Notes under the pieces: generated by a model
The model's input: only the letters and a program-made list of their open reading frames with translations
The model's database searches: none
Told to the model about the DNA's origin: nothing
Shown: in pieces, positions 1 to 64,000 of the stretch
Layout: every line of letters starts with the position of its first letter
Numbering within the stretch: position 1 is the first letter of the stretch
DNA from: Chloroflexota bacterium
GTDB lineage: Bacteria; Chloroflexota; Anaerolineae; Anaerolineales; Villigracilaceae
Reading direction: 5' to 3'
Assembly (NCBI GenBank): GCA_016235445.1
Contig: JACRLB010000017.1
Coordinates: 62,001 to 126,000, forward strand
Length of the DNA stretch: 64,000 nt
Translations under genes and position numbers: made by a program

Positions 1-14
1 ATGGAGAGGAATAC

Positions 15-806
15 ATGAGACGCAAAAAGATTCTTTTCGGTTTCGCTTTGTTTTTTGTGGCACTGTTAGCTTTAAGCCTCTCCAGTCAGACCAAAGCAGA
101 AAAGTTGAGAGTTCTAGTTAATCAGCAGGAGAGTCTTGTAGATTATTTGAAAAAAGAACTTGGTCAGCTAGATGTTCCTGTGCAGCAAACAGTTATTCTT
201 CAAGATAGCCCACTGGAAATTGGAGTGACTATTCAGAGTTTGAGCACAAATGAGAAGTTTGCGCCCGACGATTTTGTATACATACACATGGTTTTTCGAG
301 AATCTATGTTTGCTCATGAGAAAGGGTATCAAATTAATGGATTAACTACAATTGTTGTAAATATGGAAGAAAAGAAAATTTTCGATGGATGGTCAAAGAT
401 CGAACCGGCATCGATGTCGTATCGCAGACTTGATCCGCCTCGACTTACGGAAACATCTACCTCGAATATGTTGAGCGAGAAACTGGCGGATTATGGATTA
501 TCAAAAATTAATGTCGAAGTAATATCGTCTGAAGAATCTCGAACTCTGAATTTGTATTTATCAAATATTTCAAAAGAAGAGGCTTCCGCAACTAAGACGT
601 CGATAAAAGATTCGCTGGGCCTTCTTGTTCAGGATATGAATTCGCAAGGAGCAGGAGTGGCTATTGTAAAGCTAAAAATAACGAATGAAAGTGGTGAAAC
701 GCTCCTTAACTATTTATTAGATTTGCAGTTTGTTACAGAAGGTTGGTGGGTTGCAGATGGAATTAATGTTGATGATTGGTTTCCCTCTAGACCTGCAATG
801 CCTTAG
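15..806 (+). CDS. Secreted protein of unknown function
   Basis: 263 aa. The N-terminus has two Arg, two Lys and then about 18 hydrophobic residues ending near SQTKAEK, a typical Sec signal peptide, so the product is probably exported. A purine-rich GAGAGGA lies 4-5 bases before the ATG. No family was recognised. The mature part is a mix of short beta-strand-like and charged segments and ends in an aromatic, Asp-rich tail (WWVADGINVDDWF). The gene is visibly richer in A/T than everything that follows, which hints at different ancestry. A strong hairpin terminator follows at 879-916, so it is not co-transcribed with the polysaccharide genes. Confidence 0.75.
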   Translation: MRRKKILFGFALFFVALLALSLSSQTKAEKLRVLVNQQESLVDYLKKELGQLDVPVQQTVILQDSPLEIGVTIQSLSTNEKFAPDDFVYIHMVFRESMFAHEKGYQINGLTTIVVNMEEKKIFDGWSKIEPASMSYRRLDPPRLTETSTSNMLSEKLADYGLSKINVEVISSEESRTLNLYLSNISKEEASATKTSIKDSLGLLVQDMNSQGAGVAIVKLKITNESGETLLNYLLDLQFVTEGWWVADGINVDDWFPSRPAMP

Positions 807-878
807 CATTAAGCTTTTGACTTAATAGGTGCTCGCCCCTCAAAATCCATAATCTTGCCTAGTAGATGATGTTTACAA

Positions 879-916
879 ATCACGCGGTTGTTGTACCGCG
901 TGATCTTCTTTTTAAA
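879..916 (+). terminator. Rho-independent terminator
   Basis: Perfect 10-bp arms ATCACGCGGT (879-888) and ACCGCGTGAT (895-904) with a 6-base loop, followed by CTTCTTTTT. It ends the transcript of the secreted protein gene and insulates the next promoter. Confidence 0.85.
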
Positions 917-926
917 ACACCTTCAC

Positions 927-968
927 TTGACCATCTCCTGAATAAGGTTATAATTCAGTGACTGAATT
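927..968 (+). promoter_or_regulatory. Promoter with overlapping palindromic operator
   Basis: TTGACC (927-932), 16-bp spacer, TATAAT (949-954): a near-consensus sigma-70 type promoter. The 17-bp palindrome AATTCAGTGACTGAATT (952-968) overlaps the -10 box and the expected start point. The first gene downstream is a winged-helix regulator, so autoregulation is the natural reading; this is inference. Confidence 0.75.
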
Positions 969-983
969 TTGGAATTATAAATC

Positions 984-1460
984 ATGACTGTTGAATCAAC
1001 AAACGACGAACTCCGCGAACTTTCCCTGCTCGAACGAATCGAGAGCGACCCTGATGTGAACCAGTCCACGCTTGCCACGCAGTTGGGGGTGGCGGTTGGC
1101 ACGGTCAATTGGCATTTAAAACGCCTCATCGCCAAGGGCGCGGTCAAGGTTTCGCGCGCCGAGCGCAAGAAACTGCGCTACATCATCACCCCCGAAGGCC
1201 TCGCCCTGCGCGCCCGCCTCGCAGTGGATTACGTCGAGCGTTCCTTTTCCGTCTACCGCCGCACCCGCCAGCGCGTGAAAGATCACGTTGCGAAAATCCG
1301 CCACGCGGGGTTCGACCGCGTCCGAATCGTCGGCTCGGGCGATGTGGCCGATATTTGCAAGCTCACTTGCATGGAGCAGGGCATATCCGTTGTGACGGAT
1401 AAAACAGCGCCCGCTTTAATTTTGGATGGATACAAGATTCGATTGGAAGGCTTGGAATGA
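984..1460 (+). CDS. Winged-helix transcriptional regulator of the polysaccharide locus
   Basis: 158 aa. Residues about 12-70 form a MarR/ArsR-like winged helix (recognition region QSTLATQLGVAVGTVNWHLKRL, then a wing around RAERKKLRYIITPEG). The C-terminal half (about 100-155) resembles a small Rossmann-like ligand domain, with a VRIVGSGDVADICKL loop, so it may sense a nucleotide or nucleotide sugar; that is inference. Regulators with this layout are often the first gene of capsule or O-antigen loci. It sits just after a strong promoter with a palindromic operator and overlaps the next gene by ATGA, so it is translationally coupled to it. Confidence 0.85.
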   Translation: MTVESTNDELRELSLLERIESDPDVNQSTLATQLGVAVGTVNWHLKRLIAKGAVKVSRAERKKLRYIITPEGLALRARLAVDYVERSFSVYRRTRQRVKDHVAKIRHAGFDRVRIVGSGDVADICKLTCMEQGISVVTDKTAPALILDGYKIRLEGLE

Positions 1461-2467
1461 CGGATCGCCACGTACTCATCACAGGCGGCGCGGGATATAT
1501 CGGCTCCATCCTGACCTCGGAACTGCTCCGCGCAAATTACAGAGTCACCATCCTGGACAGTCTCCTGTTCGGCGGCGAGAGCATTGTCCCGTTTCTGAAT
1601 CATCCCAACTTCCACTTCATCAAGTCGGACGTGACCGAACCCCGCGCCGTGCGGGACGCGGTCAAACGCGGCTGGCAGGTTCCGAATGCCGTTGTCCATT
1701 TGGCGGGGATCGTGGGTTTCCCAGCCTGTCAGGCGGTGGGGCGGCAGGTGGCCTGGAAGTACAATGTCGAGGCGACGAAACTGGTCTTCGAGCAGTCATC
1801 AGATTTGGGCGTGGAAAGATGCGTGTTCGCATCCACCTACAGCAACTATGGCCTGTCCGAAGACGGCAAGCCCGTCACCGAAGAGACTCCATTAAATCCC
1901 CAATCGTTGTATGCCGAGACGAAGATCGCCAGCGAAGAATATTTGCTCTCGCAAAAGGATGCGGCTTGCGCGCCGTTGTTGTTCCGCTTTGCAACGCTCT
2001 ATGGAATTTCCCCGCGCACGCGCTTTGATTTGATCGTGAATCAATTTGTGCTCGAAGCCTTCACCAAACGCGAACTCATCATTTACCAGCGCGGCTACTC
2101 GCGCTCCTTCGTTCACATCCGCGACGTGGTGCGCGGCGTGATGATGGGCCTGGAAGCGGAGCAAAAAAATATCCGCGGGCAGGTTTTCAATTTGGGAACC
2201 GAGAATGGGAATTACTCCAAAAACGATATTGTGAATTTCATTCTCAAACGGATGCCTGAAACCGTGGTGCAGTACAAAGACCTCACCTTCGGCGGCGACA
2301 TGCGCGACATCACTGTATCGTTTGAAAAGATTAAGAGAGTCCTCGGCTTCGATACCACCCTGACCGTGGATGACGGCGTGCGCGAAGTATTGTTTGCGTT
2401 GAAGTCTGGGTTAATACGAAATCCCACCGATGATCGTTATAGGAATGCACAGTTTATTGTGCAGTGA
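1457..2467 (+). CDS. NAD-dependent nucleotide-sugar epimerase/dehydratase
   Basis: 336 aa, the normal length for extended short-chain dehydrogenases. The N-terminal dinucleotide motif GGAGYIGS is at residues 10-17, and the catalytic Ser/Tyr/Lys are seen in ASTYSNYG and YAETK. It would oxidise and re-reduce a UDP-, GDP- or dTDP-sugar in the cytoplasm to supply a glycan precursor; the substrate cannot be read from sequence. It starts inside the stop of the regulator gene (ATGA) and is followed by a 100-bp palindromic heptamer repeat. Confidence 0.9.
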   Translation: MTDRHVLITGGAGYIGSILTSELLRANYRVTILDSLLFGGESIVPFLNHPNFHFIKSDVTEPRAVRDAVKRGWQVPNAVVHLAGIVGFPACQAVGRQVAWKYNVEATKLVFEQSSDLGVERCVFASTYSNYGLSEDGKPVTEETPLNPQSLYAETKIASEEYLLSQKDAACAPLLFRFATLYGISPRTRFDLIVNQFVLEAFTKRELIIYQRGYSRSFVHIRDVVRGVMMGLEAEQKNIRGQVFNLGTENGNYSKNDIVNFILKRMPETVVQYKDLTFGGDMRDITVSFEKIKRVLGFDTTLTVDDGVREVLFALKSGLIRNPTDDRYRNAQFIVQ

Positions 2468-2470
2468 AAT

Positions 2471-2550
2471 CACCAATCTCTAATCTCCAATTACCAATCT
2501 CCAATTACGATTTAGAGACTGGAGATTAGAGATTAGAGATTAGTAATTGG
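2471..2550. repeat. Palindromic heptanucleotide repeat (AATCTCT/AGAGATT)
   Basis: Copies of CCAATCT, CTAATCT and CCAATTA on the left are mirrored by GGAGATT, AGAGATT and TAATTGG on the right, so the intergenic gap folds into one long hairpin made of 7-bp units. The RBS AAGGAG of the next gene lies just outside it. Confidence 0.8.
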
Positions 2551-2566
2551 CAATCAAGGAGAACTC

Positions 2567-3529
2567 ATGGCAGAAAATTTCTGGCAGAATAAAAAAGTAA
2601 TCGTCACAGGCGGAGCGGGCTTTCTTGGCTCCTTCGTCATTGAAAAACTAAAACAACGCGGCGCAGTGGATATTTTTATCCCGCGCATCGAGAATTACAA
2701 CCTCGTTGACTCGAATGATATCAAGCGTTTATATGCGGATACCCTCAAAGGCGTTGACCCGAAGAACGTGGTCGTCATCCACCTCGCCGCCAATGTGGGC
2801 GGCATTGGCGCGAACCGTGAACATCCCGCTGACTTTTTCTACGACAACCTGATGATGGGCGTTGAGATGATTCATCAGGGGTATAAAAATGGCATCGGCA
2901 AATTCGTTGCCATTGGCACGGTTTGTGCATATCCCAAGTTCACCCCGGTCCCGTTCAAGGAAGATGATCTGTGGATCGGCTATCCCGAAGAGACCAATGC
3001 TCCCTACGGCCTCGCAAAAAAGATGATGCTCGTGCAGGCGCAAGCCTATCGCCAGCAATATGGTTTCAACGCCATTTTCCTTTTGCCCGTGAATCTGTAC
3101 GGCCCGCGTGATAACTTCAATTTGGAAACCTCGCATGTAATTCCCGCTCTCATCCGCAAGGCTGTGGAAGCGAGTGAACGCGGGGACAAGGAATTGCAAG
3201 TCTGGGGTGACGGCTCTCCCACGCGAGAATTTTTATACGTTGAAGACGCCGCCGACGGCATTATCACCGCCGCTGAAAATTACAACGGCGATCTGCCCGT
3301 CAACCTCGGCTCTGGCTACGAAATTTCGATCAAAGACCTGAGCGAGATGATCGTGAAACTGACAGGCTTTGAAGGCAAACTCGCCTGGCAGACCGACAAA
3401 CCCAACGGCCAGCCCCGCCGCGGACTCGACGTGAGCCGTGCAAAGGAACTCTTCGGCTGGAGCGCGCAAGTCTCCTTTGAAGAAGGCCTGAAGCGCACGA
3501 TTGAATGGTTTAGAGAGAATAGAAAGTAG
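2567..3529 (+). CDS. GDP-L-fucose synthase-like epimerase/reductase
   Basis: 320 aa. Extended SDR with GGAGFLGS at residues 15-22, catalytic Tyr and Lys in YGLAKKM, and the GDP-fucose synthase-type segments [19 protein letters not shown] and [16 protein letters not shown]. Family members carry out 3,5-epimerisation and 4-reduction of GDP-4-keto-6-deoxymannose in the cytoplasm; the likely product is GDP-L-fucose or a close relative. No GDP-mannose 4,6-dehydratase is in the window, so the substrate would have to be made elsewhere. RBS AAGGAG 6 bases before ATG. Confidence 0.85.
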
Positions 3530-3535
3530 AGAAGA

Positions 3536-3581
3536 GAGACTAATAATTGGAGACTAATCTCCAATCTCTAATCTCTAATTC
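3536..3581. repeat. Heptanucleotide repeat hairpin
   Basis: Units related to ATCTCTA and AATTGGAG, the same family as 2471-2550, fill the gap before the ABC permease gene and leave almost no recognisable ribosome site. Confidence 0.7.
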
Positions 3582-3584
3582 ACC

Positions 3585-4430
3585 ATGACCCAACTCACAA
3601 AACACGAACCCACCACCATTTACATCAAGCCATCCAAAGGTCTTGCGGCATTAAACCTGCGCGACCTTTGGGTCTACCGTGAATTGATCTTCTTCATGGT
3701 CTGGCGCGATGTAAAAGTGAAATACAAGCAAACTCTCCTCGGTATGGCCTGGGCTGTCATCCAACCCGTGATGACCATGCTGGTATTCACCTTTCTGTTT
3801 GACAAAGTGGCAAAACTGCCGACAGAAGGAATTCCCTACCCTGTATTTTCATTCACGGCGTTACTGCCGTGGGGCTTGTTCGTCGTCGCGCTCAATCAGG
3901 GCAGCCGCTCGCTCGTGGCGCACAACAACATGGTCACGAAGATCTACTTCCCGCGCCTCATCCTGCCCATCTCCTCGGTCTTTGCGGGGCTGGTGGATTT
4001 CGCCATCGCCTTCGTCATCCTCGTTGTCTTGATGTTTTACTATCAAGTGTCTCCCGCCTGGAATTTAGTTTGGACACTTCCGCTATTTCTTTTACTTGCG
4101 ATTGTGACCGCGCTCGGGGTCGCGCTTTGGCTTTCTGCGATTAACGTCCAGTATCGTGACGTAAACCAGGCCCTCCCGTTTCTGACTCAGTTTTGGCTGT
4201 TTGCCACACCTGTGGCATATTCCGCCTCTGTGATATCGGACAAATGGCAAATCCTGTACTCGCTCAACCCAATGGCGGGCGTGGTGAATGGATTCCGCTG
4301 GGCATTGCTCGGCACAGGCAACGGCCCCGACATCGCGCTCTGGGTTTCAACCGGCATTTCAATTTTGATTTTCATCTCTGGCCTTTTCTATTTCAGAAGC
4401 ATGGAAAAGACCTTCGCGGATACGATATAA
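3585..4430 (+). CDS. wzm: Polysaccharide ABC exporter permease (Wzm/TagG type)
   Basis: 281 aa, ABC-2 family, with about six membrane segments. The N-terminal RDLWVYRELIFFMVWRDVKV is the family hallmark before the first helix, and GMAWAVIQPVMTMLVF and the RDVNQALPFLTQFW region are typical. It forms the inner-membrane channel that flips a lipid-linked glycan to the outside, pairing with the ATPase encoded next. The TAG stop of the previous gene is 55 bp upstream. Confidence 0.93.
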   Translation: MTQLTKHEPTTIYIKPSKGLAALNLRDLWVYRELIFFMVWRDVKVKYKQTLLGMAWAVIQPVMTMLVFTFLFDKVAKLPTEGIPYPVFSFTALLPWGLFVVALNQGSRSLVAHNNMVTKIYFPRLILPISSVFAGLVDFAIAFVILVVLMFYYQVSPAWNLVWTLPLFLLLAIVTALGVALWLSAINVQYRDVNQALPFLTQFWLFATPVAYSASVISDKWQILYSLNPMAGVVNGFRWALLGTGNGPDIALWVSTGISILIFISGLFYFRSMEKTFADTI

Positions 4431-4435
4431 ATTCG

Positions 4436-4535
4436 TCCTGAGCGGAGGGGCTGAGTGTAAGTCGAAGCCCCGAAGTCGAAGGACAGGAATGCGTGATCGC
4501 CTGCGCTTCGACTTCGCTACGCTCCGCTCAGCGCG
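4436..4535. repeat. Dispersed palindromic repeat (CTGAGCGGAG...CTCCGCTCAG)
   Basis: Arms CTGAGCGGAG and CTCCGCTCAG enclose inner inverted pieces GTCGAAG/CTTCGAC. Related sequence recurs at 19600-19700, showing a dispersed family of CTTCGAC/GCTGAGCG elements. Confidence 0.75.
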
Positions 4536-4547
4536 AGGAAAATGTAA

Positions 4548-5840
4548 ATGACAACAGCAATCAGCGTAAAAAACATTGGCAAGCAATATAAGATCGGCGC
4601 GGCGGAATCGAAGTTCCGCTACAACATGCTCCGCGATGTGATCGTGGATACGGTCTCTGCGCCCATTCGTCTGGCAAAGGCGATGATCGGGAAATCTGAC
4701 CGCAGACAGAACCAGAACTTCGTCTGGGCGTTGAAGGATGTTTCCTTTGACCTCGAAGAAGGCAAAGTCCTCGGCATTGTGGGGCGCAACGGCGCAGGCA
4801 AAAGCACCCTGCTCAAGATCCTCTCGCGTGTGACAGAACCAACTACGGGAACAGTCTCAGTCCGCGGACGTGTCGGCTCGCTCCTCGAAGTCGGCACAGG
4901 TTTTCATCCCGAACTCACTGGCCGTGAAAATATCTACATGAACGGCGCAATCCTCGGGATGCGCCGCGCCGAGATTGACTCCAAATTTGACGAGATCGTG
5001 GATTTTTCTGAAGTCACTCAATACATTGACACGCCCGTCAAACGCTATTCATCGGGCATGTATCTGCGGCTTGCGTTTGCTGTCGCCGCGCATCTCGAAC
5101 CTGAAATCCTCGTCGTGGATGAAGTGCTGGCGGTGGGTGATGCCGAATTCCAGAAGAAATGTCTCGGCAAGATGGGCGATGTGGCACAGCAAGGCCGCAC
5201 GGTTTTATTTGTCAGTCACAATATGTCTGCGATTCTCCGTCTCACGCAGGAAGCCATTGTTTTGAACAAAGGTCAAATGCTCATGCGCGCTTCCACACAG
5301 GAGGCCGTGGACTTTTATCTTTCATCGGGGCAGGCGCAGGCAGGCCAGCGGGTTTGGGATGTGGAAGATGTCCCAGCGGCGAGCGCCCCATTTAGGCCGA
5401 TCAGCTTGAAGATTATGAATCGAAGCGGCAAGGCTGTCGATACAGTCCGCTCGACGGAACCCATCACCGTCGAGTTTGAATATCAACTCGATGCGCCCGT
5501 CACAGGCTTGCGCGTCGGCATGTATCTCAGCACCATGCGCGGCGAATATGTGCTCACGTCTTTCGATACCGATGCGCCGAATCTTTTTGAAAAGTTTGAT
5601 TCGCGCGGTGCAGGCCGCTACATCAGCCGCGCCGAAATCCCCGCCGACATTTTCAACGAAGGCCGCTACACCATTGGCGTGAACGCAAGTTCGTTTGGCG
5701 TGCGCCGTTATTTCATGGATGAAAACGCGATTGCATTCAACGTGGATATTTCCGGCGCGCCCGGCACGCATTGGCCTGAGCCGCGCGTGGGACCTGTGCG
5801 GCCAAGATTGAATTGGGCGATTGAAAAGATAGGCGAGTAG
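4548..5840 (+). CDS. wzt: Polysaccharide ABC exporter ATPase with C-terminal glycan-binding domain (Wzt type)
   Basis: 430 aa. Nucleotide-binding domain about 1-245: Walker A GRNGAGKST at about 79-87, signature region YSSGMYLRLAFAVA, Walker B LVVDEVLAVGD, and the H-loop in FVSHNMSAIL. The C-terminal part (about 260-430) is a beta-rich Wzt_C-like domain that in characterised exporters binds the non-reducing end of the finished chain. This suggests the glycan is capped before export, and the methyltransferase or acetyltransferase genes downstream are candidates for making the cap. Pairs with the permease at 3585. Confidence 0.93.
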   Translation: MTTAISVKNIGKQYKIGAAESKFRYNMLRDVIVDTVSAPIRLAKAMIGKSDRRQNQNFVWALKDVSFDLEEGKVLGIVGRNGAGKSTLLKILSRVTEPTTGTVSVRGRVGSLLEVGTGFHPELTGRENIYMNGAILGMRRAEIDSKFDEIVDFSEVTQYIDTPVKRYSSGMYLRLAFAVAAHLEPEILVVDEVLAVGDAEFQKKCLGKMGDVAQQGRTVLFVSHNMSAILRLTQEAIVLNKGQMLMRASTQEAVDFYLSSGQAQAGQRVWDVEDVPAASAPFRPISLKIMNRSGKAVDTVRSTEPITVEFEYQLDAPVTGLRVGMYLSTMRGEYVLTSFDTDAPNLFEKFDSRGAGRYISRAEIPADIFNEGRYTIGVNASSFGVRRYFMDENAIAFNVDISGAPGTHWPEPRVGPVRPRLNWAIEKIGE

Positions 5841-5900
5841 TAATTGGTAAATAGTAATTACCAATTACCAATTACCAATTACCAATTACCAATTACCAAT
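5841..5900. repeat. Heptanucleotide tandem repeat (CCAATTA)n abutting a start codon
   Basis: About six units of CCAATTA run to the base before ATG at 5901, preceded by a mirror copy TAATTGGTAA. The run replaces the ribosome-binding region of the next gene. Read in frame it encodes NYQLPIT heptapeptides. Confidence 0.85.
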
Positions 5901-7508
5901 ATGGCAAAAACATCAACCCTCCGAGAATTATTAGGCGATCTGCCCTTCACTGCCGAAATTGACTGGATGCTTCGACAGCGGAATCGTCCGCGCAAAGATC
6001 ATTTCAATTTGGATCGTTTGCAAAAATCCCTGCCTGCGGCGCGCGCGGTGGTTGAGCCGTTTGCAAAAAATGCGAAACCCGGCAAGAATGTTTTGTTTTT
6101 TGCAACACTGCATTATTGGATCGAACAATCTGCTTATCTCGGTTTGACTCTCGCCGGCCTCGGACATAAAGTTACTTTATTGACATTGCCATATTCCGAG
6201 TGGCATAAGCAAAAGGATAACTTCACACAGCGGCAGCGCATCCTTCACACGCGGGATACGCTTGCCCCGCTCTCTCCGTTAGTCAAACACATCTCGATGC
6301 TCGACCTTCAACCTTCAACCTTCAACCTTCCAACCACCCTGCAAGCTGACATAAAAGAGATCTCGCTCTGGGACGCGCAATACACTTTGATGCGCGAAGA
6401 AGTGGACATGAACGACGCGGGCGACCGCGCCTTGTACGACCTGCGGATTCAACGCAACACCTTCGCCGCCAAAGCCGCGTTTGAATATTTACAATCCAAC
6501 AAGCCTGATGTGGTTTTGATACCAAACGGCTTGATTCTCGAAATGGGAATTGTCTTTCGCGTGGCGCGCTACTTGAACATTGACGCTGTTACCTACGAAT
6601 TCAACGACCAGCGTGAACAAATCTGGCTGGCGCAAAATTCGTCCATTATGAAACAGGATACGAATTATCTCGTGGATGCGCGCTGTCAACTCCCAATGAC
6701 CGATGACATGTTCGAGCGCCTCGCAGATTTGGAAAATGCCCGCCGCGGCGCGCGCGTGTGGGGCAAATCAAAACGCCTCTGGCAATATGTCTCTTCGCAA
6801 GGAGCGCAAGAGACTCGTAAAATGCTGAACTTTGATGACCGCCCCGTCGTCATGCTCGCCGCGAATGTCCTGGGCGACAGCCTCACCCTCGGACGTGACA
6901 TCTTCGCCGCCTCGATGACCGAATGGATCACGAAGACTGTCCAATATTTTGCCAGGCGAGCCGATGTGCAACTGGTCATCCGTGTTCACCCCGGTGAAAA
7001 ACTCGTGCCGCAGGCCAAGTCCATGGGGAGGGTTGTCCGCGAGGCCTTGCCAGAACTCCCCAGCCATATTCACGTCATCGGCGCGTTGGACAACATCAAC
7101 ACCTACGACCTGATCGAAATCGCCGATGTTGGGCTGGCGTACACCACCACCGTCGGACTCGAAACCGCGATGAATGGCCGCCCCGTCATCTCTTGCGGCG
7201 AAACGCACTACCGCGGGCGCGGCTTCACCCTCGACCCAAACTCGTGGGACGAATATTACGCCACCCTCGAAAAAGTTCTGGCCGACATCCCTGCCCATCA
7301 ATTGAACGAAAAGCAAACTGAATTCGCATGGAATTATGGCTATCGCTTCTTCTTTGAATACCCGCGTCCCTTCCCCTGGCGTTTGATGAATTTCTGGGAT
7401 GATTTGGAAGTTTGGCCTTTGGAAAGAGTGTTGAGCGAAGAAGGCCTGGCGCAATTCAAAGACACATTCGGGTTTCTGGTGGGTGAGCCGTTTACCTGGA
7501 AAAACTAA
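5901..7508 (+). CDS. Capsule polysaccharide biosynthesis-like protein
   Basis: 535 aa from the ATG at 5901. It has the two-lobed look of a GT-B glycosyltransferase or capsule-processing protein: VLFFATLHYWIEQSAYLG near the start, a middle part with VVLIPNGLILEMG, and a C-terminal lobe with VIRVHPGEKL, IHVIGALDNINTYDLIEIAD and TTTVGLETAMNGRPVI, which match the nucleotide-sugar lobe of capsule-synthesis proteins. No purine-rich ribosome site exists because the CCAATTA repeat reaches the ATG. An upstream in-frame TTG at 5844 would add a repeat-encoded leader; I judge it less likely. A CTTCAAC heptamer run lies inside the gene at 6304-6335. Confidence 0.8.
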   Translation: MAKTSTLRELLGDLPFTAEIDWMLRQRNRPRKDHFNLDRLQKSLPAARAVVEPFAKNAKPGKNVLFFATLHYWIEQSAYLGLTLAGLGHKVTLLTLPYSEWHKQKDNFTQRQRILHTRDTLAPLSPLVKHISMLDLQPSTFNLPTTLQADIKEISLWDAQYTLMREEVDMNDAGDRALYDLRIQRNTFAAKAAFEYLQSNKPDVVLIPNGLILEMGIVFRVARYLNIDAVTYEFNDQREQIWLAQNSSIMKQDTNYLVDARCQLPMTDDMFERLADLENARRGARVWGKSKRLWQYVSSQGAQETRKMLNFDDRPVVMLAANVLGDSLTLGRDIFAASMTEWITKTVQYFARRADVQLVIRVHPGEKLVPQAKSMGRVVREALPELPSHIHVIGALDNINTYDLIEIADVGLAYTTTVGLETAMNGRPVISCGETHYRGRGFTLDPNSWDEYYATLEKVLADIPAHQLNEKQTEFAWNYGYRFFFEYPRPFPWRLMNFWDDLEVWPLERVLSEEGLAQFKDTFGFLVGEPFTWKN

Positions 7509-7575
7509 CCTTCTTTCCTCTTTCTTCTTTCCTTTATATCGAAAGATGAAAGAAGAAAGAAACGATTACCGAGAT
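7509..7575. repeat. Hairpin of CTTTCTT/AAGAAAG units
   Basis: Pyrimidine units (CTTTCCTCTTTCTTCTTTCC) face their complement (GAAAGAAGAAAG) around a TATATCGAAAG centre, filling the gap between two genes. It could act as a weak terminator or RNA stabiliser. Confidence 0.65.
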
Positions 7576-7580
7576 AATAC

Positions 7581-8402
7581 ATGACCAACGACACAAAACA
7601 AAAAGTACGCGAATTTTACGACGAGATCGGCTGGATGCAGGAGGATGACGGCAATTATCAAAACGCCCGTTACGAAGACCTGCGCCCCGTCTCCCGCGAA
7701 TACATCCACAAGACGCGCCTGCGCGTGCTGAATGGACTCATCCCCACAGGCCGCTTCCTTCTTGACGCCGGGTCTGGTCCTGTCCAATATGAAGAGTACA
7801 AGGCCTATTCAGCAGGTTACCAAAAGCGCGTCTGCCTCGATATTTCCATCCAGGCCTTGCGCGAGGCGCGGACTCGAATCGGCGACCACGGCTTGTTCGT
7901 CGTAGGTGACCTTGCCAACCTGCCCTTCAAAGCTGAGTCCTTCGACGGCGCGGTTTCGATGCACGCCATCCATCACCTGGCGCTGACCGAACATCCGCGC
8001 GCGTACGCGGAAATCCACCGCGTGCTTGCCAGCGGGCGGACTGCCGCCATCGTCAACGGGTGGCATGAGCCTTTCCTCAGCCGCATGGCCGAGCCGTTGA
8101 TCGGGCTGATGAGGAAACTGTCTGGCCGCGCTGAAAAGAAGAAAAAAGAATGGTTGAACGAGGAAGACCCCGCAGGCACATTCGTCCAAAAGATGACCCC
8201 CGAATGGCTCAAGCGTGAGATCGGCTCGAAGATGAACATCGAGATCAAGCCCTGGCGCAGTGTCAGCACCCGTGTCTTGCGCTGGTTCGTCCGTCCATTT
8301 GGCGGGCGCGCATTTCTGAAATTCGTATTTTGGCTGGAAGGTGTCTTCCCGAAGTTCTTCGCAGAGAATGGACAGTATCCGTTGATCGTGGTTAGAAAGT
8401 AA
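7581..8402 (+). CDS. SAM-dependent methyltransferase (type 11)
   Basis: 273 aa. Motif I is LDAGSGPVQY (about 60), followed by VCLDISIQALREAR (acidic residue binding the SAM ribose) and GDLANLPFKAESFDGAVSMHAIHHL, the usual motif II/post-I layout of class I methyltransferases. The C-terminal stretch is hydrophobic and basic (RVLRWFVRPFGGRAFLKFVFWLEGVF), so it may lie on the membrane next to a lipid-linked glycan. Within a Wzt_C-type export locus it is a candidate chain-capping or sugar O-methyltransferase. Confidence 0.85.
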   Translation: MTNDTKQKVREFYDEIGWMQEDDGNYQNARYEDLRPVSREYIHKTRLRVLNGLIPTGRFLLDAGSGPVQYEEYKAYSAGYQKRVCLDISIQALREARTRIGDHGLFVVGDLANLPFKAESFDGAVSMHAIHHLALTEHPRAYAEIHRVLASGRTAAIVNGWHEPFLSRMAEPLIGLMRKLSGRAEKKKKEWLNEEDPAGTFVQKMTPEWLKREIGSKMNIEIKPWRSVSTRVLRWFVRPFGGRAFLKFVFWLEGVFPKFFAENGQYPLIVVRK

Positions 8403-8414
8403 TGAATTTGAATG

Positions 8415-8464
8415 TTGACGTTGGTTTTCAAACAGGATAAAATCTGTCTAGTGTAGACAGATTT
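8415..8464 (+). promoter_or_regulatory. Toxin-antitoxin promoter with palindromic operator
   Basis: TTGACG (8415-8420), 17-bp spacer, TAAAAT (8438-8443). Perfect inverted repeat with 11-bp arms AAATCTGTCTA and TAGACAGATTT around GTG (8440-8464) overlaps the -10 box. This is the usual layout for autorepression by an antitoxin. Confidence 0.85.
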
Positions 8465-8479
8465 TTGAAAGGAGTAAAC

Positions 8480-8734
8480 ATGAACAGCGTTTGGCAAATT
8501 CAGGATGCAAAAAATCAGCTCAGCGAAGTTATTGCGCGCGCTTTGAAGCAGGGTCCGCAGGTAATTACCCGGCATGGACGAAAGACCGTGGTGGTCGTGT
8601 CTTACATGGAATATAAAGCTCTGCAAAAATCACAGGTGAAGTTTTCCGAGTTTTTTCGTTCCTCCCCACTGGCTGGTTTGGAAATGGATTTAACGCGTGA
8701 TAAAAGCCTGCCCCGCAAAGGTATTGAATTATGA
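8480..8734 (+). CDS. Phd/YefM-family antitoxin
   Basis: 84 aa from ATG at 8480, which has AAAGGAG at the right distance; a TTG at 8465 is in frame but precedes that RBS. The N-terminus WQIQDAKNQLSEVIARALKQGPQVITRHGRKTVVVVS is the classic Phd/YefM DNA-binding fold; the C-terminal tail (LAGLEMDLTRDKSLPRKGIEL) would wrap the toxin. It should bind the 25-bp palindrome upstream. The stop overlaps the toxin ATG (ATGA), so the pair is translationally coupled. Confidence 0.93.
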   Translation: MNSVWQIQDAKNQLSEVIARALKQGPQVITRHGRKTVVVVSYMEYKALQKSQVKFSEFFRSSPLAGLEMDLTRDKSLPRKGIEL

Positions 8735-9153
8735 ACTTTTTGCTTGATACCTGCGTGCTTTCCGAAGCGCTCTCAAAAAAACCAGACTCCAAAGTCCTTG
8801 GCTTTGTGGATGCTCTCGATCCCGATGATGTTTATTTGAGCGTGATCACCATCGGGGAACTCTTCAAGGGAATTGAAAAACTGCCGAATTCGCGCCGAAA
8901 GAACGAATTGCGCGAATGGTTTAATGATGAACTATTGGTTCGGTACGATGGAAAGATTTTTTCATTGGACACTCAAACCCTTATGACCTGGGGAACGCTC
9001 ATCGCCCGGCTTGAATCAGGGGGGTACACGATGCCCGCCGTCGATTCTTTGATCGCTGCGACTGCCATTACTTACGAACTTGTTTTGATCACGCGCAATG
9101 TCGGTGATTTTGAAAAGTCCGGGATAGAGATCATTAATCCGTGGAAAGAATAA
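8731..9153 (+). CDS. PIN-domain toxin (VapC family)
   Basis: 140 aa. PIN ribonuclease: first acidic residue in FLLDTCVLSE (D6), then TIGELFKGIEKL with the conserved Glu, and MPAVDSLIAATAI with the downstream acidic residue, closing with LVLITRNVGDFEKSGIEIINPW. Members cleave tRNA or rRNA when freed from the antitoxin. All active-site acids look intact, so the toxin is probably functional. Its place inside a polysaccharide operon may stabilise that region. Confidence 0.93.
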   Translation: MNFLLDTCVLSEALSKKPDSKVLGFVDALDPDDVYLSVITIGELFKGIEKLPNSRRKNELREWFNDELLVRYDGKIFSLDTQTLMTWGTLIARLESGGYTMPAVDSLIAATAITYELVLITRNVGDFEKSGIEIINPWKE

Positions 9154-9180
9154 GTTTCAGATAATCGACAAGGAGAACTC

Positions 9181-10191
9181 ATGGACTGGAAAAATCAAGT
9201 GGTGCTCATCACGGGCGGGACAGGCTCGTTCGGCAAGAAATTTACAAAAATCCTTCTCGAGGAACATCAGCCGAAGAAGATCATCATCTTTAGCCGCGAT
9301 GAATTGAAACAGCACGAAATGCAGGTGGGCGGCTACAACCACGAAAGCCTGCGCTATTTCATCGGCGATATTCGCGACCGTGAACGCCTCGTCCGCGCCA
9401 TGCATGGGGTGGATATTGTCGTCCATGCCGCCGCGCTCAAGCAGGTGCCTGCCTGCGAATACAACCCCATGGAAGCGATCAAGACCAACATCATGGGCAC
9501 GGCCAATGTGGTCGAAGCCGCACTGGATGCGGGCGTCAAAAAAGTGATGACCATCAGCACCGATAAAGCCGTCAGCCCCGCGAATTTATATGGAGCCACA
9601 AAACTTGCCGCCGAGAAGTTAACGATTCAGAGTAATGCCTATGCCGCGGGGTCAGCAACCAGATACTCGTGCGTCCGATACGGGAACGTCGTCGGCTCGC
9701 GCGGCTCGGTGGTTCCGCTCTTCCTCAAACAGCGCGCGGGCGGCAAAGTCACCATCACCGATGACCGCATGACCCGCTTCTGGCTTTCGCTCGATCAGGG
9801 CGTGCGCTTCGTCATCGACTGCATCGAACAGATGGAAGGCGGCGAAGTCTTCGTGCCGAAGATCCCCAGCACAAAAGTGATCGACCTTGCAAAGGCCATT
9901 TCACCCAAAGCCGATGTCGATATTATCGGCATTCGCCCCGGCGAAAAACTGCACGAAATGCTCATCTCGGAGGATGAAGCCCGCCACACGGTGGAGCTTG
10001 AAAAGATGTTCGTCGTCCAGCCCGCCGAAGCGACATGGTTCGGCTACGAATGGCAGTCCAAAGGAAAACTTCTGGAAGATAATTTCCACTACTCCAGCGA
10101 CAATAATACCGAGTGGCTCGATGTGGATGGAATTAAAAAATACATTGCGCCCTTCGAGGAATTATTCGCGCAGGGCAAGCTGGAAGGATAG
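9181..10191 (+). CDS. UDP-N-acetylglucosamine 4,6-dehydratase (PseB/CapE-like)
   Basis: 336 aa. GGTGSFGKKF at about 12-21 binds NADP; the catalytic region is STDKAVSPANLYGATKLAAEKL, and the family signature DIIGIRPGEKLHEMLIS is intact. Enzymes of this group turn UDP-GlcNAc into a 4-keto-6-deoxy sugar, the entry step to pseudaminic or legionaminic acid, bacillosamine or UDP-L-FucNAc. RBS AAGGAG before ATG. The following reductase and NeuB-like synthase are its probable pathway partners. Confidence 0.92.
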   Translation: MDWKNQVVLITGGTGSFGKKFTKILLEEHQPKKIIIFSRDELKQHEMQVGGYNHESLRYFIGDIRDRERLVRAMHGVDIVVHAAALKQVPACEYNPMEAIKTNIMGTANVVEAALDAGVKKVMTISTDKAVSPANLYGATKLAAEKLTIQSNAYAAGSATRYSCVRYGNVVGSRGSVVPLFLKQRAGGKVTITDDRMTRFWLSLDQGVRFVIDCIEQMEGGEVFVPKIPSTKVIDLAKAISPKADVDIIGIRPGEKLHEMLISEDEARHTVELEKMFVVQPAEATWFGYEWQSKGKLLEDNFHYSSDNNTEWLDVDGIKKYIAPFEELFAQGKLEG

Positions 10192-10260
10192 TTCCATGTG
10201 TCAGCTTCCAAGTGACCTGCGCTTGGCGGCCTGAAAAATATGGAACCTGGAACCTGGAAC
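10192..10260. repeat. GGAACCT heptamer repeat before a start codon
   Basis: Units TGGAACC/TGGAACC/TGGAAC run directly into the ATG at 10261, with a partial mirror copy TTCCATG near 10193. An ATG at 10240 inside the repeat is in frame but would add only repeat-encoded residues. Confidence 0.65.
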
Positions 10261-11178
10261 ATGAAACTTCTTTTAACTGGAGCCAGTGGTTTGCTTGGTC
10301 TCAACTTCGCGCAGGAGATGATGGACCGCCATGAGATCATCGCCGTGGATCGCGGCAAACTGGTGAGCGCGCCCTTCACGGTCTTGAAACAGGATTTGCT
10401 CGACCCCCGCGCTGAAGATACCATCCTCGACTCGGCCCAGCCAGACTGGCTGATCAACTGCGCGGCTCTTGCCGACCTTGATGCCTGCGAGAACAACCCA
10501 GAGCTTGCCAAACTCCTGAACACAGACCTGCCCCGCCGCCTTGCGCGTGCGTGCAAAACGCGGAACATCCCCTTCGTTCACATCTCCACCGATGCCGTCT
10601 TCGACGGCGAGAAGGATGGCTTTTACACCGAAGAGGATAAACCCAATCCGCTCGGCATTTATGCCCGAACCAAATTGGAGGGCGAATGGGCTGTGCTCAC
10701 AGAAAACTCAAAAGCCCTCGTAGCCCGCGTCAATTTTTATGGCTGGAGTTTGGGCGGCAGGCGTAGCCTCGCTGAATTCTTCTTCCACAACCTGAGCAAC
10801 AACAAAAGCATGAGCGGCTTCACCGATGTCGTCTTTTGCCCCATGCTGGTGAACGACACTTCACGAATACTAGCCAGGATGGTAAAGCGCGGCCTGAGCG
10901 GCTTATATCACCTCGTCGGCACACAAGCCATGAGCAAGTATCAATTCGGCGTCGAGATCGCCCGCAAATTCAGCCTGCGCGAGAGCGAGATCACCCCCAA
11001 ATCCATCAGTTTCTCTGGCTTGCTCGCGCGGCGTGCCAACAACTTATGGCTTTCCACCCACAAGTTATCCACAGCCCTCGCCGAGGATTTGCCCGACTTT
11101 TCCACAGGCCTGAACGAGTTTTACACACAGAATCAGCAGGGTTATCCACAGAAAATCCGCAGTTATGCACAGGTGTAG
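10261..11178 (+). CDS. dTDP-4-dehydrorhamnose reductase-like (RmlD/CapF-like) reductase
   Basis: 305 aa from ATG 10261 (MKLLLTGASGLLG begins the fold directly; an in-frame ATG at 10240 is inside the repeat). The RmlD hallmarks are HISTDAVFDGEKDGFYTEED, NPLGIYARTKLEGE with catalytic Tyr/Lys, and VARVNFYGWS. It reduces a 4-keto nucleotide sugar, most plausibly the product of the adjacent 4,6-dehydratase. The 3' end of the gene contains TTATCCACA and TTATGCACA boxes, and its TAG stop lies within a palindrome (11174-11204). Confidence 0.85.
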   Translation: MKLLLTGASGLLGLNFAQEMMDRHEIIAVDRGKLVSAPFTVLKQDLLDPRAEDTILDSAQPDWLINCAALADLDACENNPELAKLLNTDLPRRLARACKTRNIPFVHISTDAVFDGEKDGFYTEEDKPNPLGIYARTKLEGEWAVLTENSKALVARVNFYGWSLGGRRSLAEFFFHNLSNNKSMSGFTDVVFCPMLVNDTSRILARMVKRGLSGLYHLVGTQAMSKYQFGVEIARKFSLRESEITPKSISFSGLLARRANNLWLSTHKLSTALAEDLPDFSTGLNEFYTQNQQGYPQKIRSYAQV

Positions 11179-11342
11179 GGCAAATTGCCAATTTGCCCTA
11201 CACAGTTATCCACAGGATTACGCTACGCTATCCACAGGATACGCTATGCTATCCACAGGATACGCTATGCTATCCACAGGATACGCTACGCTATCCACAG
11301 GATTACGCTACGCTATCCACAGGATACACTTCGTTATCCACT
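11065..11342. repeat. Array of DnaA-box-like 9-mers with 21-22 bp period
   Basis: TTATCCACA occurs at 11065, 11142 and 11206; TTATGCACA at 11163; CTATCCACA at 11228, 11249, 11270, 11291 and 11313; TTATCCACT at 11334. From 11206 on the spacing is 22, 21, 21, 21, 22 and 21 bp, all in one orientation. Between boxes the sequence is GGAT(T)ACGCTA(C/T)GC. The rest of this 369-bp gap (11343-11547) shows no gene I can support. Confidence 0.85.
11174..11204. repeat. Palindrome carrying the stop codon of the reductase gene
   Basis: Arms GTGTAGGGCAAATT and AATTTGCCCTACAC around GCC. The TAG within GTGTAGGG is the stop codon of the gene ending at 11178. Confidence 0.85.
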
Positions 11343-11547
11343 TTTTTTTTTGAGGATTAACTGCCCGAACAGCCTTTCCCACCCGCATCTTGACCCTGCC
11401 ATCGAACATCGCCCACCCTGAAAATACCCGCCTCATACTCCCCTCAAACTGCTCCACCCCAATCGGCATCAACCTGCACCGAAGCATTGTAGGCCAGGCT
11501 TTCAGCCTGACATCTTTGAATAAAGCTTCTACAAATAGGAGAATCTC

Positions 11548-12618
11548 ATGGAAATCAAATTTGGAAACCGCACCATTGGCTTGAACCACCCCACCTATTT
11601 CATTGCAGACATTGCCGCCAACCATGACGGCGACATGGACCGCGCCAAACAGTTGATCCGCCTGGCCAAAGAAGCAGGCGCGGATGCGGCCAAGTTCCAG
11701 AATTTCGATGCCCCGAAGATCGTCTCGGATTACGGCTTCAAATCCATGAATGGCGGACAGGTTTCACACCAGGCAAGTTGGAAGAAATCCGTGTTCGAGG
11801 TGTACAAAGGCGCATCCATCCCATTTGAATGGTCGATGACGCTGGTGGAGGAATGCAACAAGGTCGGCATTGACTACTTCTCCTCGCCCTACGATTTTGA
11901 GGCAATTGATTTTCTCGACCAATATGTGGAAGTCTACAAAGCTGGTTCAGGTGAAATTGATTGGATCGAAGCCCTCGAACGCATGGCGGGCAAGGGCAAG
12001 CCTTTCTTCATCGCCACAGGCGCATCCACGATTGGCGAAGTGCAAAAGGCAGTTCACGCGATTTTGAAGATTAACAAGCAATTGGTTCTGATGCAGTGCA
12101 ACACCAATTACACCGCCAGCCCAAATAACTACGACCATTTGCACTTGAATGTCTTGAAGACTTTCGGAACCATGTTCCCCGACGTGATTTTGGGACTTTC
12201 CGACCATACCCATTCGGTCGCCCCCGTCCTCGGCGCGGTGACGTTGGGCGCGCGCGTGATCGAACGTCACTTCACCGATAGCAATGACCGCGAAGGTCCC
12301 GACCACAAGTTTGCGATGAACCCCGAAAATTGGGCGAAGATGGTCGAAGAGACTCGCCTGCTCGAACGCTCGCTGGGAAGCTCCGATAAATTCATCGCCG
12401 ACAACGAGCAGGAAACGCAAATCGTACAACGCCGTTGTCTGCGTGCGGCACGCGAGATCAAAGCAGGCGAAACCTTCGCCCGAGACATGATCGACGTTCT
12501 GCGTCCCGCCACCCCTGGCGCGATCAAGCCTGACCAGATTCAAAATGTCATCGGTACAAAAGCGCTGGCGGACATGCCCCTCGGCAAAGAATTGCGCTGG
12601 ACGGATTTGGGTGCGTAA
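11548..12618 (+). CDS. N-acetylneuraminate synthase (NeuB) family enzyme
   Basis: 356 aa. TIM-barrel part about 1-285 with IADIAANHDGDMDRAKQLI, DAAKFQNF, KAGSGEIDW, and a SDHTHS metal/substrate loop; C-terminal antifreeze-like SAF domain about 290-356 (RRCLRAAREIKAGE, IGTKALADMPLGKELRW). It would condense phosphoenolpyruvate with a six-carbon N-acyl sugar to give a nonulosonic acid in the cytoplasm. RBS AGGAGAA before ATG. The usual companions (aminotransferase, NDP-sugar hydrolase) are missing from the window, so the exact sugar is open. Confidence 0.9.
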   Translation: MEIKFGNRTIGLNHPTYFIADIAANHDGDMDRAKQLIRLAKEAGADAAKFQNFDAPKIVSDYGFKSMNGGQVSHQASWKKSVFEVYKGASIPFEWSMTLVEECNKVGIDYFSSPYDFEAIDFLDQYVEVYKAGSGEIDWIEALERMAGKGKPFFIATGASTIGEVQKAVHAILKINKQLVLMQCNTNYTASPNNYDHLHLNVLKTFGTMFPDVILGLSDHTHSVAPVLGAVTLGARVIERHFTDSNDREGPDHKFAMNPENWAKMVEETRLLERSLGSSDKFIADNEQETQIVQRRCLRAAREIKAGETFARDMIDVLRPATPGAIKPDQIQNVIGTKALADMPLGKELRWTDLGA

Positions 12619-12621
12619 AAC

Positions 12622-12690
12622 TATTAACCACAAAGGTACACAAAGGGTCACAAAGGTTTTCCTTCGTGTACCTTTGTGACCCTTTGTGGT
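12622..12690. repeat. Hairpin of CACAAAGG units
   Basis: ACCACAAAGGTACACAAAGG on the left is mirrored by CCTTTGTGACCCTTTGTGGT on the right around TTTTCC. It fills the gap between NeuB-like and glycosyltransferase genes. Confidence 0.75.
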
Positions 12691-12701
12691 AATAAGCCTT
12701 T

Positions 12702-13790
12702 ATGAAACTCATCTACTTCTCCCTCGGCTACTCCACACACGATTACCGTTTTCTGAAAGCTATTTCAGATGGCGGGCATGAAGTGTTCTTTGTCCAGTTG
12801 GAAGGCAATCAGCGGCAGGTGGAGAGTCGTACGATGCCTGAGCATGTGAATCAGGTCATTTGGAAGGGCGGGCGCGAGCCGTTTCGCTGGGCTAACCTTG
12901 CAAAGTTGACCTTCGACTTTCGACGTTTGACCCGCGAAATCAAACCTGACCTCATCCACGCTGGCCCCATTCAAACCTGCGCGTTCATCGCGGCGCTCAG
13001 CGGATTTCGTCCCATCCTGACCATGTCCTGGGGATTTGACCTGATGGACGATGTTCATAAAAGCAGATGGATGGAACACGTTACACGGTACACGTTATGG
13101 CGTTCCGCGTTTTTTACAAGTGATGCAAAAGTGACTCGCGACAAAGCGGTGGCGTACGGCATGAATCCCGAAAAGACCATCGTCTTCCCCTGGGGCGTTG
13201 ACCTCGAACATTTTAGAATGCGGAATGCAGAAGGCAGAATCAGAGAAGGGTTTGTGCTGTTCTGCAATCGCGCATGGGAAACCCGTTATGGAGTGGATGT
13301 ATTGGCTCGTGCATTTGTGAAGGCGGCTCAACAGCGTGAGGATGTCGGGTTGATTCTTTTGAATGGCGGCTCACAGGGCGCGCAGATCCGCCAGATATTG
13401 CAGAGCGGCGGTGTGCTGGACCGTGTCACTTTTGGCGGGCAGGTTTCGCAAACGGATTTGCCGCGCTGGTATCATATGGCGGATTTGTATATTTCGCCCT
13501 CGCATGTGGATGGTTCATCCGTTTCGTTGATGGAAGCTCTGGCTTGCGGCCTGCCTTGTCTGGTTTCGGATATTCCCGCCAACAAGGAATGGATAATTGA
13601 AGATGAGAACGGCTGGCTCTTCCGCGATGGCGATGCGGGTCATCTGGCCGGGAAGATTCTCGCGGCGATGAATCAGCGTGAGAAAATGCCAGGGGTTGGC
13701 CGAGCAGGCCGCAGGTCCGCGGAGAGGCGCGCGGATTGGAAAAAGAATGTTGCAGTGTTGATGAATGTCTATCGAAATTTAACAAAGTGA
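12702..13790 (+). CDS. Glycosyltransferase family 4
   Basis: 362 aa, GT-B fold. The C-terminal donor lobe has FVLFCNRAWETRYGVDVLARAF, GGSQGAQIRQIL, the SPSHVDGSSVSLMEALACGLP region with the conserved Glu, and PANKEWIIEDENGWLFRDGD. It transfers a sugar from a nucleotide donor to the growing glycan at the inner membrane face. Two heptamer runs lie inside the gene: ACACGTT-type at 13076-13096 (exactly 21 bp) and AGAATGC-type at 13215-13249. The TGA stop is within a 15-bp palindrome. Confidence 0.9.
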   Translation: MKLIYFSLGYSTHDYRFLKAISDGGHEVFFVQLEGNQRQVESRTMPEHVNQVIWKGGREPFRWANLAKLTFDFRRLTREIKPDLIHAGPIQTCAFIAALSGFRPILTMSWGFDLMDDVHKSRWMEHVTRYTLWRSAFFTSDAKVTRDKAVAYGMNPEKTIVFPWGVDLEHFRMRNAEGRIREGFVLFCNRAWETRYGVDVLARAFVKAAQQREDVGLILLNGGSQGAQIRQILQSGGVLDRVTFGGQVSQTDLPRWYHMADLYISPSHVDGSSVSLMEALACGLPCLVSDIPANKEWIIEDENGWLFRDGDAGHLAGKILAAMNQREKMPGVGRAGRRSAERRADWKKNVAVLMNVYRNLTK

Positions 13791-13799
13791 CAGTCACTT
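13785..13799. repeat. Perfect palindrome AAGTGACAGTCACTT at a stop codon
   Basis: Seven-base arms AAGTGAC and GTCACTT around A. The TGA at 13788-13790 ends the glycosyltransferase gene. GTGACAGTCA recurs in the dnaK leader at 29087. Confidence 0.75.
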
Positions 13800-13811
13800 G
13801 GAGTGATAATC

Positions 13812-14573
13812 ATGCTAACCAAAAAAGAGTTGTTGAACGGCTTCGGCCAAATCGGAATCAAGAACGGCGATACAGTTATCGTGCATACATCGTACAAGTC
13901 GCTGGGCGGCGTGGAGGGCGGCGCGGATGCGGTCATCGATGCGTTCATCGAACTCGTCGGCGCGAATGGCACGGTGATGTTCCCCGCGTTCAATTTTCAA
14001 TCGTGGACGGAGACGCATTATTTTGATGTGCTGGAGACGCCTTCGAAGATGGGCATGATCACCGAACTTGCGCGCCTCCGGCCTAACGCAAAGCGGACTC
14101 CGCATCCGATCTACAGTTTCTCCGCTTTGGGCGCCCGCGCTGACGAATTCTCGCGAACTGAAGATGTGGAAGCCTACGGGCCGAACTCTGCGTTTGCGTT
14201 GTTCCATAAAATCAATGGCACGATTGTGAGCATCGGGCTGGATTTCAACAGCACGTTTTCGATGCATCATTATATTGAATACAATGTGGGTTGTGATTAC
14301 CGCCGCGTGAAGGAGTTTTCAGGTATTTATGTCGGCTATGACCGCATGCCAGGAATCAAAATGCATTCGATGTTTGTGCGAAACAATGAGCGCGTGAAGA
14401 CATACATCAACCCCGGCATGGATGAATTGCTCGCGGCTGGCGTAATTCGTGAAGTTCAGGTCGGCGCGGCGAAAGTCCACTTTGCCACGGCGAATGATTT
14501 TTACGATAACATGTCGGTCATTGTGCGTGAACACCCTGAGAAACTGCATTACATTGAAGAGCCGAAGTATTAG
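13812..14573 (+). CDS. AAC(3)-fold acetyltransferase
   Basis: 253 aa from ATG 13812 (GGAG at suitable distance). Matches the antibiotic N-acetyltransferase type 3 family: DTVIVHTSYKSLGGVEGGADAVIDAF, GTVMFPAFNFQSW, PSKMGMITELARLRPNAKRTPHPIYSFSALG and the YGPNSAFALFHKINGTIVSIG region. In glycan loci such enzymes probably acetylate an amino sugar rather than an aminoglycoside drug; acetyl-CoA is the donor. Context here, among sugar-modifying genes, supports that reading over drug resistance. Confidence 0.85.
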   Translation: MLTKKELLNGFGQIGIKNGDTVIVHTSYKSLGGVEGGADAVIDAFIELVGANGTVMFPAFNFQSWTETHYFDVLETPSKMGMITELARLRPNAKRTPHPIYSFSALGARADEFSRTEDVEAYGPNSAFALFHKINGTIVSIGLDFNSTFSMHHYIEYNVGCDYRRVKEFSGIYVGYDRMPGIKMHSMFVRNNERVKTYINPGMDELLAAGVIREVQVGAAKVHFATANDFYDNMSVIVREHPEKLHYIEEPKY

Positions 14574-14609
14574 GCCGGGTAAACAAGGAAACGCGGGAGC
14601 GCCCAAAAC

Positions 14610-15271
14610 ATGACGTTAACTTTTACTTTTGCAGGGGATGAAGCGGGGGATGCGAGTCTTAATTTTGAAAAAGGCGCATCTCGTTATTTTGTGTTCGCTG
14701 TGGTTGCAACACAGGATGCTGATGGGCTTCGTTCTGCTTTGGGAAATTTACGCAAACGCGAGAATTTTTCGCAGGGATTTGGTAACTACTCAGCCATAGG
14801 TTTACGACCACCACATATGGTGATTCATGGTCAGATTAGCAAAAATATTCCACAGGTTGCGCCGCTATATGTAGCCAGAAAATGCAAATTGAGATATTTT
14901 TGCCACATATAGCGTTTTAGACCATCATTCCCAAATCGCTTCGAGCGTTGACGGGAATGGAACTGTACCTCTTCATGGTGGCGGAATTGATCAGCCTTAT
15001 TCCTGTGAATATACGCGAGAAAGGCACTTTGATTTTGGATGAAGTTGGGTCGGCAGACGCGGCATTGGTTCAATTGCGGCGCATGTTGAAAGTGCATGAC
15101 GTTCGGCATGGATTTAGCCGTATTTTCTTTCGCCGTTCACGAAGCGAAGATCTAATACAGGTTGCAGACCTTGTCGCAGGTGCCATCCTGCGCCGTGATG
15201 CAAAGAAAGATCATGAAGCCTTTGATTATATTAAGGACAAGTTGCTGGAAGTGTTTGAATATAGCGGTTAA
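14610..15271 (+). pseudogene. Decayed DUF3800 protein gene
   Basis: The first part (14610-14912) encodes the N-terminal DUF3800 segment TFTFAGDEAGD...FVFAVVATQD. The second part (from about 14921 to 15271, a different frame) encodes LILDEVGS, IFFRRSRSEDLIQVADLVAGAI, the C-terminal half of the family. Between them are a frameshift, TAG stops and loss of the central region. DUF3800 proteins are often found in defence or mobile contexts, but function is not proven. Neither half is likely to be functional. The gap 15272-15445 shows nothing more. Confidence 0.75.
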
Positions 15272-15445
15272 CGCAACCCACCCCGCTAGTCTTGTCCATC
15301 AACATAGATGGAGACAGGTCGCCACAATCGGCAACTTTTCGCAGGATGGGAGAAGCCTTACGACTTTTACGCTTGCATTATACTCACTCTTAATGCTGCA
15401 TTCAAGCCGATTTATCAACCTTCCTCAGCATGGCATTAAATTGAT

Positions 15446-16771
15446 ATGAAACCCTACACCTCCCTCAAACCCATTCTCGCGGAATTCTTTCCGCTTCACC
15501 GCACCCTCGCATCCGATGACCATGACAGGACTTTGGAGATCGTCGGTTCGTACATGCCTGATTCATCCAATTACGCTATCGAAACCTACACGCCTCTTAA
15601 ACAGGTATGGACTTGGAAAGTGCCCGAACGCTATCTAGTCCATGAAGCGTATCTCGAAATTGAAGGCGGCGAGCGGATTGTGGATTTCAAAAATAATCCC
15701 CTGCATATTGTTTCGTATTCCCTGCCGGTGAATAAAACTCTTTCTTTCGATGAACTCCAGCCGCATTTGTTTTTCAACGAGAAACGTCCGCATACGATTC
15801 CGTGGGTGTTCAAATATTATGACCGTGACTGGGGATTCTGCCTGCCGAAGAATGTCTTCGATAAACTTCCGCGAGATAAAAAATATCGCGCGGTGATCAA
15901 ATCCGAGTTCATCACCGACCCGAAGCAGGGATTCAAAGTTGCTACGGCAGTTCTCCACCCCGAAGGCGGACCGAACCCCGAAGCGGGTGAGTTCCTTGTG
16001 CAGGCGCATACCTGCCATCCCATGCAGGCCAATGACGATGGCGCGGGCGTTGTCAGCGCGGTTGAGTTGGCGTGGCGGCTGGCGGAGAATCCACTGCCTG
16101 CTGGCTCGATGAGCGTCCGCTTTTGGTTTGGGCCTGAGACGATTGGCACGATTGCATGGCTGGCACATAACGAGAATCTAATCCCAAACCTGCGCGGCGG
16201 AATCTTCATGGAGATGACGGGCAATCAAAATAAAATTGCCTTTCATCACACACGCCAACATACGCATCTGCTCGATAAAATTACCAATTACCAATTACGC
16301 AATATCGCTCACGATGAGCGCGATTTCGCCGCCGCTCCCGCCAATGACGAGCGGGTTATCAATGGCCCTGGCGTCAATGTGCCGTGCATCTCGCTCAACC
16401 GTTTTCCCTACGACGAATATCACACCACCGACGATAATCTCGATATCATCCACGAGGATATGCTGGTCGGCGCGGCGGAGACTGCCGAAGACATCATCCG
16501 CATCTATGCCAGCAATTACATTCCCAGGCGCACTTTCCGCGGCCCCGTTTTTCTCAGCGGCTACGGCCTCTGGGTGGACTGGCGCGAGAACTGGGCGCTC
16601 AACCGCGCCATCGAAAAGATCATGATGCGTTTTGAAGGCCAGCATTCGATTTTCGAGATTGCCGAGCAGGTCGGGCTTGATTATTGGATGGTGCGCGATT
16701 ACGTGGAAAAATTCCGCGCAAAGGGATTTGTGACTCCCTTGCCGATTCCATCTGAGGCGCAGGAGATGTAG
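15446..16771 (+). CDS. DUF4910 zinc hydrolase-like protein with C-terminal winged helix
   Basis: 441 aa. The first about 360 residues follow the DUF4910/M28-like aminopeptidase fold, with candidate zinc ligands in QAHTCHPMQANDDGAG (His, Asp), RFWFGPETIG (Glu), and DEYHTTDD (His). The last about 70 residues (MMRFEGQHSIFEIAEQVGLDYWMVRDYVEKFRAKGFV) form a winged helix. Proteins of this type recur in surface-polysaccharide loci; activity there is not established, and an amidohydrolase acting on a sugar amide is only a guess. A CCAATTA heptamer run is embedded at 16283-16305 (ITNYQL). The stop is inside a palindrome. Confidence 0.75.
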   Translation: MKPYTSLKPILAEFFPLHRTLASDDHDRTLEIVGSYMPDSSNYAIETYTPLKQVWTWKVPERYLVHEAYLEIEGGERIVDFKNNPLHIVSYSLPVNKTLSFDELQPHLFFNEKRPHTIPWVFKYYDRDWGFCLPKNVFDKLPRDKKYRAVIKSEFITDPKQGFKVATAVLHPEGGPNPEAGEFLVQAHTCHPMQANDDGAGVVSAVELAWRLAENPLPAGSMSVRFWFGPETIGTIAWLAHNENLIPNLRGGIFMEMTGNQNKIAFHHTRQHTHLLDKITNYQLRNIAHDERDFAAAPANDERVINGPGVNVPCISLNRFPYDEYHTTDDNLDIIHEDMLVGAAETAEDIIRIYASNYIPRRTFRGPVFLSGYGLWVDWRENWALNRAIEKIMMRFEGQHSIFEIAEQVGLDYWMVRDYVEKFRAKGFVTPLPIPSEAQEM

Positions 16772-16814
16772 GGGCAGGGTCTCCCTGCCCAGGGCGACGG
16801 AACGTCGCCCCTAC
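16768..16814. repeat. Three-armed palindrome carrying a stop codon
   Basis: Outer arms GTAGGGGC and GCCCCTAC enclose two inner hairpins (GGCAGGG/CCCTGCC and GGGCGACG/CGTCGCCC), so the piece can fold as a cruciform. The TAG at 16769-16771 ends the DUF4910 gene. Confidence 0.8.
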
Positions 16815-16821
16815 AAAAAAT

Positions 16822-17643
16822 ATGAAACCAAAAATAACAGCCATCATTCAGGGACGCATGTCCTCCTCCCGTTTGCCGGGGAAAATCCTCGCAGATATCG
16901 CAGGCCAGCCGATGTTGACGCGCGTCTTCACGCGCGCCTCGCGAGCAACGACTCTCGACGAAGTCATCTTCGCCACGACGACAGACGCCTCAGACGACCC
17001 CGTAGCTGAGTACTGTGACTTTAGCGGCATTCCCCACACCCGCGGCAGTCTGTTCGATGTGCTCGACCGTTATTATCAAACTGCGTTACAAGCGAAGGCG
17101 GATGTCGTTGTTCGCATCACAGCAGATTGCCCTGTCATTGATCCTGAGTTGATTGATGAGGTGGTAAAAGCAGTGACCAGTGATCTGTCATCAGTGGATT
17201 TCGCAGCGAACCGACTCCCGCCTCCGTGGACGAGAACGTATCCGATTGGATTGGATGTTGAAGCTTGTACTTTTAAAGTATTAAAGAAGGCGTGGAAGGA
17301 AGCCAAAGAACCCCAACACCGTGAACATGCCATGCCTTATTTCTACGAAGGCGTGCAACTGACAACTGTCAACCGTCAACTGCAAACTGGCATTTCCCCG
17401 CGTGGTTTTCGAGTTGCCCTCCTTCATCACACCACCGACTTCGGCGATTATCGCTGGACGGTGGATACTCCCGAAGACCTCGAATTCATGCGTCAGGTGT
17501 ATTCCCGCTTCGATGGCCGTGATGATTTTTCGTGGAAGGAAGTGTTGGATTTGGTCCACGATAACCCTGAACTCCCAAAAATCAATGCGGCTGTTCAGCA
17601 CAAGACTCTCAAAGATATTGATGAACGCGCCACTGGCAACTGA
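16822..17643 (+). CDS. Cytidylyltransferase-like sugar activating enzyme (SpsF family)
   Basis: 273 aa. The N-terminus AIIQGRMSSSRLPGKILADIAGQPML is the nucleotide-binding loop of the SpsF/NeuA-like cytidylyltransferase fold; VVVRITADCPVIDPELIDEV and FRVALLHHTTDFGDYRWTVDTPEDLEFM are family segments. It could activate the NeuB product as a CMP-sugar, replacing a normal NeuA or PseF; that pairing is inference. A five-unit CAACTGN heptamer run lies inside at 17356-17390, and another ACTGGCA/ACTGATA run spans the stop codon at 17632-17652. Confidence 0.85.
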   Translation: MKPKITAIIQGRMSSSRLPGKILADIAGQPMLTRVFTRASRATTLDEVIFATTTDASDDPVAEYCDFSGIPHTRGSLFDVLDRYYQTALQAKADVVVRITADCPVIDPELIDEVVKAVTSDLSSVDFAANRLPPPWTRTYPIGLDVEACTFKVLKKAWKEAKEPQHREHAMPYFYEGVQLTTVNRQLQTGISPRGFRVALLHHTTDFGDYRWTVDTPEDLEFMRQVYSRFDGRDDFSWKEVLDLVHDNPELPKINAAVQHKTLKDIDERATGN

Positions 17644-17656
17644 TAACTGTTTACTC

Positions 17657-18655
17657 ATGCCACTACTCACTCTCTTCTCCGCCCCCAAACCTTTCACCAA
17701 CCCGCACATTGCGATGATTCAACGCAACGCCATCAAGTCGTGGACTCTGCTTCCCGATGTCGAAGTCATTTTGCTTGGCGAGGAGACAGGCCTTGCCGAA
17801 GCCGCCAAAGAACTTGGCGTGAAGCATATCCCCAACGTGGCACGCAATGAATCTGGCACGCCATTGATCTCGTCCATGTTTCAGTTGGCGCGTGAAAACT
17901 CAAACAGCGGCCTGCTCTGCATCATCAATGCGGACATGGTTCTCATGCCCGATTTTGTGGAGGCAACCCTGGAGTCCAGCAGATTGCTACTGGACAACCG
18001 ACAGCAAGCTGTCGGACTCCAGAGGTTTGTTTTGTTGAGCCAGCGTTGGGATTATGACATTACCTCCCCGATTGACTTCGCCGCAGGATGGCAGTCTCGG
18101 TTGAGGGAATCTGTCCGAAAACAGAATCAGCTTCATCGTCCCGCGGGAAGCGATTTTTTCCTCTTCCCAAAATCCTGCTATCAAGACATCCCGAATTTCA
18201 TCATCGGCCGCGCGGGTTGGGATAATTGGATGATCTATAAAGCGCGAAAAGAAAATTGGGCGGTGATCGATTGCACGCCGTCGGTGATGATCGTGCATCA
18301 GAATCATGATTATTCGCATTTGCCCGATGGCAAACCCCACTACGAGCATCCCGACACGAATGAAAATATTCGGCTTGCAGGCGGGCAGGCGAACATCCGT
18401 TATACGATTTTGGATTCAACGCATCAACTTGCGGATGGTAAACTTATCCGCCCGAAGATGACGTCCATGCGCTTCTCTCGCCGCTTTGAGTTGTTCCTGC
18501 GTTCTATATTTTTTTTCCTGCCTGAGAGGATGATCGAAAACATTGCCAGGCCCAAACGCTGGAAGAAGCGAATTCAAAAAATCGTAAATCGTAAATCGCC
18601 ACATGAGAAAAGGTCAAAACCCTGCCAAGTTCGTCAAAGACGTCGCCCGCCCTGA
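17657..18655 (+). CDS. Glycosyltransferase-like protein of the polysaccharide locus
   Basis: 332 aa from ATG 17657. GT-A-like nucleotide-diphospho-sugar fold: MPLLTLFSAPKPFTNPHIAMIQRNAIKSW, LGEETGLAEAAKELGVKHIP, LLCIINADMVLMPDF (candidate metal-binding Asp) and GSDFFLFPKSCY. Longer in-frame starts lie within spsF and are unlikely. The C-terminus reads through an AATCGTA heptamer repeat (18581-18601) and then overlaps the next gene by 53 bases with a very basic tail; the original stop was probably lost to the repeat. Confidence 0.7.
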   Translation: MPLLTLFSAPKPFTNPHIAMIQRNAIKSWTLLPDVEVILLGEETGLAEAAKELGVKHIPNVARNESGTPLISSMFQLARENSNSGLLCIINADMVLMPDFVEATLESSRLLLDNRQQAVGLQRFVLLSQRWDYDITSPIDFAAGWQSRLRESVRKQNQLHRPAGSDFFLFPKSCYQDIPNFIIGRAGWDNWMIYKARKENWAVIDCTPSVMIVHQNHDYSHLPDGKPHYEHPDTNENIRLAGGQANIRYTILDSTHQLADGKLIRPKMTSMRFSRRFELFLRSIFFFLPERMIENIARPKRWKKRIQKIVNRKSPHEKRSKPCQVRQRRRPP

Positions 18656-19550
18656 GCGGGTGACGGTTGCATTATTAAATTACATTCCGTTCTTGAGCGG
18701 CTTTTATGCCGAGACGTTGGATGTGCTGAAAGTAAGTTTAGATTCAATGAGAAAAGACGCAGGCCTGCCATTCGACCTGATGGTTTTCGACAACGGCTCC
18801 TGCCCCGAAGTGCGCGAGTACCTTGTGAAAGAAAAGGAAGAGGGGCGAATTCAATATTTGATTCTTTCTGAAAAAAATATGGGCAAGGGCGGCGCGTGGA
18901 ATGTGATGCTGACGGGCGCGCCGGGCGAGATCATCGCCTACACCGATGCGGACGTTTTGTTTTCCCCGAACTGGCTTTCGCGTTCTGTGGAGCTTCTCGA
19001 AACTTTTCCAAATGTTGGCATGGTGACGGCGCGTCCGTTCCGCACGCCGCCTGAATTTTACGAATCGACTTTGAAATGGGCGAAGGAAAATGCAACGCTG
19101 GAGGAAGGTCAATTCATTCCATGGGAGACTTTCCTTGAATTCAATCTCTCGCTTGGGCAGACTGAGGAAGAGAATAGAAAAGTGTATTCAGAGACTAGTG
19201 ACTGGAGAATGGTTTACAAAGGCGTTACCGCTCTTGCGGGCGCAAGTCACTGGCAGTTCACGGCGTACAAATCCACGCTTCAGCAGTTCCTGCCCTTTGA
19301 CATGAACAAGCCGATGGGCCAGGTCCGCCAGTTGGACAAGCGCATGAACGACGCAGGCTTACTGCGGCTGATGGTCTCTGATCCGCTGGCGATGAATATG
19401 TCCAATACGCTGGGGTATTTGCGCGGGGAGTTGGGGAAGGAAAGAGGAAAGAAGAAAGCAGGTTTTGGGAAGCGTGTTCTTGAAGTTGGGTTTATCAAGA
19501 AGATTTTGTTGGCAGTGTATAACAGGATTTTCAGTTGGTATTATTCGTAG
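18603..19550 (+). CDS. Glycosyltransferase family 2
   Basis: 315 aa, GT-A fold: VTVALLNYIPFLSGFY, DLMVFDNGSCPEVREYL, KNMGKGGAWNVML and the metal-binding YTDADVLFSP (DxD). The acceptor side includes YKGVTALAGASHWQFTAYKSTLQQFLPF. It adds a sugar to the glycan at the cytoplasmic membrane face. This is the last gene of the + strand polysaccharide block; the 418-bp gap behind it is filled by repeats. Confidence 0.9.
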   Translation: MRKGQNPAKFVKDVARPERVTVALLNYIPFLSGFYAETLDVLKVSLDSMRKDAGLPFDLMVFDNGSCPEVREYLVKEKEEGRIQYLILSEKNMGKGGAWNVMLTGAPGEIIAYTDADVLFSPNWLSRSVELLETFPNVGMVTARPFRTPPEFYESTLKWAKENATLEEGQFIPWETFLEFNLSLGQTEEENRKVYSETSDWRMVYKGVTALAGASHWQFTAYKSTLQQFLPFDMNKPMGQVRQLDKRMNDAGLLRLMVSDPLAMNMSNTLGYLRGELGKERGKKKAGFGKRVLEVGFIKKILLAVYNRIFSWYYS

Positions 19551-19553
19551 GCG

Positions 19554-19735
19554 AGTCCGCTTGAGCGGACTTTGTAACTGATGTTACGCAGAACAGGAAT
19601 ATTCCGCGCCCTGTCCTTCGACTTCGCTCCTCGACAGGCCCTCGTCGCTCTGTTCGCGCTGAGCGGAGAGCGGGTGTTCGTTCCCGCTCGCAGTCGAAGC
19701 GTGAGCGCGTAACATGAGTTTGTAAGATTAGCCCG
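19554..19735. repeat. Composite intergenic repeat (hairpin, TAACTGATGTTACGC end, CTTCGAC element)
   Basis: AGTCCGCT TG AGCGGACT hairpin (19554-19571), then TAACTGATGTTACGC (from about 19576), which matches the terminal repeat of the element at 21727, then CTTCGACTTCGCT...GCGCTGAGCGGAG resembling 4436-4535. The remaining gap to 19968 shows a short hairpin around CGACGGTTCCATCGTCG and no gene. Confidence 0.7.
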
Positions 19736-19968
19736 ACGGTTCCATCGTCGGGCGGGGATGGGGGGAAAAAATTCCTCGAAACAGAATTAACTCACAGTTA
19801 AGAAGGAAGCGAAATCAATTCAGTGACCAACTGCATCTTTATCTCCACCATCACGGGATGGTAATCGCACTGAGTACATGGAATCCCCGCCGAAAACCGC
19901 TGAACAAAAGCGCAATTTGTGACCGTGACTGGTATATAAAGTTGGGATACACCGGCGCGCTCCTTACC

Positions 19969-21231
19969 CTAACTCGTTGCAATTTTCCGCAGAGCTTCTC
20001 CAAACCTCGCCACTTCATCCAGTGTGTTGTAATGCGCCGCGCCCACGCGCACCATGCCGCCTTTGTCCAACAGTCCCAATCGTTCCACAACAGCCAGCGC
20101 GTAGTAATGTCCATCCCAAACATAGAAGCCAGCATCGCCCAATTGTTTCGCCACATCGTTCGGGTGTTTGCCTTCCAGGGTGAAAGACACGGTTGAAACG
20201 CGCTCATCCAATCGCTTCAAATCCGTCAGACCATAAATGCGCGCGCCTTTGATGGATTGAATCGTCTCGATCAATGCGCGGGACAACTCGAATTCATACG
20301 CCTTCAATGCAGACATGGCTTGCTTGAAGATAAGTCTGCGCCCGGAAAACCCCGCCTCTTTCCACGCCCCGGCCTGACTCTGTCCGAATTGATTTCCAAC
20401 CCACTCGAAATATTCCAGCGCGCCCAAAAAGCCAGCAATGCCTTCATGGTTTTGCGTGCCTGTTTCAAATTTATACGGCAGTTCATTCGAAGCCGGGCGG
20501 ACTTTGTACGGTTTCAACTCATTCAACAGATCATACTTTCCATACAACGCGCCCGCGTGCGGGCCGAAAAATTTATAACTACTGCAAACCAAAAAGTCAC
20601 AGTTCAAATCCTGCACATCGATGGGGCCGTGCGGCGCGTATTGTACGGCGTCTATGTATACCAGCGCGCCCGCTTCCTTTGCCATCTTCGTCAACCTGCG
20701 GACGGGGTTGACCGTCCCCAACGCGTTCGAGGCATAGCCAAAGGCGGCGATCTTGGGCTTGCGCTCCAGGGCCTTGGCGAACTCGTCCACATTCAGCGTG
20801 CCATCTTCCACATCAAAATCGATCCATGTGATTTTGCAGTCTTTATCCTCTGCCACCAACAGCCAGGGAGATATATTGGCGTCATGGTCGAGTCTTGTCA
20901 CTACGATCTCATCGCCTGGGTTCAGGTTTCGTGCAAGGGTGCGCGAGAAATGCAGGGAGAGTGTGGTCATATTATTGCCGAAGATGATCTCTTCAGGCCG
21001 CGAGGCGTTGAGGAAATCAGCCATGGCAACATGCGCCTCGTGCAAGACCTCGTCCGATTTACGGCTGGTTTCGAACATGCCTTCGTGGTTGGCATTGTTC
21101 TCCAGTAAATATTTGTTGATGCGCTCGAGGCTTTGCATTGCAATCTGGGTTCCGCCGGGGTTGTCAAAGAAAACAGCGGGACGGTTCAAGGAGGGAAATT
21201 GCTGGCGAACAAGATCGAGATTTAAAGACAT
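19969..21231 (-). CDS. Cysteine desulfurase-like aminotransferase class V protein
   Basis: 420 aa. PLP fold type I: FFDNPGGTQIA near the start, EIIFGNNMTTLSLHFSRTLAR, TRLDHDANISPW, YIDAVQYAPHGPIDVQDL and the Lys in CSSYKFFGPHAGALYG that should hold the cofactor. The family is the cysteine desulfurase-like group often annotated TIGR01976; the true substrate is not known, and a role in sulfur or selenium transfer is only one option. It is divergent from the UspA gene, separated by about 75 bp. Confidence 0.85.
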   Translation of the reverse strand: MSLNLDLVRQQFPSLNRPAVFFDNPGGTQIAMQSLERINKYLLENNANHEGMFETSRKSDEVLHEAHVAMADFLNASRPEEIIFGNNMTTLSLHFSRTLARNLNPGDEIVVTRLDHDANISPWLLVAEDKDCKITWIDFDVEDGTLNVDEFAKALERKPKIAAFGYASNALGTVNPVRRLTKMAKEAGALVYIDAVQYAPHGPIDVQDLNCDFLVCSSYKFFGPHAGALYGKYDLLNELKPYKVRPASNELPYKFETGTQNHEGIAGFLGALEYFEWVGNQFGQSQAGAWKEAGFSGRRLIFKQAMSALKAYEFELSRALIETIQSIKGARIYGLTDLKRLDERVSTVSFTLEGKHPNDVAKQLGDAGFYVWDGHYYALAVVERLGLLDKGGMVRVGAAHYNTLDEVARFGEALRKIATS

Positions 21232-21306
21232 GAAAGACTCCTTTAATGAAATTGAGACGCGAGGGTTGTATACTGAAATTGTACCCCACAGAAAAAAGGA
21301 GGCAAC

Positions 21307-21729
21307 ATGTTCGACAAAATTCTATTGGCAGTGGATGGTTCCGAGCACGCGCTTCATGCCGCGCGTACCGCGGCTGAGTTGGCGCGTACCATAAAGCCAA
21401 AGGAATTTCGCGTTGTGGTTTCGTACGATACCATTCCCATGTATCTGGGAGAGCCTAACCTGCAGTTCGCAATCGACGACCGTAAAAAGGATGCGGAAGA
21501 AATCCTCGATAAGGCTTTGAAGGAGATCGGTGAAATCCCTTGCGAAATTCATACCGAAGTACTGGAAGGGGATTCGGCGGTGAATATCATTGAAGTGGCT
21601 TCCACGCGCAATAGCGATGTTATCGTGATGGGTTCGCGCGGTCTTGGCAGGCTGGCGGGTTTGCTGTTGGGCAGTACCAGCCAAAAGGTTGTGGCTCATG
21701 CCCCGTGCCCGGTGTTGATCGTTAGATAA
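21307..21729 (+). CDS. Universal stress protein (UspA family)
   Basis: 140 aa, single Usp domain: FDKILLAVDGSEHALHAARTAAELA at the start and the ATP-binding loop IVMGSRGLGRLAGLLLGSTSQKVVAHAPCPVLIVR at the end (G-2x-G-9x-G-S/T pattern). It binds ATP in the cytoplasm and modulates stress tolerance. RBS AGGAGG before ATG. Its TAA stop (21727-21729) is the first three bases of the inverted-repeat element that follows. Confidence 0.95.
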   Translation: MFDKILLAVDGSEHALHAARTAAELARTIKPKEFRVVVSYDTIPMYLGEPNLQFAIDDRKKDAEEILDKALKEIGEIPCEIHTEVLEGDSAVNIIEVASTRNSDVIVMGSRGLGRLAGLLLGSTSQKVVAHAPCPVLIVR

Positions 21730-21906
21730 CTGATGTTACGCAAAGTAGGAGCGACCCATCCACATTCTTGAAAACCTCATTGCGCAAAAGGCGGGTCGCC
21801 CTGTTCCCGCGGCGCCTTCCCGCACTGGGCAACCCTCCCTTTGAGAATAAGCCTCTTGTACTGCCTGGACGGGTTGCCCCTACGGAATATCGCATAACAT
21901 CAGTTA
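21727..21906. mobile_element. MITE-like element with TAACTGATGTTAYGC terminal inverted repeats
   Basis: 180 bp. Left end TAACTGATGTTACGC, right end GCATAACATCAGTTA, an almost perfect 15-bp inverted repeat; inner parts GGAGCGACCC and GGGTTGCCCC also mirror. No coding capacity. Related copies: 31346-31486 (opposite orientation), part of 25673-26040, and an end at 19576. Confidence 0.75.
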
Positions 21907-21946
21907 GATAATTTTGGGGCTTGTGAAACTACCGAACTGATCTCTC

Positions 21947-23305
21947 TTACGGCTGTAATCCCAGATCCTGCAAGGCCTGAATGGCGGGCGGCCAGTTGAC
22001 ATGGACTTTCAACGCCGCGCGGTAATCGTCCACGGCGGCCTGGGTGTTGCCGACCATGTAGTAGGCGCGTCCACGCCAGAGCAGGGACTCTTCCAACGTG
22101 GGGGTGGAGATGGTTTCATTCAAGGTGGTGTTTGCCAGGCTGATCACATCCTGATAGCGGGCGGAGTAAAAGTAGGCGAAGTATGGCCCGGTTTGATACC
22201 ACATCATGCGGAAGGGGCGATTTCCCTGGTCTGTTTTCCAGCCTGCATAGAGCGTAAAAGCCTGGTCGTAGGCATTGGCGGCATCCACGTATTGCTGTTG
22301 GGCAACGTGGCTTGTGCCTTTGTTGAACCATGCAAAGAAGAGATCATTGCCATGCAGGGACTCAATATCGTTTTGAGCAAGTTCGAGCGCGCGCTGTGAA
22401 GCCCATTTTTCGTCTGCCCATGGGCCGAGTATTTCCAACACGTCGGCTTCACGGTTTGCGGGGTACACAACCATGAAGAGATAATTGAAGGCGCGCCAGC
22501 CTTCCTGATATTCATCATATTTGCTTAACAGGTCTTTACCGGGTTTCAGGTAGGCATCCTGCACAATGAAGCCGCCGCGGGCATCGTCGTAGCCGGTGGT
22601 GAAAAGGTAATGGCCGAGCCAGTCTATTTTGCCGTTGTAATCGCGTTCGTAATAGCCTTTTTCCACGATGACGGGGAAACCTGCCGCAATCAATCGTTTG
22701 ATGAGATTTTGATCGCCGCCGTAGCGGGAGAGCGCGCGATATTCCGTGTTCTCGTTGACGAAGTCTACGAGTTCGTAGGGCATCACGTTTTTGTCGGGCA
22801 GGCCTTGTTCGATGAAGTTCTTTTTGGGGTCGCCGGAACCGGGTTTGACTACTTTGGCAACATCGTCGCGATCTCCTTGCCAGCCCCAGAATTTGAGAGA
22901 CATGGTCAGGTTGGCGGGGCCGCAATAGTTCCAGCGGTTGTGCTGGTCCACGTAGGTGACTCCCGTCAGGATAACAGAAGCAGGCGGGGGCGGGGATGTG
23001 AGCGTTGGCGTCAGCGCAGTACCGGCGCCGGGAGCGGGAGTCGCCAATGATGCTTTTGGAGTTAGGGTTAATAAATATTCGGCGCGGGTTGTGGCAATGA
23101 CGGTTTCGATGGTGAGGGCGGTTTCGCCGCTGGGTTGAAATACGGCTTCGTTGGGTGGTTTGAAAAAGTAGACGACTCTTGTGCGCAGGAGATCGACGCG
23201 GCTGGCGAGGCGGTCATGCACGGGCGGGAGAAAGTAAATTCCAACGGCAAGGATGAGCGCAATGGGAATCAACCAGAATTTGTTTATTTTTGTATATCGT
23301 TTCAT
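21947..23305 (-). CDS. Secreted C39-like cysteine peptidase with TPR repeats
   Basis: 452 aa from ATG 23305 (an upstream in-frame start at 23368 would precede the membrane segment with a non-typical leader). N-terminal helix KFWLIPIALILAVGIYFL anchors or exports the protein; a Pro/Thr-rich linker (about 80-110) follows. The peptidase domain has the catalytic Cys in HNRWNYCGPANLTM, His in IDWLGHYLFTTGY and Asp in GFIVQDAYL. The C-terminal third holds TPR-like helices (FAWFNKGTSHVAQQQYVDAANAYDQAF; LLWRGRAYYMVGNTQAAVDDYRAAL). It acts outside the membrane; substrate unknown. Confidence 0.85.
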   Translation of the reverse strand: MKRYTKINKFWLIPIALILAVGIYFLPPVHDRLASRVDLLRTRVVYFFKPPNEAVFQPSGETALTIETVIATTRAEYLLTLTPKASLATPAPGAGTALTPTLTSPPPPASVILTGVTYVDQHNRWNYCGPANLTMSLKFWGWQGDRDDVAKVVKPGSGDPKKNFIEQGLPDKNVMPYELVDFVNENTEYRALSRYGGDQNLIKRLIAAGFPVIVEKGYYERDYNGKIDWLGHYLFTTGYDDARGGFIVQDAYLKPGKDLLSKYDEYQEGWRAFNYLFMVVYPANREADVLEILGPWADEKWASQRALELAQNDIESLHGNDLFFAWFNKGTSHVAQQQYVDAANAYDQAFTLYAGWKTDQGNRPFRMMWYQTGPYFAYFYSARYQDVISLANTTLNETISTPTLEESLLWRGRAYYMVGNTQAAVDDYRAALKVHVNWPPAIQALQDLGLQP

Positions 23306-23372
23306 GCAAAGATTATAAAGCAAAACAAGGCGGGAATTTTGTTCATCCTGCTGTTCTGGGCTTTTCATATAA

Positions 23373-23503
23373 TAGACGTTATCGGAAATAAAATTTGGAC
23401 GCTGATTCGCGCAGAAAAACGCGGATAAATTCTTTTAAATCAGCGAAAATCAGCGTTCATCTGCGTCCCATTAAAGCTTGTGGCTTGTTACCGATAACGT
23501 CTA
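23373..23503. mobile_element. MITE-like element with 13-bp perfect terminal inverted repeats
   Basis: Ends TAGACGTTATCGG (23373-23385) and CCGATAACGTCTA (23491-23503). The inside contains smaller inverted pieces around CGCTGATT/AATCAGCG and no reading frame. It lies in the 564-bp gap between the peptidase and PepSY-like genes. Confidence 0.75.
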
Positions 23504-23617
23504 ATGATAGTTGTGCAAAAAGATTGACGGCAACCTTCTGATATGCAGTGCGCGGTTACAAATTGTGATTTTCTGCCGTCTGTTTCGCGGGGATAAATCC
23601 CCTGCTCAGTACATGGA

Positions 23618-23659
23618 AGTCCGCTAAAGCGGACTCAAACCAGTCGGCTTCAGCCGACT
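23618..23659. repeat. Pair of adjacent perfect hairpins
   Basis: AGTCCGCT AA AGCGGACT (23618-23635) and AGTCGGCT TC AGCCGACT (23642-23659). The first is also present at 19554-19571. It is followed by the ATTCGTGT/CACGAATT palindromic sequence near 23680-23725. Confidence 0.8.
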
Positions 23660-23869
23660 TTCACCCGCGAATGGAACACGAATTCACGAATTAATGACGC
23701 GAATATTCGTGTAAATTCGTGGTTGGTTTTGCGCGGATGGCAAAATTCTATTCAGGCCTTGCGCTGTAACCCTAATAAGAAATTAATAATAGCCAGTAAC
23801 CTTTTTGTTCCAATAGCGACTGGTTCTATTAAGACCAGATCATCAACCAGTGATAGAAGGAGTTTAAAA

Positions 23870-24373
23870 ATGCGAAAAAGTACCTTGTTTATTTCAGCCA
23901 TGTTGACGATGTTCCTCATGGCAACCTTGTTTGGGGTGGTTTCTGCGTATCAACAGATCGTCAGGAATAAGGAGGCCCAGGCCGCGAAGGCGGCTTCTGA
24001 GCCAGTGGTAGTCGATGTAGTACCAACGGCTACCCTGCCCCCGATTGCTCAAGTTGTTGTGATTTCCCCGGAGCAAGCCACCACATTGGCCATGGATTTC
24101 ATCGGAGATACGAACGTGTATAGCGTTGAATCGGTGAGCTATGAAGGCGCGCTTGCCTACCTTGTCACTTTTAGTTCAGGCGACCTGGTGTACGTCAGCC
24201 CGACTGGAGAAATTCTTGCAAACGCCAAATTAGAACCTGTGGTTGTAGTTGCCGCCAGCGGCGGTGGCAATGGCGGCAATGGCGGCCAGTCTGGTAACCC
24301 TGGGCGCAATTCTGGCGGCTCTGACGATGACGATGATGAAGACCATGACGATGACGACGATGATGACGATTAA
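23870..24373 (+). CDS. Exported PepSY-like protein with poly-Asp tail
   Basis: 167 aa from ATG 23870 (RBS GAAGGAG). Signal or anchor helix about 5-25 (FISAMLTMFLMATLFGVVSAY). Residues about 62-115 (ISPEQATTLAMDFIGDTNVYSVESVSYEGALAYLVTF and LVYVSPTGEILA) have the PepSY pattern. Then a Gly/Asn-rich linker and a C-terminal block of more than a dozen Asp with one Glu and one His, which should bind divalent cations such as calcium. PepSY domains are common in extracytoplasmic redox and flavin systems. First gene of a likely operon with the Gly-rich protein and ApbE. Confidence 0.8.
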   Translation: MRKSTLFISAMLTMFLMATLFGVVSAYQQIVRNKEAQAAKAASEPVVVDVVPTATLPPIAQVVVISPEQATTLAMDFIGDTNVYSVESVSYEGALAYLVTFSSGDLVYVSPTGEILANAKLEPVVVVAASGGGNGGNGGQSGNPGRNSGGSDDDDDEDHDDDDDDDD

Positions 24374-24386
24374 GAGGTGAGGCTAA

Positions 24387-24758
24387 ATGGCTCCCAAACC
24401 CAATGCAAATAAATGGACAGACGTGCAACTGGCAATTGCCGCAATTTCAATGACAGCCATGCTGGCGTTCTGGAATATGTTTGCCGGCCCGGACAAAGCC
24501 AAAGCAGATGAAAAAGCCGCGGCAGAGCAACAAGCGTTATTGATCCCCACCGCAACGGTCATCATCGAAACGCCGCCGCCCACGCCCCTGCCCACCATGC
24601 CCCCGACGGGATACACCATCCTGTTTGGCGGCGAGGCTCCAAAACCGCAAGTGATTGTCATCCAGAAGCCTGGCGGCGGTGGAGGAAACAATAACAACAA
24701 CGGCGGCGGAAACAATGGCGGCCAACAGCCCCCGGCCACATCCACCACTTCTTCATAA
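24387..24758 (+). CDS. Small membrane-anchored Gly/Asn-rich protein
   Basis: 123 aa. One N-terminal hydrophobic helix (VQLAIAAISMTAMLAFWNMFAG), then an Ala/Glu helix, a Pro/Thr linker with PPPTPLPTMPPTG, a short ordered patch (YTILFGGEAPKPQVIVIQKP) and a low-complexity Gly/Asn tail. Family not recognised. It begins 13 bp after the PepSY-like gene and overlaps the apbE start by one base, so it belongs to the same operon and probably sits beside those products on the outer face of the membrane. Confidence 0.75.
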   Translation: MAPKPNANKWTDVQLAIAAISMTAMLAFWNMFAGPDKAKADEKAAAEQQALLIPTATVIIETPPPTPLPTMPPTGYTILFGGEAPKPQVIVIQKPGGGGGNNNNNGGGNNGGQQPPATSTTSS

Positions 24759-25675
24759 TGTGGCACCGTTTACCTTTTCGCGCAATGGGTTGTGAAATGC
24801 TCGCCATCCTGGAGCAGGACACTGAATCCATGCCGCTTATTTTGAACGACATCCCAGGCTGGTTCGAAGAATGGGAAGAGACGTTCAGCCGCTTCCGACT
24901 TAACTCGGAGCTATCCCGCCTCAACCGCACATTCGACCAGCCTGTGGAAGTCAGCGAGGCATTCTGGGATGTCTTTCAAACCGCACTGTGGGCAGACGAA
25001 TTGACAGAAGGACTCGTCACGCCCACAGTGTTGGATGCGGTCATCGAAGCGGGCTACGACCGCTCTTTCAACGAAATCCCCGCTTATCAAAGCGATGCAA
25101 TGCGGCCCACGCTGATTCAGAACCACCCGCTTTCCATGATTGTCACAGACTCATGCGCTCACACCGTCAACCTCCCGCATGGAGTCCGCCTTGATTTTGG
25201 CGGCCTGGCAAAAGGCTGGGCGGCGCACCAAACCGTGGAACGCTTGCAGGAATATGGTCCCTGCCTGATGAATGCAGGCGGCGACATTGCCCTCAGCGGC
25301 CCGCAAGCAGACGGCAGGCCGTGGCCCATCGGCGTGTCCAATCCCTTTCACGCAGGGACAGACCTCGAAATACTGCGCTTGAAGCGTTGTGGTGTTGCAT
25401 CTTCCGGCAAGGATCGCCGTCATTGGAATCGAAATGGAACACCCCGCCACCACATCATTAATCCATTTACCGGCCTGCCCGCCGAAACCGACCTGTTGCG
25501 TGTGACGGCAGTGGCCCCCACCGTGCTGGAAGCCGAAGCCGTTGCCAAAACGGCCTTTATCCTCGGCAGGCAAAAGGGGCTGGAATGGGTCGAGTCTCGC
25601 CCGGCATTTGCGTGTGTCATGATCTTTGAAGACGGCGAACTTATTCACAGCCGTAAAATGCAGGAATATTTGTAA
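24758..25675 (+). CDS. apbE: FAD:protein FMN transferase
   Basis: 305 aa. ApbE family: FRAMGCEMLAIL, WEETFSRFRLNSELSRLN, LDFGGLAKGWAAHQTVERL, the hallmark MNAGGDIALSG, and HHIINPFTGLPAETDLLRVTAVAPT. It attaches FMN covalently to Ser/Thr of partner proteins outside the cytoplasm, using FAD. No clear signal peptide is visible. No partner with the usual S/T-G-A-T acceptor motif is seen in this window, so the target is unknown. The TAA stop is the first three bases of the TAACTCACC repeat end. Confidence 0.92.
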   Translation: MWHRLPFRAMGCEMLAILEQDTESMPLILNDIPGWFEEWEETFSRFRLNSELSRLNRTFDQPVEVSEAFWDVFQTALWADELTEGLVTPTVLDAVIEAGYDRSFNEIPAYQSDAMRPTLIQNHPLSMIVTDSCAHTVNLPHGVRLDFGGLAKGWAAHQTVERLQEYGPCLMNAGGDIALSGPQADGRPWPIGVSNPFHAGTDLEILRLKRCGVASSGKDRRHWNRNGTPRHHIINPFTGLPAETDLLRVTAVAPTVLEAEAVAKTAFILGRQKGLEWVESRPAFACVMIFEDGELIHSRKMQEYL

Positions 25676-26040
25676 CTCACCTTATCGCCTTATTTTTTGT
25701 ACACAGATGCCACGAACGCTTCGCGTACGGAAAAGAGCGGCTTTATTATGGTTTTTTCCGTGAATTTCAGTCTACTCCGTGCTGTCCGTGTTCCAAAAAA
25801 GAGTTTAGGACTTACGCAGAATGCTTTTTTGTCCGCTAATCTACGCCAATCCACACGAATTTTTAAAAGGATTAGCGTAAATTCGTGGAGAGTAGTGGAC
25901 TCTATCAAGGTTTTGCGTAAGTCCTGAGTTAAGAAAAAATCTCTTACGTGATATTCCGCAGGGGCGACCCGACCAGGCTTACAAGAAAGGGTCACGCCTA
26001 CTGCGTACGGTGAGTTAGTAACAGATGGTACGCAGAATTC
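25673..26040. repeat. Composite region bounded by TAACTCACC / GGTGAGTTA
   Basis: TAACTCACC at 25673 and GGTGAGTTA at 26009-26017 are perfect 9-bp inverted ends. Inside are CTTACGCAGAA (25813) and its mirror GCGTAAGTCC (25915), an ATTCGTGG-type palindrome, and 25944-26017 similar to 31346-31486. TAACAGATGGTACGC follows at 26019. No gene is supportable here. Confidence 0.65.
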
Positions 26041-26146
26041 AATCCCGAAGGGATGAAAAGATTATAGAACGTGGAAATCTGCAGAAATCAACCCTGAAGG
26101 GGTGTCATGTTTTGCAAAGAAAATTCCATGCCATCCCTTCGGGATT
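26041..26146. repeat. Inverted-repeat element AATCCCGAAGGGATG
   Basis: Perfect 15-bp ends AATCCCGAAGGGATG (26041-26055) and CATCCCTTCGGGATT (26132-26146); each end is itself partly palindromic. The inside has ACCCTGAAGGGGT. A further hairpin CACTCCTGCGGAGTTGAGTG is at about 26182. Confidence 0.8.
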
Positions 26147-26316
26147 GGAAACTTCCTGCATGGCCTGCACTACAATCATTTCACTCCTGCGGAGTTGAGT
26201 GCGTACCTCAGTTGGTAAGAAACAGTCTCTTAAAGGTTTTTCCGTTCGAATCCGAGTAATCCGTTTGTTCCGTGTACAAAAATAAAGTTAAGAAACAGTC
26301 AAACAAGGAGTCAATC

Positions 26317-27048
26317 ATGAATCAACCCCCCACTGAATTCAACGAATCATCTGTAAATTTGCAATCATTCATCCTTTTTCTTTTTGCATCCGTCGTTGGC
26401 CTGCTGGTTGCAATTCTTTTACTGCCGATCTTTTTACCCAACATGGCCTACTCACTGGAAGGAGAAGGCCCCAAAGCCTATTGGTATCTTTCGCGCGCCA
26501 CCGCCTTTGTTTCGCTGTCTCTGCTCTGGGTCTCGATGGCCCTGGGGCTGGGCATCACCACGAAAATGTCGCGCTTGTGGCCCGGCCTGCCCGCCACATT
26601 TGCCATCCATGAATATGTAAGTTTGCTTGGCCTGTCCTTCGCCGTATTCCACGCCCTCGTTATTTTAGGCGACCATTACATAAATTTCACCCTCTTGCAA
26701 TTACTCGTACCCTTCAGCACAGTAGACTATCGTCCCTTTTGGGTGGGCATCGGGCAGATCGGTTTTTACGTTTGGGCAATTGTGGCTTTAAGTTTTTACA
26801 TCCGCCCGGCCATCGGACAAAAATTCTGGCGCTTTCTGCACTACGCCAGTTTCGGCTTGTACTTTCTCGGCATCCTGCACGGCATCTTCAGCGGCACAGA
26901 TACCAGCCTGAGCTGGGCGCAAAACTATTACTGGTACTCTGCGGGAAGCCTGATCTTCCTTTTCTTCATCCGACTTGTAGGCGTTGTGATCGACTCTTTA
27001 TTCCCCGTGAAGAAACAAGCCCCCGCCCCGCGTCCCACCCAGGGATAA
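26317..27048 (+). CDS. Ferric-reductase-like transmembrane haem protein
   Basis: 243 aa from ATG 26317 (AAGGAG 6 bases upstream). About six membrane helices of the ferric reductase/MsrQ type. Candidate haem-ligand His pairs are in FAIHEYVSLLGLSFAVFHALVILGDH and in WRFLHYASFGLYFLGILHGIFSG. No FAD/NAD domain is attached, as in MsrQ, so it probably passes electrons across the membrane from quinol or a flavin to an outside acceptor. With apbE and the PepSY-like protein nearby, an extracytoplasmic flavin-haem relay is plausible. Confidence 0.82.
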   Translation: MNQPPTEFNESSVNLQSFILFLFASVVGLLVAILLLPIFLPNMAYSLEGEGPKAYWYLSRATAFVSLSLLWVSMALGLGITTKMSRLWPGLPATFAIHEYVSLLGLSFAVFHALVILGDHYINFTLLQLLVPFSTVDYRPFWVGIGQIGFYVWAIVALSFYIRPAIGQKFWRFLHYASFGLYFLGILHGIFSGTDTSLSWAQNYYWYSAGSLIFLFFIRLVGVVIDSLFPVKKQAPAPRPTQG

Positions 27049-27083
27049 CTGATTCGGTTTCCTGACAAATCCCCCACCCTGCC

Positions 27084-27125
27084 AAAAAAAAAGGGAGCGG
27101 CTCACCACTGAGCCGCTCCCTTTTT
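27084..27125. terminator. Bidirectional terminator
   Basis: Stem GGGAGCGGCTCA (27093-27104) and TGAGCCGCTCCC (27109-27120), with an A-run before and a T-run after, so it can end both the + strand ferric-reductase gene and the - strand dnaK transcript. Confidence 0.92.
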
Positions 27126-27155
27126 ACTCATTACTCATTACTCATTACTCGTCCC
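27126..27155. repeat. ACTCATT heptamer repeat
   Basis: Three to four units of ACTCATT between the terminator and the dnaK stop codon; same unit length as the repeats in the polysaccharide locus. Confidence 0.75.
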
Positions 27156-27167
27156 TCACCCCTCATC

Positions 27168-29060
27168 CTATTCCTTCACTTCCCCATCGATCACATCCCC
27201 ATCCTGTGACGGCGTAGGGCCAGAGCCGCCCTCACTTTCAGGCTGGGCCTGTTGCTGTCCCTGCGCATACAACTGCTGGCTGAGCGCATGGAAAGTGTTT
27301 TGCAATTCTTCCGTCAGCTTCTTGATGCTGTCCACATCTTCACCTTGCGCGGCCTGCTTCAACTCGCTCACCTTCGCTTCAATGGAGCTTTTTTCAGCGG
27401 CGGGTACTTTGTCGCCAAGCTCGCGCAGTGATTTTTCGATCTGGTACGAAAGGTTGTCCGCGTTGTTCTTTACTTCGATCACTTCGCGGCGTTTCTTGTC
27501 TGCGGCTTCGTTCTGGCGGGCTTCCTGCATCATGCGGTCAATATCGTTTTTGTTCAAATTTGTGGATGCAGTAATGGCAACCTTTTGTTCCTTGCCTGTG
27601 GCTTTGTCTTTTGCTGTCACATGCAAAATGCCATTCGCGTCGATGTCGAAGGTCACTTCCACCTGTGGAATGCCGCGTGGAGCAGGCGGGATTCCATCAA
27701 GTCGGAATCTGCCCAGGCTCATGTTGTCGTTTGCCATCGGACGCTCGCCCTGCAAAACGTGGATGTCCACAGCCGTCTGATTATCCCCAGCCGTGGAATA
27801 CACTTCCGTCTTGCGGACGGGGATGGTGGTGTTGCGTTCGATCATTACGGTCATCACACTGCCCATCGTTTCCACACCGAGGGAGAGCGGGGTTACATCC
27901 AACAGCAAAATATCCTTCACTTCGCCGCCGAGCACACCGCCCTGAATGGCAGCGCCAATCGCCACAACCTCATCGGGGTTCACGCCCTTGTTGGGTTCCT
28001 TTTGAGTCAATTTCCGTACCAGGTCTGCCACCATCGGCATCCGCGTGGAACCGCCCACCAGAACTACTTCATCGAGTTTATCCGAGCTGAAGCCGGCATC
28101 CTTCAAAGCATTTTCAAACGGATGGCGACAGCGCTGGAGCAAATCCTCTGTCATCTGCTCGAATTTGGCGCGGCTCAGTTTCAACTGCAAATGTTTCGGC
28201 CCACTGGCATCGGCTGTGATGTAGGGCAGGTTGATCTCTGTCTCCATCACGGTGGAAAGCTCGATCTTCGCCTTTTCAGCAGATTCGCGCAGACGCTGTA
28301 AGGCCTGGCGGTCCTGGCGCAGATCGATACCCTGGTCTTTCTTGAATTCGTCTGCGGCCCAGTTGGTGATCTTCTGATCCCAATCATCGCCGCCGAGGTG
28401 CGTGTCGCCGTTCGTGGCTTTTACTTCGATTACGCCTTCCCCAACTTCAAGGATGGACACATCGAAGGTGCCCCCGCCCAGGTCAAAGACGAGGATCGTT
28501 TCATTCTTTTTCCTATCCAGCCCATACGCGAGGGCGGAAGCGGTCGGTTCGTTGATGATCCGCAGGACTTCCAATCCAGCAATCTTGCCTGCATCTTTTG
28601 TAGCCTGGCGCTGGCTGTCATTGAAATACGCGGGGACGGTGATGACTGCCTGCGTGACAGGCTCGCCCAAATACGCCTCCGCATCCGACTTTAGCTTGCC
28701 CAGCACCATGGCGCTGATTTCCTGCGGAGAATATTCCCGTCCCGTTACAGGGATTTTGACGCGCACATCGCCCGCAGACCCCTGCATCACTTGATAGGAA
28801 ACCATGCTTCGTTCTGTGCTGGTTTCCTCGAAATGACGGCCAATGAAGCGTTTGATGGAATAGATTGTATTATCCGCATTCACAACCGCCTGGCGTTTTG
28901 CGGTTTGCCCCACCATGCGTTCCCCATTTTTATTGAACGCCACAACAGACGGGCATAAACGTCCGCCTTCGGCTGTGGTGATGACAGTGGGTGTGCCTCC
29001 TTCGATAACAGAGACAACACTGTTGGTCGTGCCCAGGTCAATGCCTATGATTTTTCCCAT
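27168..29060 (-). CDS. dnaK: Chaperone DnaK (Hsp70)
   Basis: 630 aa, full length. ATPase domain: [13 protein letters not shown] at the N-terminus, [18 protein letters not shown] and [13 protein letters not shown]. Substrate-binding domain: [19 protein letters not shown], then a helical lid and a Gly/Asp-rich tail ending in EVKE. It is an ATP-driven folding chaperone in the cytoplasm. No grpE or dnaJ lies next to it. RBS AAGGAG. Its leader contains a hairpin but I see no CIRCE operator. Confidence 0.98.
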
Positions 29061-29086
29061 AATGAACTCCTTACATGATCTTGTAA

Positions 29087-29124
29087 GTGACAGTCATCTC
29101 TCTGCTTCGCAAGATGGCTGTCAC
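29087..29124 (-). promoter_or_regulatory. Hairpin in the dnaK leader
   Basis: Arms GTGACAGTCATC (29087-29098) and GATGGCTGTCAC (29113-29124), one mismatch, placed about 25-65 bases before the dnaK start. It might control translation or mRNA stability, or be a repeat related to the palindrome at 13785. Beyond it, 29125-29270 shows no gene. Confidence 0.55.
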
Positions 29125-29273
29125 ATTTTATGTGCGTTTATCTTAAACGAATTATGCAAGAATTCTGTTAACGGCATGTAGGTTTTTGATCAAAAAACAT
29201 GGCGCGCCTGATTGAGCCGAATTTTTTTATCAGGTCATTAGGAATTGCCATAATTAAATCTTTTCAGTACTTC

Positions 29274-29360
29274 GACAATGTCACATTAAGACTGAAACCA
29301 AAGTACAAAACCACAAAGGGCACGACACTTGCACCGCGCTGCGGATGCAGTGCAGGTGAG
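29274..29360. repeat. Dispersed repeat B (copy 1)
   Basis: Shares GACAATGTCACATT, CCACAAAGGGCAC, ACACTTGC and TGCAGTGCAGGTGAG with 37676-37766. Downstream, 29490-29570 holds two copies of CTGGCGCGC(A/G)GCGCAAGTGTTCGC. No coding frame in this 840-bp intergenic gap is convincing. Confidence 0.7.
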
Positions 29361-29687
29361 TTCACGAAGGAAGTTCAAAAGGTGGCTCATGTGTAAAGAG
29401 TGTGCAGGCTGAACGCTCGGACTTTCAAAGAGAAAAAAACTTAACGCGAATTTTTCGAATGAGACGAATGACGCGAAAAAAATTCGCGTTACACTGCGCT
29501 GGCGCGCAGCGCAAGTGTTCGCCCAATTTGCGTAACACCGCACTGGCGCGCGGCGCAAGTGTTCGCGTTAAAAGGTTTTGATCTATTGCACAGAGTCTAC
29601 ACATGAGCCAAAAAGGTTTTTCCGTGCCGTCCGTGTACGAGAATCACGGCGATTCCCAGAGAACTTTTTTCATACATACCACCTTTT

Positions 29688-29854
29688 GTGTGCAAGCAAA
29701 GGTTGTCGTATTTCCCTTTTCCCTCACCCCAAGTATGAAGACTTTTCGCCGTGTCGACTCCCCCCTCTCCCTGAGGGACGTGTGCCCGTAAGGGTAGAGG
29801 GCAGGGTGAGGGGTTTTCACAGCCCAGCGAACAATCTACCTCCCCTGACAACCT
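29688..29854. mobile_element. Dispersed element A (copy 1)
   Basis: Preceded by GTGTGCAAGCAA; begins AGGTTGTC and ends with the mirror TGACAACCT. The inside has CCCTCACCCCAAGTATGAAG, CGCCGTGTCGACTC and a palindromic CCCTCTCCCTGAGGGACG...AGGGTAGAGGGCAGGG block. Other copies: 36969-37109 and, with the core inverted, 41496-41635. Confidence 0.75.
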
Positions 29855-29900
29855 AATCCCAGCCCTTTCGCCGCAGAATGTACCGCATGGACTAAACCAA

Positions 29901-31115
29901 ATGACACAGCCACAAAATCCCGCCTCCCCCTCCTGGGGCACAAATACCAAACTGGTCGTCGCCCTCACCATTATCGTCATCATTGGCGCATTGCTCGTCA
30001 AATTCCAGTTCATCATCAGCCCCCTGCTGATCGCGCTTGTCTTTTCCTATCTATTCCACCCTGTTGCAGATTTTTTCCAGCGCAAACTGCGCTTCTCCTG
30101 GAACGCATCCGTCGGAGTCATCTACCTTGTCATCATCGTTCTATTTCTAAGCCTGCTCACCCTCGGCGGCGTGGGATTGGTGCAACAGATCCAAAGCCTG
30201 GTCATCGTCCTGCAAGACGCAATCAAAACCCTCCCTGAACTCATCGCAAATATTTCAGGGCAAATCTATCAATTTGGCCCCTTCAAACTCGATTTTAGCG
30301 CGCTCGACTTGAGAGACCTGAGCAGTCAGGTACTCGGCATGGTACAACCCCTACTAAGCCGCACAGGCACACTGCTTGGAACCGTGGCAGGCGGCGCGGC
30401 CAACTTCCTCGGCTGGACCTTATTCGTCATCCTCGTCTCATACTTTGTGCTTGCCGAAAGCGGCGGCCTGCGAGACCGCATCATCATCGTGGATGTCCCC
30501 GGCTACTCACAAGACCTTTCCCGCCTCACTCGTGAACTCGGCCGCATCTGGAACGCCTTCCTGCGCGGACAAGTCATCATCTTCTTCCTCACCGTCATCG
30601 TATACTCCATCGTATTGAGCATCCTCGGGGTGCATTACGCCATCGGCCTCGCATTCCTCGCAGGGCTTGCTCGTTTCGTTCCATACATTGGCCCCGCCAT
30701 CAACTGGGTCATCCTCGTGCTTGTCTCCTATTTTCAAGTTTACAAACTGCTCGGCCTTTCGCCCTTCTACTACACCCTGCTGGTGCTCCTCATCGCACTG
30801 GTGATAGACCAGGTCTTCGACAACATCATCTCCCCGCGCATCCTTTCCGACGCGCTCAAAGTCCACCCCGCCGCCGTGCTGGTCGCCGCCATCGTCGCCG
30901 CCAACCTGCTTGGAATTCTGGGCGTTGTCGTCGCCGCCCCCATCCTTGCCACCGCCACATTACTCTGGAAATACACCATGCGGAAAATGCTGGATGTGAA
31001 TCCCTGGCCCGAAGAAGAACTTCACCAAACGCCCCCACCACTCGGATCACGCCTCCTCGTCTCAATCAGACGCTTCCTGCGTACCCTCAGCTTGAAACTA
31101 AAAAAAGGGAAATAA
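29901..31115 (+). CDS. AI-2E family transporter (PerM-like permease)
   Basis: 404 aa. N-terminal helices (LVVALTIIVIIGALLV, FIISPLLIALVFSYLFHP), an extracytoplasmic region about 90-150, and the family core FLRGQVIIFFLTVIVYSIVLSILGVHYAIGLAFLAGLARFVPYIGPAINW, ending LGILGVVVAAPILATATLLWKY. About eight membrane segments. Members export small molecules or act as Na+/H+ antiporters; the cargo here is unknown. A short acidic protein gene follows within 50 bp. Confidence 0.9.
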   Translation: MTQPQNPASPSWGTNTKLVVALTIIVIIGALLVKFQFIISPLLIALVFSYLFHPVADFFQRKLRFSWNASVGVIYLVIIVLFLSLLTLGGVGLVQQIQSLVIVLQDAIKTLPELIANISGQIYQFGPFKLDFSALDLRDLSSQVLGMVQPLLSRTGTLLGTVAGGAANFLGWTLFVILVSYFVLAESGGLRDRIIIVDVPGYSQDLSRLTRELGRIWNAFLRGQVIIFFLTVIVYSIVLSILGVHYAIGLAFLAGLARFVPYIGPAINWVILVLVSYFQVYKLLGLSPFYYTLLVLLIALVIDQVFDNIISPRILSDALKVHPAAVLVAAIVAANLLGILGVVVAAPILATATLLWKYTMRKMLDVNPWPEEELHQTPPPLGSRLLVSIRRFLRTLSLKLKKGK

Positions 31116-31165
31116 CCTCCCCGTATCATTGTTTTTTAAAATCACATCCACCCAAGGAGAATATC

Positions 31166-31348
31166 ATGAACAACAATAACAACGAACCCCGCACCGGCAC
31201 CCTCGCAGAGACCGAGAACTTCCTCGCCTGGAAAGCCGAAGAACCCGACGGCGAAGCCACCTACCACATCGAAATGAACAACGTCACCGTCCACTTCTTC
31301 GAAGAAGAATGGGCCGAGTTCCTGCAACTCGTCAAGGAATTAAAGTAA
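31166..31348 (+). CDS. Small acidic conserved-looking protein
   Basis: 60 aa with a good RBS (AAGGAG) before ATG. Asn-rich start, then EPDGEATYHIEMNNVTVHFFEEEWAEFLQLVKEL, a pattern that looks like two beta strands and a helix. Family not recognised. Probably soluble and cytoplasmic. Its TAA stop is the first three bases of the TAACTGATGGTACGC repeat element. Confidence 0.7.
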   Translation: MNNNNNEPRTGTLAETENFLAWKAEEPDGEATYHIEMNNVTVHFFEEEWAEFLQLVKELK

Positions 31349-31486
31349 CTGATGGTACGCGATATTCCGTAGGGGCAACCCGTCCAGGCATTACAAAAGG
31401 CTTATTCTCAAAGGGAGGGTTGCCCCAGTGTGGACAGGTTTTCAAGAACATGGATGGGTCGCGCCCCTACTGCGTAAGGTGAGTTA
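31346..31486. mobile_element. MITE-like element, second copy
   Basis: Left end TAACTGATGGTACGC, right end GCGTAAGGTGAGTTA. The inner sequence (GATATTCCGTAGGGGCAACCCGTCC ... GGATGGGTCGCGCC) is the reverse complement of that at 21727-21906. Confidence 0.75.
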
Positions 31487-31560
31487 AAATAATACCCGCA
31501 ACAAAGACGGAGTCCGATCATCCCATCGGACTCCGTACAAATATCTGGAGATTTTTTTGA

Positions 31561-33615
31561 ATGAAATTATTTCAACGTTTATTCAGGGTGGGATTCAGTT
31601 TATCCATTGCATTCATCGTCAGCTTTCCCTCTGCCGTCATCTATTTTGATTACTCCGGGTACAAGCACAACATAGACCGTCTTATGCTTGTCGCCGTCCC
31701 CACGCTGGCAATAGGGTTCCTGCTATTTGAAATCTTCCCAAAATTCTGGGCGTGGATCGTACAACGAAAGCCCGGCATTCTTCTTACCTTCGGCCTGTTT
31801 GCCCTCATCGCCGCAATCGAAACCGTGCTTCCCGTTGGAACCTCGCGGGTCTATTATCTCGGCGCCTTTGCCTTTGCGCTGGCTCTCTTCACCTTAATGC
31901 TCCCAGCCGCGCCATCCCTGGAACGGCTGAGTCCAACTCATTCCGTCTGGCATTACCTTCTTGGGTTTTTATTCAGCCTGTCGGTTACATATGGGATGGT
32001 GGGCTTTTTCAGCGGCACGCTGGATGGCAGGTTTCATATCATTACCTTCTCTATGGCAATCAGCCTTCCCGTCAGCATCTTTGGCTATTATCTCGTACGC
32101 CGCGCCGCGCATTCCCTCAAGGATGGGTTTCTAAGTAACGGGTTGAATATCCTGCTTGCCTTAACCCTGCCTGCATTCGCGGCCGTCATTTTTTACATCA
32201 GCGCCCGGTTCCCAGCCATGTTTCAGGCAGGGTATTTTCAAATCCCCGGCGAATGGATCGATCTTTATCTTTCCAGTTCTGTGGTTGGCGGAGCCTGGGG
32301 CATTTTATTGCTGGAACAAATCGAAACACGCGGCATGTATCGGGCCTTCAGAAAAACAAAAATCTTTTCCTTCATTAAAGAAAACCTGCCTGGCATCTAT
32401 GCGGGCGCAATGATCTTTCTGGTGAACTTGATCCTTGCGCGCACTTTTAACCATCCTACTTTTAGTTTAAACAGCATCGTCTTCGAAGCGGACGCCGGGC
32501 CCTGGTTTGCCATCCTCGGCCTGCCCGAAGGATTTAACGTCAACCGCGCAGTGCATCCGTTGGTGTTGCTCACCCTTCGTCCCTTCGTCAGTCTGATCCG
32601 TCTCTTCGTCGCCGAAAAATGGTTCCTGGCTCCCATGATCGCCATCGCAGTGATGAGCGGATCTGCCACACTGATGGCGTGGATATTCGTCAAACGCGCC
32701 GCGCAAAAGGATACCTATGCCTTCCTCTTTGCGGCTCTGCTTGGCACAACCGCCTCACACCTGCTCTTCGGGTCGCTCACCGAGACGTATGTCTTCGGCA
32801 TGGCATCCCTTATTTTCTTTTTCCTCCTTATCCAGGCAGATGAAAAAAGGTTTTCCGTGCTCGTCCCGGCAGGCCTGCTTGTTTTCGGCATCACTGTCAC
32901 CAACATCGCTCAAAGTATGATCGGCCTGTTCTTCAAAAAATTTGGCTTCTGGCGGCTGGTACGCTATGGCATTATTCTGCTTGCAACGGGAATTACGCTG
33001 ACGGCCTTTGTGAGCGTGCTCTATCCCGGCAACCAGTCCTTCTTTTATGTGCCGCAGGATATTCTTTTTGAAGCCCGTTTTTCACAGCCTGTTGCAGGGA
33101 ATCCAATTGAAAAGATGGTGAACCGGGCCAGGGTCGTGGGAAGAACCGTATTCTTGTATGGAATGCTGGCCCCCACACCCATCGAAGATTTCACAGGAAA
33201 ACAAACGGGGACTCCACTCATCGACTTCAAAACCTACGATTATAAAGACCGCATTGTCGCATGGTACCAGGGGCTGGCGAACATCCCACTCGCTTTCTGG
33301 CTCATCCTGCTTGCAGTATCGCTGGTGTTCTTCCTGAAAAATACCCGCACCGAAGATACCCCCCTCCTGCTCGGCCTGCTCGGCAGTATTGCCTTCAACT
33401 TTTTCCTGCACATGAATTACGGAACTGAACTTTTCCTCTACACTCCCTACTTCACCTTCCTCGTTGTCTTTTTCGTCGCCGTCTCCTTGAAAGAACTCGC
33501 AGAAAAACGCTGGTTTCAAATCGTACTCGCCGCTTTCCTGCTCATGACAATGGCAAACAATGCCCGCTTCATCTTTATCATCTTGCGCGGACTCTCTCCC
33601 TATTTTGGCGGATGA
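31561..33615 (+). CDS. Polytopic membrane protein, GT-C glycosyltransferase-like
   Basis: 684 aa with many (at least 14) hydrophobic helices. The segment SIVFEADAGPWFAILGLPEGFNVNRAVHPLVLLTLRP near residue 310 has an acidic pair after a strand, followed by an HP motif, as in the first outer loop of GT-C enzymes (PMT/ArnT superfamily). An extra about 250-residue hydrophobic N-terminal block precedes it. The next gene encodes a shorter relative. A role in transferring lipid-linked sugars on the outside of the membrane is likely but not proven. Confidence 0.7.
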   Translation: MKLFQRLFRVGFSLSIAFIVSFPSAVIYFDYSGYKHNIDRLMLVAVPTLAIGFLLFEIFPKFWAWIVQRKPGILLTFGLFALIAAIETVLPVGTSRVYYLGAFAFALALFTLMLPAAPSLERLSPTHSVWHYLLGFLFSLSVTYGMVGFFSGTLDGRFHIITFSMAISLPVSIFGYYLVRRAAHSLKDGFLSNGLNILLALTLPAFAAVIFYISARFPAMFQAGYFQIPGEWIDLYLSSSVVGGAWGILLLEQIETRGMYRAFRKTKIFSFIKENLPGIYAGAMIFLVNLILARTFNHPTFSLNSIVFEADAGPWFAILGLPEGFNVNRAVHPLVLLTLRPFVSLIRLFVAEKWFLAPMIAIAVMSGSATLMAWIFVKRAAQKDTYAFLFAALLGTTASHLLFGSLTETYVFGMASLIFFFLLIQADEKRFSVLVPAGLLVFGITVTNIAQSMIGLFFKKFGFWRLVRYGIILLATGITLTAFVSVLYPGNQSFFYVPQDILFEARFSQPVAGNPIEKMVNRARVVGRTVFLYGMLAPTPIEDFTGKQTGTPLIDFKTYDYKDRIVAWYQGLANIPLAFWLILLAVSLVFFLKNTRTEDTPLLLGLLGSIAFNFFLHMNYGTELFLYTPYFTFLVVFFVAVSLKELAEKRWFQIVLAAFLLMTMANNARFIFIILRGLSPYFGG

Positions 33616-33628
33616 CAGGCTGGCAAAC

Positions 33629-35266
33629 GTGCGCTTCCTAAACACACGCCTCCTCACAGCCTGGGCGCTGGGAATCCCATTCACATATTTGATTGTCGGA
33701 TTCCTCGCCAACTTCTACCCAACAAACTATGAAACATTCCTGCTGACTCTGCCCACTCAATCCTGCATCAGCATAATCATTCACCGCCTGACGGAAAGAA
33801 AAAAAACGCCTCTTTCCGACTTTGGCCTGATCGTTGTTCTCTTCGGCATTCTCTCCGCCTTTGCAGTCACCCTGTTCAAAACCGCAGGGAACTTCCCCAG
33901 CCTGTTCAATGCAGGGATTTATCAGATCGAGGCCAGTTCATTGGGCGGCTTCATCGCGGCGATTGCCTTATCCCTGCCGCTCTCCCTGTGGGGACTCTCC
34001 TTTGCCAAAAGCAGAAAATTCGATCAATCCAGTTTTTTCAAATGGATGGATGAAAACCTCGGCGGCTTGATCCTCGCCGCCTTTTTCTTCTCGCTGTATT
34101 TGATCCTCGTTTCCATATTCAGCCAGCCCGCCTTCGATGTGGACGATATTTTCTTCGACGCAGACACCAACCTGTGGCGCTGGCGGTTTGCCACCGAAAA
34201 CTACCGCGATTACTACTGGCGTTCGGTGCATCCCTTCGTCCTCATCATCATCCGCCCTCTGGTAGCGCTCATCGCCATCCTGCTCAAAGGCAACAAACTA
34301 AACGCCACATTCGTGCTGGTGGCCCTGACGGGCGCGCTCTGCGTTTTCCTCGTCTGGTATTTTGTCAAGAACCTCATCGGCAATTCGTTGTACGCCATGC
34401 TCATTGCCGCGCTGTTTGGCGCATCCACCGCCCAGCTTGTGTTCAGTTCCCTGATCGAGACGTATATCTTTCTCGCGGCGGCGGCATTGATCTTCCTCAT
34501 CCTTCTGCTAAAAGACAAGCCCCTGCCCGCCCTGGTGATTGCCGGCCTGGCCGCCTTCGGAATCACCCTCTCCAACTTTGGGCAGACAGTCATCGCGCAC
34601 CTGCTGGTCAAGCGAAACATCAAAGGATGGGTCACCTATGGGCTGATCGTCGCCGCCCTGGTCGTCCCATTGACCCTGCTCAACAACTGGGTCTACCCCA
34701 ACTCTCAGCCCTACTTTTTCGATCTCTCCACCTACAGCAGTGAGGGACACAATTCCTTCCCTCCCACCCTCCAGCGCGCCTCGTACCTGGCGCGGGTCAT
34801 GTTCCTGCACAGTTTCGTTGCCCCCGCCCCGCTGATCCTCGAAGAGGAAATCCCTTTCCTGAAAGTGTGGATGTTCCGGGCCTCCATCAAAAAAGAACCA
34901 ATGCGCATCAGCCAGTACGAAACATCGCTTGGCACAACAACCGCATTTATCTGGCTGGGGTTTATCCTGCTTGGCGGGACGTTATTCCTGAAAAATTTTA
35001 CAAAGCAGGATAACCGCTTCCCCCTTACCTTCATCCTGCTTCTGTTATTCTATTTTGCTCTTCACCTGCGCTACGGCAAAGACGTGTTTCTCTACGCCGC
35101 CAACTGGACCTACGCCATCCTTCTTTTCCTTGCCCTGGCATGGAGGGAACTTGCCGATAAAAGATGGTTTCAGGTTTCCCTGCTTGTGTTCATTGGCTTG
35201 TTACTCGCCAACAATTTGCAGTTGATCATTACCATGTTGAGCGCCTCGGCCTTGCATATCAAGTAG
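33629..35266 (+). CDS. Polytopic membrane protein, second GT-C-like paralogue
   Basis: 545 aa from GTG 33629, which puts a short basic leader (RFLNTRLL) before the first helix; an ATG at 33560 in the same frame lies inside the previous gene and is less likely. The matching segment is DIFFDADTNLWRWRFATENYRDYYWRSVHPFVLIIIRP, clearly homologous to the previous gene. The C-terminal ends also match (ALHLRYGKDVFLYAANWTYAILLFLALAWRELADKRWFQ against FFLHMNYGTELFLYTPYFTFLVVFFVAVSLKELAEKRWFQ). Tandem duplication followed by divergence. Confidence 0.7.
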   Translation: MRFLNTRLLTAWALGIPFTYLIVGFLANFYPTNYETFLLTLPTQSCISIIIHRLTERKKTPLSDFGLIVVLFGILSAFAVTLFKTAGNFPSLFNAGIYQIEASSLGGFIAAIALSLPLSLWGLSFAKSRKFDQSSFFKWMDENLGGLILAAFFFSLYLILVSIFSQPAFDVDDIFFDADTNLWRWRFATENYRDYYWRSVHPFVLIIIRPLVALIAILLKGNKLNATFVLVALTGALCVFLVWYFVKNLIGNSLYAMLIAALFGASTAQLVFSSLIETYIFLAAAALIFLILLLKDKPLPALVIAGLAAFGITLSNFGQTVIAHLLVKRNIKGWVTYGLIVAALVVPLTLLNNWVYPNSQPYFFDLSTYSSEGHNSFPPTLQRASYLARVMFLHSFVAPAPLILEEEIPFLKVWMFRASIKKEPMRISQYETSLGTTTAFIWLGFILLGGTLFLKNFTKQDNRFPLTFILLLLFYFALHLRYGKDVFLYAANWTYAILLFLALAWRELADKRWFQVSLLVFIGLLLANNLQLIITMLSASALHIK

Positions 35267-35288
35267 CGCCCCAGTTTCATTAACAAAT

Positions 35289-35326
35289 AAAACCGCGGCC
35301 TGTTCAACAGGTCGCGGTTTTGTTTT
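35289..35326 (+). terminator. Rho-independent terminator
   Basis: Arms AACCGCGGCCTGTT and AACAGGTCGCGGTT with one mismatch, followed by TTGTTTT. Ends the transcript of the two GT-C-like genes. Confidence 0.9.
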
Positions 35327-35355
35327 GCCATTCAGTCCGATTGCCCAATACGGCT

Positions 35356-35730
35356 TTATTTCCTGCCCTTCAATTCATCGCGCAGGATGAGGCTCATAAC
35401 CACGCTGACGAAGCTGATCACCAGACTGCCCAGCAAAGCCTGCCAGAAACCATCCACCGTGAAGCCGATGCCGAAAGATTGACCGATGTTGCTGGTGAGG
35501 ATGAGCATGAATGTGTTAATCAGAATGCTGAACAAGCCCAGGGTAAGCAGGATCAATGGGCAGGTGAGGAACTTGAGCAGGGGGCGCAAGAGCGCGTTGA
35601 GCAGGCCAAAGATCAGCGCCAGCCAGAGAATGCCCGTCCATTCGCCAAAGTATTCGATGCCCGGCACGATCAGCACTGCCAGATACAGGGCAATCGCGTT
35701 GATGCCCCAGCGGATTATAAATTTTGTCAT
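35356..35730 (-). CDS. Phage holin family 4 superfamily-like membrane protein
   Basis: 124 aa from ATG 35730, which has AAAAGGAG before it; an earlier in-frame start at 35802 lacks support. Four helices: IIRWGINAIALYLAVLIVPGI, GILWLALIFGLLNALLRPLLKF, CPLILLTLGLFSILINTFMLIL and a final one before the basic tail. This is the YvlD/Pfam 04020-type small membrane protein found across bacteria; its function is unknown despite the holin name. Confidence 0.88.
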   Translation of the reverse strand: MTKFIIRWGINAIALYLAVLIVPGIEYFGEWTGILWLALIFGLLNALLRPLLKFLTCPLILLTLGLFSILINTFMLILTSNIGQSFGIGFTVDGFWQALLGSLVISFVSVVMSLILRDELKGRK

Positions 35731-35820
35731 TCGTACTCCTTTTGGATGTAGGGCGACACGCTTCGCAATGCCGCTTTGCGGGAGATAAACCTCGCGGTAC
35801 ATACAAATACGAAAAACAAA

Positions 35821-36816
35821 TTACGAAGTTGCCTGCATCCAGATGAGGGTGCGTGTGGGTTTGAAGCCCGCGGCGGCGATGGCTTCGTCAAACTGGCTGA
35901 CGGGGAAATCAAGGGCGATGTTTGGGTAGAGATGATAGATCTCGCGGCGCGCGTGGATGAGCAAAGCAGTCAACGCTTCGGGGTCCGACCTTTCGCCTGC
36001 TCCTGCAAACAGGCTTTCTCCACGCCCATTGGGAATCCACGAGAGCGTGGCGAGCAGGTCGGTTCCTGAGCCTGTCGAAGAACGTACGGCGGCCCATTGA
36101 CGGATGTTCATGTCTATAAAAAGCAGGTAGAACCAGTTCAAGAAACCAGGCCGCAGGGAGTTGAAGTTCCAGTCGCGGTGCCAGGCCAGGGCGGGGGGAT
36201 AGAGGCGCGAGAGCCAGTTGAGTTGAGTCTGCCAGAGGGTTGAATATCTGCTTGTGATGGCGATGTCTGTATCCAGTTTTTTAAGATGAAGATCAGTGGA
36301 TGCCTGCCACGAGGTGCGGCGCGCGCGTTCGATGAATCCGAGCTGGGTGTAAAGGTGGATGGCCTGTGGGTTGTCGTGGCGGACGTGAAGCCAGATGTTG
36401 TTTATCTTTTTTTCGCGGGCGTGCTGGATGGCTCGTTCGGTGAGGGCGCGGGCTATGCCTTTGCGGCGATGGGTGGGATGGACGGCAACGTTGGCGATGA
36501 GGTAGTAGCGTTGTTTGCGATGCTTGAAGGGCACGAGGCTGGCATTGCCGACGATGCGTCCGTCTTCTTCCCAGATGTAGCCAGTGAGCGGAAGCGAGGT
36601 GGTTTCGGCGGCGCGGTTGGCCCACTTGATGAAGGAGTTATCACTGCCTGCGCGGCGCATGTCTTGCACGTAGCGTTTGCCTTCGCTGTCCATGGTTTCG
36701 GAGAAGCATAGTTCGATGAGGTCTGCGACGGCGGGCAGGTCTCGCAAGATGCTGAGGGGGCGCAGGTTGGGGTGCGTGTTTGCGTCTGCGCGCGAAGGGA
36801 TGGTGATGGAGGACAT
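35821..36816 (-). CDS. GNAT-family N-acetyltransferase
   Basis: 331 aa. A GNAT fold sits at about 20-165, with the acetyl-CoA loop in VAVHPTHRRKGIARALTERAIQHA and a following NNIWLHVRHDNPQAIHLYTQLGFIE. A C-terminal half with weaker similarity (about 190-330) may be a second, degenerate GNAT unit. Substrate unknown. A TTCCTGAGCCTGTCGAAGAA repeat is inserted in frame at about 36062-36082, coding for RSSTGSG. Confidence 0.85.
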   Translation of the reverse strand: MSSITIPSRADANTHPNLRPLSILRDLPAVADLIELCFSETMDSEGKRYVQDMRRAGSDNSFIKWANRAAETTSLPLTGYIWEEDGRIVGNASLVPFKHRKQRYYLIANVAVHPTHRRKGIARALTERAIQHAREKKINNIWLHVRHDNPQAIHLYTQLGFIERARRTSWQASTDLHLKKLDTDIAITSRYSTLWQTQLNWLSRLYPPALAWHRDWNFNSLRPGFLNWFYLLFIDMNIRQWAAVRSSTGSGTDLLATLSWIPNGRGESLFAGAGERSDPEALTALLIHARREIYHLYPNIALDFPVSQFDEAIAAAGFKPTRTLIWMQATS

Positions 36817-36968
36817 GGGGGGATTATAGTCGGGTTGGAGGGAGTGGATTGGGGGGATTGGAGAATTGGGAGATTAGAGATTGGGGATTGGAGTGGCTGG
36901 TTTATAATGCGGGTGATATAAGGCGTTATACAGTGCATTGCATAAACCGAAGTTGGGTTGCTTCGTGC

Positions 36969-37109
36969 GTGTGCAAGCAAAGGTAGTCAGCATTCCCCTT
37001 TTCCCTCACCCCAAGTATGAAGACTTTTCGCCGTGTCGACTCCCCCCTCTCCCTGAGGGACGTGTGCCCGTAAGGGTAGAGGGCAGGGTGAGGGGTTTTC
37101 ACAGCCCAG
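36969..37109. mobile_element. Dispersed element A (copy 2)
   Basis: Same core and same GTGTGCAAGCAAAGGTAGTC left flank as copies 1 and 3; truncated on the right at ACAGCCCA, where the AP2-domain gene region begins. Confidence 0.75.
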
Positions 37110-37123
37110 AATTTGATAAACAA

Positions 37124-37585
37124 ATGAATAATTACTCTTTGAGGGGTATCAGCAGGATACACTCAAAGGGGGCTGGCTGGTTAGTCAGGTTGTATCGCAA
37201 CGCTAAAGTGATTACCAAACTCTTTAGCGATGGCGTTTATGGAGGTGCCGATAAATCTTTGCTGGCGGCACAAGAATATTATCGGCAGGCTCAAAGAAAA
37301 TTCCCGCCAATGGAAAAACCTCCTTTTCGGGAAACGACACTTCGGAATAATACTTCTGGTTACAATGGCATCTGTGAGACTTTTAGCCGTACAAAGAAAG
37401 GTGAGAAAATATCCTGCTGGAATGTAAGCTGGTATAACCCGCCGAATAAGTTAAAGAGTAAAAAGTTCTATTTTCACGATGAGCAAGAACGAAGGGAAGC
37501 TTTGAAGGAAGCGCTGAAGTTTCGTAAAGACCGAGAAGCCGAGATTTTGAAGCAATCCCGTAGAAGGCGAAAAATCACGGCATAA
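37124..37585 (+). CDS. AP2-domain-like DNA-binding protein
   Basis: 153 aa from ATG 37124; the reading frame stays open upstream only because element A happens to be open. Two AP2/ERF-like units are visible: GISRIHSKGAGWLVRLYRN...KLFSDGVYGGADKSLLAAQEYY, and TKKGEKISCWNVSWYNPPN..KSKKFYFHDEQERREALKEALKFR. A basic tail RRRRK ends it. Bacterial AP2 domains usually occur in homing endonucleases or mobile elements; no nuclease domain is seen. It may be a stand-alone DNA-binding protein or a remnant. Confidence 0.65.
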   Translation: MNNYSLRGISRIHSKGAGWLVRLYRNAKVITKLFSDGVYGGADKSLLAAQEYYRQAQRKFPPMEKPPFRETTLRNNTSGYNGICETFSRTKKGEKISCWNVSWYNPPNKLKSKKFYFHDEQERREALKEALKFRKDREAEILKQSRRRRKITA

Positions 37586-37675
37586 GTTTTATCAATAATC
37601 ACGGCTGACAAAATGCGTGTCTCGGCAAAAGCGCAACATCGCGCCCGAAGTTGGGTATTTGTTTTGTGTGTAGTT

Positions 37676-37766
37676 TGACAATGTCACATTTCAAAACCTT
37701 TACCACAAAGTCCACAAAGGGGCACAACACTTGCGCCGCACTGCGTTTGTTGCAGTGCAGGTGAGG
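37676..37766. repeat. Dispersed repeat B (copy 2)
   Basis: Matches 29274-29360 in GACAATGTCACATT, CCACAAAG..GGGGCAC, ACACTTGCGCCGC and TTGCAGTGCAGGTGAGG. The rest of the gap up to 37920 holds a G-rich stretch and no supportable gene. Confidence 0.7.
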
Positions 37767-37922
37767 AGAGCAAAATGCTAAAAATCAAGGTTTCCTTCGT
37801 GTTACTTGGTATGTTTTGGGGTGATTCCCCCATCAGCGGGGGGAAAGGTGTGGGGTGGAATGCGCAGGCTGGGGCGGGGAAAGATGCGGGGGTGTTTCAT
37901 CCAGAATGGGGGATGAGCCGAA

Positions 37923-37951
37923 TTTACTTTCGTTTGTGAAAATCATATATT
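37923..37951 (+). promoter_or_regulatory. Candidate promoter of the octahaem/NrfD operon
   Basis: TTTACT (37923-37928), 17-bp spacer, TATATT (37946-37951), about 30 bases before the first small gene. Moderate match. Confidence 0.5.
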
Positions 37952-37979
37952 GAAGTCAGGATAAAGAAAGGAGATCGAC

Positions 37980-38102
37980 ATGAACGGTTCTGAAATTATC
38001 TTGACGCTCTTCCTGGCCCGCCTGGTTATTCCGTTTGGGTTGCTCCTGCTGGTCGGTGAAATAGTTCGCCGCCGGGATGCCAATTACTGGCTGAAATCGT
38101 GA
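37980..38102 (+). CDS. 40-residue membrane protein, first gene of the NrfD operon
   Basis: Strong RBS AAAGGAG seven bases before ATG. The product starts with MNGSEIILTLFLARLV, has one helix of about 24 hydrophobic residues with a central Arg and Pro (ARLVIPFGLLLLVGE), then RRRDANYWLKS. It is related to the N-terminus of the next product (LVAGIFIRLVVPLG), which also has Arg...VP..G. It may be a small subunit of the membrane complex, as small subunits are known in other respiratory complexes; function unproven. Confidence 0.7.
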   Translation: MNGSEIILTLFLARLVIPFGLLLLVGEIVRRRDANYWLKS

Positions 38103-38109
38103 GGTGAGT

Positions 38110-38457
38110 ATGGATACGCTGACTTCGATCCTTGTTCTTGTGGCTGGTATTTTTATCCGCCTGGTTGTGCCTTTGGGGTTGACTGCGCTGGTGGTCTTTT
38201 TCCTTCGCAAACTGGATGCGCGCTGGCAGGTGGAAGCTGAACTGGAAAAGAAATTGCTTGCAAAAGACGAGACGCCCTGCTGGAGGGAGCAGGGTCTTTC
38301 TGTGGAGCGGATCGCGCAGGTGTCTGCCGCGAGTGGAAAGCCTTGCTGGCAGATCAAGCGCCTGCCCAATGGTTATTTGCGCGAGGAATGCCTGAATTGC
38401 GAGGTGTTCCTCTCTGCGCCGATGCCGCAGACAAAACATAAGGAAGCCCATGCTTAA
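38110..38457 (+). CDS. Small membrane protein of the NrfD operon
   Basis: 115 aa from ATG 38110, with GAGGTG as RBS. One N-terminal helix (SILVLVAGIFIRLVVPLGLTALVVFFL) and a soluble region with four Cys: CWREQ, CWQIKR, and the pair ECLNCEVF. The Cys could bind a metal or haem-free cluster but no known motif is seen. It lies 7 bp after the 40-aa gene and 14 bp before the octahaem gene, so it is part of that operon. Family not recognised. Confidence 0.75.
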   Translation: MDTLTSILVLVAGIFIRLVVPLGLTALVVFFLRKLDARWQVEAELEKKLLAKDETPCWREQGLSVERIAQVSAASGKPCWQIKRLPNGYLREECLNCEVFLSAPMPQTKHKEAHA

Positions 38458-38471
38458 CAAGGAGAATGATT

Positions 38472-39452
38472 ATGTTTTCGCGTTTTGAAAAACTTTTGAT
38501 CGCCTTGATGTTTGCCCTGTTATTTGCGGGCGTGACATTGATTGCCGTTTCTGCGCAGGATGCGACTCCGCCGCCCGCGCAGGGAAGTGATTCGTGCGCC
38601 GAGTGCCATGAAGATTCGCAAATGAGCTGGCAGAACGGTCCGCATGGAAATGCCAAGCAGGACCCGATCTTTGTAAATGCGTGGACGGATCAGGGCAAGC
38701 CTGCGGCCTGCCTGGCCTGCCATGTAACCGGGTTTGATGCGGCCACTGGAACCTGGGAAGAAGACGGCGTGACCTGCGCGGCCTGCCACCTGGATGAAGG
38801 CGGGGATCATCCGAAGACCACCATGAGTGTGGATGCCACTTCCAAGACCTGCGGCACGTGTCACACCGATACGCGTTTTGTTTTGGATAGTTGGGAGGGC
38901 AGTGTTCATTTTCAAAAAGGGATGGATTGTTCCACCTGCCACGACCCGCACAATGCCTCTTTGAAGATCACGGTTAATTTAAAGAATACAACTTCCACCG
39001 ACGCTTCGCGGTTGTGCATTAGTTGTCATGAGGAAGCCAGCATGAACTTCCCGTATTCGACGCATAGCAAACAGGGCGTTACCTGTATCGACTGCCATCT
39101 CGAGCATCTTGAAAGCAGGAACCCGGATATTCACAGGATCGCGGATCATTCATTCAATGCCAGCATTCAAACCTGTGCCGCCTGCCACGCAGAGCAGATG
39201 CACGCAGATGGCGAAGCGGTTGTTACGGAAGAGGCCGCCAGTTCTGCGGTTGTAACCGCGCCCGTCGAGCCGACACCGGCCCTTGAAATGGCATCCATTA
39301 CGCTTGAGCCTGCGCCTGTTTCCCCCGTGGGTTATGCAGGCATTGCCAGCCTCATTGGTCTGGCGGCAGGCATGTTGCTGGCGCCAAACCTGGAACGCTG
39401 GTATCGAATTGCCGTGAAGAAATCGGAGGAGGCGCATCATGACAGAAAATAA
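38472..39452 (+). CDS. Octahaem cytochrome c with C-terminal membrane anchor
   Basis: 326 aa from ATG 38472 (AAGGAG seven bases upstream). Signal peptide about 1-29, then eight CxxCH sites: CAECH, CLACH, CAACH, CGTCH, CSTCH, CISCH, CIDCH and CAACH. A Pro/Glu linker and a helix (YAGIASLIGLAAGMLLAP) anchor the C-terminus. It acts on the outer side of the membrane and should pass electrons to or from the ferredoxin/NrfD pair coded next; the ferredoxin gene overlaps it by 14 bases. Confidence 0.93.
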   Translation: MFSRFEKLLIALMFALLFAGVTLIAVSAQDATPPPAQGSDSCAECHEDSQMSWQNGPHGNAKQDPIFVNAWTDQGKPAACLACHVTGFDAATGTWEEDGVTCAACHLDEGGDHPKTTMSVDATSKTCGTCHTDTRFVLDSWEGSVHFQKGMDCSTCHDPHNASLKITVNLKNTTSTDASRLCISCHEEASMNFPYSTHSKQGVTCIDCHLEHLESRNPDIHRIADHSFNASIQTCAACHAEQMHADGEAVVTEEAASSAVVTAPVEPTPALEMASITLEPAPVSPVGYAGIASLIGLAAGMLLAPNLERWYRIAVKKSEEAHHDRK

Positions 39453-40212
39453 TTTCAGCCGCCGCGATTTCATCAAGCTCTCTGCGGTTGGGCTTGCAGT
39501 TGCCGCCGGAGCCAATGCGCTCACAAAGGTGGGAGCTTCCGAAGGCGCAAAGGGCGGGCATCAATGGGCGATGGTGATTGACCAGTCCAAATGCACAGGC
39601 TGTGGACAATGCAACCTGGCCTGCCATGCCAACAATGACATCAACCCCGAACTGGATTGGAACAAAGTGCTGGATGCAGGCGAGATCGGCGGCAAAAAAG
39701 TATATCTGCCGCGGCCCTGTATGCAATGTGAACACGCGCCCTGTGTGGAAGTCTGCCCGGTGGGCGCGTCCTATTACCGCGATGACGGCATCGTGATGAT
39801 GGATTATGACAAGTGCATCGGCTGTCGCTATTGCATGGTGGCCTGCCCGTACGATGCGCGCGTTTTCAACTGGAAAGCCTTCACAGGCGGGAACCCTGCC
39901 GTGCCTGAATGGGGCGAGCCCGAAGTGGAACGGCGTCCGCGTGGCGTGCCGGAGAAATGCTCCTTCTGCTATAACCGCATCGATCGCGGCATGTCTGTGG
40001 GACTCGTCCCCGGCGTGGATGCAGAAGCCACCCCCGCCTGTGTGATGACCTGCCCAACAGGAGCGCGCACATTTGGCGATCTCAACGACCCCGAGTCAAA
40101 CGTGAGCCAGATATTGAGGAGACATCCCTCCTACCGCCTGCGTGAGAATTTGGGAACCGCTCCGCGCGCGTATTACCTGCCCGTTGTAGAAGAAGAAATT
40201 GTGGAGGGCTGA
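39439..40212 (+). CDS. Tat-exported ferredoxin-like subunit with four [4Fe-4S] sites
   Basis: 257 aa. Twin-arginine signal RRDFIKLSAVGLAVAAGA at about 8-25. Cys groups: CTGCGQCNLAC, CMQCEHAPCVEVC, CIGCRYCMVAC and CSFC...CVMTC, the four-cluster NrfC/DmsB/PsrB layout. It sits on the outer face of the membrane, between the octahaem cytochrome and the quinone-reactive NrfD protein. No molybdopterin catalytic subunit is encoded in the operon. Confidence 0.95.
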   Translation: MTENNFSRRDFIKLSAVGLAVAAGANALTKVGASEGAKGGHQWAMVIDQSKCTGCGQCNLACHANNDINPELDWNKVLDAGEIGGKKVYLPRPCMQCEHAPCVEVCPVGASYYRDDGIVMMDYDKCIGCRYCMVACPYDARVFNWKAFTGGNPAVPEWGEPEVERRPRGVPEKCSFCYNRIDRGMSVGLVPGVDAEATPACVMTCPTGARTFGDLNDPESNVSQILRRHPSYRLRENLGTAPRAYYLPVVEEEIVEG

Positions 40213-40213
40213 T

Positions 40214-41476
40214 ATGAAAACGATCATAAAAACCATTCGCGAGAACATCAAAACCCCGTGGGGCATGTGGCTGGCCTTCCTTGGAACACTTTTGGCAACG
40301 GCTCTGGCGGCAGGTCTCTCCGTTTTCTGGTTTGGCCTTTCCATCACCAACCTCACAGATATTGTCCCCTGGGGGTTGTGGATCACGATTGACCTTTCGT
40401 CCATTGCGATGAGCGCAGGCGCATTCAGCTTGTGCGCGGGCGTGTATCTCTTTGGCCTAAAACGCTACGAGCCGATTGCGCGCACCGCCACATTCGTGGG
40501 CCTCATCGGCTACACCATGGCCATGCTGTCGCTTGTCCTCGATATTGGCCGCCCCGACCGTTTCTGGAAGGCGCTTGTATTTTGGAACACCCATTCCCTG
40601 ATGTGGGAAGTGACCATGTGCGTAATGCTCTACCTCACCGTGCTGGTCTTTGAAGCCATGCCCATCTTCGCAACCTTTGAATGGCTTCGCGGAAAATATC
40701 CGCGCCTCGCACAGAAAATGGAAAGAGTCCATCACTACGCGCCCGTGCTTGCCATCATCGGCCTTGGGCTTTCCAGCCTGCATCAATCCTCGCTGGGCGC
40801 AATGTATGGCGTCATCAAAGCCCGCCCCATCTGGTACAAACCTGAAATGGCCGTCCTGTTCATGTTCTCGGCCATCGTCGGCGGCATTGCGCTCACCCTG
40901 CTGGCCTCCATGCTTTCGGCGCGGCTGACCTCCAAAGCCAAAGTCAACGACATCCTCATCGAGCGCGCGGCGCACTTCCTCGGCTATCTGATGATCGGCT
41001 ATCTCTACTGGCGCTTTTGGGATTGGCTCGCCCAAACCTACACCTACGAACCCGGGCGCACCGAAGCCTTTGAAATTCTCACCAAAGGGACTCTCTCCTT
41101 TAACTTCTGGTTCGGTGAGATGATCTTCGGCGCGCTTCTTCCGACCTTCATCCTGCTCTACCAACCCATGCGTTACTCTCCCCTTTGGCGGATGCTCGCC
41201 CTCGCGATGATCGTGGGCGGCGTGGTAGCCTTCCGCTTCGACACGAACATGGTAGGCTTTCTGGCGGTCATCTCCTACCTGCCCGGTGAAGCGCTGATCT
41301 CATACGCCCACTACACCCCGTCCCTCGTGGAATGGGCGGCAGGGTTGGGAATCATCGCCTACGGTTTGCTCGCATTCTCCCTCGGCGTAAAATATCTGCG
41401 GGTGGTGGATCACCGTTTGACGAGTGAATCGCACGAGGCAGTGCGCGTGACAACAGACGAAGCTGTGAAGGCGTAA
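40214..41476 (+). CDS. nrfD: NrfD/PsrC-family membrane subunit
   Basis: 420 aa from ATG 40214, one base after the ferredoxin stop. About ten membrane helices: TPWGMWLAFLGTLLATALAAG, LWITIDLSSIAMSAGAFSLCAG, YTMAMLSLVLDIGRP, and the HHYAPVLAIIGLGLSSLHQSSLGA part. NrfD proteins bind quinol and may move protons. With the ferredoxin and octahaem subunit this looks like a quinol:cytochrome c oxidoreductase resembling the Nrf, Qrc or alternative complex III cores; direction of flow cannot be told. Confidence 0.93.
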   Translation: MKTIIKTIRENIKTPWGMWLAFLGTLLATALAAGLSVFWFGLSITNLTDIVPWGLWITIDLSSIAMSAGAFSLCAGVYLFGLKRYEPIARTATFVGLIGYTMAMLSLVLDIGRPDRFWKALVFWNTHSLMWEVTMCVMLYLTVLVFEAMPIFATFEWLRGKYPRLAQKMERVHHYAPVLAIIGLGLSSLHQSSLGAMYGVIKARPIWYKPEMAVLFMFSAIVGGIALTLLASMLSARLTSKAKVNDILIERAAHFLGYLMIGYLYWRFWDWLAQTYTYEPGRTEAFEILTKGTLSFNFWFGEMIFGALLPTFILLYQPMRYSPLWRMLALAMIVGGVVAFRFDTNMVGFLAVISYLPGEALISYAHYTPSLVEWAAGLGIIAYGLLAFSLGVKYLRVVDHRLTSESHEAVRVTTDEAVKA

Positions 41477-41495
41477 GGGAGATACGTAGACAAAA

Positions 41496-41635
41496 GTGTG
41501 CAAGCAAAGGTAGTCAGGGGAGGTAGATTGTTCGCTGGGCTGTGAAAACCCCTCACCCTGCCCTCTACCCTACGGGCACACGTCCCTCAGGGAGAGGGGG
41601 GAGTCGACACGGCGAAAAGTCTTCATACTTGGGGT
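41496..41635. mobile_element. Dispersed element A (copy 3), core inverted
   Basis: The left flank GTGTGCAAGCAAAGGTAGTC is in the same orientation as in the other copies, but the core from CAGGGGAGGTAGATTGTTCG onwards is the reverse complement of copy 1. It is truncated at CTTGGGGT, which forms the end of the cytochrome gene on the - strand. Confidence 0.8.
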
Positions 41636-43308
41636 TTGATCCAGTTAATCACGTTGTTCAGCTCTTCATTCGTAAAGTTGACAAAGTGATCCTTTAACTG
41701 GATTTGAATTAACAAACTGTTCGCCGAGTCGCCGGGGAGGATGACGGCGCCATTACTGCCGCCTTTCATCGAGGCGGCGTACGTGGAGAGGTCGAGTCCC
41801 TCTGGCGCCGCTTCGCCAGCCGTATGACAGCCCGTGCATTTGATTGTGAACAGGATGCCGATGTAATTCTCGTAAGTTGGGTCGCCCGTCAGCGCGGGTA
41901 CTTCGGGCGCGGGTTCCGGGGGCGGCAACTGGCTCTTGATGATCTCGCGCAGGGTGGGCGCATCAAAACCCGCGTAGGTGAACACATTGCCGTGGCAGGC
42001 GCTGTTCGAGCAGAACGATGTATTGCTTGTGCCGCCAGGATCCTTTGTGTCGTGGCAGTTCGAGCAGGATGGACCGATGGCCTGGTTGTGCATACTGATC
42101 CAGTTCGGGTTGAAGTGCGTTTCAGGCTCTGGCCCGTTGCTGATCTCGATGTTGGTGATGAAATCATCGGCGGCAACCACCACAGGGATGGCATGGCAGA
42201 TATTACACTCCAAACGGATGGCTTCCTCGTTTTCATTCAAGTGCGTGCCATCATGACAGCGGAAACAACCGGGCGAGTCGATGTGGCCGAGGTTGTTCGG
42301 GTAGGTTGTCCAATCTATTTTTTGTTCATGGAAAACCGTGCGGTCATAAATGGACTGGATTTCAGCAACCGCATTTTTGACCTTTTGACCGTTCTGGCTG
42401 TAATAGTCGAACAGGTTGCTTTTGTAATCCTCTTCGATGGCGGCAATGGCTTGCATGGCTTCATCACGCGTGGCATACTCTGCCGAAAGCACATTCACCG
42501 CCTTTACGTGAATTAGAGGAATGGATGGGTCGATCAGGCCGTTTGCCATGGAGGCATCCACAGAGTTGGCGGGGACATCAAAGGTGTGAGTCACGCGGTT
42601 ATGGCAGGTGATGCAGTCCATTTGCTTAAGCTGGCTCTCGTCCACGGTGGAGGGGTCGAAACCCGACTCGATGTCGGTGTATTCGGTGACTGTGCCATCC
42701 TCGTTGTACACGCGCACGTAGGGGATTTCCTGGCTTAATTCATCGTTGGAGTAATACAGCACCTTGCTGGAAATATGCCAGTGAATTCCGCGTGCGTTGC
42801 CGGTACGAGCGTCCCCGCCACCGGTTTTCATGATGAGATAAACGCTGGAGGAGGTATTTTCAAGATCGTCGGCGTAATGGAATATCCTCCGCAGGCTGTC
42901 ATCCGAGAAGGTTTCGGGGCGATGGCATTTTTCACAGGTCTGCAACGAGGGGCGCAGGGCTTTGGCACGGATGGGATATTCGTAGAGTTTGAATATCTCA
43001 TAATAGGATTCCTTGATGCCCTGGGTCTTGCGTAATGCCTGGTCTACAAACGAAGCCCGGCCGATATGGCATTCTTCGCAGGTGACATTGGAGTGCGGCG
43101 ATTCCTGGAACGCCACGCTTTGGGGAGGCATGGTGTGGCAGGCGCTGCCGCAGAATTGGTTTGAGTTGGTGACCTCCCAGGTGTACACCCCGCCGAAGCC
43201 AATCACAACCGCAAGGACAATCAGTGTGATGTATGGAAGCAGGAAAATCCAGCGCGGTGAATCAGGTGCGGGGAAGAAAAATTTGCTTAGCCTTTCACGA
43301 AATTTCAT
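41623..43308 (-). CDS. NapC/NirT-anchored multihaem cytochrome c
   Basis: 561 aa from ATG 43308. N-terminal helix (IFLLPYITLIVLAVVIGFGG) followed by a NapC-like head with FCGSACHTMP (a CX3CH site at about 53-58) and CEECH. Further sites: CEKCH, CITCH, CFRCH, CNICH, CSNCH, CSNSACH (CX4CH) and CTGCH. That is seven CxxCH plus two atypical motifs. The last about 90 residues resemble a mono-haem domain (IKCTGCHTAG...LLIQIQLKDHF). The last codons and stop lie in element A, so the natural C-terminus was probably lost. Last gene of the - strand operon. Confidence 0.9.
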   Translation of the reverse strand: MKFRERLSKFFFPAPDSPRWIFLLPYITLIVLAVVIGFGGVYTWEVTNSNQFCGSACHTMPPQSVAFQESPHSNVTCEECHIGRASFVDQALRKTQGIKESYYEIFKLYEYPIRAKALRPSLQTCEKCHRPETFSDDSLRRIFHYADDLENTSSSVYLIMKTGGGDARTGNARGIHWHISSKVLYYSNDELSQEIPYVRVYNEDGTVTEYTDIESGFDPSTVDESQLKQMDCITCHNRVTHTFDVPANSVDASMANGLIDPSIPLIHVKAVNVLSAEYATRDEAMQAIAAIEEDYKSNLFDYYSQNGQKVKNAVAEIQSIYDRTVFHEQKIDWTTYPNNLGHIDSPGCFRCHDGTHLNENEEAIRLECNICHAIPVVVAADDFITNIEISNGPEPETHFNPNWISMHNQAIGPSCSNCHDTKDPGGTSNTSFCSNSACHGNVFTYAGFDAPTLREIIKSQLPPPEPAPEVPALTGDPTYENYIGILFTIKCTGCHTAGEAAPEGLDLSTYAASMKGGSNGAVILPGDSANSLLIQIQLKDHFVNFTNEELNNVINWIKPQV

Positions 43309-43375
43309 AACGCCTCCGGGGGGTGCGTGGGTTAAATTATTGTCTGCAAAAAAGCTGAATAGCCAAATCGTATTT

Positions 43376-44227
43376 TTATGGTGTTGTTCCGCTGTCCTGC
43401 GGGGCGGTTTGGGTGATGGGCGGAATGGTGGTGAGGGCGGTTTCTTCAGCGTTGATAAAGCCGTAGATTCCAGCCAACATGCCAACGGTCAGGAGGGCGG
43501 CGATGGGGTAGTAGATCATCTGGCGTTTGCGGATGGTTGCGGCGTCGGGTCTTCGATCCGCGATACCCGCTTTGATATCCGCCAGTTCGAGGGGGTGTTC
43601 GTGGAGCATATCCGCTTCGGCCATTTGGCCGTTGAACATGGCCTTGTTGAAGCGTTTGATGTGTACGCCGTACATATGCCAGATGATGATGGCCAGCACG
43701 GCCAGCACGGCTTCGCCGCCATGCGCGGCTTTTGCGGCGGGGACGAACTCGCCGGGCAGGAAGGTGGTGGCGGTGATGGGGTTCCACATAAGGAAGCCTG
43801 TTGCGCCCATTACAACGGCGCCCCAAACGAAGGCCCAATATTCCATTTTTTCTTCGAAGGTGTAACGTCCCATTTGTGGATAGGTCTTTGCAAAGCCGAG
43901 GTTGTAGAGTAAAGCCTGCCAGCCGTCTTTTGCATCCTGCAAGGAAGGCAGCATCGACATTTTGTCGCGCAGAACGAAGACACTGTAGCCCATGACGAGG
44001 ATGTGCCAGGCGGTTCCGAACATCATGACGATGGCGGCGGTGTGGTGGATGGTGCGCAGGGTTTCAATGCCGCCCAATAGGTTGAGGATGGTTTGCGAAG
44101 CGCCTGCGTCTGGAAATCGCTGGGGAAGCCCGGTGAGGCCAAGCAGGGTAAAGGAGAGCATCATCACCCAATGTTCGATTCGGCGCGCAATCGGGAAGCG
44201 CAAGTAGGCTTGCGTTATTGTGTTCAT
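43376..44227 (-). CDS. Di-haem cytochrome b membrane subunit (FdnI/b561-like)
   Basis: 283 aa with about five helices. Candidate haem-b ligands: His in RRIEHWVMMLSF, IHHTAAIVMMFGTAWHIL, and AAHGGEAVLAVLAIIIWHMYGVHIKRF, matching the formate dehydrogenase gamma/b561 family. A C-terminal helix and Thr/Ala tail follow. It overlaps the nonahaem gene by ATGA and precedes the NapC-like gene. It would link the quinone pool to the two multihaem cytochromes. Confidence 0.9.
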   Translation of the reverse strand: MNTITQAYLRFPIARRIEHWVMMLSFTLLGLTGLPQRFPDAGASQTILNLLGGIETLRTIHHTAAIVMMFGTAWHILVMGYSVFVLRDKMSMLPSLQDAKDGWQALLYNLGFAKTYPQMGRYTFEEKMEYWAFVWGAVVMGATGFLMWNPITATTFLPGEFVPAAKAAHGGEAVLAVLAIIIWHMYGVHIKRFNKAMFNGQMAEADMLHEHPLELADIKAGIADRRPDAATIRKRQMIYYPIAALLTVGMLAGIYGFINAEETALTTIPPITQTAPQDSGTTP

Positions 44228-45408
44228 GCGTGTTTCACTCCTTTCATGCGGTTGACGATGCGGCGATATATGTCTGTGAGGACGAAGAAGATCATGCCGC
44301 CAAGCACTGCGGGGATGAAGAATTTATAGAACAGGTTGACGTAATATACGATGGGGTAATGTTCGGGGCTGGGTTCGTAGTGACTCATCCATGCGGCGGG
44401 GAAGTTGGCTGTGGCATCCGGGTGACACCGCTGGCATTTGGCAAGCAGGTTTTCCTGCATGGCGATGCCCGTCTCGGCAGTATTCACCTTTGAAATATCA
44501 TGCACGCCATGACAATCGGTGCAGACTGGTTTGTTGGTGGGCTGGCCGGGGAATTCTTCTTCAAATAGTTTTACGGTTGTGCCGTGGAAATCTGCCACGT
44601 AGGAGTTGACCACATTTGTGGAGATGCGATATTTATCCATGATTGCCGCATCGGTGTGGCATTTGGCGCACAGGAAGGGCGTGCTGTTGCGGAATGTAAC
44701 CGTGGTTGGGTTTTGGATGTTGTGTACGCCGTGACAGTCAATGCAGGTGGGCACGTCGGTGTTGTTTTCCTGTGTCAACGCATTGCCATGCACGCTGGTT
44801 TTGTACGTGTCATAAATTTCGGTGTGGCATTGGGCGCAGGTTTCAGGGATGCGCAGGCGCGCGGAGGGGGTCAATTCGCCGCTGGTTTTGCCTGTCATGC
44901 GGGTTTGGGTATGCGGGTTGTGACAGTCCATGCAGACGGCGGCGTTTTTGTTGCCTTCGTCAAATGCGATCTGGTGGACGCTGTCATGCACGTTTGTGTA
45001 TTGTTCTTCGTGGCAGTCCTTGCAGGTTTCCAGAAAGCTCAGGGTATAGTCACGTGTGTTTTTGACTTTTACATCGGGATGGGGATAATCGCTGATATTT
45101 GTATGACAGTCGACACAGGCGATTCCTTCTTCGCTGTGAACTGACAGCCCAAATTGAGTTGGGTTAATGCTGACGGGGAGGGATTCGCTGCCCAGGGTTT
45201 TGTCGATCCCTTCCTCCTGATGGCAGGCCAGGCAGAAGTCATTGGAGGGCTTGTCTTCCTGCGGTGAGGGTGAAGCTTGAACTGGCGAAGCGAGGGAGGC
45301 AAGGGCGAAGATTAAAAGCCCAAGTCCGAGGAGCAGGCTCACGGCGGGTGCTGAGCGCTGTCGAAGCATCCAGATGTGAGGCGGGCGAAACGTTGTCCTG
45401 TGGTGCAT
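44224..45408 (-). CDS. Nonahaem cytochrome c3-family protein with C-terminal anchor
   Basis: 394 aa from ATG 45408 (AAGGAG upstream; earlier in-frame ATG at 45486 would precede the promoter). Signal sequence about 1-45 (VSLLLGLGLLIFALASLA). Nine CxxCH sites: CLACH, CVDCH, CKDCH, CMDCH, CAQCH, CIDCH, CAKCH, CTDCH and CQRCH. Near the C-terminus a helix (FFIPAVLGGMIFFVLTDIYRR) anchors it. A CTTCGACAGCGCTCAG-type repeat lies in the signal-peptide coding part (about 45348-45368). First gene of the - strand operon. Confidence 0.93.
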   Translation of the reverse strand: MHHRTTFRPPHIWMLRQRSAPAVSLLLGLGLLIFALASLASPVQASPSPQEDKPSNDFCLACHQEEGIDKTLGSESLPVSINPTQFGLSVHSEEGIACVDCHTNISDYPHPDVKVKNTRDYTLSFLETCKDCHEEQYTNVHDSVHQIAFDEGNKNAAVCMDCHNPHTQTRMTGKTSGELTPSARLRIPETCAQCHTEIYDTYKTSVHGNALTQENNTDVPTCIDCHGVHNIQNPTTVTFRNSTPFLCAKCHTDAAIMDKYRISTNVVNSYVADFHGTTVKLFEEEFPGQPTNKPVCTDCHGVHDISKVNTAETGIAMQENLLAKCQRCHPDATANFPAAWMSHYEPSPEHYPIVYYVNLFYKFFIPAVLGGMIFFVLTDIYRRIVNRMKGVKHA

Positions 45409-45448
45409 CACATTCTCCTTATTAAAGTTTTTGGACAATTTCAGTATT

Positions 45449-45484
45449 ATTATATTCCCAATAATGTCATGGGGCAATTGCCCC
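45449..45484 (-). promoter_or_regulatory. Promoter with palindrome for the - strand cytochrome operon
   Basis: Read on the - strand: TTGCCC (45477-45472), 17-bp spacer, TATAAT (45454-45449), giving a leader of about 35 bases before ATG 45408. The 14-bp perfect palindrome GGGGCAATTGCCCC (45471-45484) covers the -35 box and could be a repressor or activator site. The rest of the gap to 45681 shows nothing clear. Confidence 0.65.
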
Positions 45485-45681
45485 AATTCTACGTGGGGTT
45501 GTCACGGTAATACAGTGCTGAATATCATTGATTTGGCGTGATTAATAAGAGCATCAAGCGAGGCCGGGACGATGTCACTTTTCTTTCAGCAACTGTGCTT
45601 GTTGCAGACAAGCTTGACCAATAATTTCGAGGAATAAGCGACTTTATTTCAGTGAGGTGGGTAAACAATCCAGATGAGTCA

Positions 45682-46914
45682 TCATGAAAGCTCATCCCCG
45701 CTTCCATCGCTCGCAATGATTTCCTGCGCCAGCTTTTGCAATTCTCCCGCATCCTTCACTTTTGCCGCGTCGAAATATTGCGCCAGCAGATCCAGCGGAC
45801 TCAAACTGCTCACCACCTGCCCCTCCGCAATCCGCACGCGGGATTCACTTTGCGGCCTTTTCACCAGATGAAATTCAAACGTGTCCTCGGTGTATTTTCG
45901 CAAAGCAGATTCGTCGATCAACGAATCCCACTCTCTTGGATATTCCACCACCAGCCGCAGGATCGCCTCAGACATTTCCTTCACACCGGGCAACGCATCT
46001 TTAAGCGCATCCGTCACATTTTCACTCGATGATAAAACTGTTCTGCGGTCTATGAATTTTCTCACCCCTGTCAGCTCGATCCACTCAACTTCTGTATCTT
46101 TTCCCTTTTCAACATCAGCAATGACAAAAAATCTGTCTTCCTTTGCTTCGCCAAAGTCCACGCGCTCGATGGAGCCAGGGTAAACCACAGGCGGCTGATA
46201 GCCTTCATTTACATCCTGCGGCTTGTGGATGTGCCCCATCGCCACATAACTAAATTTTGGATTCTTCACCAGACTGCCCGAAAGCGCCAGGTCATTGCCC
46301 AGCATCACAAGCCGTTCCCCGCCAAACTTCGCGCCTTCGATGGAAGCATGTGCCGTGAGCACAATCGGCAAAGACTCATCCGCTTCCCCGATCCATCTCT
46401 CGATCAAATCCCCAATATTTTCTTCGATCCGAGAAAATGCCTCTGTCGAATTGGTCTCACCTGTGGCCGCCATCAAACCCGAGCGCGCGATCCACGGCAT
46501 CCCAATAATTTGAAGGGGCAGTCCCCAAAGTTCTTCCGGCCCTAGAAAACATGGCTGGTCGAGCACACGCACAAACGGCACTTGCAGAGTTTTGAATTCC
46601 TGCAAAGCATGAGCGCGCCCGGCCGCCGGCGAAATATCATGGTTGCCCACCAAAAGCAAAGTGGGAATCCTCGCCTGAGACAACCGCATGATGCGCTTGC
46701 CCCACTCACGTTGAAAGGTGGGAGCAGGCGAGCGGTCTTTGTAGGCGTCCCCCGCAAAGATGACCATGTCCACTTTTTGCGAAATGGCCGTGTCCACAAT
46801 CGTATCCAGCGATTTTAGAAAATCCAACACACGGACGGGCAATCCCGTTTCAGGGTCGTGCCTGCCGTAGTTGGCCATGTCAATGTGCGCGTCTGCAAAG
46901 TGGAGGATTTTCAT
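45682..46914 (-). CDS. SbcD/Mre11-like DNA repair exonuclease
   Basis: 410 aa from ATG 46914. Metallophosphoesterase motifs: FADAHIDM (D-x-H), FAGDAYKDR (GD), LLVGNHDISP (GNHD), LTAHASIEG and MGHIHKPQ. It is an Mn-dependent nuclease of the SbcD group, acting on DNA ends in the cytoplasm. No sbcC (ATPase partner) gene follows within the window. It begins five bases after mobA stops, so they share a transcript. Confidence 0.9.
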   Translation of the reverse strand: MKILHFADAHIDMANYGRHDPETGLPVRVLDFLKSLDTIVDTAISQKVDMVIFAGDAYKDRSPAPTFQREWGKRIMRLSQARIPTLLLVGNHDISPAAGRAHALQEFKTLQVPFVRVLDQPCFLGPEELWGLPLQIIGMPWIARSGLMAATGETNSTEAFSRIEENIGDLIERWIGEADESLPIVLTAHASIEGAKFGGERLVMLGNDLALSGSLVKNPKFSYVAMGHIHKPQDVNEGYQPPVVYPGSIERVDFGEAKEDRFFVIADVEKGKDTEVEWIELTGVRKFIDRRTVLSSSENVTDALKDALPGVKEMSEAILRLVVEYPREWDSLIDESALRKYTEDTFEFHLVKRPQSESRVRIAEGQVVSSLSPLDLLAQYFDAAKVKDAGELQKLAQEIIASDGSGDELS

Positions 46915-46919
46915 AATGG

Positions 46920-47534
46920 TTAGTCCTGTCGTTCGGCGTGTTGTTCGGTTTGCAAAAAATCTTCGGGGGTATTGAGATTCCAGAAACACAAACCGGAAGG
47001 GTCGAAAATTTTGATTTCATCAGGCGACAACGTCCGCACCTTCACTTGCGGAAACCAGGCGATGGCCTTCCATTGATCTGCATCGATTGCGGCTTCGATG
47101 GCGGGCAGGCAAGTCTCACGGCGATACAAGGCGTGGAAGGGTTCGTAGCCTTCCTCCGTTTTTACGATGACGACATCCGCCTCTTCCTTGACCATGAGCC
47201 TGTGTGCGCTTTCAAAGAAATTTTGACTCGCGAAGGGCATGTCGCAGGCGGCCACAGCCACGAACGGATGCGAAGCCGAAGCGGCCGCAGTGTAGAGTCC
47301 GCCCAGGGCGCCGCGCCCAGGCCTAAGGTCAGGCACGAGGCGCACGAAACGCGAAGATGTGTTAAGGAATCCATATTCAGCGGGGCGGTTTGTCGTTACA
47401 ATCATTTCATCGGCAAGCGGAGCGAGTCTTTCGATCACGCGTTGAATGAGCGGACGCCCCAAAAATGGTTTGAGCGCCTTGTCCTCGCCCATGCGGGAGG
47501 ATGCGCCGCCTGCCTGGATGACAACGGATAACAT
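46920..47534 (-). CDS. mobA: Molybdenum cofactor guanylyltransferase-like protein
   Basis: 204 aa. GT-A-like nucleotidyltransferase: VVIQAGGASSRMGEDKALKPFLGRPLIQ at the N-terminus (signature loop and Lys), GALGGLYTAAASASHPFVAVAACDMPF with the metal-binding Asp. MobA adds GMP to molybdopterin in the cytoplasm. The presence of the gene suggests molybdoenzymes elsewhere in the genome. A hairpin (about 47550-47575) separates it from the divergent amrS gene. Confidence 0.88.
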   Translation of the reverse strand: MLSVVIQAGGASSRMGEDKALKPFLGRPLIQRVIERLAPLADEMIVTTNRPAEYGFLNTSSRFVRLVPDLRPGRGALGGLYTAAASASHPFVAVAACDMPFASQNFFESAHRLMVKEEADVVIVKTEEGYEPFHALYRRETCLPAIEAAIDADQWKAIAWFPQVKVRTLSPDEIKIFDPSGLCFWNLNTPEDFLQTEQHAERQD

Positions 47535-47590
47535 CCCTGTATTATAAATGTAGTAGCGACTTTAGTCGTTGCTACGTCAAAGTGGTGACG

Positions 47591-48703
47591 ATGAGTTCAC
47601 TTGCAAATATTTTAGACGGTTTGACGGTTGAAGGCGAGTTATATGAAAAGCTCGAAGATAACTCACTGCGCTGTTTCGCGTGTGGGCATCGTTGTTTGAT
47701 CCGTGAGGGGAGGCGGGGGATTTGTCAGGTGAGGTTTAATGAGGGGGGCGTGTTGCGTGTGCCGCATGGCTATGTGGCCGCATTGCAAAGTGACCCGATC
47801 GAGAAGAAACCTTTTTCGCATGTGATGCCTGGCTCGAATGCGTTGACTTTTGGGATGTTGGGATGTGACTATCATTGCCCGTATTGCCAGAACTGGCTCA
47901 CGTCTCAGGCCTTGCGCGACCCGGCTTCGGATGCTTCGGAGCAATACATTCGGAAGATGTCTCCGCAAAAGATGGTGGATTTTGCGCGAAGCGCTAACGC
48001 TTCGGTGGTGGTCTCTTCCTATAATGAGCCGCTGATTACCAGCGAATGGGCGGTTGAGATTTTCAAGATGGCAAAGGCGAGCGGGCTGATGTGCGCGTAC
48101 GTGTCCAATGGAAATAATACGCCCGAAGTGATGGAATATATTGCGCCGTATCTGGATGCGTACAAAATTGATTTGAAGTGCATGAGCGATAAAAATTACC
48201 GCAAGCTGGGCGGGACACTGCAACATACGCTGGATGGAATCAAGCGCGCGCGCGGGGCGGGTCTGTGGGTGGAGGTGGTGACACTGGTGATTCCGGGCTT
48301 CAATGATTCGAATGAAGAGTTGTGGGATGCGGCGCGGTTTCTGGCGGAATTATCCGTTGATATCCCCTGGCATGTGACGGCTTTCCACAAAGATTATAAG
48401 ATGACCGAGCCTGACAACACGGATGCGAAGACGCTCATCCGCGCGGCGGAGATTGGGCGCGAGGCCGGGCTGAGGTATGTGTACGCAGGGAATTTGCCGG
48501 GGAATGTCGGGGAGTATGAAGATACCCATTGCCCGGCGTGCAGTTATCGGCTGGTGAAGAGGCGCGGGTACGTCATCCACGAATACAGAATTACGGGGGA
48601 GGGAAAGTGCCTAAAATGCGGGGAAAAAATTGGAGGGGTCTGGCCGAAAGACCCTTCTACAGTAGGGTTTAATGGGATCGGACGCCCCATACCCATATGG
48701 TAG
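47591..48703 (+). CDS. amrS: AmmeMemoRadiSam system radical SAM enzyme
   Basis: 370 aa from ATG 47591 (a GTG at 47582 is also in frame). Radical SAM Cys triad in LGCDYHCPYCQNW (CX3CX2C). An N-terminal CFACGHRCLIREGRRGICQVR and a C-terminal zinc-ribbon-like CPAC...CLKC are typical of the AmrS/PFL-activating-like group. Partners AmmeMemo and AMMECR1 are not in the window. The biological reaction of the system is not established. Confidence 0.9.
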   Translation: MSSLANILDGLTVEGELYEKLEDNSLRCFACGHRCLIREGRRGICQVRFNEGGVLRVPHGYVAALQSDPIEKKPFSHVMPGSNALTFGMLGCDYHCPYCQNWLTSQALRDPASDASEQYIRKMSPQKMVDFARSANASVVVSSYNEPLITSEWAVEIFKMAKASGLMCAYVSNGNNTPEVMEYIAPYLDAYKIDLKCMSDKNYRKLGGTLQHTLDGIKRARGAGLWVEVVTLVIPGFNDSNEELWDAARFLAELSVDIPWHVTAFHKDYKMTEPDNTDAKTLIRAAEIGREAGLRYVYAGNLPGNVGEYEDTHCPACSYRLVKRRGYVIHEYRITGEGKCLKCGEKIGGVWPKDPSTVGFNGIGRPIPIW

Positions 48704-48808
48704 TTTTCAAAGATTGTTGTATAATTTGAATTGTCAGGGAATATGAGGAGAGGTTTATTCCTTCCCCTATTTCCCATATCCAACTATTTCTCTCTAAGGA
48801 GGAGAAAC

Positions 48809-50593
48809 GTGAAAAAGAATCTATACTTTCTATTGTCGCTTCTTGTTCTCGCCAGCGTGATCTTGGCGGCTTGTGGCACTCCGGCCACCGAGGCTCCCGC
48901 TCCGGCCACCGAGGCTCCGGCTACCGAGGTTCCCGCAACCGAAGCCCCTGTGATGGGGCCTGCCGGCACCGAGCCGATTGCTTTCCCTGATGGCGGCAAG
49001 ACTGTAACTGGCGCCTGGTCTCAGGAACCTGATAACATCGTTCCCTACTATTCCCAAATGTCCTACGCAGTTTGGATCGCCCAATTAACCCTGGTAGGTT
49101 TGGGCGAATGGGACGCCGATGGCAACTTCGTGCCTGAATTAGCTGTGGATGTTCCCACTGCTGATAACGGCGGCGTATCTGCCGATGGCCTCACCATTAC
49201 CTGGCAACTCAAGGAAGGTTTGTACTGGTCTGATGGCGAACCGCTCACCTCTGCCGACGTGAAGTTCACATGGGAATCTGTAATGGATCCTGCGAATGCC
49301 GTGCTCAGCCGCACCGGTTATGACAAAATCGCCAGCGTGGAAACACCGGATGATTACACCGTTGTAATTACCTTCAGCGAACTGTATCCCGCCTGGCAGA
49401 CCCTCTTTACCCAGGGACCCAACAACGCAGGTTCCATTTTGCCCAAGCACATTCTTGAAGGGCAAACTGGTTTGGAAAGCAATGCTTTCATTCACCAGCC
49501 CAACGTTGGTTCCGGTCCGTTTGTCATTACTGAATGGGTTCCCGGCGATTACATGACCCTTTTGCCGAATCCGAATTTCTATGCGGGCCGCGCCAAGTTG
49601 GATCAGGTTCAGATCAAGTTTGTACCCGACCCTGAAACCGCTCTCGCCGCCCTGCAAACTGGTGACGTGGACTGGTACCCTGATTTCTCTGAATCCGATA
49701 TCGAAACTGTTGGCGCTCTCGAACCCGCAGTACACCTGTTGGTTGTGCCTGGCGCCAGCTTTGAACATTACTTCTTCAACATGGGTACTGTTGAAGGCGT
49801 GGATGGCCAAGGCAAAAGCGATGTTGACGGCTTCTGCCCGTTCAAGGATATTAAAGTCCGCAAAGCTATTACCCTCGGCATCAACCGCCAGGCTTTCGTA
49901 GACAGCCTGCTTGCTGGCAAGACTTCCGTTCCCGCCACCCAATGGCCGAACTCTGGTTGGACCAACACTAGCCTCCAGCCCGATGCGTATGATCCCGATG
50001 GCGCCGCCGCCTTGCTCGAAGAGGCTGGTTACACCCTGGGCGCTGATGGCATCCGCCACGGCGACTGCAATGGTACGGATACAAAGTTGTCCTTTAACTT
50101 TGAAACCACCACCAAGCAGATTCGCGTGGATATTGCGCTCGCCGTACAGTCTGACCTCGCCAAGATCGGCGTTGAATTCAAGCCGATCCACACCCCGGCT
50201 GGCACCTTCTTCGGTTCTTATGCTGACGGTGCGAATATGCCGCTTGGCAAGTTTGACATGGCTGGTTACACCACCGGCTTCTACCCCGATCCCTTCTCGG
50301 ATAACTTCTTCTGCTCTCAAATCCCGAATGCGGAAAACGGCGCTGGTAATAACAACTACCACCTCTGCGATCCCGCACTGGACGAACTGTTGACAGCCGT
50401 AAACGCCTCAGCCGATCCCGCCGTCCGCAAGACCGCGTTGGATGCAGCTCAAAAGTATATCTATGATAACTACTATGTAGTTATGGCGTATGCCCGCGCG
50501 AACGTGCTTGGCTATGTTGACCGAATCGAAATGGGCGACATGAGCGACTACAGCAACCGTAACTGGAACGCTGAAGCCTGGAACGTTAAATAA
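48809..50593 (+). CDS. Substrate-binding lipoprotein of an oligopeptide-type ABC transporter
   Basis: 594 aa from GTG 48809, preceded by the strong RBS AAGGAGGAG; earlier in-frame starts are less likely. Lipobox LAACG at about 18-22, then an Ala/Thr/Pro/Glu linker. The mature part is the SBP_bac_5 family: GGKTVTGAWSQEPDNIVPYY, LTITWQLKEGLYWSDGEPLTSADVKFTWE and DIKVRKAITLGINRQAF. It captures peptides or similar solutes outside the membrane and delivers them to the permeases coded next. A TATAAT -10 box is at 48720. Confidence 0.95.
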   Translation: MKKNLYFLLSLLVLASVILAACGTPATEAPAPATEAPATEVPATEAPVMGPAGTEPIAFPDGGKTVTGAWSQEPDNIVPYYSQMSYAVWIAQLTLVGLGEWDADGNFVPELAVDVPTADNGGVSADGLTITWQLKEGLYWSDGEPLTSADVKFTWESVMDPANAVLSRTGYDKIASVETPDDYTVVITFSELYPAWQTLFTQGPNNAGSILPKHILEGQTGLESNAFIHQPNVGSGPFVITEWVPGDYMTLLPNPNFYAGRAKLDQVQIKFVPDPETALAALQTGDVDWYPDFSESDIETVGALEPAVHLLVVPGASFEHYFFNMGTVEGVDGQGKSDVDGFCPFKDIKVRKAITLGINRQAFVDSLLAGKTSVPATQWPNSGWTNTSLQPDAYDPDGAAALLEEAGYTLGADGIRHGDCNGTDTKLSFNFETTTKQIRVDIALAVQSDLAKIGVEFKPIHTPAGTFFGSYADGANMPLGKFDMAGYTTGFYPDPFSDNFFCSQIPNAENGAGNNNYHLCDPALDELLTAVNASADPAVRKTALDAAQKYIYDNYYVVMAYARANVLGYVDRIEMGDMSDYSNRNWNAEAWNVK

Positions 50594-50612
50594 TAGTTCT
50601 AGTAATACCAAT

Positions 50613-50652
50613 AATGAGAGGCGGGGAACATTCCCCGCCTCTCATTACATTT
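50613..50652 (+). terminator. Hairpin after the binding-protein gene
   Basis: Perfect 16-bp arms AATGAGAGGCGGGGAA and TTCCCCGCCTCTCATT; the T-run is weak (ACATTTTGA). Between the binding protein and permease genes such a hairpin usually lowers permease expression. Confidence 0.8.
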
Positions 50653-50698
50653 TGATATATATTCCTACCTATTAATAGATCAACTCAGGAGGTCGCAC

Positions 50699-51661
50699 AT
50701 GTGGACTTACATTGCGCGGCGGGCAATTCAGGCAAGTTTTACTCTTTTGATCATAACTGTGTTATGTTTTATTTTGACGCGGTTTGGCTCTGCAGATCCG
50801 ATGGCGCAGTATGCCAATAACCCGAATATGAGCGCCGCAGATAAAGAGGCTTTGCGCGAACGCCTTGGCCTGAATGCACCTTTGCCCGTTCAATATTTCA
50901 AGTGGCTTGGTTTGGCCTTGCAGGGCGATCTGGGAATATCTTTTTTTTCAAAACAGCCTGTCGGTGAAATGATCGCGCAACGGCTTCCCAACACAGTGAT
51001 CCTGATGTTTACTACTGAAATAGTTACAGTTTCAATTGCGTTGCTCCTTGGCATCATATCCGCGGTAAAGCAGTATTCGGCTACGGATAATGTGATTACC
51101 GCCTTTTCATTTATCGGGTTTTCCATGCCCATTTTTTTCAGCGCTTTAGGCTTGATGTTAATATTCGCAGTCAAATTCAAGGAGTGGGGATTGCCCTATA
51201 TGCCGACCGGAGCGGATGTGTGGGATAAAAAAGATCCATTGGAATATATTCAACACATGGTTCTTCCGGTCAGCGCCCTTGTCATCGTCCAAGTTGCCGG
51301 CTATGCCCGTTTTGTGCGCTCCAGTTTATTGGAAGTGTTGGGGCTGGATTATATTCGTACCGCCCGCGCGAAAGGGTTAACCAGCCGGGTGGTTCTTTTC
51401 AAACATGCGCTTCGCAATGCGGCGTTGCCGCTTGTGACGATTGTAGGCCTTGACATTCCATTTTTGCTTGGCGGCGCAATTGTGACAGAATCCGTTTTTG
51501 CCTGGCCGGGTATGGGACGTTTGTTCTGGGAATATGCACAACGCGGCGATTTTCCAGTCGTGCTCGGCGTTTTATTGATCATTTCAACCGCCGTTGTCAT
51601 ATTCACAATTATCACGGATGTGTTGTATACCCTTGTTGATCCCCGAATTCAATTCACTTAA
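50699..51661 (+). CDS. Oligopeptide-type ABC transporter permease (DppB/OppB-like)
   Basis: 320 aa. First helix after MWTYIARRAIQASF, then FGSADPMAQYANNPNMS region of the outer loop, and the EAA-like loop EVLGLDYIRTARAKGLTSRVVLFKHALRNAALPL. About six helices. RBS AGGAGG. Forms one half of the channel with the gene at 51683. Confidence 0.95.
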   Translation: MWTYIARRAIQASFTLLIITVLCFILTRFGSADPMAQYANNPNMSAADKEALRERLGLNAPLPVQYFKWLGLALQGDLGISFFSKQPVGEMIAQRLPNTVILMFTTEIVTVSIALLLGIISAVKQYSATDNVITAFSFIGFSMPIFFSALGLMLIFAVKFKEWGLPYMPTGADVWDKKDPLEYIQHMVLPVSALVIVQVAGYARFVRSSLLEVLGLDYIRTARAKGLTSRVVLFKHALRNAALPLVTIVGLDIPFLLGGAIVTESVFAWPGMGRLFWEYAQRGDFPVVLGVLLIISTAVVIFTIITDVLYTLVDPRIQFT

Positions 51662-51682
51662 TCGATATACGGATGAAACCTT

Positions 51683-52639
51683 ATGACCACCGACATAGTT
51701 TCCCTGGATAACACAATCCTTAAACACGAGCCTGTTGAAAAGCCGATGACCCCCGGCCAGTTGATCTGGCGAAGATTCCGAAAACATCGCATGGCAGTGC
51801 TTGGCATCATTGGCTTTGGCCTTTTGCTGCTCTTTATTATCATCGGTTCCGTTTTAATAAGTGAAAAAGATGCAAATGAAGTTGATCTACAAGCGCGTTT
51901 AAGCCCTCCCTCTGCAATCCATTGGATGGGAACAGACAGTACCGGGCGCGATATCTTTGCCCGCATCATTCACGGCGGACAAATTTCCCTTATTGTTGGC
52001 ACGCTGGCGGTTCTCCTTTCCGTGGGGCTTGGCACCACCATCGGCGGACTTGCCGCCTATTATGGCGGCTGGGTGGATTCGATCCTCATGCGTTTCACAG
52101 AAGCCATGCTCTCGATCCCATCCCTTTTTTTATTGATCGTACTCGGAAAATTGTTTGGCAGGGACGTTGACACCTTCACGATTTTTGGGAGCACTTTCAG
52201 CGGAAGTGTTGCCATTGTTATTCTGGTAATCGGGATCACATCCTGGATGTTTCTGGCGCGTATTGTGCGCGCCAATGTACTCTCGCTCAAGGAAATGGAT
52301 TACATTTCCGTGGCCAAATCGTTAGGCTCGAGCGATATGCGGATTTTCTTCCGACATTTAATTCCAAACACAATGGGCGCGATCATTGTGTCAACCACGT
52401 TGGGGTTGGCCGGAGCCATTCTCAGTGAAGCGTACGTTTCGTTCCTTGGGCTGGGCGTGCAACCGCCTACCGCTTCATGGGGCAATATGCTCACAAGCGC
52501 GCAATCCTTCATCCAAAAGGGTTCATGGTGGATGTGGGTCTTCCCAAGTGTTTTTATCGTATTCACCATTTTATGCGTCAACCTGATCGGCGACGGTCTG
52601 CGCGATGCCTTCGACCCACGCAGTTCCCGCCATTTGTAA
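51683..52639 (+). CDS. Oligopeptide-type ABC transporter permease (DppC/OppC-like)
   Basis: 318 aa. Has the N-terminal extension typical of DppC (PGQLIWRRFRKHRMAVLGIIGFGLLLLF), HWMGTDSTGRDIFARIIHGGQISL and the EAA loop NVLSLKEMDYISVAKSLGSSDMRIFFRHLIPN. Pairs with the permease at 50699. The ATPase genes (DppD/F) are not next to it, so an ATPase encoded elsewhere must serve this transporter. Confidence 0.95.
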   Translation: MTTDIVSLDNTILKHEPVEKPMTPGQLIWRRFRKHRMAVLGIIGFGLLLLFIIIGSVLISEKDANEVDLQARLSPPSAIHWMGTDSTGRDIFARIIHGGQISLIVGTLAVLLSVGLGTTIGGLAAYYGGWVDSILMRFTEAMLSIPSLFLLIVLGKLFGRDVDTFTIFGSTFSGSVAIVILVIGITSWMFLARIVRANVLSLKEMDYISVAKSLGSSDMRIFFRHLIPNTMGAIIVSTTLGLAGAILSEAYVSFLGLGVQPPTASWGNMLTSAQSFIQKGSWWMWVFPSVFIVFTILCVNLIGDGLRDAFDPRSSRHL

Positions 52640-52658
52640 TTCCCCAAAGTGTATGAGC

Positions 52659-52695
52659 AACGCCCGTCCATTTCAAATGGAGGGGCGTTTGTTAT
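52659..52695. terminator. Bidirectional terminator
   Basis: Arms AACGCCCGTCCATTT and AAATGGAGGGGCGTT with small mismatches, then TTGTTATTT. It lies between the convergent permease and rhomboid genes. Confidence 0.8.
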
Positions 52696-53471
52696 TTATA
52701 AAACATCCCCCACGCGGCCAAAGCGCTGAAAACAAGCACAACCACCCCCAGCCCGGTGATGATCTCGCGCGCTTCGCGCTGGTCAATCAATTTCAATTCA
52801 GGCGGAATGCCAGCCACAGCCCAGCGGACACCGGCGAACCAGGTGAAAATGATTCCGCCCAGCAGGCCGCCGATATGTCCCCAATTATCGATGCCGGGTG
52901 ATAGGCCAATGAACAGGTTGATGACAATGATGAACACCACGTTCCCGATGGCCTGCTTTGCCTGCGCGCCGAATAGTTCGCGGTTCTGGTAAAAGAAGAT
53001 CATTTCCGCGCCGATCAACCCAAACACCGCAGTGGATGCACCCACCGAGAAGCCGTTTTCCCCGGTGAAAAGGAAGGAAAACACATTCCCGGTAAATGCG
53101 CCCAGAAAATAAAGCAAGGCAAACCTGCCATGCCCAAGCTGTCTTTCCAAAAACGTGCCAATCGATAAAAGCGCGTACATATTAAAGAAAATATGCGCCA
53201 CCGAACCGTGCAGGAAAACAGGCGTAATGAACCGCCACAATTCCCCTGCGCGGATGGCCGCATTGAACCGTGCGCCATAAATTTCCAGCCAGTCTATTTC
53301 ATAAACGGCATATCCCCAAATGAAAACGCTTGCCATTTGAAAAAGATAAACGAATACCGTGAAGCCGATGATGGCATACGTCACTCTGGGCGCGAGCGAT
53401 GGCAGGGCGACGCGAACCGCCTGGGTTGTTGGGGCAGGTTCGAGCGGAGAGAGAGGCGAGGGTTCGATCAT
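52692..53471 (-). CDS. Rhomboid-family intramembrane serine protease
   Basis: 259 aa with six to seven helices. Catalytic Ser in FSVGASTAVFGLIGAE and His in DNWGHIGGLLGG; the WRFITPVFLHGSVAHIFFNMYAL part is the usual loop 1/helix 2 signature. It cleaves single-pass membrane substrates within the bilayer. A Pro/Ala-rich cytoplasmic N-terminus precedes helix one. It overlaps the guanylate kinase gene by ATGA. Confidence 0.93.
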   Translation of the reverse strand: MIEPSPLSPLEPAPTTQAVRVALPSLAPRVTYAIIGFTVFVYLFQMASVFIWGYAVYEIDWLEIYGARFNAAIRAGELWRFITPVFLHGSVAHIFFNMYALLSIGTFLERQLGHGRFALLYFLGAFTGNVFSFLFTGENGFSVGASTAVFGLIGAEMIFFYQNRELFGAQAKQAIGNVVFIIVINLFIGLSPGIDNWGHIGGLLGGIIFTWFAGVRWAVAGIPPELKLIDQREAREIITGLGVVVLVFSALAAWGMFYK

Positions 53472-54085
53472 AACGTCACCTTGCGATGATGCACGCGCAA
53501 ATGTTCCGCAGAAATGATGGCACGAACTTTATCCACCGTTTCATCCAAATGAAAATCGTGGTTGACGATCACATAATCAAAAGCTTCGAGGCGCTGAAGT
53601 TCCTTGCGTGCCGTGGCAATGCGCAGGGATAAAGAATCGGCGGTTTCAGTTTTTCGTTCGCGCAAACGCCGCTCCAACTCATCCTCGCTTTCACAGGTAA
53701 TGAAGATCAGCAAGGCCTCGGGGGCAAGTTTGCGAACCGACTCCGCGCCCTGCACATCGAGCCGCATCACCACATCCTTGCCGCTCGCCAGCGCCTCGCG
53801 CACCTGCACTTTCGGAATGCCTTTGTAATCGCCATACACGATCGCGTATTCGATCAATTCATTTTTCTCGATCATGCGCGCAAACTCATCCTTTGAAACG
53901 AACCAATAATCCCTGCCATGCACTTCGTTTTCACGCCTGTCACGCGTGGTGGCCGTGACGACAAAGTGGAAGGGAAAGCCGCGCTCGATCATGCGCTGTA
54001 CGATGGAATCCTTGCCCACGCCAGACGGGCCTGAAATGACGATGAGCAACGGGTCGGGTTTTCGTAAATCGAATGTATTGGACAT
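53468..54085 (-). CDS. gmk: Guanylate kinase
   Basis: 205 aa. P-loop VISGPSGVGKDSIV at about 16-29, the GMP-binding segment TTRDRRENEVHGRDYWFVSKDEF and DYKGIPKVQVREALASGKDVVMRLDVQGAESVRKL. Phosphorylates GMP with ATP. Full length for the family; translation of the rhomboid gene is coupled to its stop. Confidence 0.95.
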   Translation of the reverse strand: MSNTFDLRKPDPLLIVISGPSGVGKDSIVQRMIERGFPFHFVVTATTRDRRENEVHGRDYWFVSKDEFARMIEKNELIEYAIVYGDYKGIPKVQVREALASGKDVVMRLDVQGAESVRKLAPEALLIFITCESEDELERRLRERKTETADSLSLRIATARKELQRLEAFDYVIVNHDFHLDETVDKVRAIISAEHLRVHHRKVTL

Positions 54086-54153
54086 TCGTGTATTTTACCA
54101 AAGAGACACGCCGCTTCCTCCTCCCCCGCGCCTGATTCGGTTAAAATAGGCAT

Positions 54154-54534
54154 ATGCCTACCTATGACTTTGTCTGTAACCATTGTGAAAAACGATTCGA
54201 CGTGTTCATGACCTTCAGCGAATACGGGAACAAGCCCGTGCATTGCGTCCACTGCGGCAGTGACAAAGTCCGCCGCCGCATGACCAAAATCCGCGTTGCA
54301 AAATCAGAGGGTAGCCGCCTTGAATCCATGGCGGATAATTTCCCCGGCTTCGACGGCCTCGATGACGACCCCAAAGCCCTCGCGCAAATGATGCGTAAAA
54401 TGGGCAGTGAAACAGGCGAAAGCCTGCCCCCTGAATTTGACGAAGTGGTGGACCGACTGGAAGCAGGCCAAAGCCCCGAGGAAATCGAATCTGCCCTGCC
54501 CGACCTGGGCGCAGACGGTTCAATGGAGGATTAG
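54154..54534 (+). CDS. FmdB-family zinc-ribbon protein
   Basis: 126 aa. N-terminal zinc ribbon MPTYDFVCNHCEKRFDVFMT...PVHCVHCGSDKVRRR with two CxxC pairs. The rest is an acidic Met/Glu-rich helical tail (MMRKMGSETGESLPPEFDEVVDRLEAG). FmdB-type regulators are suggested to act on amide or respiration genes, but a role here cannot be told. It has its own start shortly after the divergent gmk promoter region. Confidence 0.85.
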   Translation: MPTYDFVCNHCEKRFDVFMTFSEYGNKPVHCVHCGSDKVRRRMTKIRVAKSEGSRLESMADNFPGFDGLDDDPKALAQMMRKMGSETGESLPPEFDEVVDRLEAGQSPEEIESALPDLGADGSMED

Positions 54535-54729
54535 CCCCTTTCAACATTCTCTGCCGTCCAAACACGAGTAAAAATGAAAATTGCTTCTTGCGCCATCCTC
54601 GGCGCAAGAGTTACTCATAAAACGCCGCCGAGAACGCGGCTTGAGCCTATGTAATGCCGCCAATTTATCCTACGGGCACAATGTTGCGAATTCGCACGAA
54701 TTATTCAAAAAATTGTATTGGTCAGATAA

Positions 54730-54849
54730 CGGTTGAACAAAAAACTTTCACCACTGAGACACTGAGACACTGAGACACTGAGCCACGGAGTTTCTCCCTT
54801 ATTTTTCTCAGTGGCTTCGTGCCTTCGTGGTTCAAAAAATGTTCAACCG
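54730..54849. mobile_element. Inverted-repeat element with ACTGAGAC octamer repeats
   Basis: Ends CGGTTGAACA (54730-54739) and TGTTCAACCG (54840-54849). Inside are four tandem ACTGAGAC-type octamers at about 54754-54785, and CCACTGAG...CTCAGTGG inverted pieces. The rest of the 682-bp gap 54535-55216 shows a fragment similar to the GCGTAAGTCCTGA repeat at 54925, the promoter below, and no gene. Confidence 0.7.
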
Positions 54850-55043
54850 ATTGCTGGCTATTACAAATTATTCAAAAAATTAGCGGAAATTCGCGCAATT
54901 CGCGGCTAAAGATTTTGAACTGCGTAAGTCCTGATTGTGTGAAAACCTGCATGGCCTTTTCATTGGGTGGGAATTTTAGCCATGTATTTATGCCAATATT
55001 CGTATATAACTCTCTGAAATCTAATAGTCTTGACCTGAATTAT

Positions 55044-55109
55044 CGTGACTTTTGTCACATAGCAATACGTGAAAATTAACTTGTTATTAATCTTTGAAAG
55101 GCGTAGAAT
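55044..55109 (+). promoter_or_regulatory. Promoter with CRP/FNR-like site upstream of the decahaem gene
   Basis: TTGTTA (55081-55086), 17-bp spacer, TAGAAT (55104-55109). The element CGTGA-N6-TCACA (55044-55059) fits the CRP/FNR half-site pattern TGTGA-N6-TCACA with one mismatch, centred about 64 bases before the expected start. The leader is about 100 bases with an AAAATCCTC/GAGGTTTT hairpin (55136-55162). Confidence 0.6.
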
Positions 55110-55216
55110 TTTATGGCACTCACTTAAAAAAGCGAGGAAAATCCTCTAAAAAGGAGGTTTTCAGAAACAAATATCCGCCAGCTTTTTTCCACTTTAATAA
55201 AAAGGAGAATGCTACA

Positions 55217-57427
55217 ATGAATTTCAAAAAAATGCTTGTTTTGATTGGCATATTGATCGTTGTCGGCGCGGTTTTAGCGGCTTGCGGCGGCACTCAGACA
55301 ACCGAGCCAACTACCGCCGCCACAGAAGCCCCTGTTGCGCCGGTGCCCGATACACCCTACCTGACCGAATGGCAAGGCTCTGGTCACGCGAATGTCACCG
55401 ATGAGCCCTTCCGCAATTGGGACGATATCGCCGAAGACCCTGACGGAGTACCCACAACATGCGCCAAGTGCCATACCAGTGATGGCTACCGGGATTTCCT
55501 CGGTGAAGACGGCTCCGAAGCTGGGAAAGTTGACGCCGCAGTGCCCGCCGAACATTCGCAAGGCATTCAATGTGTGGCCTGCCACAATGCCGGCACTATT
55601 TCCAAAACAACCGTCATGTTCCCCTCCGGTGTTGAAATTACCGCCGGCGACGATGTCCGCTGTATGGAATGCCATCAGGGGCGTGAGTCTAAAGTCAGTG
55701 TGGATGCGCAGATCGAAAAATTTGCCGTCACCGATATGGACGCAGTTGTTGCCCCGATTAAAGATGACGCGGGCAAGGATGTCAACTTTGGTTTCCGTAA
55801 TGTTCACTACTATGCCGCCGCCGCCACCCTCTACGGTGGTATGACCCATGGCGGGTATGAATATGAAGACATGACCTACGACGCGAAGAATACACACGTC
55901 GACGGCTACGCCACATGCACCGGTTGTCACAACCCGCATACGCTCGAAGTTAAAGTTGAGCAGTGCGCGCTCTGCCATGAAGACGTTGCCACAGTGGAAG
56001 ACCTCAAGAACGTCCGCATGGTTTCTTCGAGTCCGGATTATGATGGTGATGGCGATGCGGAAGAAGGCATGTACTATGAGATCGAAGGCTTGCAGGCCGT
56101 CCTGTATGCCGGGATCCAAAAGTACGCCGCCGACAAAGGGGGAGTGGGAATTGTGTACGACCCCGATGCCTACCCCTACTGGTTTGCTGATGCCGATGGC
56201 GATGGCACAGCCGATCAGGCCGATGGCAGTCCTGTCCGTTACAGCACATGGACAGCCCGCCTGCTCAAGGCCGCCTATAACTACCAGGTTTCCCATAAGG
56301 ATCCCGGTGCGTTTGCCCACGGCAACAAGTACATCGTTCAATTGCTTTTCGATTCAGTCGCCGACCTTGGCGGTGATACCAGCGCCCTCGCCCGCACTGA
56401 TGCAGGCCACTTCGCTGGCGATACCCTGCCCTTCCGCGATTGGGATTTCGACAACGATGGCAACCCCACCTACACCGTGCCGTTCGGCTGTGTAAAGTGC
56501 CATACCGCACAGGGTCTGCCCACCTTCCTCAAGGATGGAGGCACAACCGTGGTGACATCCAATGGCACAACCTCCACCACTGGCGTTCAATCCATGCCTT
56601 CCAGCAATGGATTTATGTGCTCCACCTGCCACAATACAGAAGCATTCCCCGAACGCTTTGCAGTTGCATCCGTTGTCTTCCCGAGTGGCAAAACTGTCAG
56701 CTTTGGCGGCAAGGATGCCGATGGCAACTTTATAGCTGACGATGGCAACTTATGTATCTCCTGCCACATGGGGCGTGAATCCACCACCAGTGTGAACAAC
56801 GCTCTCAAAGGCAAGGATGCGGATGTGGTCGATGCCAAGATACGCTTCAAGAATATCCACTACTTTGCCGCAGGCGCCACCATCTTTGGCGGCGACGTAC
56901 AAGGCGCGTACCAGTACGAAGGCAAAGCCTATGTCGGTCAGAACATGCATGCCGACGAAAATGGCAAGATGAACAAATGCCAGGATTGTCACGATGTCCA
57001 TGCCCTCGAACCCAAGGTTGAATCCTGCGAAACCTGTCACGACACCACCGACCCAACCACAGTTCGCGAAGGCGAAATTGATTACGATGGCGACGGCGAT
57101 GTGACAGAAGGCATCAAGGGTGAAGTGGATACACTTGCGGAAGCTCTCTTTGCCCAGCTCCAGACCTATGCAGCGGCAAATGGCGGCGCAGTTGAATACA
57201 AATCCGGCGCATATCCGTACTTCTTCGGAGCCGACGGCAAAGCCTATGCCACCTGGACCCCCCGCATGCTCAGAGCCGCATTCAACTATCAATACAGCCA
57301 GAAAGACGGCGGCGTGTATGTTCACAACCCCAAGTACATCATCCAAATCATGATCGACTCCATCGAAGATTTGGGCGGCGACGTGAGCGCGTACACACGC
57401 CCCGAAGTTCCAGCCCCAGCCCCGTAA
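55217..57427 (+). CDS. Decahaem c-type cytochrome lipoprotein made of two pentahaem repeats
   Basis: 736 aa from ATG 55217 (AAAGGAG 10 bases upstream). Lipobox LAAC with Cys at residue 23. Ten CxxCH sites at about 82, 119, 149, 234, 250 and 425, 468, 513, 588, 604. The two halves (about 70-390 and 405-735) match in order and spacing, each ending in a Trp/Tyr-rich helix (WTARLLKAAYNYQVSHKDPGAFAHGNKYIVQLLFDSVADLGG and WTPRMLRAAFNYQYSQKDGGVYVHNPKYIIQIMIDSIEDLGG), so the gene arose by internal duplication. It stands alone with its own promoter and terminator and would sit on the outer face of the cell membrane. Confidence 0.93.
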   Translation: MNFKKMLVLIGILIVVGAVLAACGGTQTTEPTTAATEAPVAPVPDTPYLTEWQGSGHANVTDEPFRNWDDIAEDPDGVPTTCAKCHTSDGYRDFLGEDGSEAGKVDAAVPAEHSQGIQCVACHNAGTISKTTVMFPSGVEITAGDDVRCMECHQGRESKVSVDAQIEKFAVTDMDAVVAPIKDDAGKDVNFGFRNVHYYAAAATLYGGMTHGGYEYEDMTYDAKNTHVDGYATCTGCHNPHTLEVKVEQCALCHEDVATVEDLKNVRMVSSSPDYDGDGDAEEGMYYEIEGLQAVLYAGIQKYAADKGGVGIVYDPDAYPYWFADADGDGTADQADGSPVRYSTWTARLLKAAYNYQVSHKDPGAFAHGNKYIVQLLFDSVADLGGDTSALARTDAGHFAGDTLPFRDWDFDNDGNPTYTVPFGCVKCHTAQGLPTFLKDGGTTVVTSNGTTSTTGVQSMPSSNGFMCSTCHNTEAFPERFAVASVVFPSGKTVSFGGKDADGNFIADDGNLCISCHMGRESTTSVNNALKGKDADVVDAKIRFKNIHYFAAGATIFGGDVQGAYQYEGKAYVGQNMHADENGKMNKCQDCHDVHALEPKVESCETCHDTTDPTTVREGEIDYDGDGDVTEGIKGEVDTLAEALFAQLQTYAAANGGAVEYKSGAYPYFFGADGKAYATWTPRMLRAAFNYQYSQKDGGVYVHNPKYIIQIMIDSIEDLGGDVSAYTRPEVPAPAP

Positions 57428-57442
57428 GATAATTTCTCGTAA

Positions 57443-57482
57443 TAAAAAAGATGGCGGACAGAAACGTCCGCCATCTTTTTTA
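57443..57482 (+). terminator. Rho-independent terminator
   Basis: Arms AAAAAGATGGCGGAC and GTCCGCCATCTTTTT with an AGAAAC loop and a T-run. Ends the decahaem transcript. Confidence 0.93.
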
Positions 57483-57514
57483 TTGTGTCCAGCGTAGGTG
57501 TTGATAGGGTATGT

Positions 57515-58534
57515 TCAAAAATTCAAACTCCCTGCCAACCCTCGCCACCACTCATCCTTCTCCCCAGGGACAAAGGGCGTGTACAGCGTGATCCTATCTG
57601 CAATGCCGCTGAAGCGCTTCTTCAAATCATCCGCCAGTTTTTCCTGAGTGGTCATCAGGCAAAATTCCGCGAGCATTTCGTCGGTGATGAGCATGGGCAT
57701 CTCGGCCCATTCGCCTTTGGATGCGAAGCCCGATAATTTTTCGGCAGTTTCGCCCCAGCCGTGGAAGTTCATCACGGCTTTGTAGGATGGGGTGCTGGCA
57801 TAGAACGCAACCTGCATTCGCGCAAAACCTTCTTCTTCGGGGGTGGCCGCCACAAAGGGAGTCATCGAAACGGTGATGTCGCCGCGTTTGCGCCCGCCCT
57901 TTTGCAGACCTTCTTCAATAGCAGGCAGGATCACTTCATTCATATAGCGCGGACTATTGAACGGATGCGCATGAAATCCCTCGCACAATTCGCCCGCGAG
58001 TTTGGCTAGGCCCGTATTTACGCCCGCAATATAAATTGGAATAACACCCTCACCCCTGCCCTCTCCCAAAGGGAGAGGGGGAGGTTGGAAGAAAGGCGAC
58101 ATCAACGTAATTTTATAATGTTCGCCGCGGAAGTTTAACTTCGTTCCATTCTGCCACGTATCCCAAAACGCGCGGATGACCTGGATTTGTTCACGCAGTT
58201 TCCCCGTCACAGACTCAGGCCACGGCATTCCAAAGCGCCTCTCGATGTGCGCCTTGACCTGTGTGCCTAATCCCAAAATGAATCGTCCACCAGACTGTGC
58301 CGCCAAGTCCCATGCGGTGTAGGCAAGGTTGGCAGGCGAGCGCGAGAACGAGACCGCGATAGCCGTGCCAAAGCGTAGAGTCTCTGAATGTTCAGCAACC
58401 AGCGCGCAGGGTAGGAAAGGATCGTGCTGGGTTTCCTGAGTCCACAGCGCATCGAATCCAATCTTTTGAGCGGCTTTCGCAATGGCGGGAACATCTTTCA
58501 ATTGAACGGGGGGGAGTGCGGCATCAAGTTTCAA
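57515..58534 (-). CDS. LLM-class F420-dependent oxidoreductase
   Basis: 339 aa. TIM-barrel luciferase-like fold: MKLDAALPPVQLKDVPAIAKAAQKIGFDALW, TAIAVSFSRSPANLAYTAWDLAAQSGGRFILGLGTQVKAHIERRFGM, and a PIYIAGVN segment. The group uses deazaflavin F420 (or FMN); substrate unknown. A Pro/Gly peptide PPPLPLGEGRGEG (coded at about 58046-58087) is an in-frame insertion of a palindromic CCCTCTCCC...GGGAGAGGG repeat and interrupts the fold just before that segment. Confidence 0.88.
   Translation of the reverse strand: MKLDAALPPVQLKDVPAIAKAAQKIGFDALWTQETQHDPFLPCALVAEHSETLRFGTAIAVSFSRSPANLAYTAWDLAAQSGGRFILGLGTQVKAHIERRFGMPWPESVTGKLREQIQVIRAFWDTWQNGTKLNFRGEHYKITLMSPFFQPPPLPLGEGRGEGVIPIYIAGVNTGLAKLAGELCEGFHAHPFNSPRYMNEVILPAIEEGLQKGGRKRGDITVSMTPFVAATPEEEGFARMQVAFYASTPSYKAVMNFHGWGETAEKLSGFASKGEWAEMPMLITDEMLAEFCLMTTQEKLADDLKKRFSGIADRITLYTPFVPGEKDEWWRGLAGSLNF
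58046..58087. repeat. Palindromic repeat inserted in frame in a coding gene
   Basis: CCCTCACCCCTGCCCTCTCCC is followed by AAA and GGGAGAGGGGGAGG. Related CCCTCTCCCTGAGGG sequence is the core of element A at 29760 and 37050. The insert keeps the frame of the F420-dependent oxidoreductase. Confidence 0.75.
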
Positions 58535-58651
58535 GTCTCAAATCTCCAATCTCTTTTTTTCAACAAGTGTGGCGGCGTTCAATTTGTTGCACTGCGCCAA
58601 ATGCAGTACGGTGCATGTGTGGCTCAAGAGCGGCTCAGCATGACATAATTT

Positions 58652-59071
58652 CTACATTCCTTCAAACGCCTTGAGTTTCTCACGCCATTCATGAGGGATG
58701 TTGATCGTCTTTTCTTCCTTGTAGTCGTACGTTACCATCACAACCTCCCCTTTGGCTAACTCTTTGCCCGTTTTCGCATCCACGATATTCTGCGCCCACG
58801 TCATGGACTTGTTCCCCAGTTTCAAAATGTGAACCCCAACTTTGATGCGTTCGCCAAAGTAGATTGGCGCAAGATAGGTGATATGGACATCCGCCAGAAT
58901 CACTCCGATCTCCATGAAGGATTGGTCTTTCGTGAACAGTCCCAATTCGATCATGTAGGCAAGACGCGCCTGTTCGAAATAGGTGAGGTGGTTGGCGTTA
59001 TTCACATGCCCCTGTGGGTCTAAATCCCCATAGCGGACTTCGGTTGGGTGGAAGAATTTATAGGTAGTCAT
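58652..59071 (-). CDS. Acyl-CoA thioesterase (4HBT/YbgC-like)
   Basis: 139 aa hotdog fold: VRYGDLDPQGHVNNANHLTYFEQARLAYM is the active-site strand-helix with Asp and His-Val-Asn-Asn; FGERIKVGVHILKLGNKSMTW follows. It would hydrolyse an acyl-CoA in the cytoplasm. A neighbouring role is not evident. Confidence 0.9.
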   Translation of the reverse strand: MTTYKFFHPTEVRYGDLDPQGHVNNANHLTYFEQARLAYMIELGLFTKDQSFMEIGVILADVHITYLAPIYFGERIKVGVHILKLGNKSMTWAQNIVDAKTGKELAKGEVVMVTYDYKEEKTINIPHEWREKLKAFEGM

Positions 59072-59296
59072 AGCATGATTATAGTCAAATAGTCTGTAGT
59101 CGAATAGTCGTTAGCCAAATGGACAAATGTCTTTCAGAGAAAATAAAAACTCCGCACCCCGGCGGTGAGAGACCCAGCCCAATTGCACAGGCGCGAGTCC
59201 CTCGAACAACGCATGTTTTGCGGCGAGGTCGAAGGGCGATGCTGGGTATATTTCGTGATAAACTACCGATGCAAATTTTTTGGACGGAGGAATGGA

Positions 59297-59848
59297 ATGC
59301 CCAAACGTAAAACATATTCGATTGAGATCGCAGGCATTAAACGAGACCTGCGCCTCTTTGAGATCAAGCCTGGTTTGAAGATCGCTATTTTGAATATTCT
59401 TGGGGATACCGAGTTGGTACAAGCCTGCGCGCGCGCGCTTGCCCAAAAAATAAAGGAAGTTGACTACGATATTATCGTCACGGCGGAGGCCAAGTCTATT
59501 CCGCTGGCGTATGCGCTTTCAGTGGAAACGAAAAAACCCTACATTGTGTTTCGCAAGTTGTACAAACCATACATGGGCGACGCCATTCAGGCAGAGACTC
59601 TGTCCATTACCACGGGCCAGCCGCAGGTTTTGATATTGGATGAAAAAGACCGCGAGTTGATTGCAGGTAAAAAAGTTTTGATCGTGGACGATGTCATCAG
59701 CACGGGCTCCACCCTGCAGGGCATGAAAATGATTCTGGATAAAGTTGGCGCAAGCGTGGCGGGCGAGGCGGCCATCCTCACTGAAGGCGACCCCGCGCAG
59801 TGGATGCACATTTATTCGCTGGGGCATTTGCCGCTGTTTATGGAGTGA
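59297..59848 (+). CDS. Purine phosphoribosyltransferase (Apt/Xpt-like)
   Basis: 183 aa from ATG 59297 (GGAGG upstream). PRPP loop VLIVDDVISTGSTLQGMKMI near residue 125. An N-terminal LFEIKPGLKIAILNILGDTELVQACARAL and VTAEAKSIPLAYALSVETKKPYIVFRKL match adenine/xanthine-type transferases. It salvages a purine base to its nucleotide; the base is not certain. Confidence 0.87.
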   Translation: MPKRKTYSIEIAGIKRDLRLFEIKPGLKIAILNILGDTELVQACARALAQKIKEVDYDIIVTAEAKSIPLAYALSVETKKPYIVFRKLYKPYMGDAIQAETLSITTGQPQVLILDEKDRELIAGKKVLIVDDVISTGSTLQGMKMILDKVGASVAGEAAILTEGDPAQWMHIYSLGHLPLFME

Positions 59849-59879
59849 AGACACGTAGACAGGTAAACATGCAAAAAAT

Positions 59880-59914
59880 AAGACCCTGAGAAAATCTCTC
59901 GGGGTCTTTTGTTA
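59880..59914 (+). terminator. Rho-independent terminator
   Basis: Arms AAGACCCTGAGA and TCTCGGGGTCTT around AAATC, then TTGTTACC. A wider mirror (AGGTAAAC...GTTTACCT) flanks it. It probably also ends the - strand GIY-YIG gene. Confidence 0.85.
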
Positions 59915-59927
59915 CCTGTGTGCCTGT

Positions 59928-60188
59928 TTACGTGTTTACCTGTATACCCTCACCAACCAACTTACTCTTCTGTACCCGTTTCATTTTTTTGATCGCCAAC
60001 TCGCGTTTCAAGGCCATTATTTTATCAGGCTGTTCTTCCAAATAGACCAATTTCACCGGCCGGCGGGTTTTTGTGTAGCGTGCGCCGATGCCCTTGTTGT
60101 GTTGCTTTAAGCGCCGTTCGGGGTCGGTGGTCCAGCCGGTGTAGTAGGTTCCATCTGCGCATTCGAGGATGTAACAATAGCAGGTCAT
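59928..60188 (-). CDS. GIY-YIG nuclease domain protein (YhbQ/UPF0213-like)
   Basis: 86 aa single domain: CYCYILECADGTYYTGWTTDPERRLKQHNKGIGARYT with the GIY-YIG analogue and Arg, and Glu later. Small stand-alone members may act in DNA repair, but evidence is limited. It overlaps tyrA by ATGA. Confidence 0.9.
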   Translation of the reverse strand: MTCYCYILECADGTYYTGWTTDPERRLKQHNKGIGARYTKTRRPVKLVYLEEQPDKIMALKRELAIKKMKRVQKSKLVGEGIQVNT

Positions 60189-61177
60189 TTGTCTTTTTTG
60201 TTTTTGTCAGGCTTGCTGAACATGGTGCCGAACAATCGCTCAGATATGGATATCTTGTCAACAGGCTCGCGCTTCACTTCCATCCAGCTTGCTGAGGAGC
60301 GATCCTTCAGCCAGTCCTGGCGTCCGGCCTGCGCTTTTTTCAGGCGGTCTTTCAGGGAATTTTCGTTCGCGTCTTCAACATCGTAACGCAGTTCAACGAG
60401 GGCGTTGATCATCGCATCCAGTTTTTGCAGGACGTTCTCACGGTTTTGCATTACCTGCATGTGCAATGCCGTCACATCATCCTGCCCGCTAAATGCGGAC
60501 GTGGCGGCAAAATAAGTGCGGCTCGCCACCTTGCGGACTTCCTGCCAGCCGGGTTGGCTGATCGTAGCGTTTAGCAAAGTTGCGGAAACCAATTGGGGGA
60601 GTATTTGCGCCGAAGACATCAAACCATCTGACTCGGCAAAATCGGTGATCATCACAGTGCCGCCCGTTAAATTGACAAGCCCCGAAACTATTTGCAAGGC
60701 ATCGCCGGGGGCGCCGGGAGGGGCCGAAAGCAGGAAAATGCTTCTCGAAAACAGATCAGCTTTGGCTGAGTCCAGACCCGTACCTGTCTCGTGGAGAAAA
60801 TCAGGGCCAATCGCGGGGACGAGTCCCACGTAGGCAACTCCATCTGGCAGAATTTCCTGCGCCCATTTCGCCACTTCGGCTTTGATGGGAGAGGTATCCA
60901 CCACCACCGTGCCTTTTTTGAGATCCCGCGCAATGTAACTCAACGTGTCACGAACCTGATGAACGGGGATGGCAAGCACAACAACGCTCGCATCTTCAAC
61001 TGAACCTGGAAGGTTGTGATTGGTTTTCTCGACCACCCCATTTTTTTGCGCAAGCCGTTCGATGCCGAAATCCTTGTCATGCCCCATTGTTGTAATCTTA
61101 TCTTTATGCGCCGCAAACGCCAGCCCCAATGACGCGCCGATTTGTCCGAGACCAATAATTGTGATTTGTACAGGCAT
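60185..61177 (-). CDS. tyrA: Prephenate dehydrogenase-like protein
   Basis: 330 aa. Rossmann N-terminus ITIIGLGQIGASLGLAF, VVVLAIPVHQVRDTL, VVVDTSPIKAEVAKWA and the helical C-terminal dimer domain (SDGLMSSAQILPQLVSATLLNATI). It oxidises prephenate to hydroxyphenylpyruvate in tyrosine synthesis, or arogenate. A C-terminal extension of about 60 charged residues is beyond the usual length. No other aromatic amino-acid genes are near. Confidence 0.82.
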   Translation of the reverse strand: MPVQITIIGLGQIGASLGLAFAAHKDKITTMGHDKDFGIERLAQKNGVVEKTNHNLPGSVEDASVVVLAIPVHQVRDTLSYIARDLKKGTVVVDTSPIKAEVAKWAQEILPDGVAYVGLVPAIGPDFLHETGTGLDSAKADLFSRSIFLLSAPPGAPGDALQIVSGLVNLTGGTVMITDFAESDGLMSSAQILPQLVSATLLNATISQPGWQEVRKVASRTYFAATSAFSGQDDVTALHMQVMQNRENVLQKLDAMINALVELRYDVEDANENSLKDRLKKAQAGRQDWLKDRSSASWMEVKREPVDKISISERLFGTMFSKPDKNKKDK

Positions 61178-61408
61178 GTTACCCTCGCAAGAGTTTGATG
61201 ACGGGATTATACTGCCAACACCCCCTTAAACGACGAGAACCACGGACGCCGACCGTGGTTCTCTTTGAAAGGAGGAGAAGAGAAATCACCTTACGCCAGT
61301 AAATTTATCATGATTGCCCCAAACTAACTTGACGCGAACCCTACGACTGCCCTACGATTGTCCGACAATTAACAAGTCTGCAAGCGTTTTTTGATAAAGG
61401 ATGGCAAA

Positions 61409-61936
61409 ATGACATCTTCCTCCCCCAAAATTTATCTTGGCGAATTGAACCACACTCCTCTTGGAGATTTGCGCCTCGCCGCCTCAAACTTTGGGCTGGT
61501 TGCCCTCGAATGGGCAGACTCTCAGCCCAGGCTGATCGCTTATCTTCTCCATCACTTGAAAGGGCAAGTGGAGGAAAACCAGAAACGAATCCAGCCCTAC
61601 GCGAAGGAAGTTGGCGAATACCTGAAAGGCAAACGCCGCGAGTTCAGCTTCGCAATTGACTGGTCCACTCTGCGGCTGTTTCAACTGAAAACCTTGAAAG
61701 CCGTTTTCGATATTCCCTACGGTGAAACCCGCACATACGCTGAAATCGCCGCCCAGATCGGGCATCCGCTTGCCTTTCGTGCGGTTGGGCGGGCGAATGC
61801 CACCAACCCCATGGCGCTCGTCATCCCCTGTCACCGCGTCATCGGCAGGGATGGCAAACTCCACGGCTACGGCGGCGGGGATGGCCTGCCCACAAAAGAA
61901 TGGCTGTTGAAGTTGGAAGGCGCGGTGATAGCGTGA
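61409..61936 (+). CDS. ogt: Methylated-DNA-protein cysteine methyltransferase
   Basis: 175 aa from ATG 61409. Active-site NPMALVIPCHRVIGRDGKLHGYGGG with Cys in PCHRV; helix-turn-helix part FDIPYGETRTYAEIAAQIG. Repairs O6-alkylguanine by suicide transfer. Its 3' end is duplicated at 63091-63180, and the GH26 gene begins in its stop codon (GTGA). Confidence 0.95.
   Translation: MTSSSPKIYLGELNHTPLGDLRLAASNFGLVALEWADSQPRLIAYLLHHLKGQVEENQKRIQPYAKEVGEYLKGKRREFSFAIDWSTLRLFQLKTLKAVFDIPYGETRTYAEIAAQIGHPLAFRAVGRANATNPMALVIPCHRVIGRDGKLHGYGGGDGLPTKEWLLKLEGAVIA
61841..61936. repeat. Direct repeat copy 1 (3' end of ogt)
   Basis: 96 bp that match 63091-63180 (90 bp) with a 6-base gap and a few changes. 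The pair flanks the GH26 gene. Confidence 0.9.
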
Positions 61937-63084
61937 AATACTTGCCCATCATTTTTTGTTTGGCGCTTACGGCTTGCATACCCGCACAGCGGCATCCTGT
62001 TGAATCTCTGCTTTCACTCCCCACGCAGGCGACGGTTTCACCAACACAAACACCAGCGCCAACAGAAACAATTCCATCTGCTGAAATTCCATTACCTCCG
62101 CCAGGAAGCTTGTACCATGGGGCCTACCCGGGCGGAATCAGCGGGAGCGAAAGCAACCTGACGATTGATGACCTGCGCTCATATGAATCAGTCTCTGGGA
62201 AAAGCGCGGCGTGGGTATTTTTCTCAGACAACTGGTTTGAAAGCCGCGCATTCCCTCTGGAAACCGTCACATGGATTCGCGAGGCGGGCGGCATTCCTTA
62301 TATTCGCTTGATGCTGCGTTCCAGTGAAGAGCAGGGAATAGCAGAGCCTGTTTATTTTCTGCAAGCAATCCTGGACGGCGAATTTGACACCGACTTGAAA
62401 AACTGGTGCGCCGAAGCGCGCAATTTTGGCACATCTATCCTGGTTGAATATGGAACTGAAGTTAACGGTAACTGGTTTTCGTGGAGCGGCGTATGGAACG
62501 GCGCAGACGAAACCGCAGGCTACGGCGACCCAAACGAAGCAGACGGCCCTGAACGTTTCCGCGATGCGTATCGTCACATCATTGATGTTTGCCAAACAGC
62601 AGGCGCGGAAAATATTACATGGGTCTTTCATCTCAACGCAGGAGATTGGCCGCAGGAAGATTGGAATCGTTTTGAAAATTATTACCCCGGCGACGATTGG
62701 ATTGACTGGATCGGCATCAGTTTTTACGGCGCGCAGACTCCGCAGGCGGAGGATTGGGAGGAATTTCGCGCCGGCATGGATCAAGTCTATCCGCGTGTGG
62801 ATGCGCTTACGAGCGGGAAACCCATCATCATTGCAGAGTTTGGCGTGACGAAGAACAATCCACTTGGCGACCAGGCAGAATGGGCGCGCGCCGCGCTGGA
62901 AGACATCACCTCCTTCCGCTGGCCGCGCGTCATTGGTTTTTCGTGGTGGAATGATATATGGCAAAACGACGATGATCCCACGCACGATACCACCATGCGC
63001 TTGCAGGATAACCCCCAACTCAGCGTTGTATTCCAGGAATTAGTGGGCGCAAATGAAATGGTACTTGGTCGTATCCATCCGTAA
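61933..63084 (+). CDS. GH26-family glycoside hydrolase lipoprotein
   Basis: 383 aa from GTG 61933. Lipobox LTAC with Cys at residue 15, then a Thr/Pro linker (about 25-55). TIM-barrel part about 58-383: HGAYPGG start, acid/base candidate Glu in EYGTEVNGNWFSW (about residue 176), and nucleophile candidate in IIIAEFGVTK (about residue 302). GH26 enzymes cut beta-mannans or related glucans; the substrate here is not certain. It should be anchored to the outer face of the membrane. The gene sits between direct repeats of the ogt 3' end, which suggests insertion. Confidence 0.85.
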   Translation: MKYLPIIFCLALTACIPAQRHPVESLLSLPTQATVSPTQTPAPTETIPSAEIPLPPPGSLYHGAYPGGISGSESNLTIDDLRSYESVSGKSAAWVFFSDNWFESRAFPLETVTWIREAGGIPYIRLMLRSSEEQGIAEPVYFLQAILDGEFDTDLKNWCAEARNFGTSILVEYGTEVNGNWFSWSGVWNGADETAGYGDPNEADGPERFRDAYRHIIDVCQTAGAENITWVFHLNAGDWPQEDWNRFENYYPGDDWIDWIGISFYGAQTPQAEDWEEFRAGMDQVYPRVDALTSGKPIIIAEFGVTKNNPLGDQAEWARAALEDITSFRWPRVIGFSWWNDIWQNDDDPTHDTTMRLQDNPQLSVVFQELVGANEMVLGRIHP

Positions 63085-63090
63085 CCTAAT

Positions 63091-63180
63091 ATCGGTAAGA
63101 ATGGCAAACTCCATGGCGGCGGAGATGGCCTGCCCGCAAAAGAATGGCTGTTGAAGTTGGAAGGCGCGGTGATAGCGTGA
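63091..63180. repeat. Direct repeat copy 2 (truncated ogt 3' end)
   Basis: Matches 61841-61936, including the GGTGATAGCGTGA end that overlaps the stop and the GTG in copy 1. Not part of any reading frame here. Confidence 0.9.
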
Positions 63181-63193
63181 TAGACTCGGCCTT

Positions 63194-63712
63194 GTGGACA
63201 TCCTATCTCAACTCTTCTGGACTTTCCTAAAAGTCAATTTACTTAGCACCTCAGGCCCCGCCTCGGTAGGGTTGCTCTATCACGAGGCCGTCGGGAGATT
63301 CGTCACCGAAGGCGAGTTTGTGCAGGCAGTCGGGCTATCCTCCGTATTGCCCGGCAGTGACGCACTGCAACTTGCCATGTACATCGGCTATGCCGCCGGC
63401 GGAGTCCCTGGCGGGCTGGTCGCGTTGACCGCTTCCATACTACCGCCCACCCTCATCATCCTCGGCGTCACCATGATCCTGCATCGCCTGCGCCGCGAGG
63501 CTTGGGTGGCTAACTTCGTCGAGGGACTTGCCCCCGCCATTTCCATCCTCATGGTATTCACCGCATGGAAAATATTCGAAAAAGGCGGCGAAACCAGTTG
63601 GGTCGGCTGGGCGCTTGGCATTGCCAGCCTTGCCGCCATGTGGTTCAAAATACCGGAGCGGCTGGTCATCGTCATTGCGGGCATTTTTGGGGTTATTTTT
63701 CTTTCATCATGA
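63194..63712 (+). CDS. Chromate transporter, short form (first half)
   Basis: 172 aa from GTG 63194. Half-size ChrA: FLKVNLLSTSGPASVGLLYHEAV, VLPGSDALQLAMYIGYAAGGVPGG and LPPTLIILGVTMILHRLRR. Paired short ChrA proteins form an antiporter-like dimer in the membrane. It overlaps the next gene by ATGA. Confidence 0.88.
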   Translation: MDILSQLFWTFLKVNLLSTSGPASVGLLYHEAVGRFVTEGEFVQAVGLSSVLPGSDALQLAMYIGYAAGGVPGGLVALTASILPPTLIILGVTMILHRLRREAWVANFVEGLAPAISILMVFTAWKIFEKGGETSWVGWALGIASLAAMWFKIPERLVIVIAGIFGVIFLSS

Positions 63713-64000
63713 ATCAATCAAAATTCGCCGTCTGGCTGCGTCTCTTGTGGATGTTTCTAAAAGTAAACCTGCTTTCACCTTCCGGCCCCGCCTCGGTTGG
63801 GTTGTTATATAAAGAAGCGGTTGGCAAAATCATGAGCGAGGAACGATTCGTCGAAGCAGTTGGCTTCTCGAACGTCCTGCCTGGAAGCGAAGCCTTGAAA
63901 CTTGCCATGTTCGTCGGCTATGCCGCGGGCGGAGTCCCTGGCGTGTTCACCGCCCTGCTTGGCGCAGTCCTCCCGCCCACGCTGATGATGTTTATCGTAG
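63709..64000 (+). CDS. Chromate transporter, short form (second half, cut by window end)
   Basis: 97 codons visible from ATG 63709: FLKVNLLSPSGPASVGLLYKEAVG, NVLPGSEALKLAMFVGYAAGGVPG, VLPPTLMMF. Clear paralogue of the previous gene. The 3' end is outside the window. Confidence 0.85.
   Translation, partial: MNQSKFAVWLRLLWMFLKVNLLSPSGPASVGLLYKEAVGKIMSEERFVEAVGFSNVLPGSEALKLAMFVGYAAGGVPGVFTALLGAVLPPTLMMFIV

Follow-up and report, generated by a model that had tools for sequence, protein, structure and literature searches.

To our knowledge, clusters of DnaA boxes outside the replication origin oriC are known mainly from Escherichia coli and Bacillus subtilis. The E. coli datA locus carries same-direction boxes near oriC on which ATP-DnaA assembles head to tail (accessible excerpts of PMC5742627), and read-through transcription modulates the resulting complex (likewise in excerpts of PMC10950094); in addition, the concentration of boxes near the E. 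coli oriC favours titration, according to the accessible part of PMC12371093. In B. subtilis, clusters outside oriC (Okumura 2012, as cited in the accessible part of PMC5295017) are thought to lower free DnaA, and removal of all six leads to early initiation; the same part of PMC5295017 also states that these clusters play no significant role. Thermotoga DnaA forms head-to-tail oligomers, and phased boxes are needed at its origin (excerpts of PMC10316083). A literature search, with most subscription papers outside its reach, turned up no work on clusters of DnaA boxes from either Chloroflexi or Anaerolineae. In this report, we describe a DnaA-box array in this little-studied bacterial group that may soak up or switch off DnaA and so prevent premature re-copying.

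The array was found in a window, by which we mean the whole 64,000-nucleotide stretch of the Chloroflexota genome that was analysed, and it comprises 11 DnaA-box-like 9-mers between positions 11065 and 11342, all on the + strand and each with at most one mismatch to TTATCCACA. The relevant features are as follows, with offsets counted from the first box.

10240 to 11178, + strand: rmlD-like sugar-nucleotide reductase gene (RmlD_sub_bind; Pfam PF04321, 207 bits)
11065 to 11073, + strand: coding box at offset 0, TTATCCACA; at most one mismatch in 43/48 loci of the genus and 11/16 loci of other genera
11098 to 11106, + strand: coding box at offset 33, TTTTCCACA; at most one mismatch in 39/48 genus loci and 4/16 of other genera
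11142 to 11150, + strand: coding box at offset 77, TTATCCACA; at most one mismatch in 45/48 genus loci (39 exact) and 16/16 of other genera (14 exact)
11163 to 11171, + strand: coding box at offset 98, TTATGCACA; at most one mismatch in 39/47 genus loci and 16/16 of other genera
11173 to 11203, no strand: palindrome with 15-bp arms, spanning the rmlD stop codon between the boxes at offsets 98 and 141
11206 to 11342, + strand: non-coding array of seven boxes, namely one TTATCCACA (start 11206), five CTATCCACA (11228, 11249, 11270, 11291 and 11313) and one TTATCCACT (11334), at offsets 141, 163, 184, 205, 226, 248 and 269
11548 to 12618, + strand: neuB-like gene, the 3' neighbour of the array (Pfam PF03102 and PF08666)

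The array is thus confirmed as real, and the 9-mers that an earlier note on this DNA had listed as DnaA-box-like and in a single orientation hold up as such. That note placed three boxes in the 3' coding end of the reductase gene and overlooked TTTTCCACA at 11098; four boxes lie there and seven in the gap before the neuB-like gene. Only about 0.04 same-strand boxes would be expected in 278 bp, against the 11 observed, from a background of 0.275 boxes per kb (at most one mismatch) across 1.24 Mb made up of the window and stretches of two relatives, a background slightly inflated by the presence of three of the clusters in that sequence. Within the genome to which the window belongs (4.13 Mb, 55 contigs, 98.3% complete), TTATCCACA occurs 71 times and the reversed pattern 15 times, and among these perfect boxes two or more fall within 1 kb only at the array and at positions 3693-4000 of contig C23. 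Many identical arrays elsewhere, which the earlier note had named as an observation that would speak against a replication role, did not appear: when the array's DNA was used as a query against its own genome, no second array was found and short pieces alone matched. The palindrome at 11173-11203, 19-21 bp pieces of which match elsewhere in the genome, is probably a dispersed repeat outside the array proper; a similar palindrome occupies the same place in one relative (L102).

The array resembles datA in having same-direction boxes outside oriC, apparently at a moderate distance (for datA, 94.7 versus 84.6 min), and in lying 3' of a transcribed operon with its boxes conserved and its spacers diverging (accessible excerpts of PMC5742627, PMC4585315 and PMC10950094). 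In contrast, datA as described in these excerpts is a non-coding locus with five boxes and an IHF site that is essential, whereas the array typically has seven boxes, half of them inside a gene, in a genome with no clear IHF. It is also like the oriC-proximal clusters of B. subtilis in being a DnaA-box cluster outside oriC, but in place of the six clusters given in the part of the source available, one was found here among the genome's perfect boxes, and it is constrained at both the codon and the helical level. The near-oriC enrichment of E. coli, as far as the excerpted source describes it, is a broad rise in density, whereas the array is a single compact phased cluster. DARS1 and DARS2 of E. 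coli are box clusters away from oriC too, and act on the state of DnaA, but their box I is inverted and the array is head-to-tail.

Conservation was assessed across the genus and the family. An rmlD-like protein is present in 50 of 57 genus genomes, including all 32 with completeness of 90% or more and contamination of 5% or less; of the 50 loci examined, 48 were used, since L179 and L180 end before the rmlD 3' end. Every one of the 48 has three or more boxes on the same strand no further than about 330 bp from the first box position, with a median of 7 and a maximum of 11; 42 have at least three past the stop codon, and opposite-strand boxes number 3 in total. This last count bears on a DARS-like site that would reactivate ADP-DnaA, a role raised by the earlier note and compatible with a box cluster away from oriC; because in DARS cores box I must face the other way from II and III (accessible part of PMC5742627), we regard such a role as quite improbable. 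Among the coding boxes, that at offset 77 is the best conserved, and that at offset 98 is TTATGCACA in the window and mostly TTATCAACA in relatives. Outside the genus, the family was sampled with one genome for each of 19 genera; the gene was present in 16 of these genomes, all 16 loci had at least three boxes, mostly at offsets 56, 77 and 98, and just 2 kept non-coding boxes; in other families, nine genomes gave four matches to the gene, with few or no boxes at these places. Thus, the coding part of the array occurs throughout the family, and the complete array mainly characterizes the genus. The boxes are kept in relatives while the spacers diverge: in 13 genus loci that have their layout in common, uniformity is 93% for box columns and 62% for other columns, a comparison that is partly circular, the columns having been picked for holding boxes, and whose informative part is the spacer divergence. 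As a control, a stray TTATCCACA in a phosphoglycerate-mutase-like gene, the one control gene used, was exact once and within one mismatch four times in the best 30 of 50 matches, the window's own genome being among those 30; this stray box lacks conservation, unlike the rmlD boxes.

Codon usage points to selection on the boxes at the DNA level. In 47 genus sequences, the commonest codon is used 60% of the time on average over a baseline of 144 conserved degenerate codon columns upstream, and 1.4% of those columns reach 95%; at the boxes, Ser277 is TCC in 42/42, Ser288 TCC in 47/47, Pro303 CCA in 45/47, Ser308 AGT in 41/41 and Tyr309 TAT in 45/46. After adjustment for degeneracy, the 12 box columns rank above 157 others in the genus (p = 8e-7) and above 16 non-box columns of the rmlD 3' end (p = 8e-4). 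The box-codon excess recurs in the 16 sequences from other genera relative to the whole gene (p = 2e-4) and is non-significant there relative to the same 3'-end codons (p = 0.07), a value that, together with the rarity of non-coding boxes in those genera, counts against a DnaA sink. Protein conservation alone was considered as the cause of the boxes and rejected, because synonymous codon choice is fixed at them, with the reservation that a few non-box codons in that 3' end (E293, F294 and K305) are very uniform too.

The boxes are also phased. Across the genus, 171 non-coding boxes are spread over 54 different offsets with a periodicity of 10.55 bp (R = 0.82); with identical layouts collapsed (38 layouts, 139 boxes), R is 0.81, a value reached by 0 of 2000 random placements in a simulation that takes distinct patterns as independent although the species are related, and distinct offsets only give a best period of 10.60 bp (R = 0.67). 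The positions of the non-coding boxes therefore vary by species yet sit on a 10.55-bp ladder equal to one DNA turn. In the window's species, the spacings from 11206 to 11334 are 22, 21, 21, 21, 22 and 21 bp, near the helical repeat just as had been claimed, and nine of the 11 boxes share one face of the DNA to within 0.22 of a turn, and the first two coding boxes lie off it. The earlier note had also allowed that the array might be a neutral minisatellite merely resembling DnaA boxes. This description stands for the non-coding units of this one species, which are homogeneous (93% matches in Tandem Repeats Finder) in a window where other tandem repeats are common, but it does not extend to a box cluster conserved genus-wide, with its coding part family-wide: near-identical units that are not kept between species occur in the window's species alone, spacers have diverged in relatives, and synonymous sites are constrained. 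Moreover, a 21-bp duplication unit is an incomplete explanation because 80 of 300 successive spacings come close to odd numbers of turns, with the coding 0-33 pair accounting for 34 of the 80. We therefore hold a neutral minisatellite to be very improbable as an account of the array, and likely as the way in which the window's species remade its non-coding boxes. The window's repeat occupies rungs used by relatives (141, 163, 226, 247-248 and 268-269), and its perfect 21-22 bp units look like a local expansion on an older ladder, the boxes perhaps having been rebuilt as tandem units without leaving the existing rungs.

A better candidate for the origin lies elsewhere. The dnaA gene, on contig C5 (29 kb), has no perfect box and three one-mismatch boxes on its contig; its product carries the DNA-binding domain, and two further DnaA-like matches in the genome appear by eye to be helicase-loader-like ATPases. 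Away from dnaA, a site upstream of spoVS (contig C23; L008 3690-4090) has three head-to-tail boxes on one strand, spaced 21 and 20 bp, and on the opposite strand usually a tandem box pair, a GC-rich spacer and then CTACTA repeats. CTACTA was present at 29/29 spoVS loci with enough upstream sequence, among 30 loci read of 50 matches. Tandem boxes, a spacer and DnaA-trios make up the BUS pattern (accessible part of PMC8287927), and the spoVS-upstream site is probably a BUS-like origin. A second or bipartite origin at the array, another of the roles proposed earlier, might be suggested by its many strong boxes and by the noisy GC skew of one relative (G041), but a box followed by CTACTA within 20 bp occurs at 0/48 rmlD arrays versus 29/29 spoVS sites, and a stricter trio search, run on the rmlD arrays alone, gave 0/50. 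The highest AT content in 50 bp is also lower at the arrays (median 0.68) than at the spoVS sites (0.76). In G041, the GC-skew minimum at 543 kb lies close to the spoVS site at 556 kb, with a near-equal minimum at 690 kb, where the keto minimum also falls, and the array, at 792.7 kb, coincides with neither; in G005, sampled GC-skew windows had no clear trend. GC skew is thus weakly informative, compatible but ambiguous in G041, and for this reason the origin call rests mainly on BUS-like anatomy. The rmlD array is probably not the origin, and a second origin there seems highly unlikely.

The array and the BUS-like site share CTATCCACA and the 21-/20-bp head-to-tail spacing. The array is probably transcribed with rmlD, which would suit use of the motifs by another protein or as an RNA element in the mRNA; the identity of the motif with the BUS-like origin boxes and a period that is that of double-stranded DNA speak against such a use, to which we assign little probability. 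In nine genomes the array and the spoVS site share a contig and are 56-464 kb apart, six of these distances coming from contigs too short to show long ones; in the three longest assemblies they are 236, 329 and 354 kb, or about 6-8% of the chromosome. For the genome of the window itself, the two sites are on separate contigs. The rmlD gene reads away from the spoVS site in 8/9 genomes, the exception being G019.

The reading we lean towards, and hold to be somewhat probable, is that the array would be a selected, helically phased DnaA-box cluster outside oriC, serving as an origin-proximal DnaA sink or inactivation site independent of IHF. Its basis in the sequences is conservation, constraint on the DNA, phasing, single orientation, a separate BUS-like candidate origin and a moderate distance on shared contigs. 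A regulatory role of the titration or datA-like kind, raised by the earlier note, is the leading idea. DnaA would occupy the boxes in head-to-tail order along approximately one side of the helix; the array would be copied fairly soon after initiation, and its doubling would remove free or ATP-bound DnaA and delay re-initiation, whether by titration, by promoted ATP hydrolysis or by both. The DnaA complex may be cleared or modulated by transcription that crosses rmlD, comparable to read-through at E. coli datA. An IHF-independent site is favoured because same-direction boxes suit head-to-tail ATP-DnaA assembly and the whole genome has no clear IHF, only one weak HU/IHF-family match (PF00216, 33.5 bits). 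Against this reading, datA needs IHF, and the gene in G019 points toward the origin site. More tentatively, as a possibility that we would not rate as high as even, the array might be an analogue of datA that evolved in this Chloroflexota family and works without IHF, a DnaA-inactivating filament platform established through the helical phasing of at least seven head-to-tail boxes instead of IHF bending, with synonymous sites of the coding 3' end carrying replication-control information. If the preferred reading is true, DnaA sinks or inactivation sites near the origin occur in a further phylum, apparently independently of IHF, and coding sequence can accommodate them; a phase ladder combined with synonymous constraint would then be a simple comparative test for finding such sites elsewhere.

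The main rival is that DnaA acts as a transcription factor or roadblock at the rmlD 3' end and the following gap, tuning or ending transcription of rmlD and neuB/DUF4260. The non-coding boxes occupy the place expected of a promoter or terminator, and neuB follows rmlD in most relatives, directly or past a DUF4260 gene, so that control of the NeuB-like gene is conceivable and a transcriptional role would look similar to a sink. Because neuB and/or DUF4260 was detected downstream of rmlD in 43/50 genus loci, the rmlD-neuB operon is largely conserved. On the other hand, the next gene lies anywhere from 182 to 1567 bp from the first box, depending on the locus, while the boxes stay with rmlD, and in L100 (1200-1345) the neuB start is a remnant that runs into a DUF4260-like tail, next to an intact box cluster. 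At least seven phased boxes, half of them coding, would also seem to exceed the needs of a simple operator, and we consider control of transcription unlikely, compared with the DnaA sink or inactivation site.

Phased box pairs were also sought across the order. The pattern TTATCMACA-N11-13-TTATCMACA matched in 204/301 genomes and its reversed control in none among the matches listed; the window's genome is absent from these matches because its phased boxes begin with C. Among the 39 phased-pair loci read, spoVS is the neighbour at 10 and rmlD at 5, and the remaining 24 are next to neither gene, so that many are probably origins or other clusters. Same-strand phased box clusters were seen beside other genes in two genera of another family (L181, L182 and L189), in two genomes (G332 and G106) such clusters lie about 29 kb from a second phased-pair site, and in G059 one (L238) is near a gene resembling dnaA by eye. 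Within the window, the polysaccharide locus also contains a Phd/YefM-PIN type toxin-antitoxin pair (8465-9153), and heptamer tandem repeats of differing sequence occur at 2512-2543, 5856-5900, 6304-6335 and 27124-27150.
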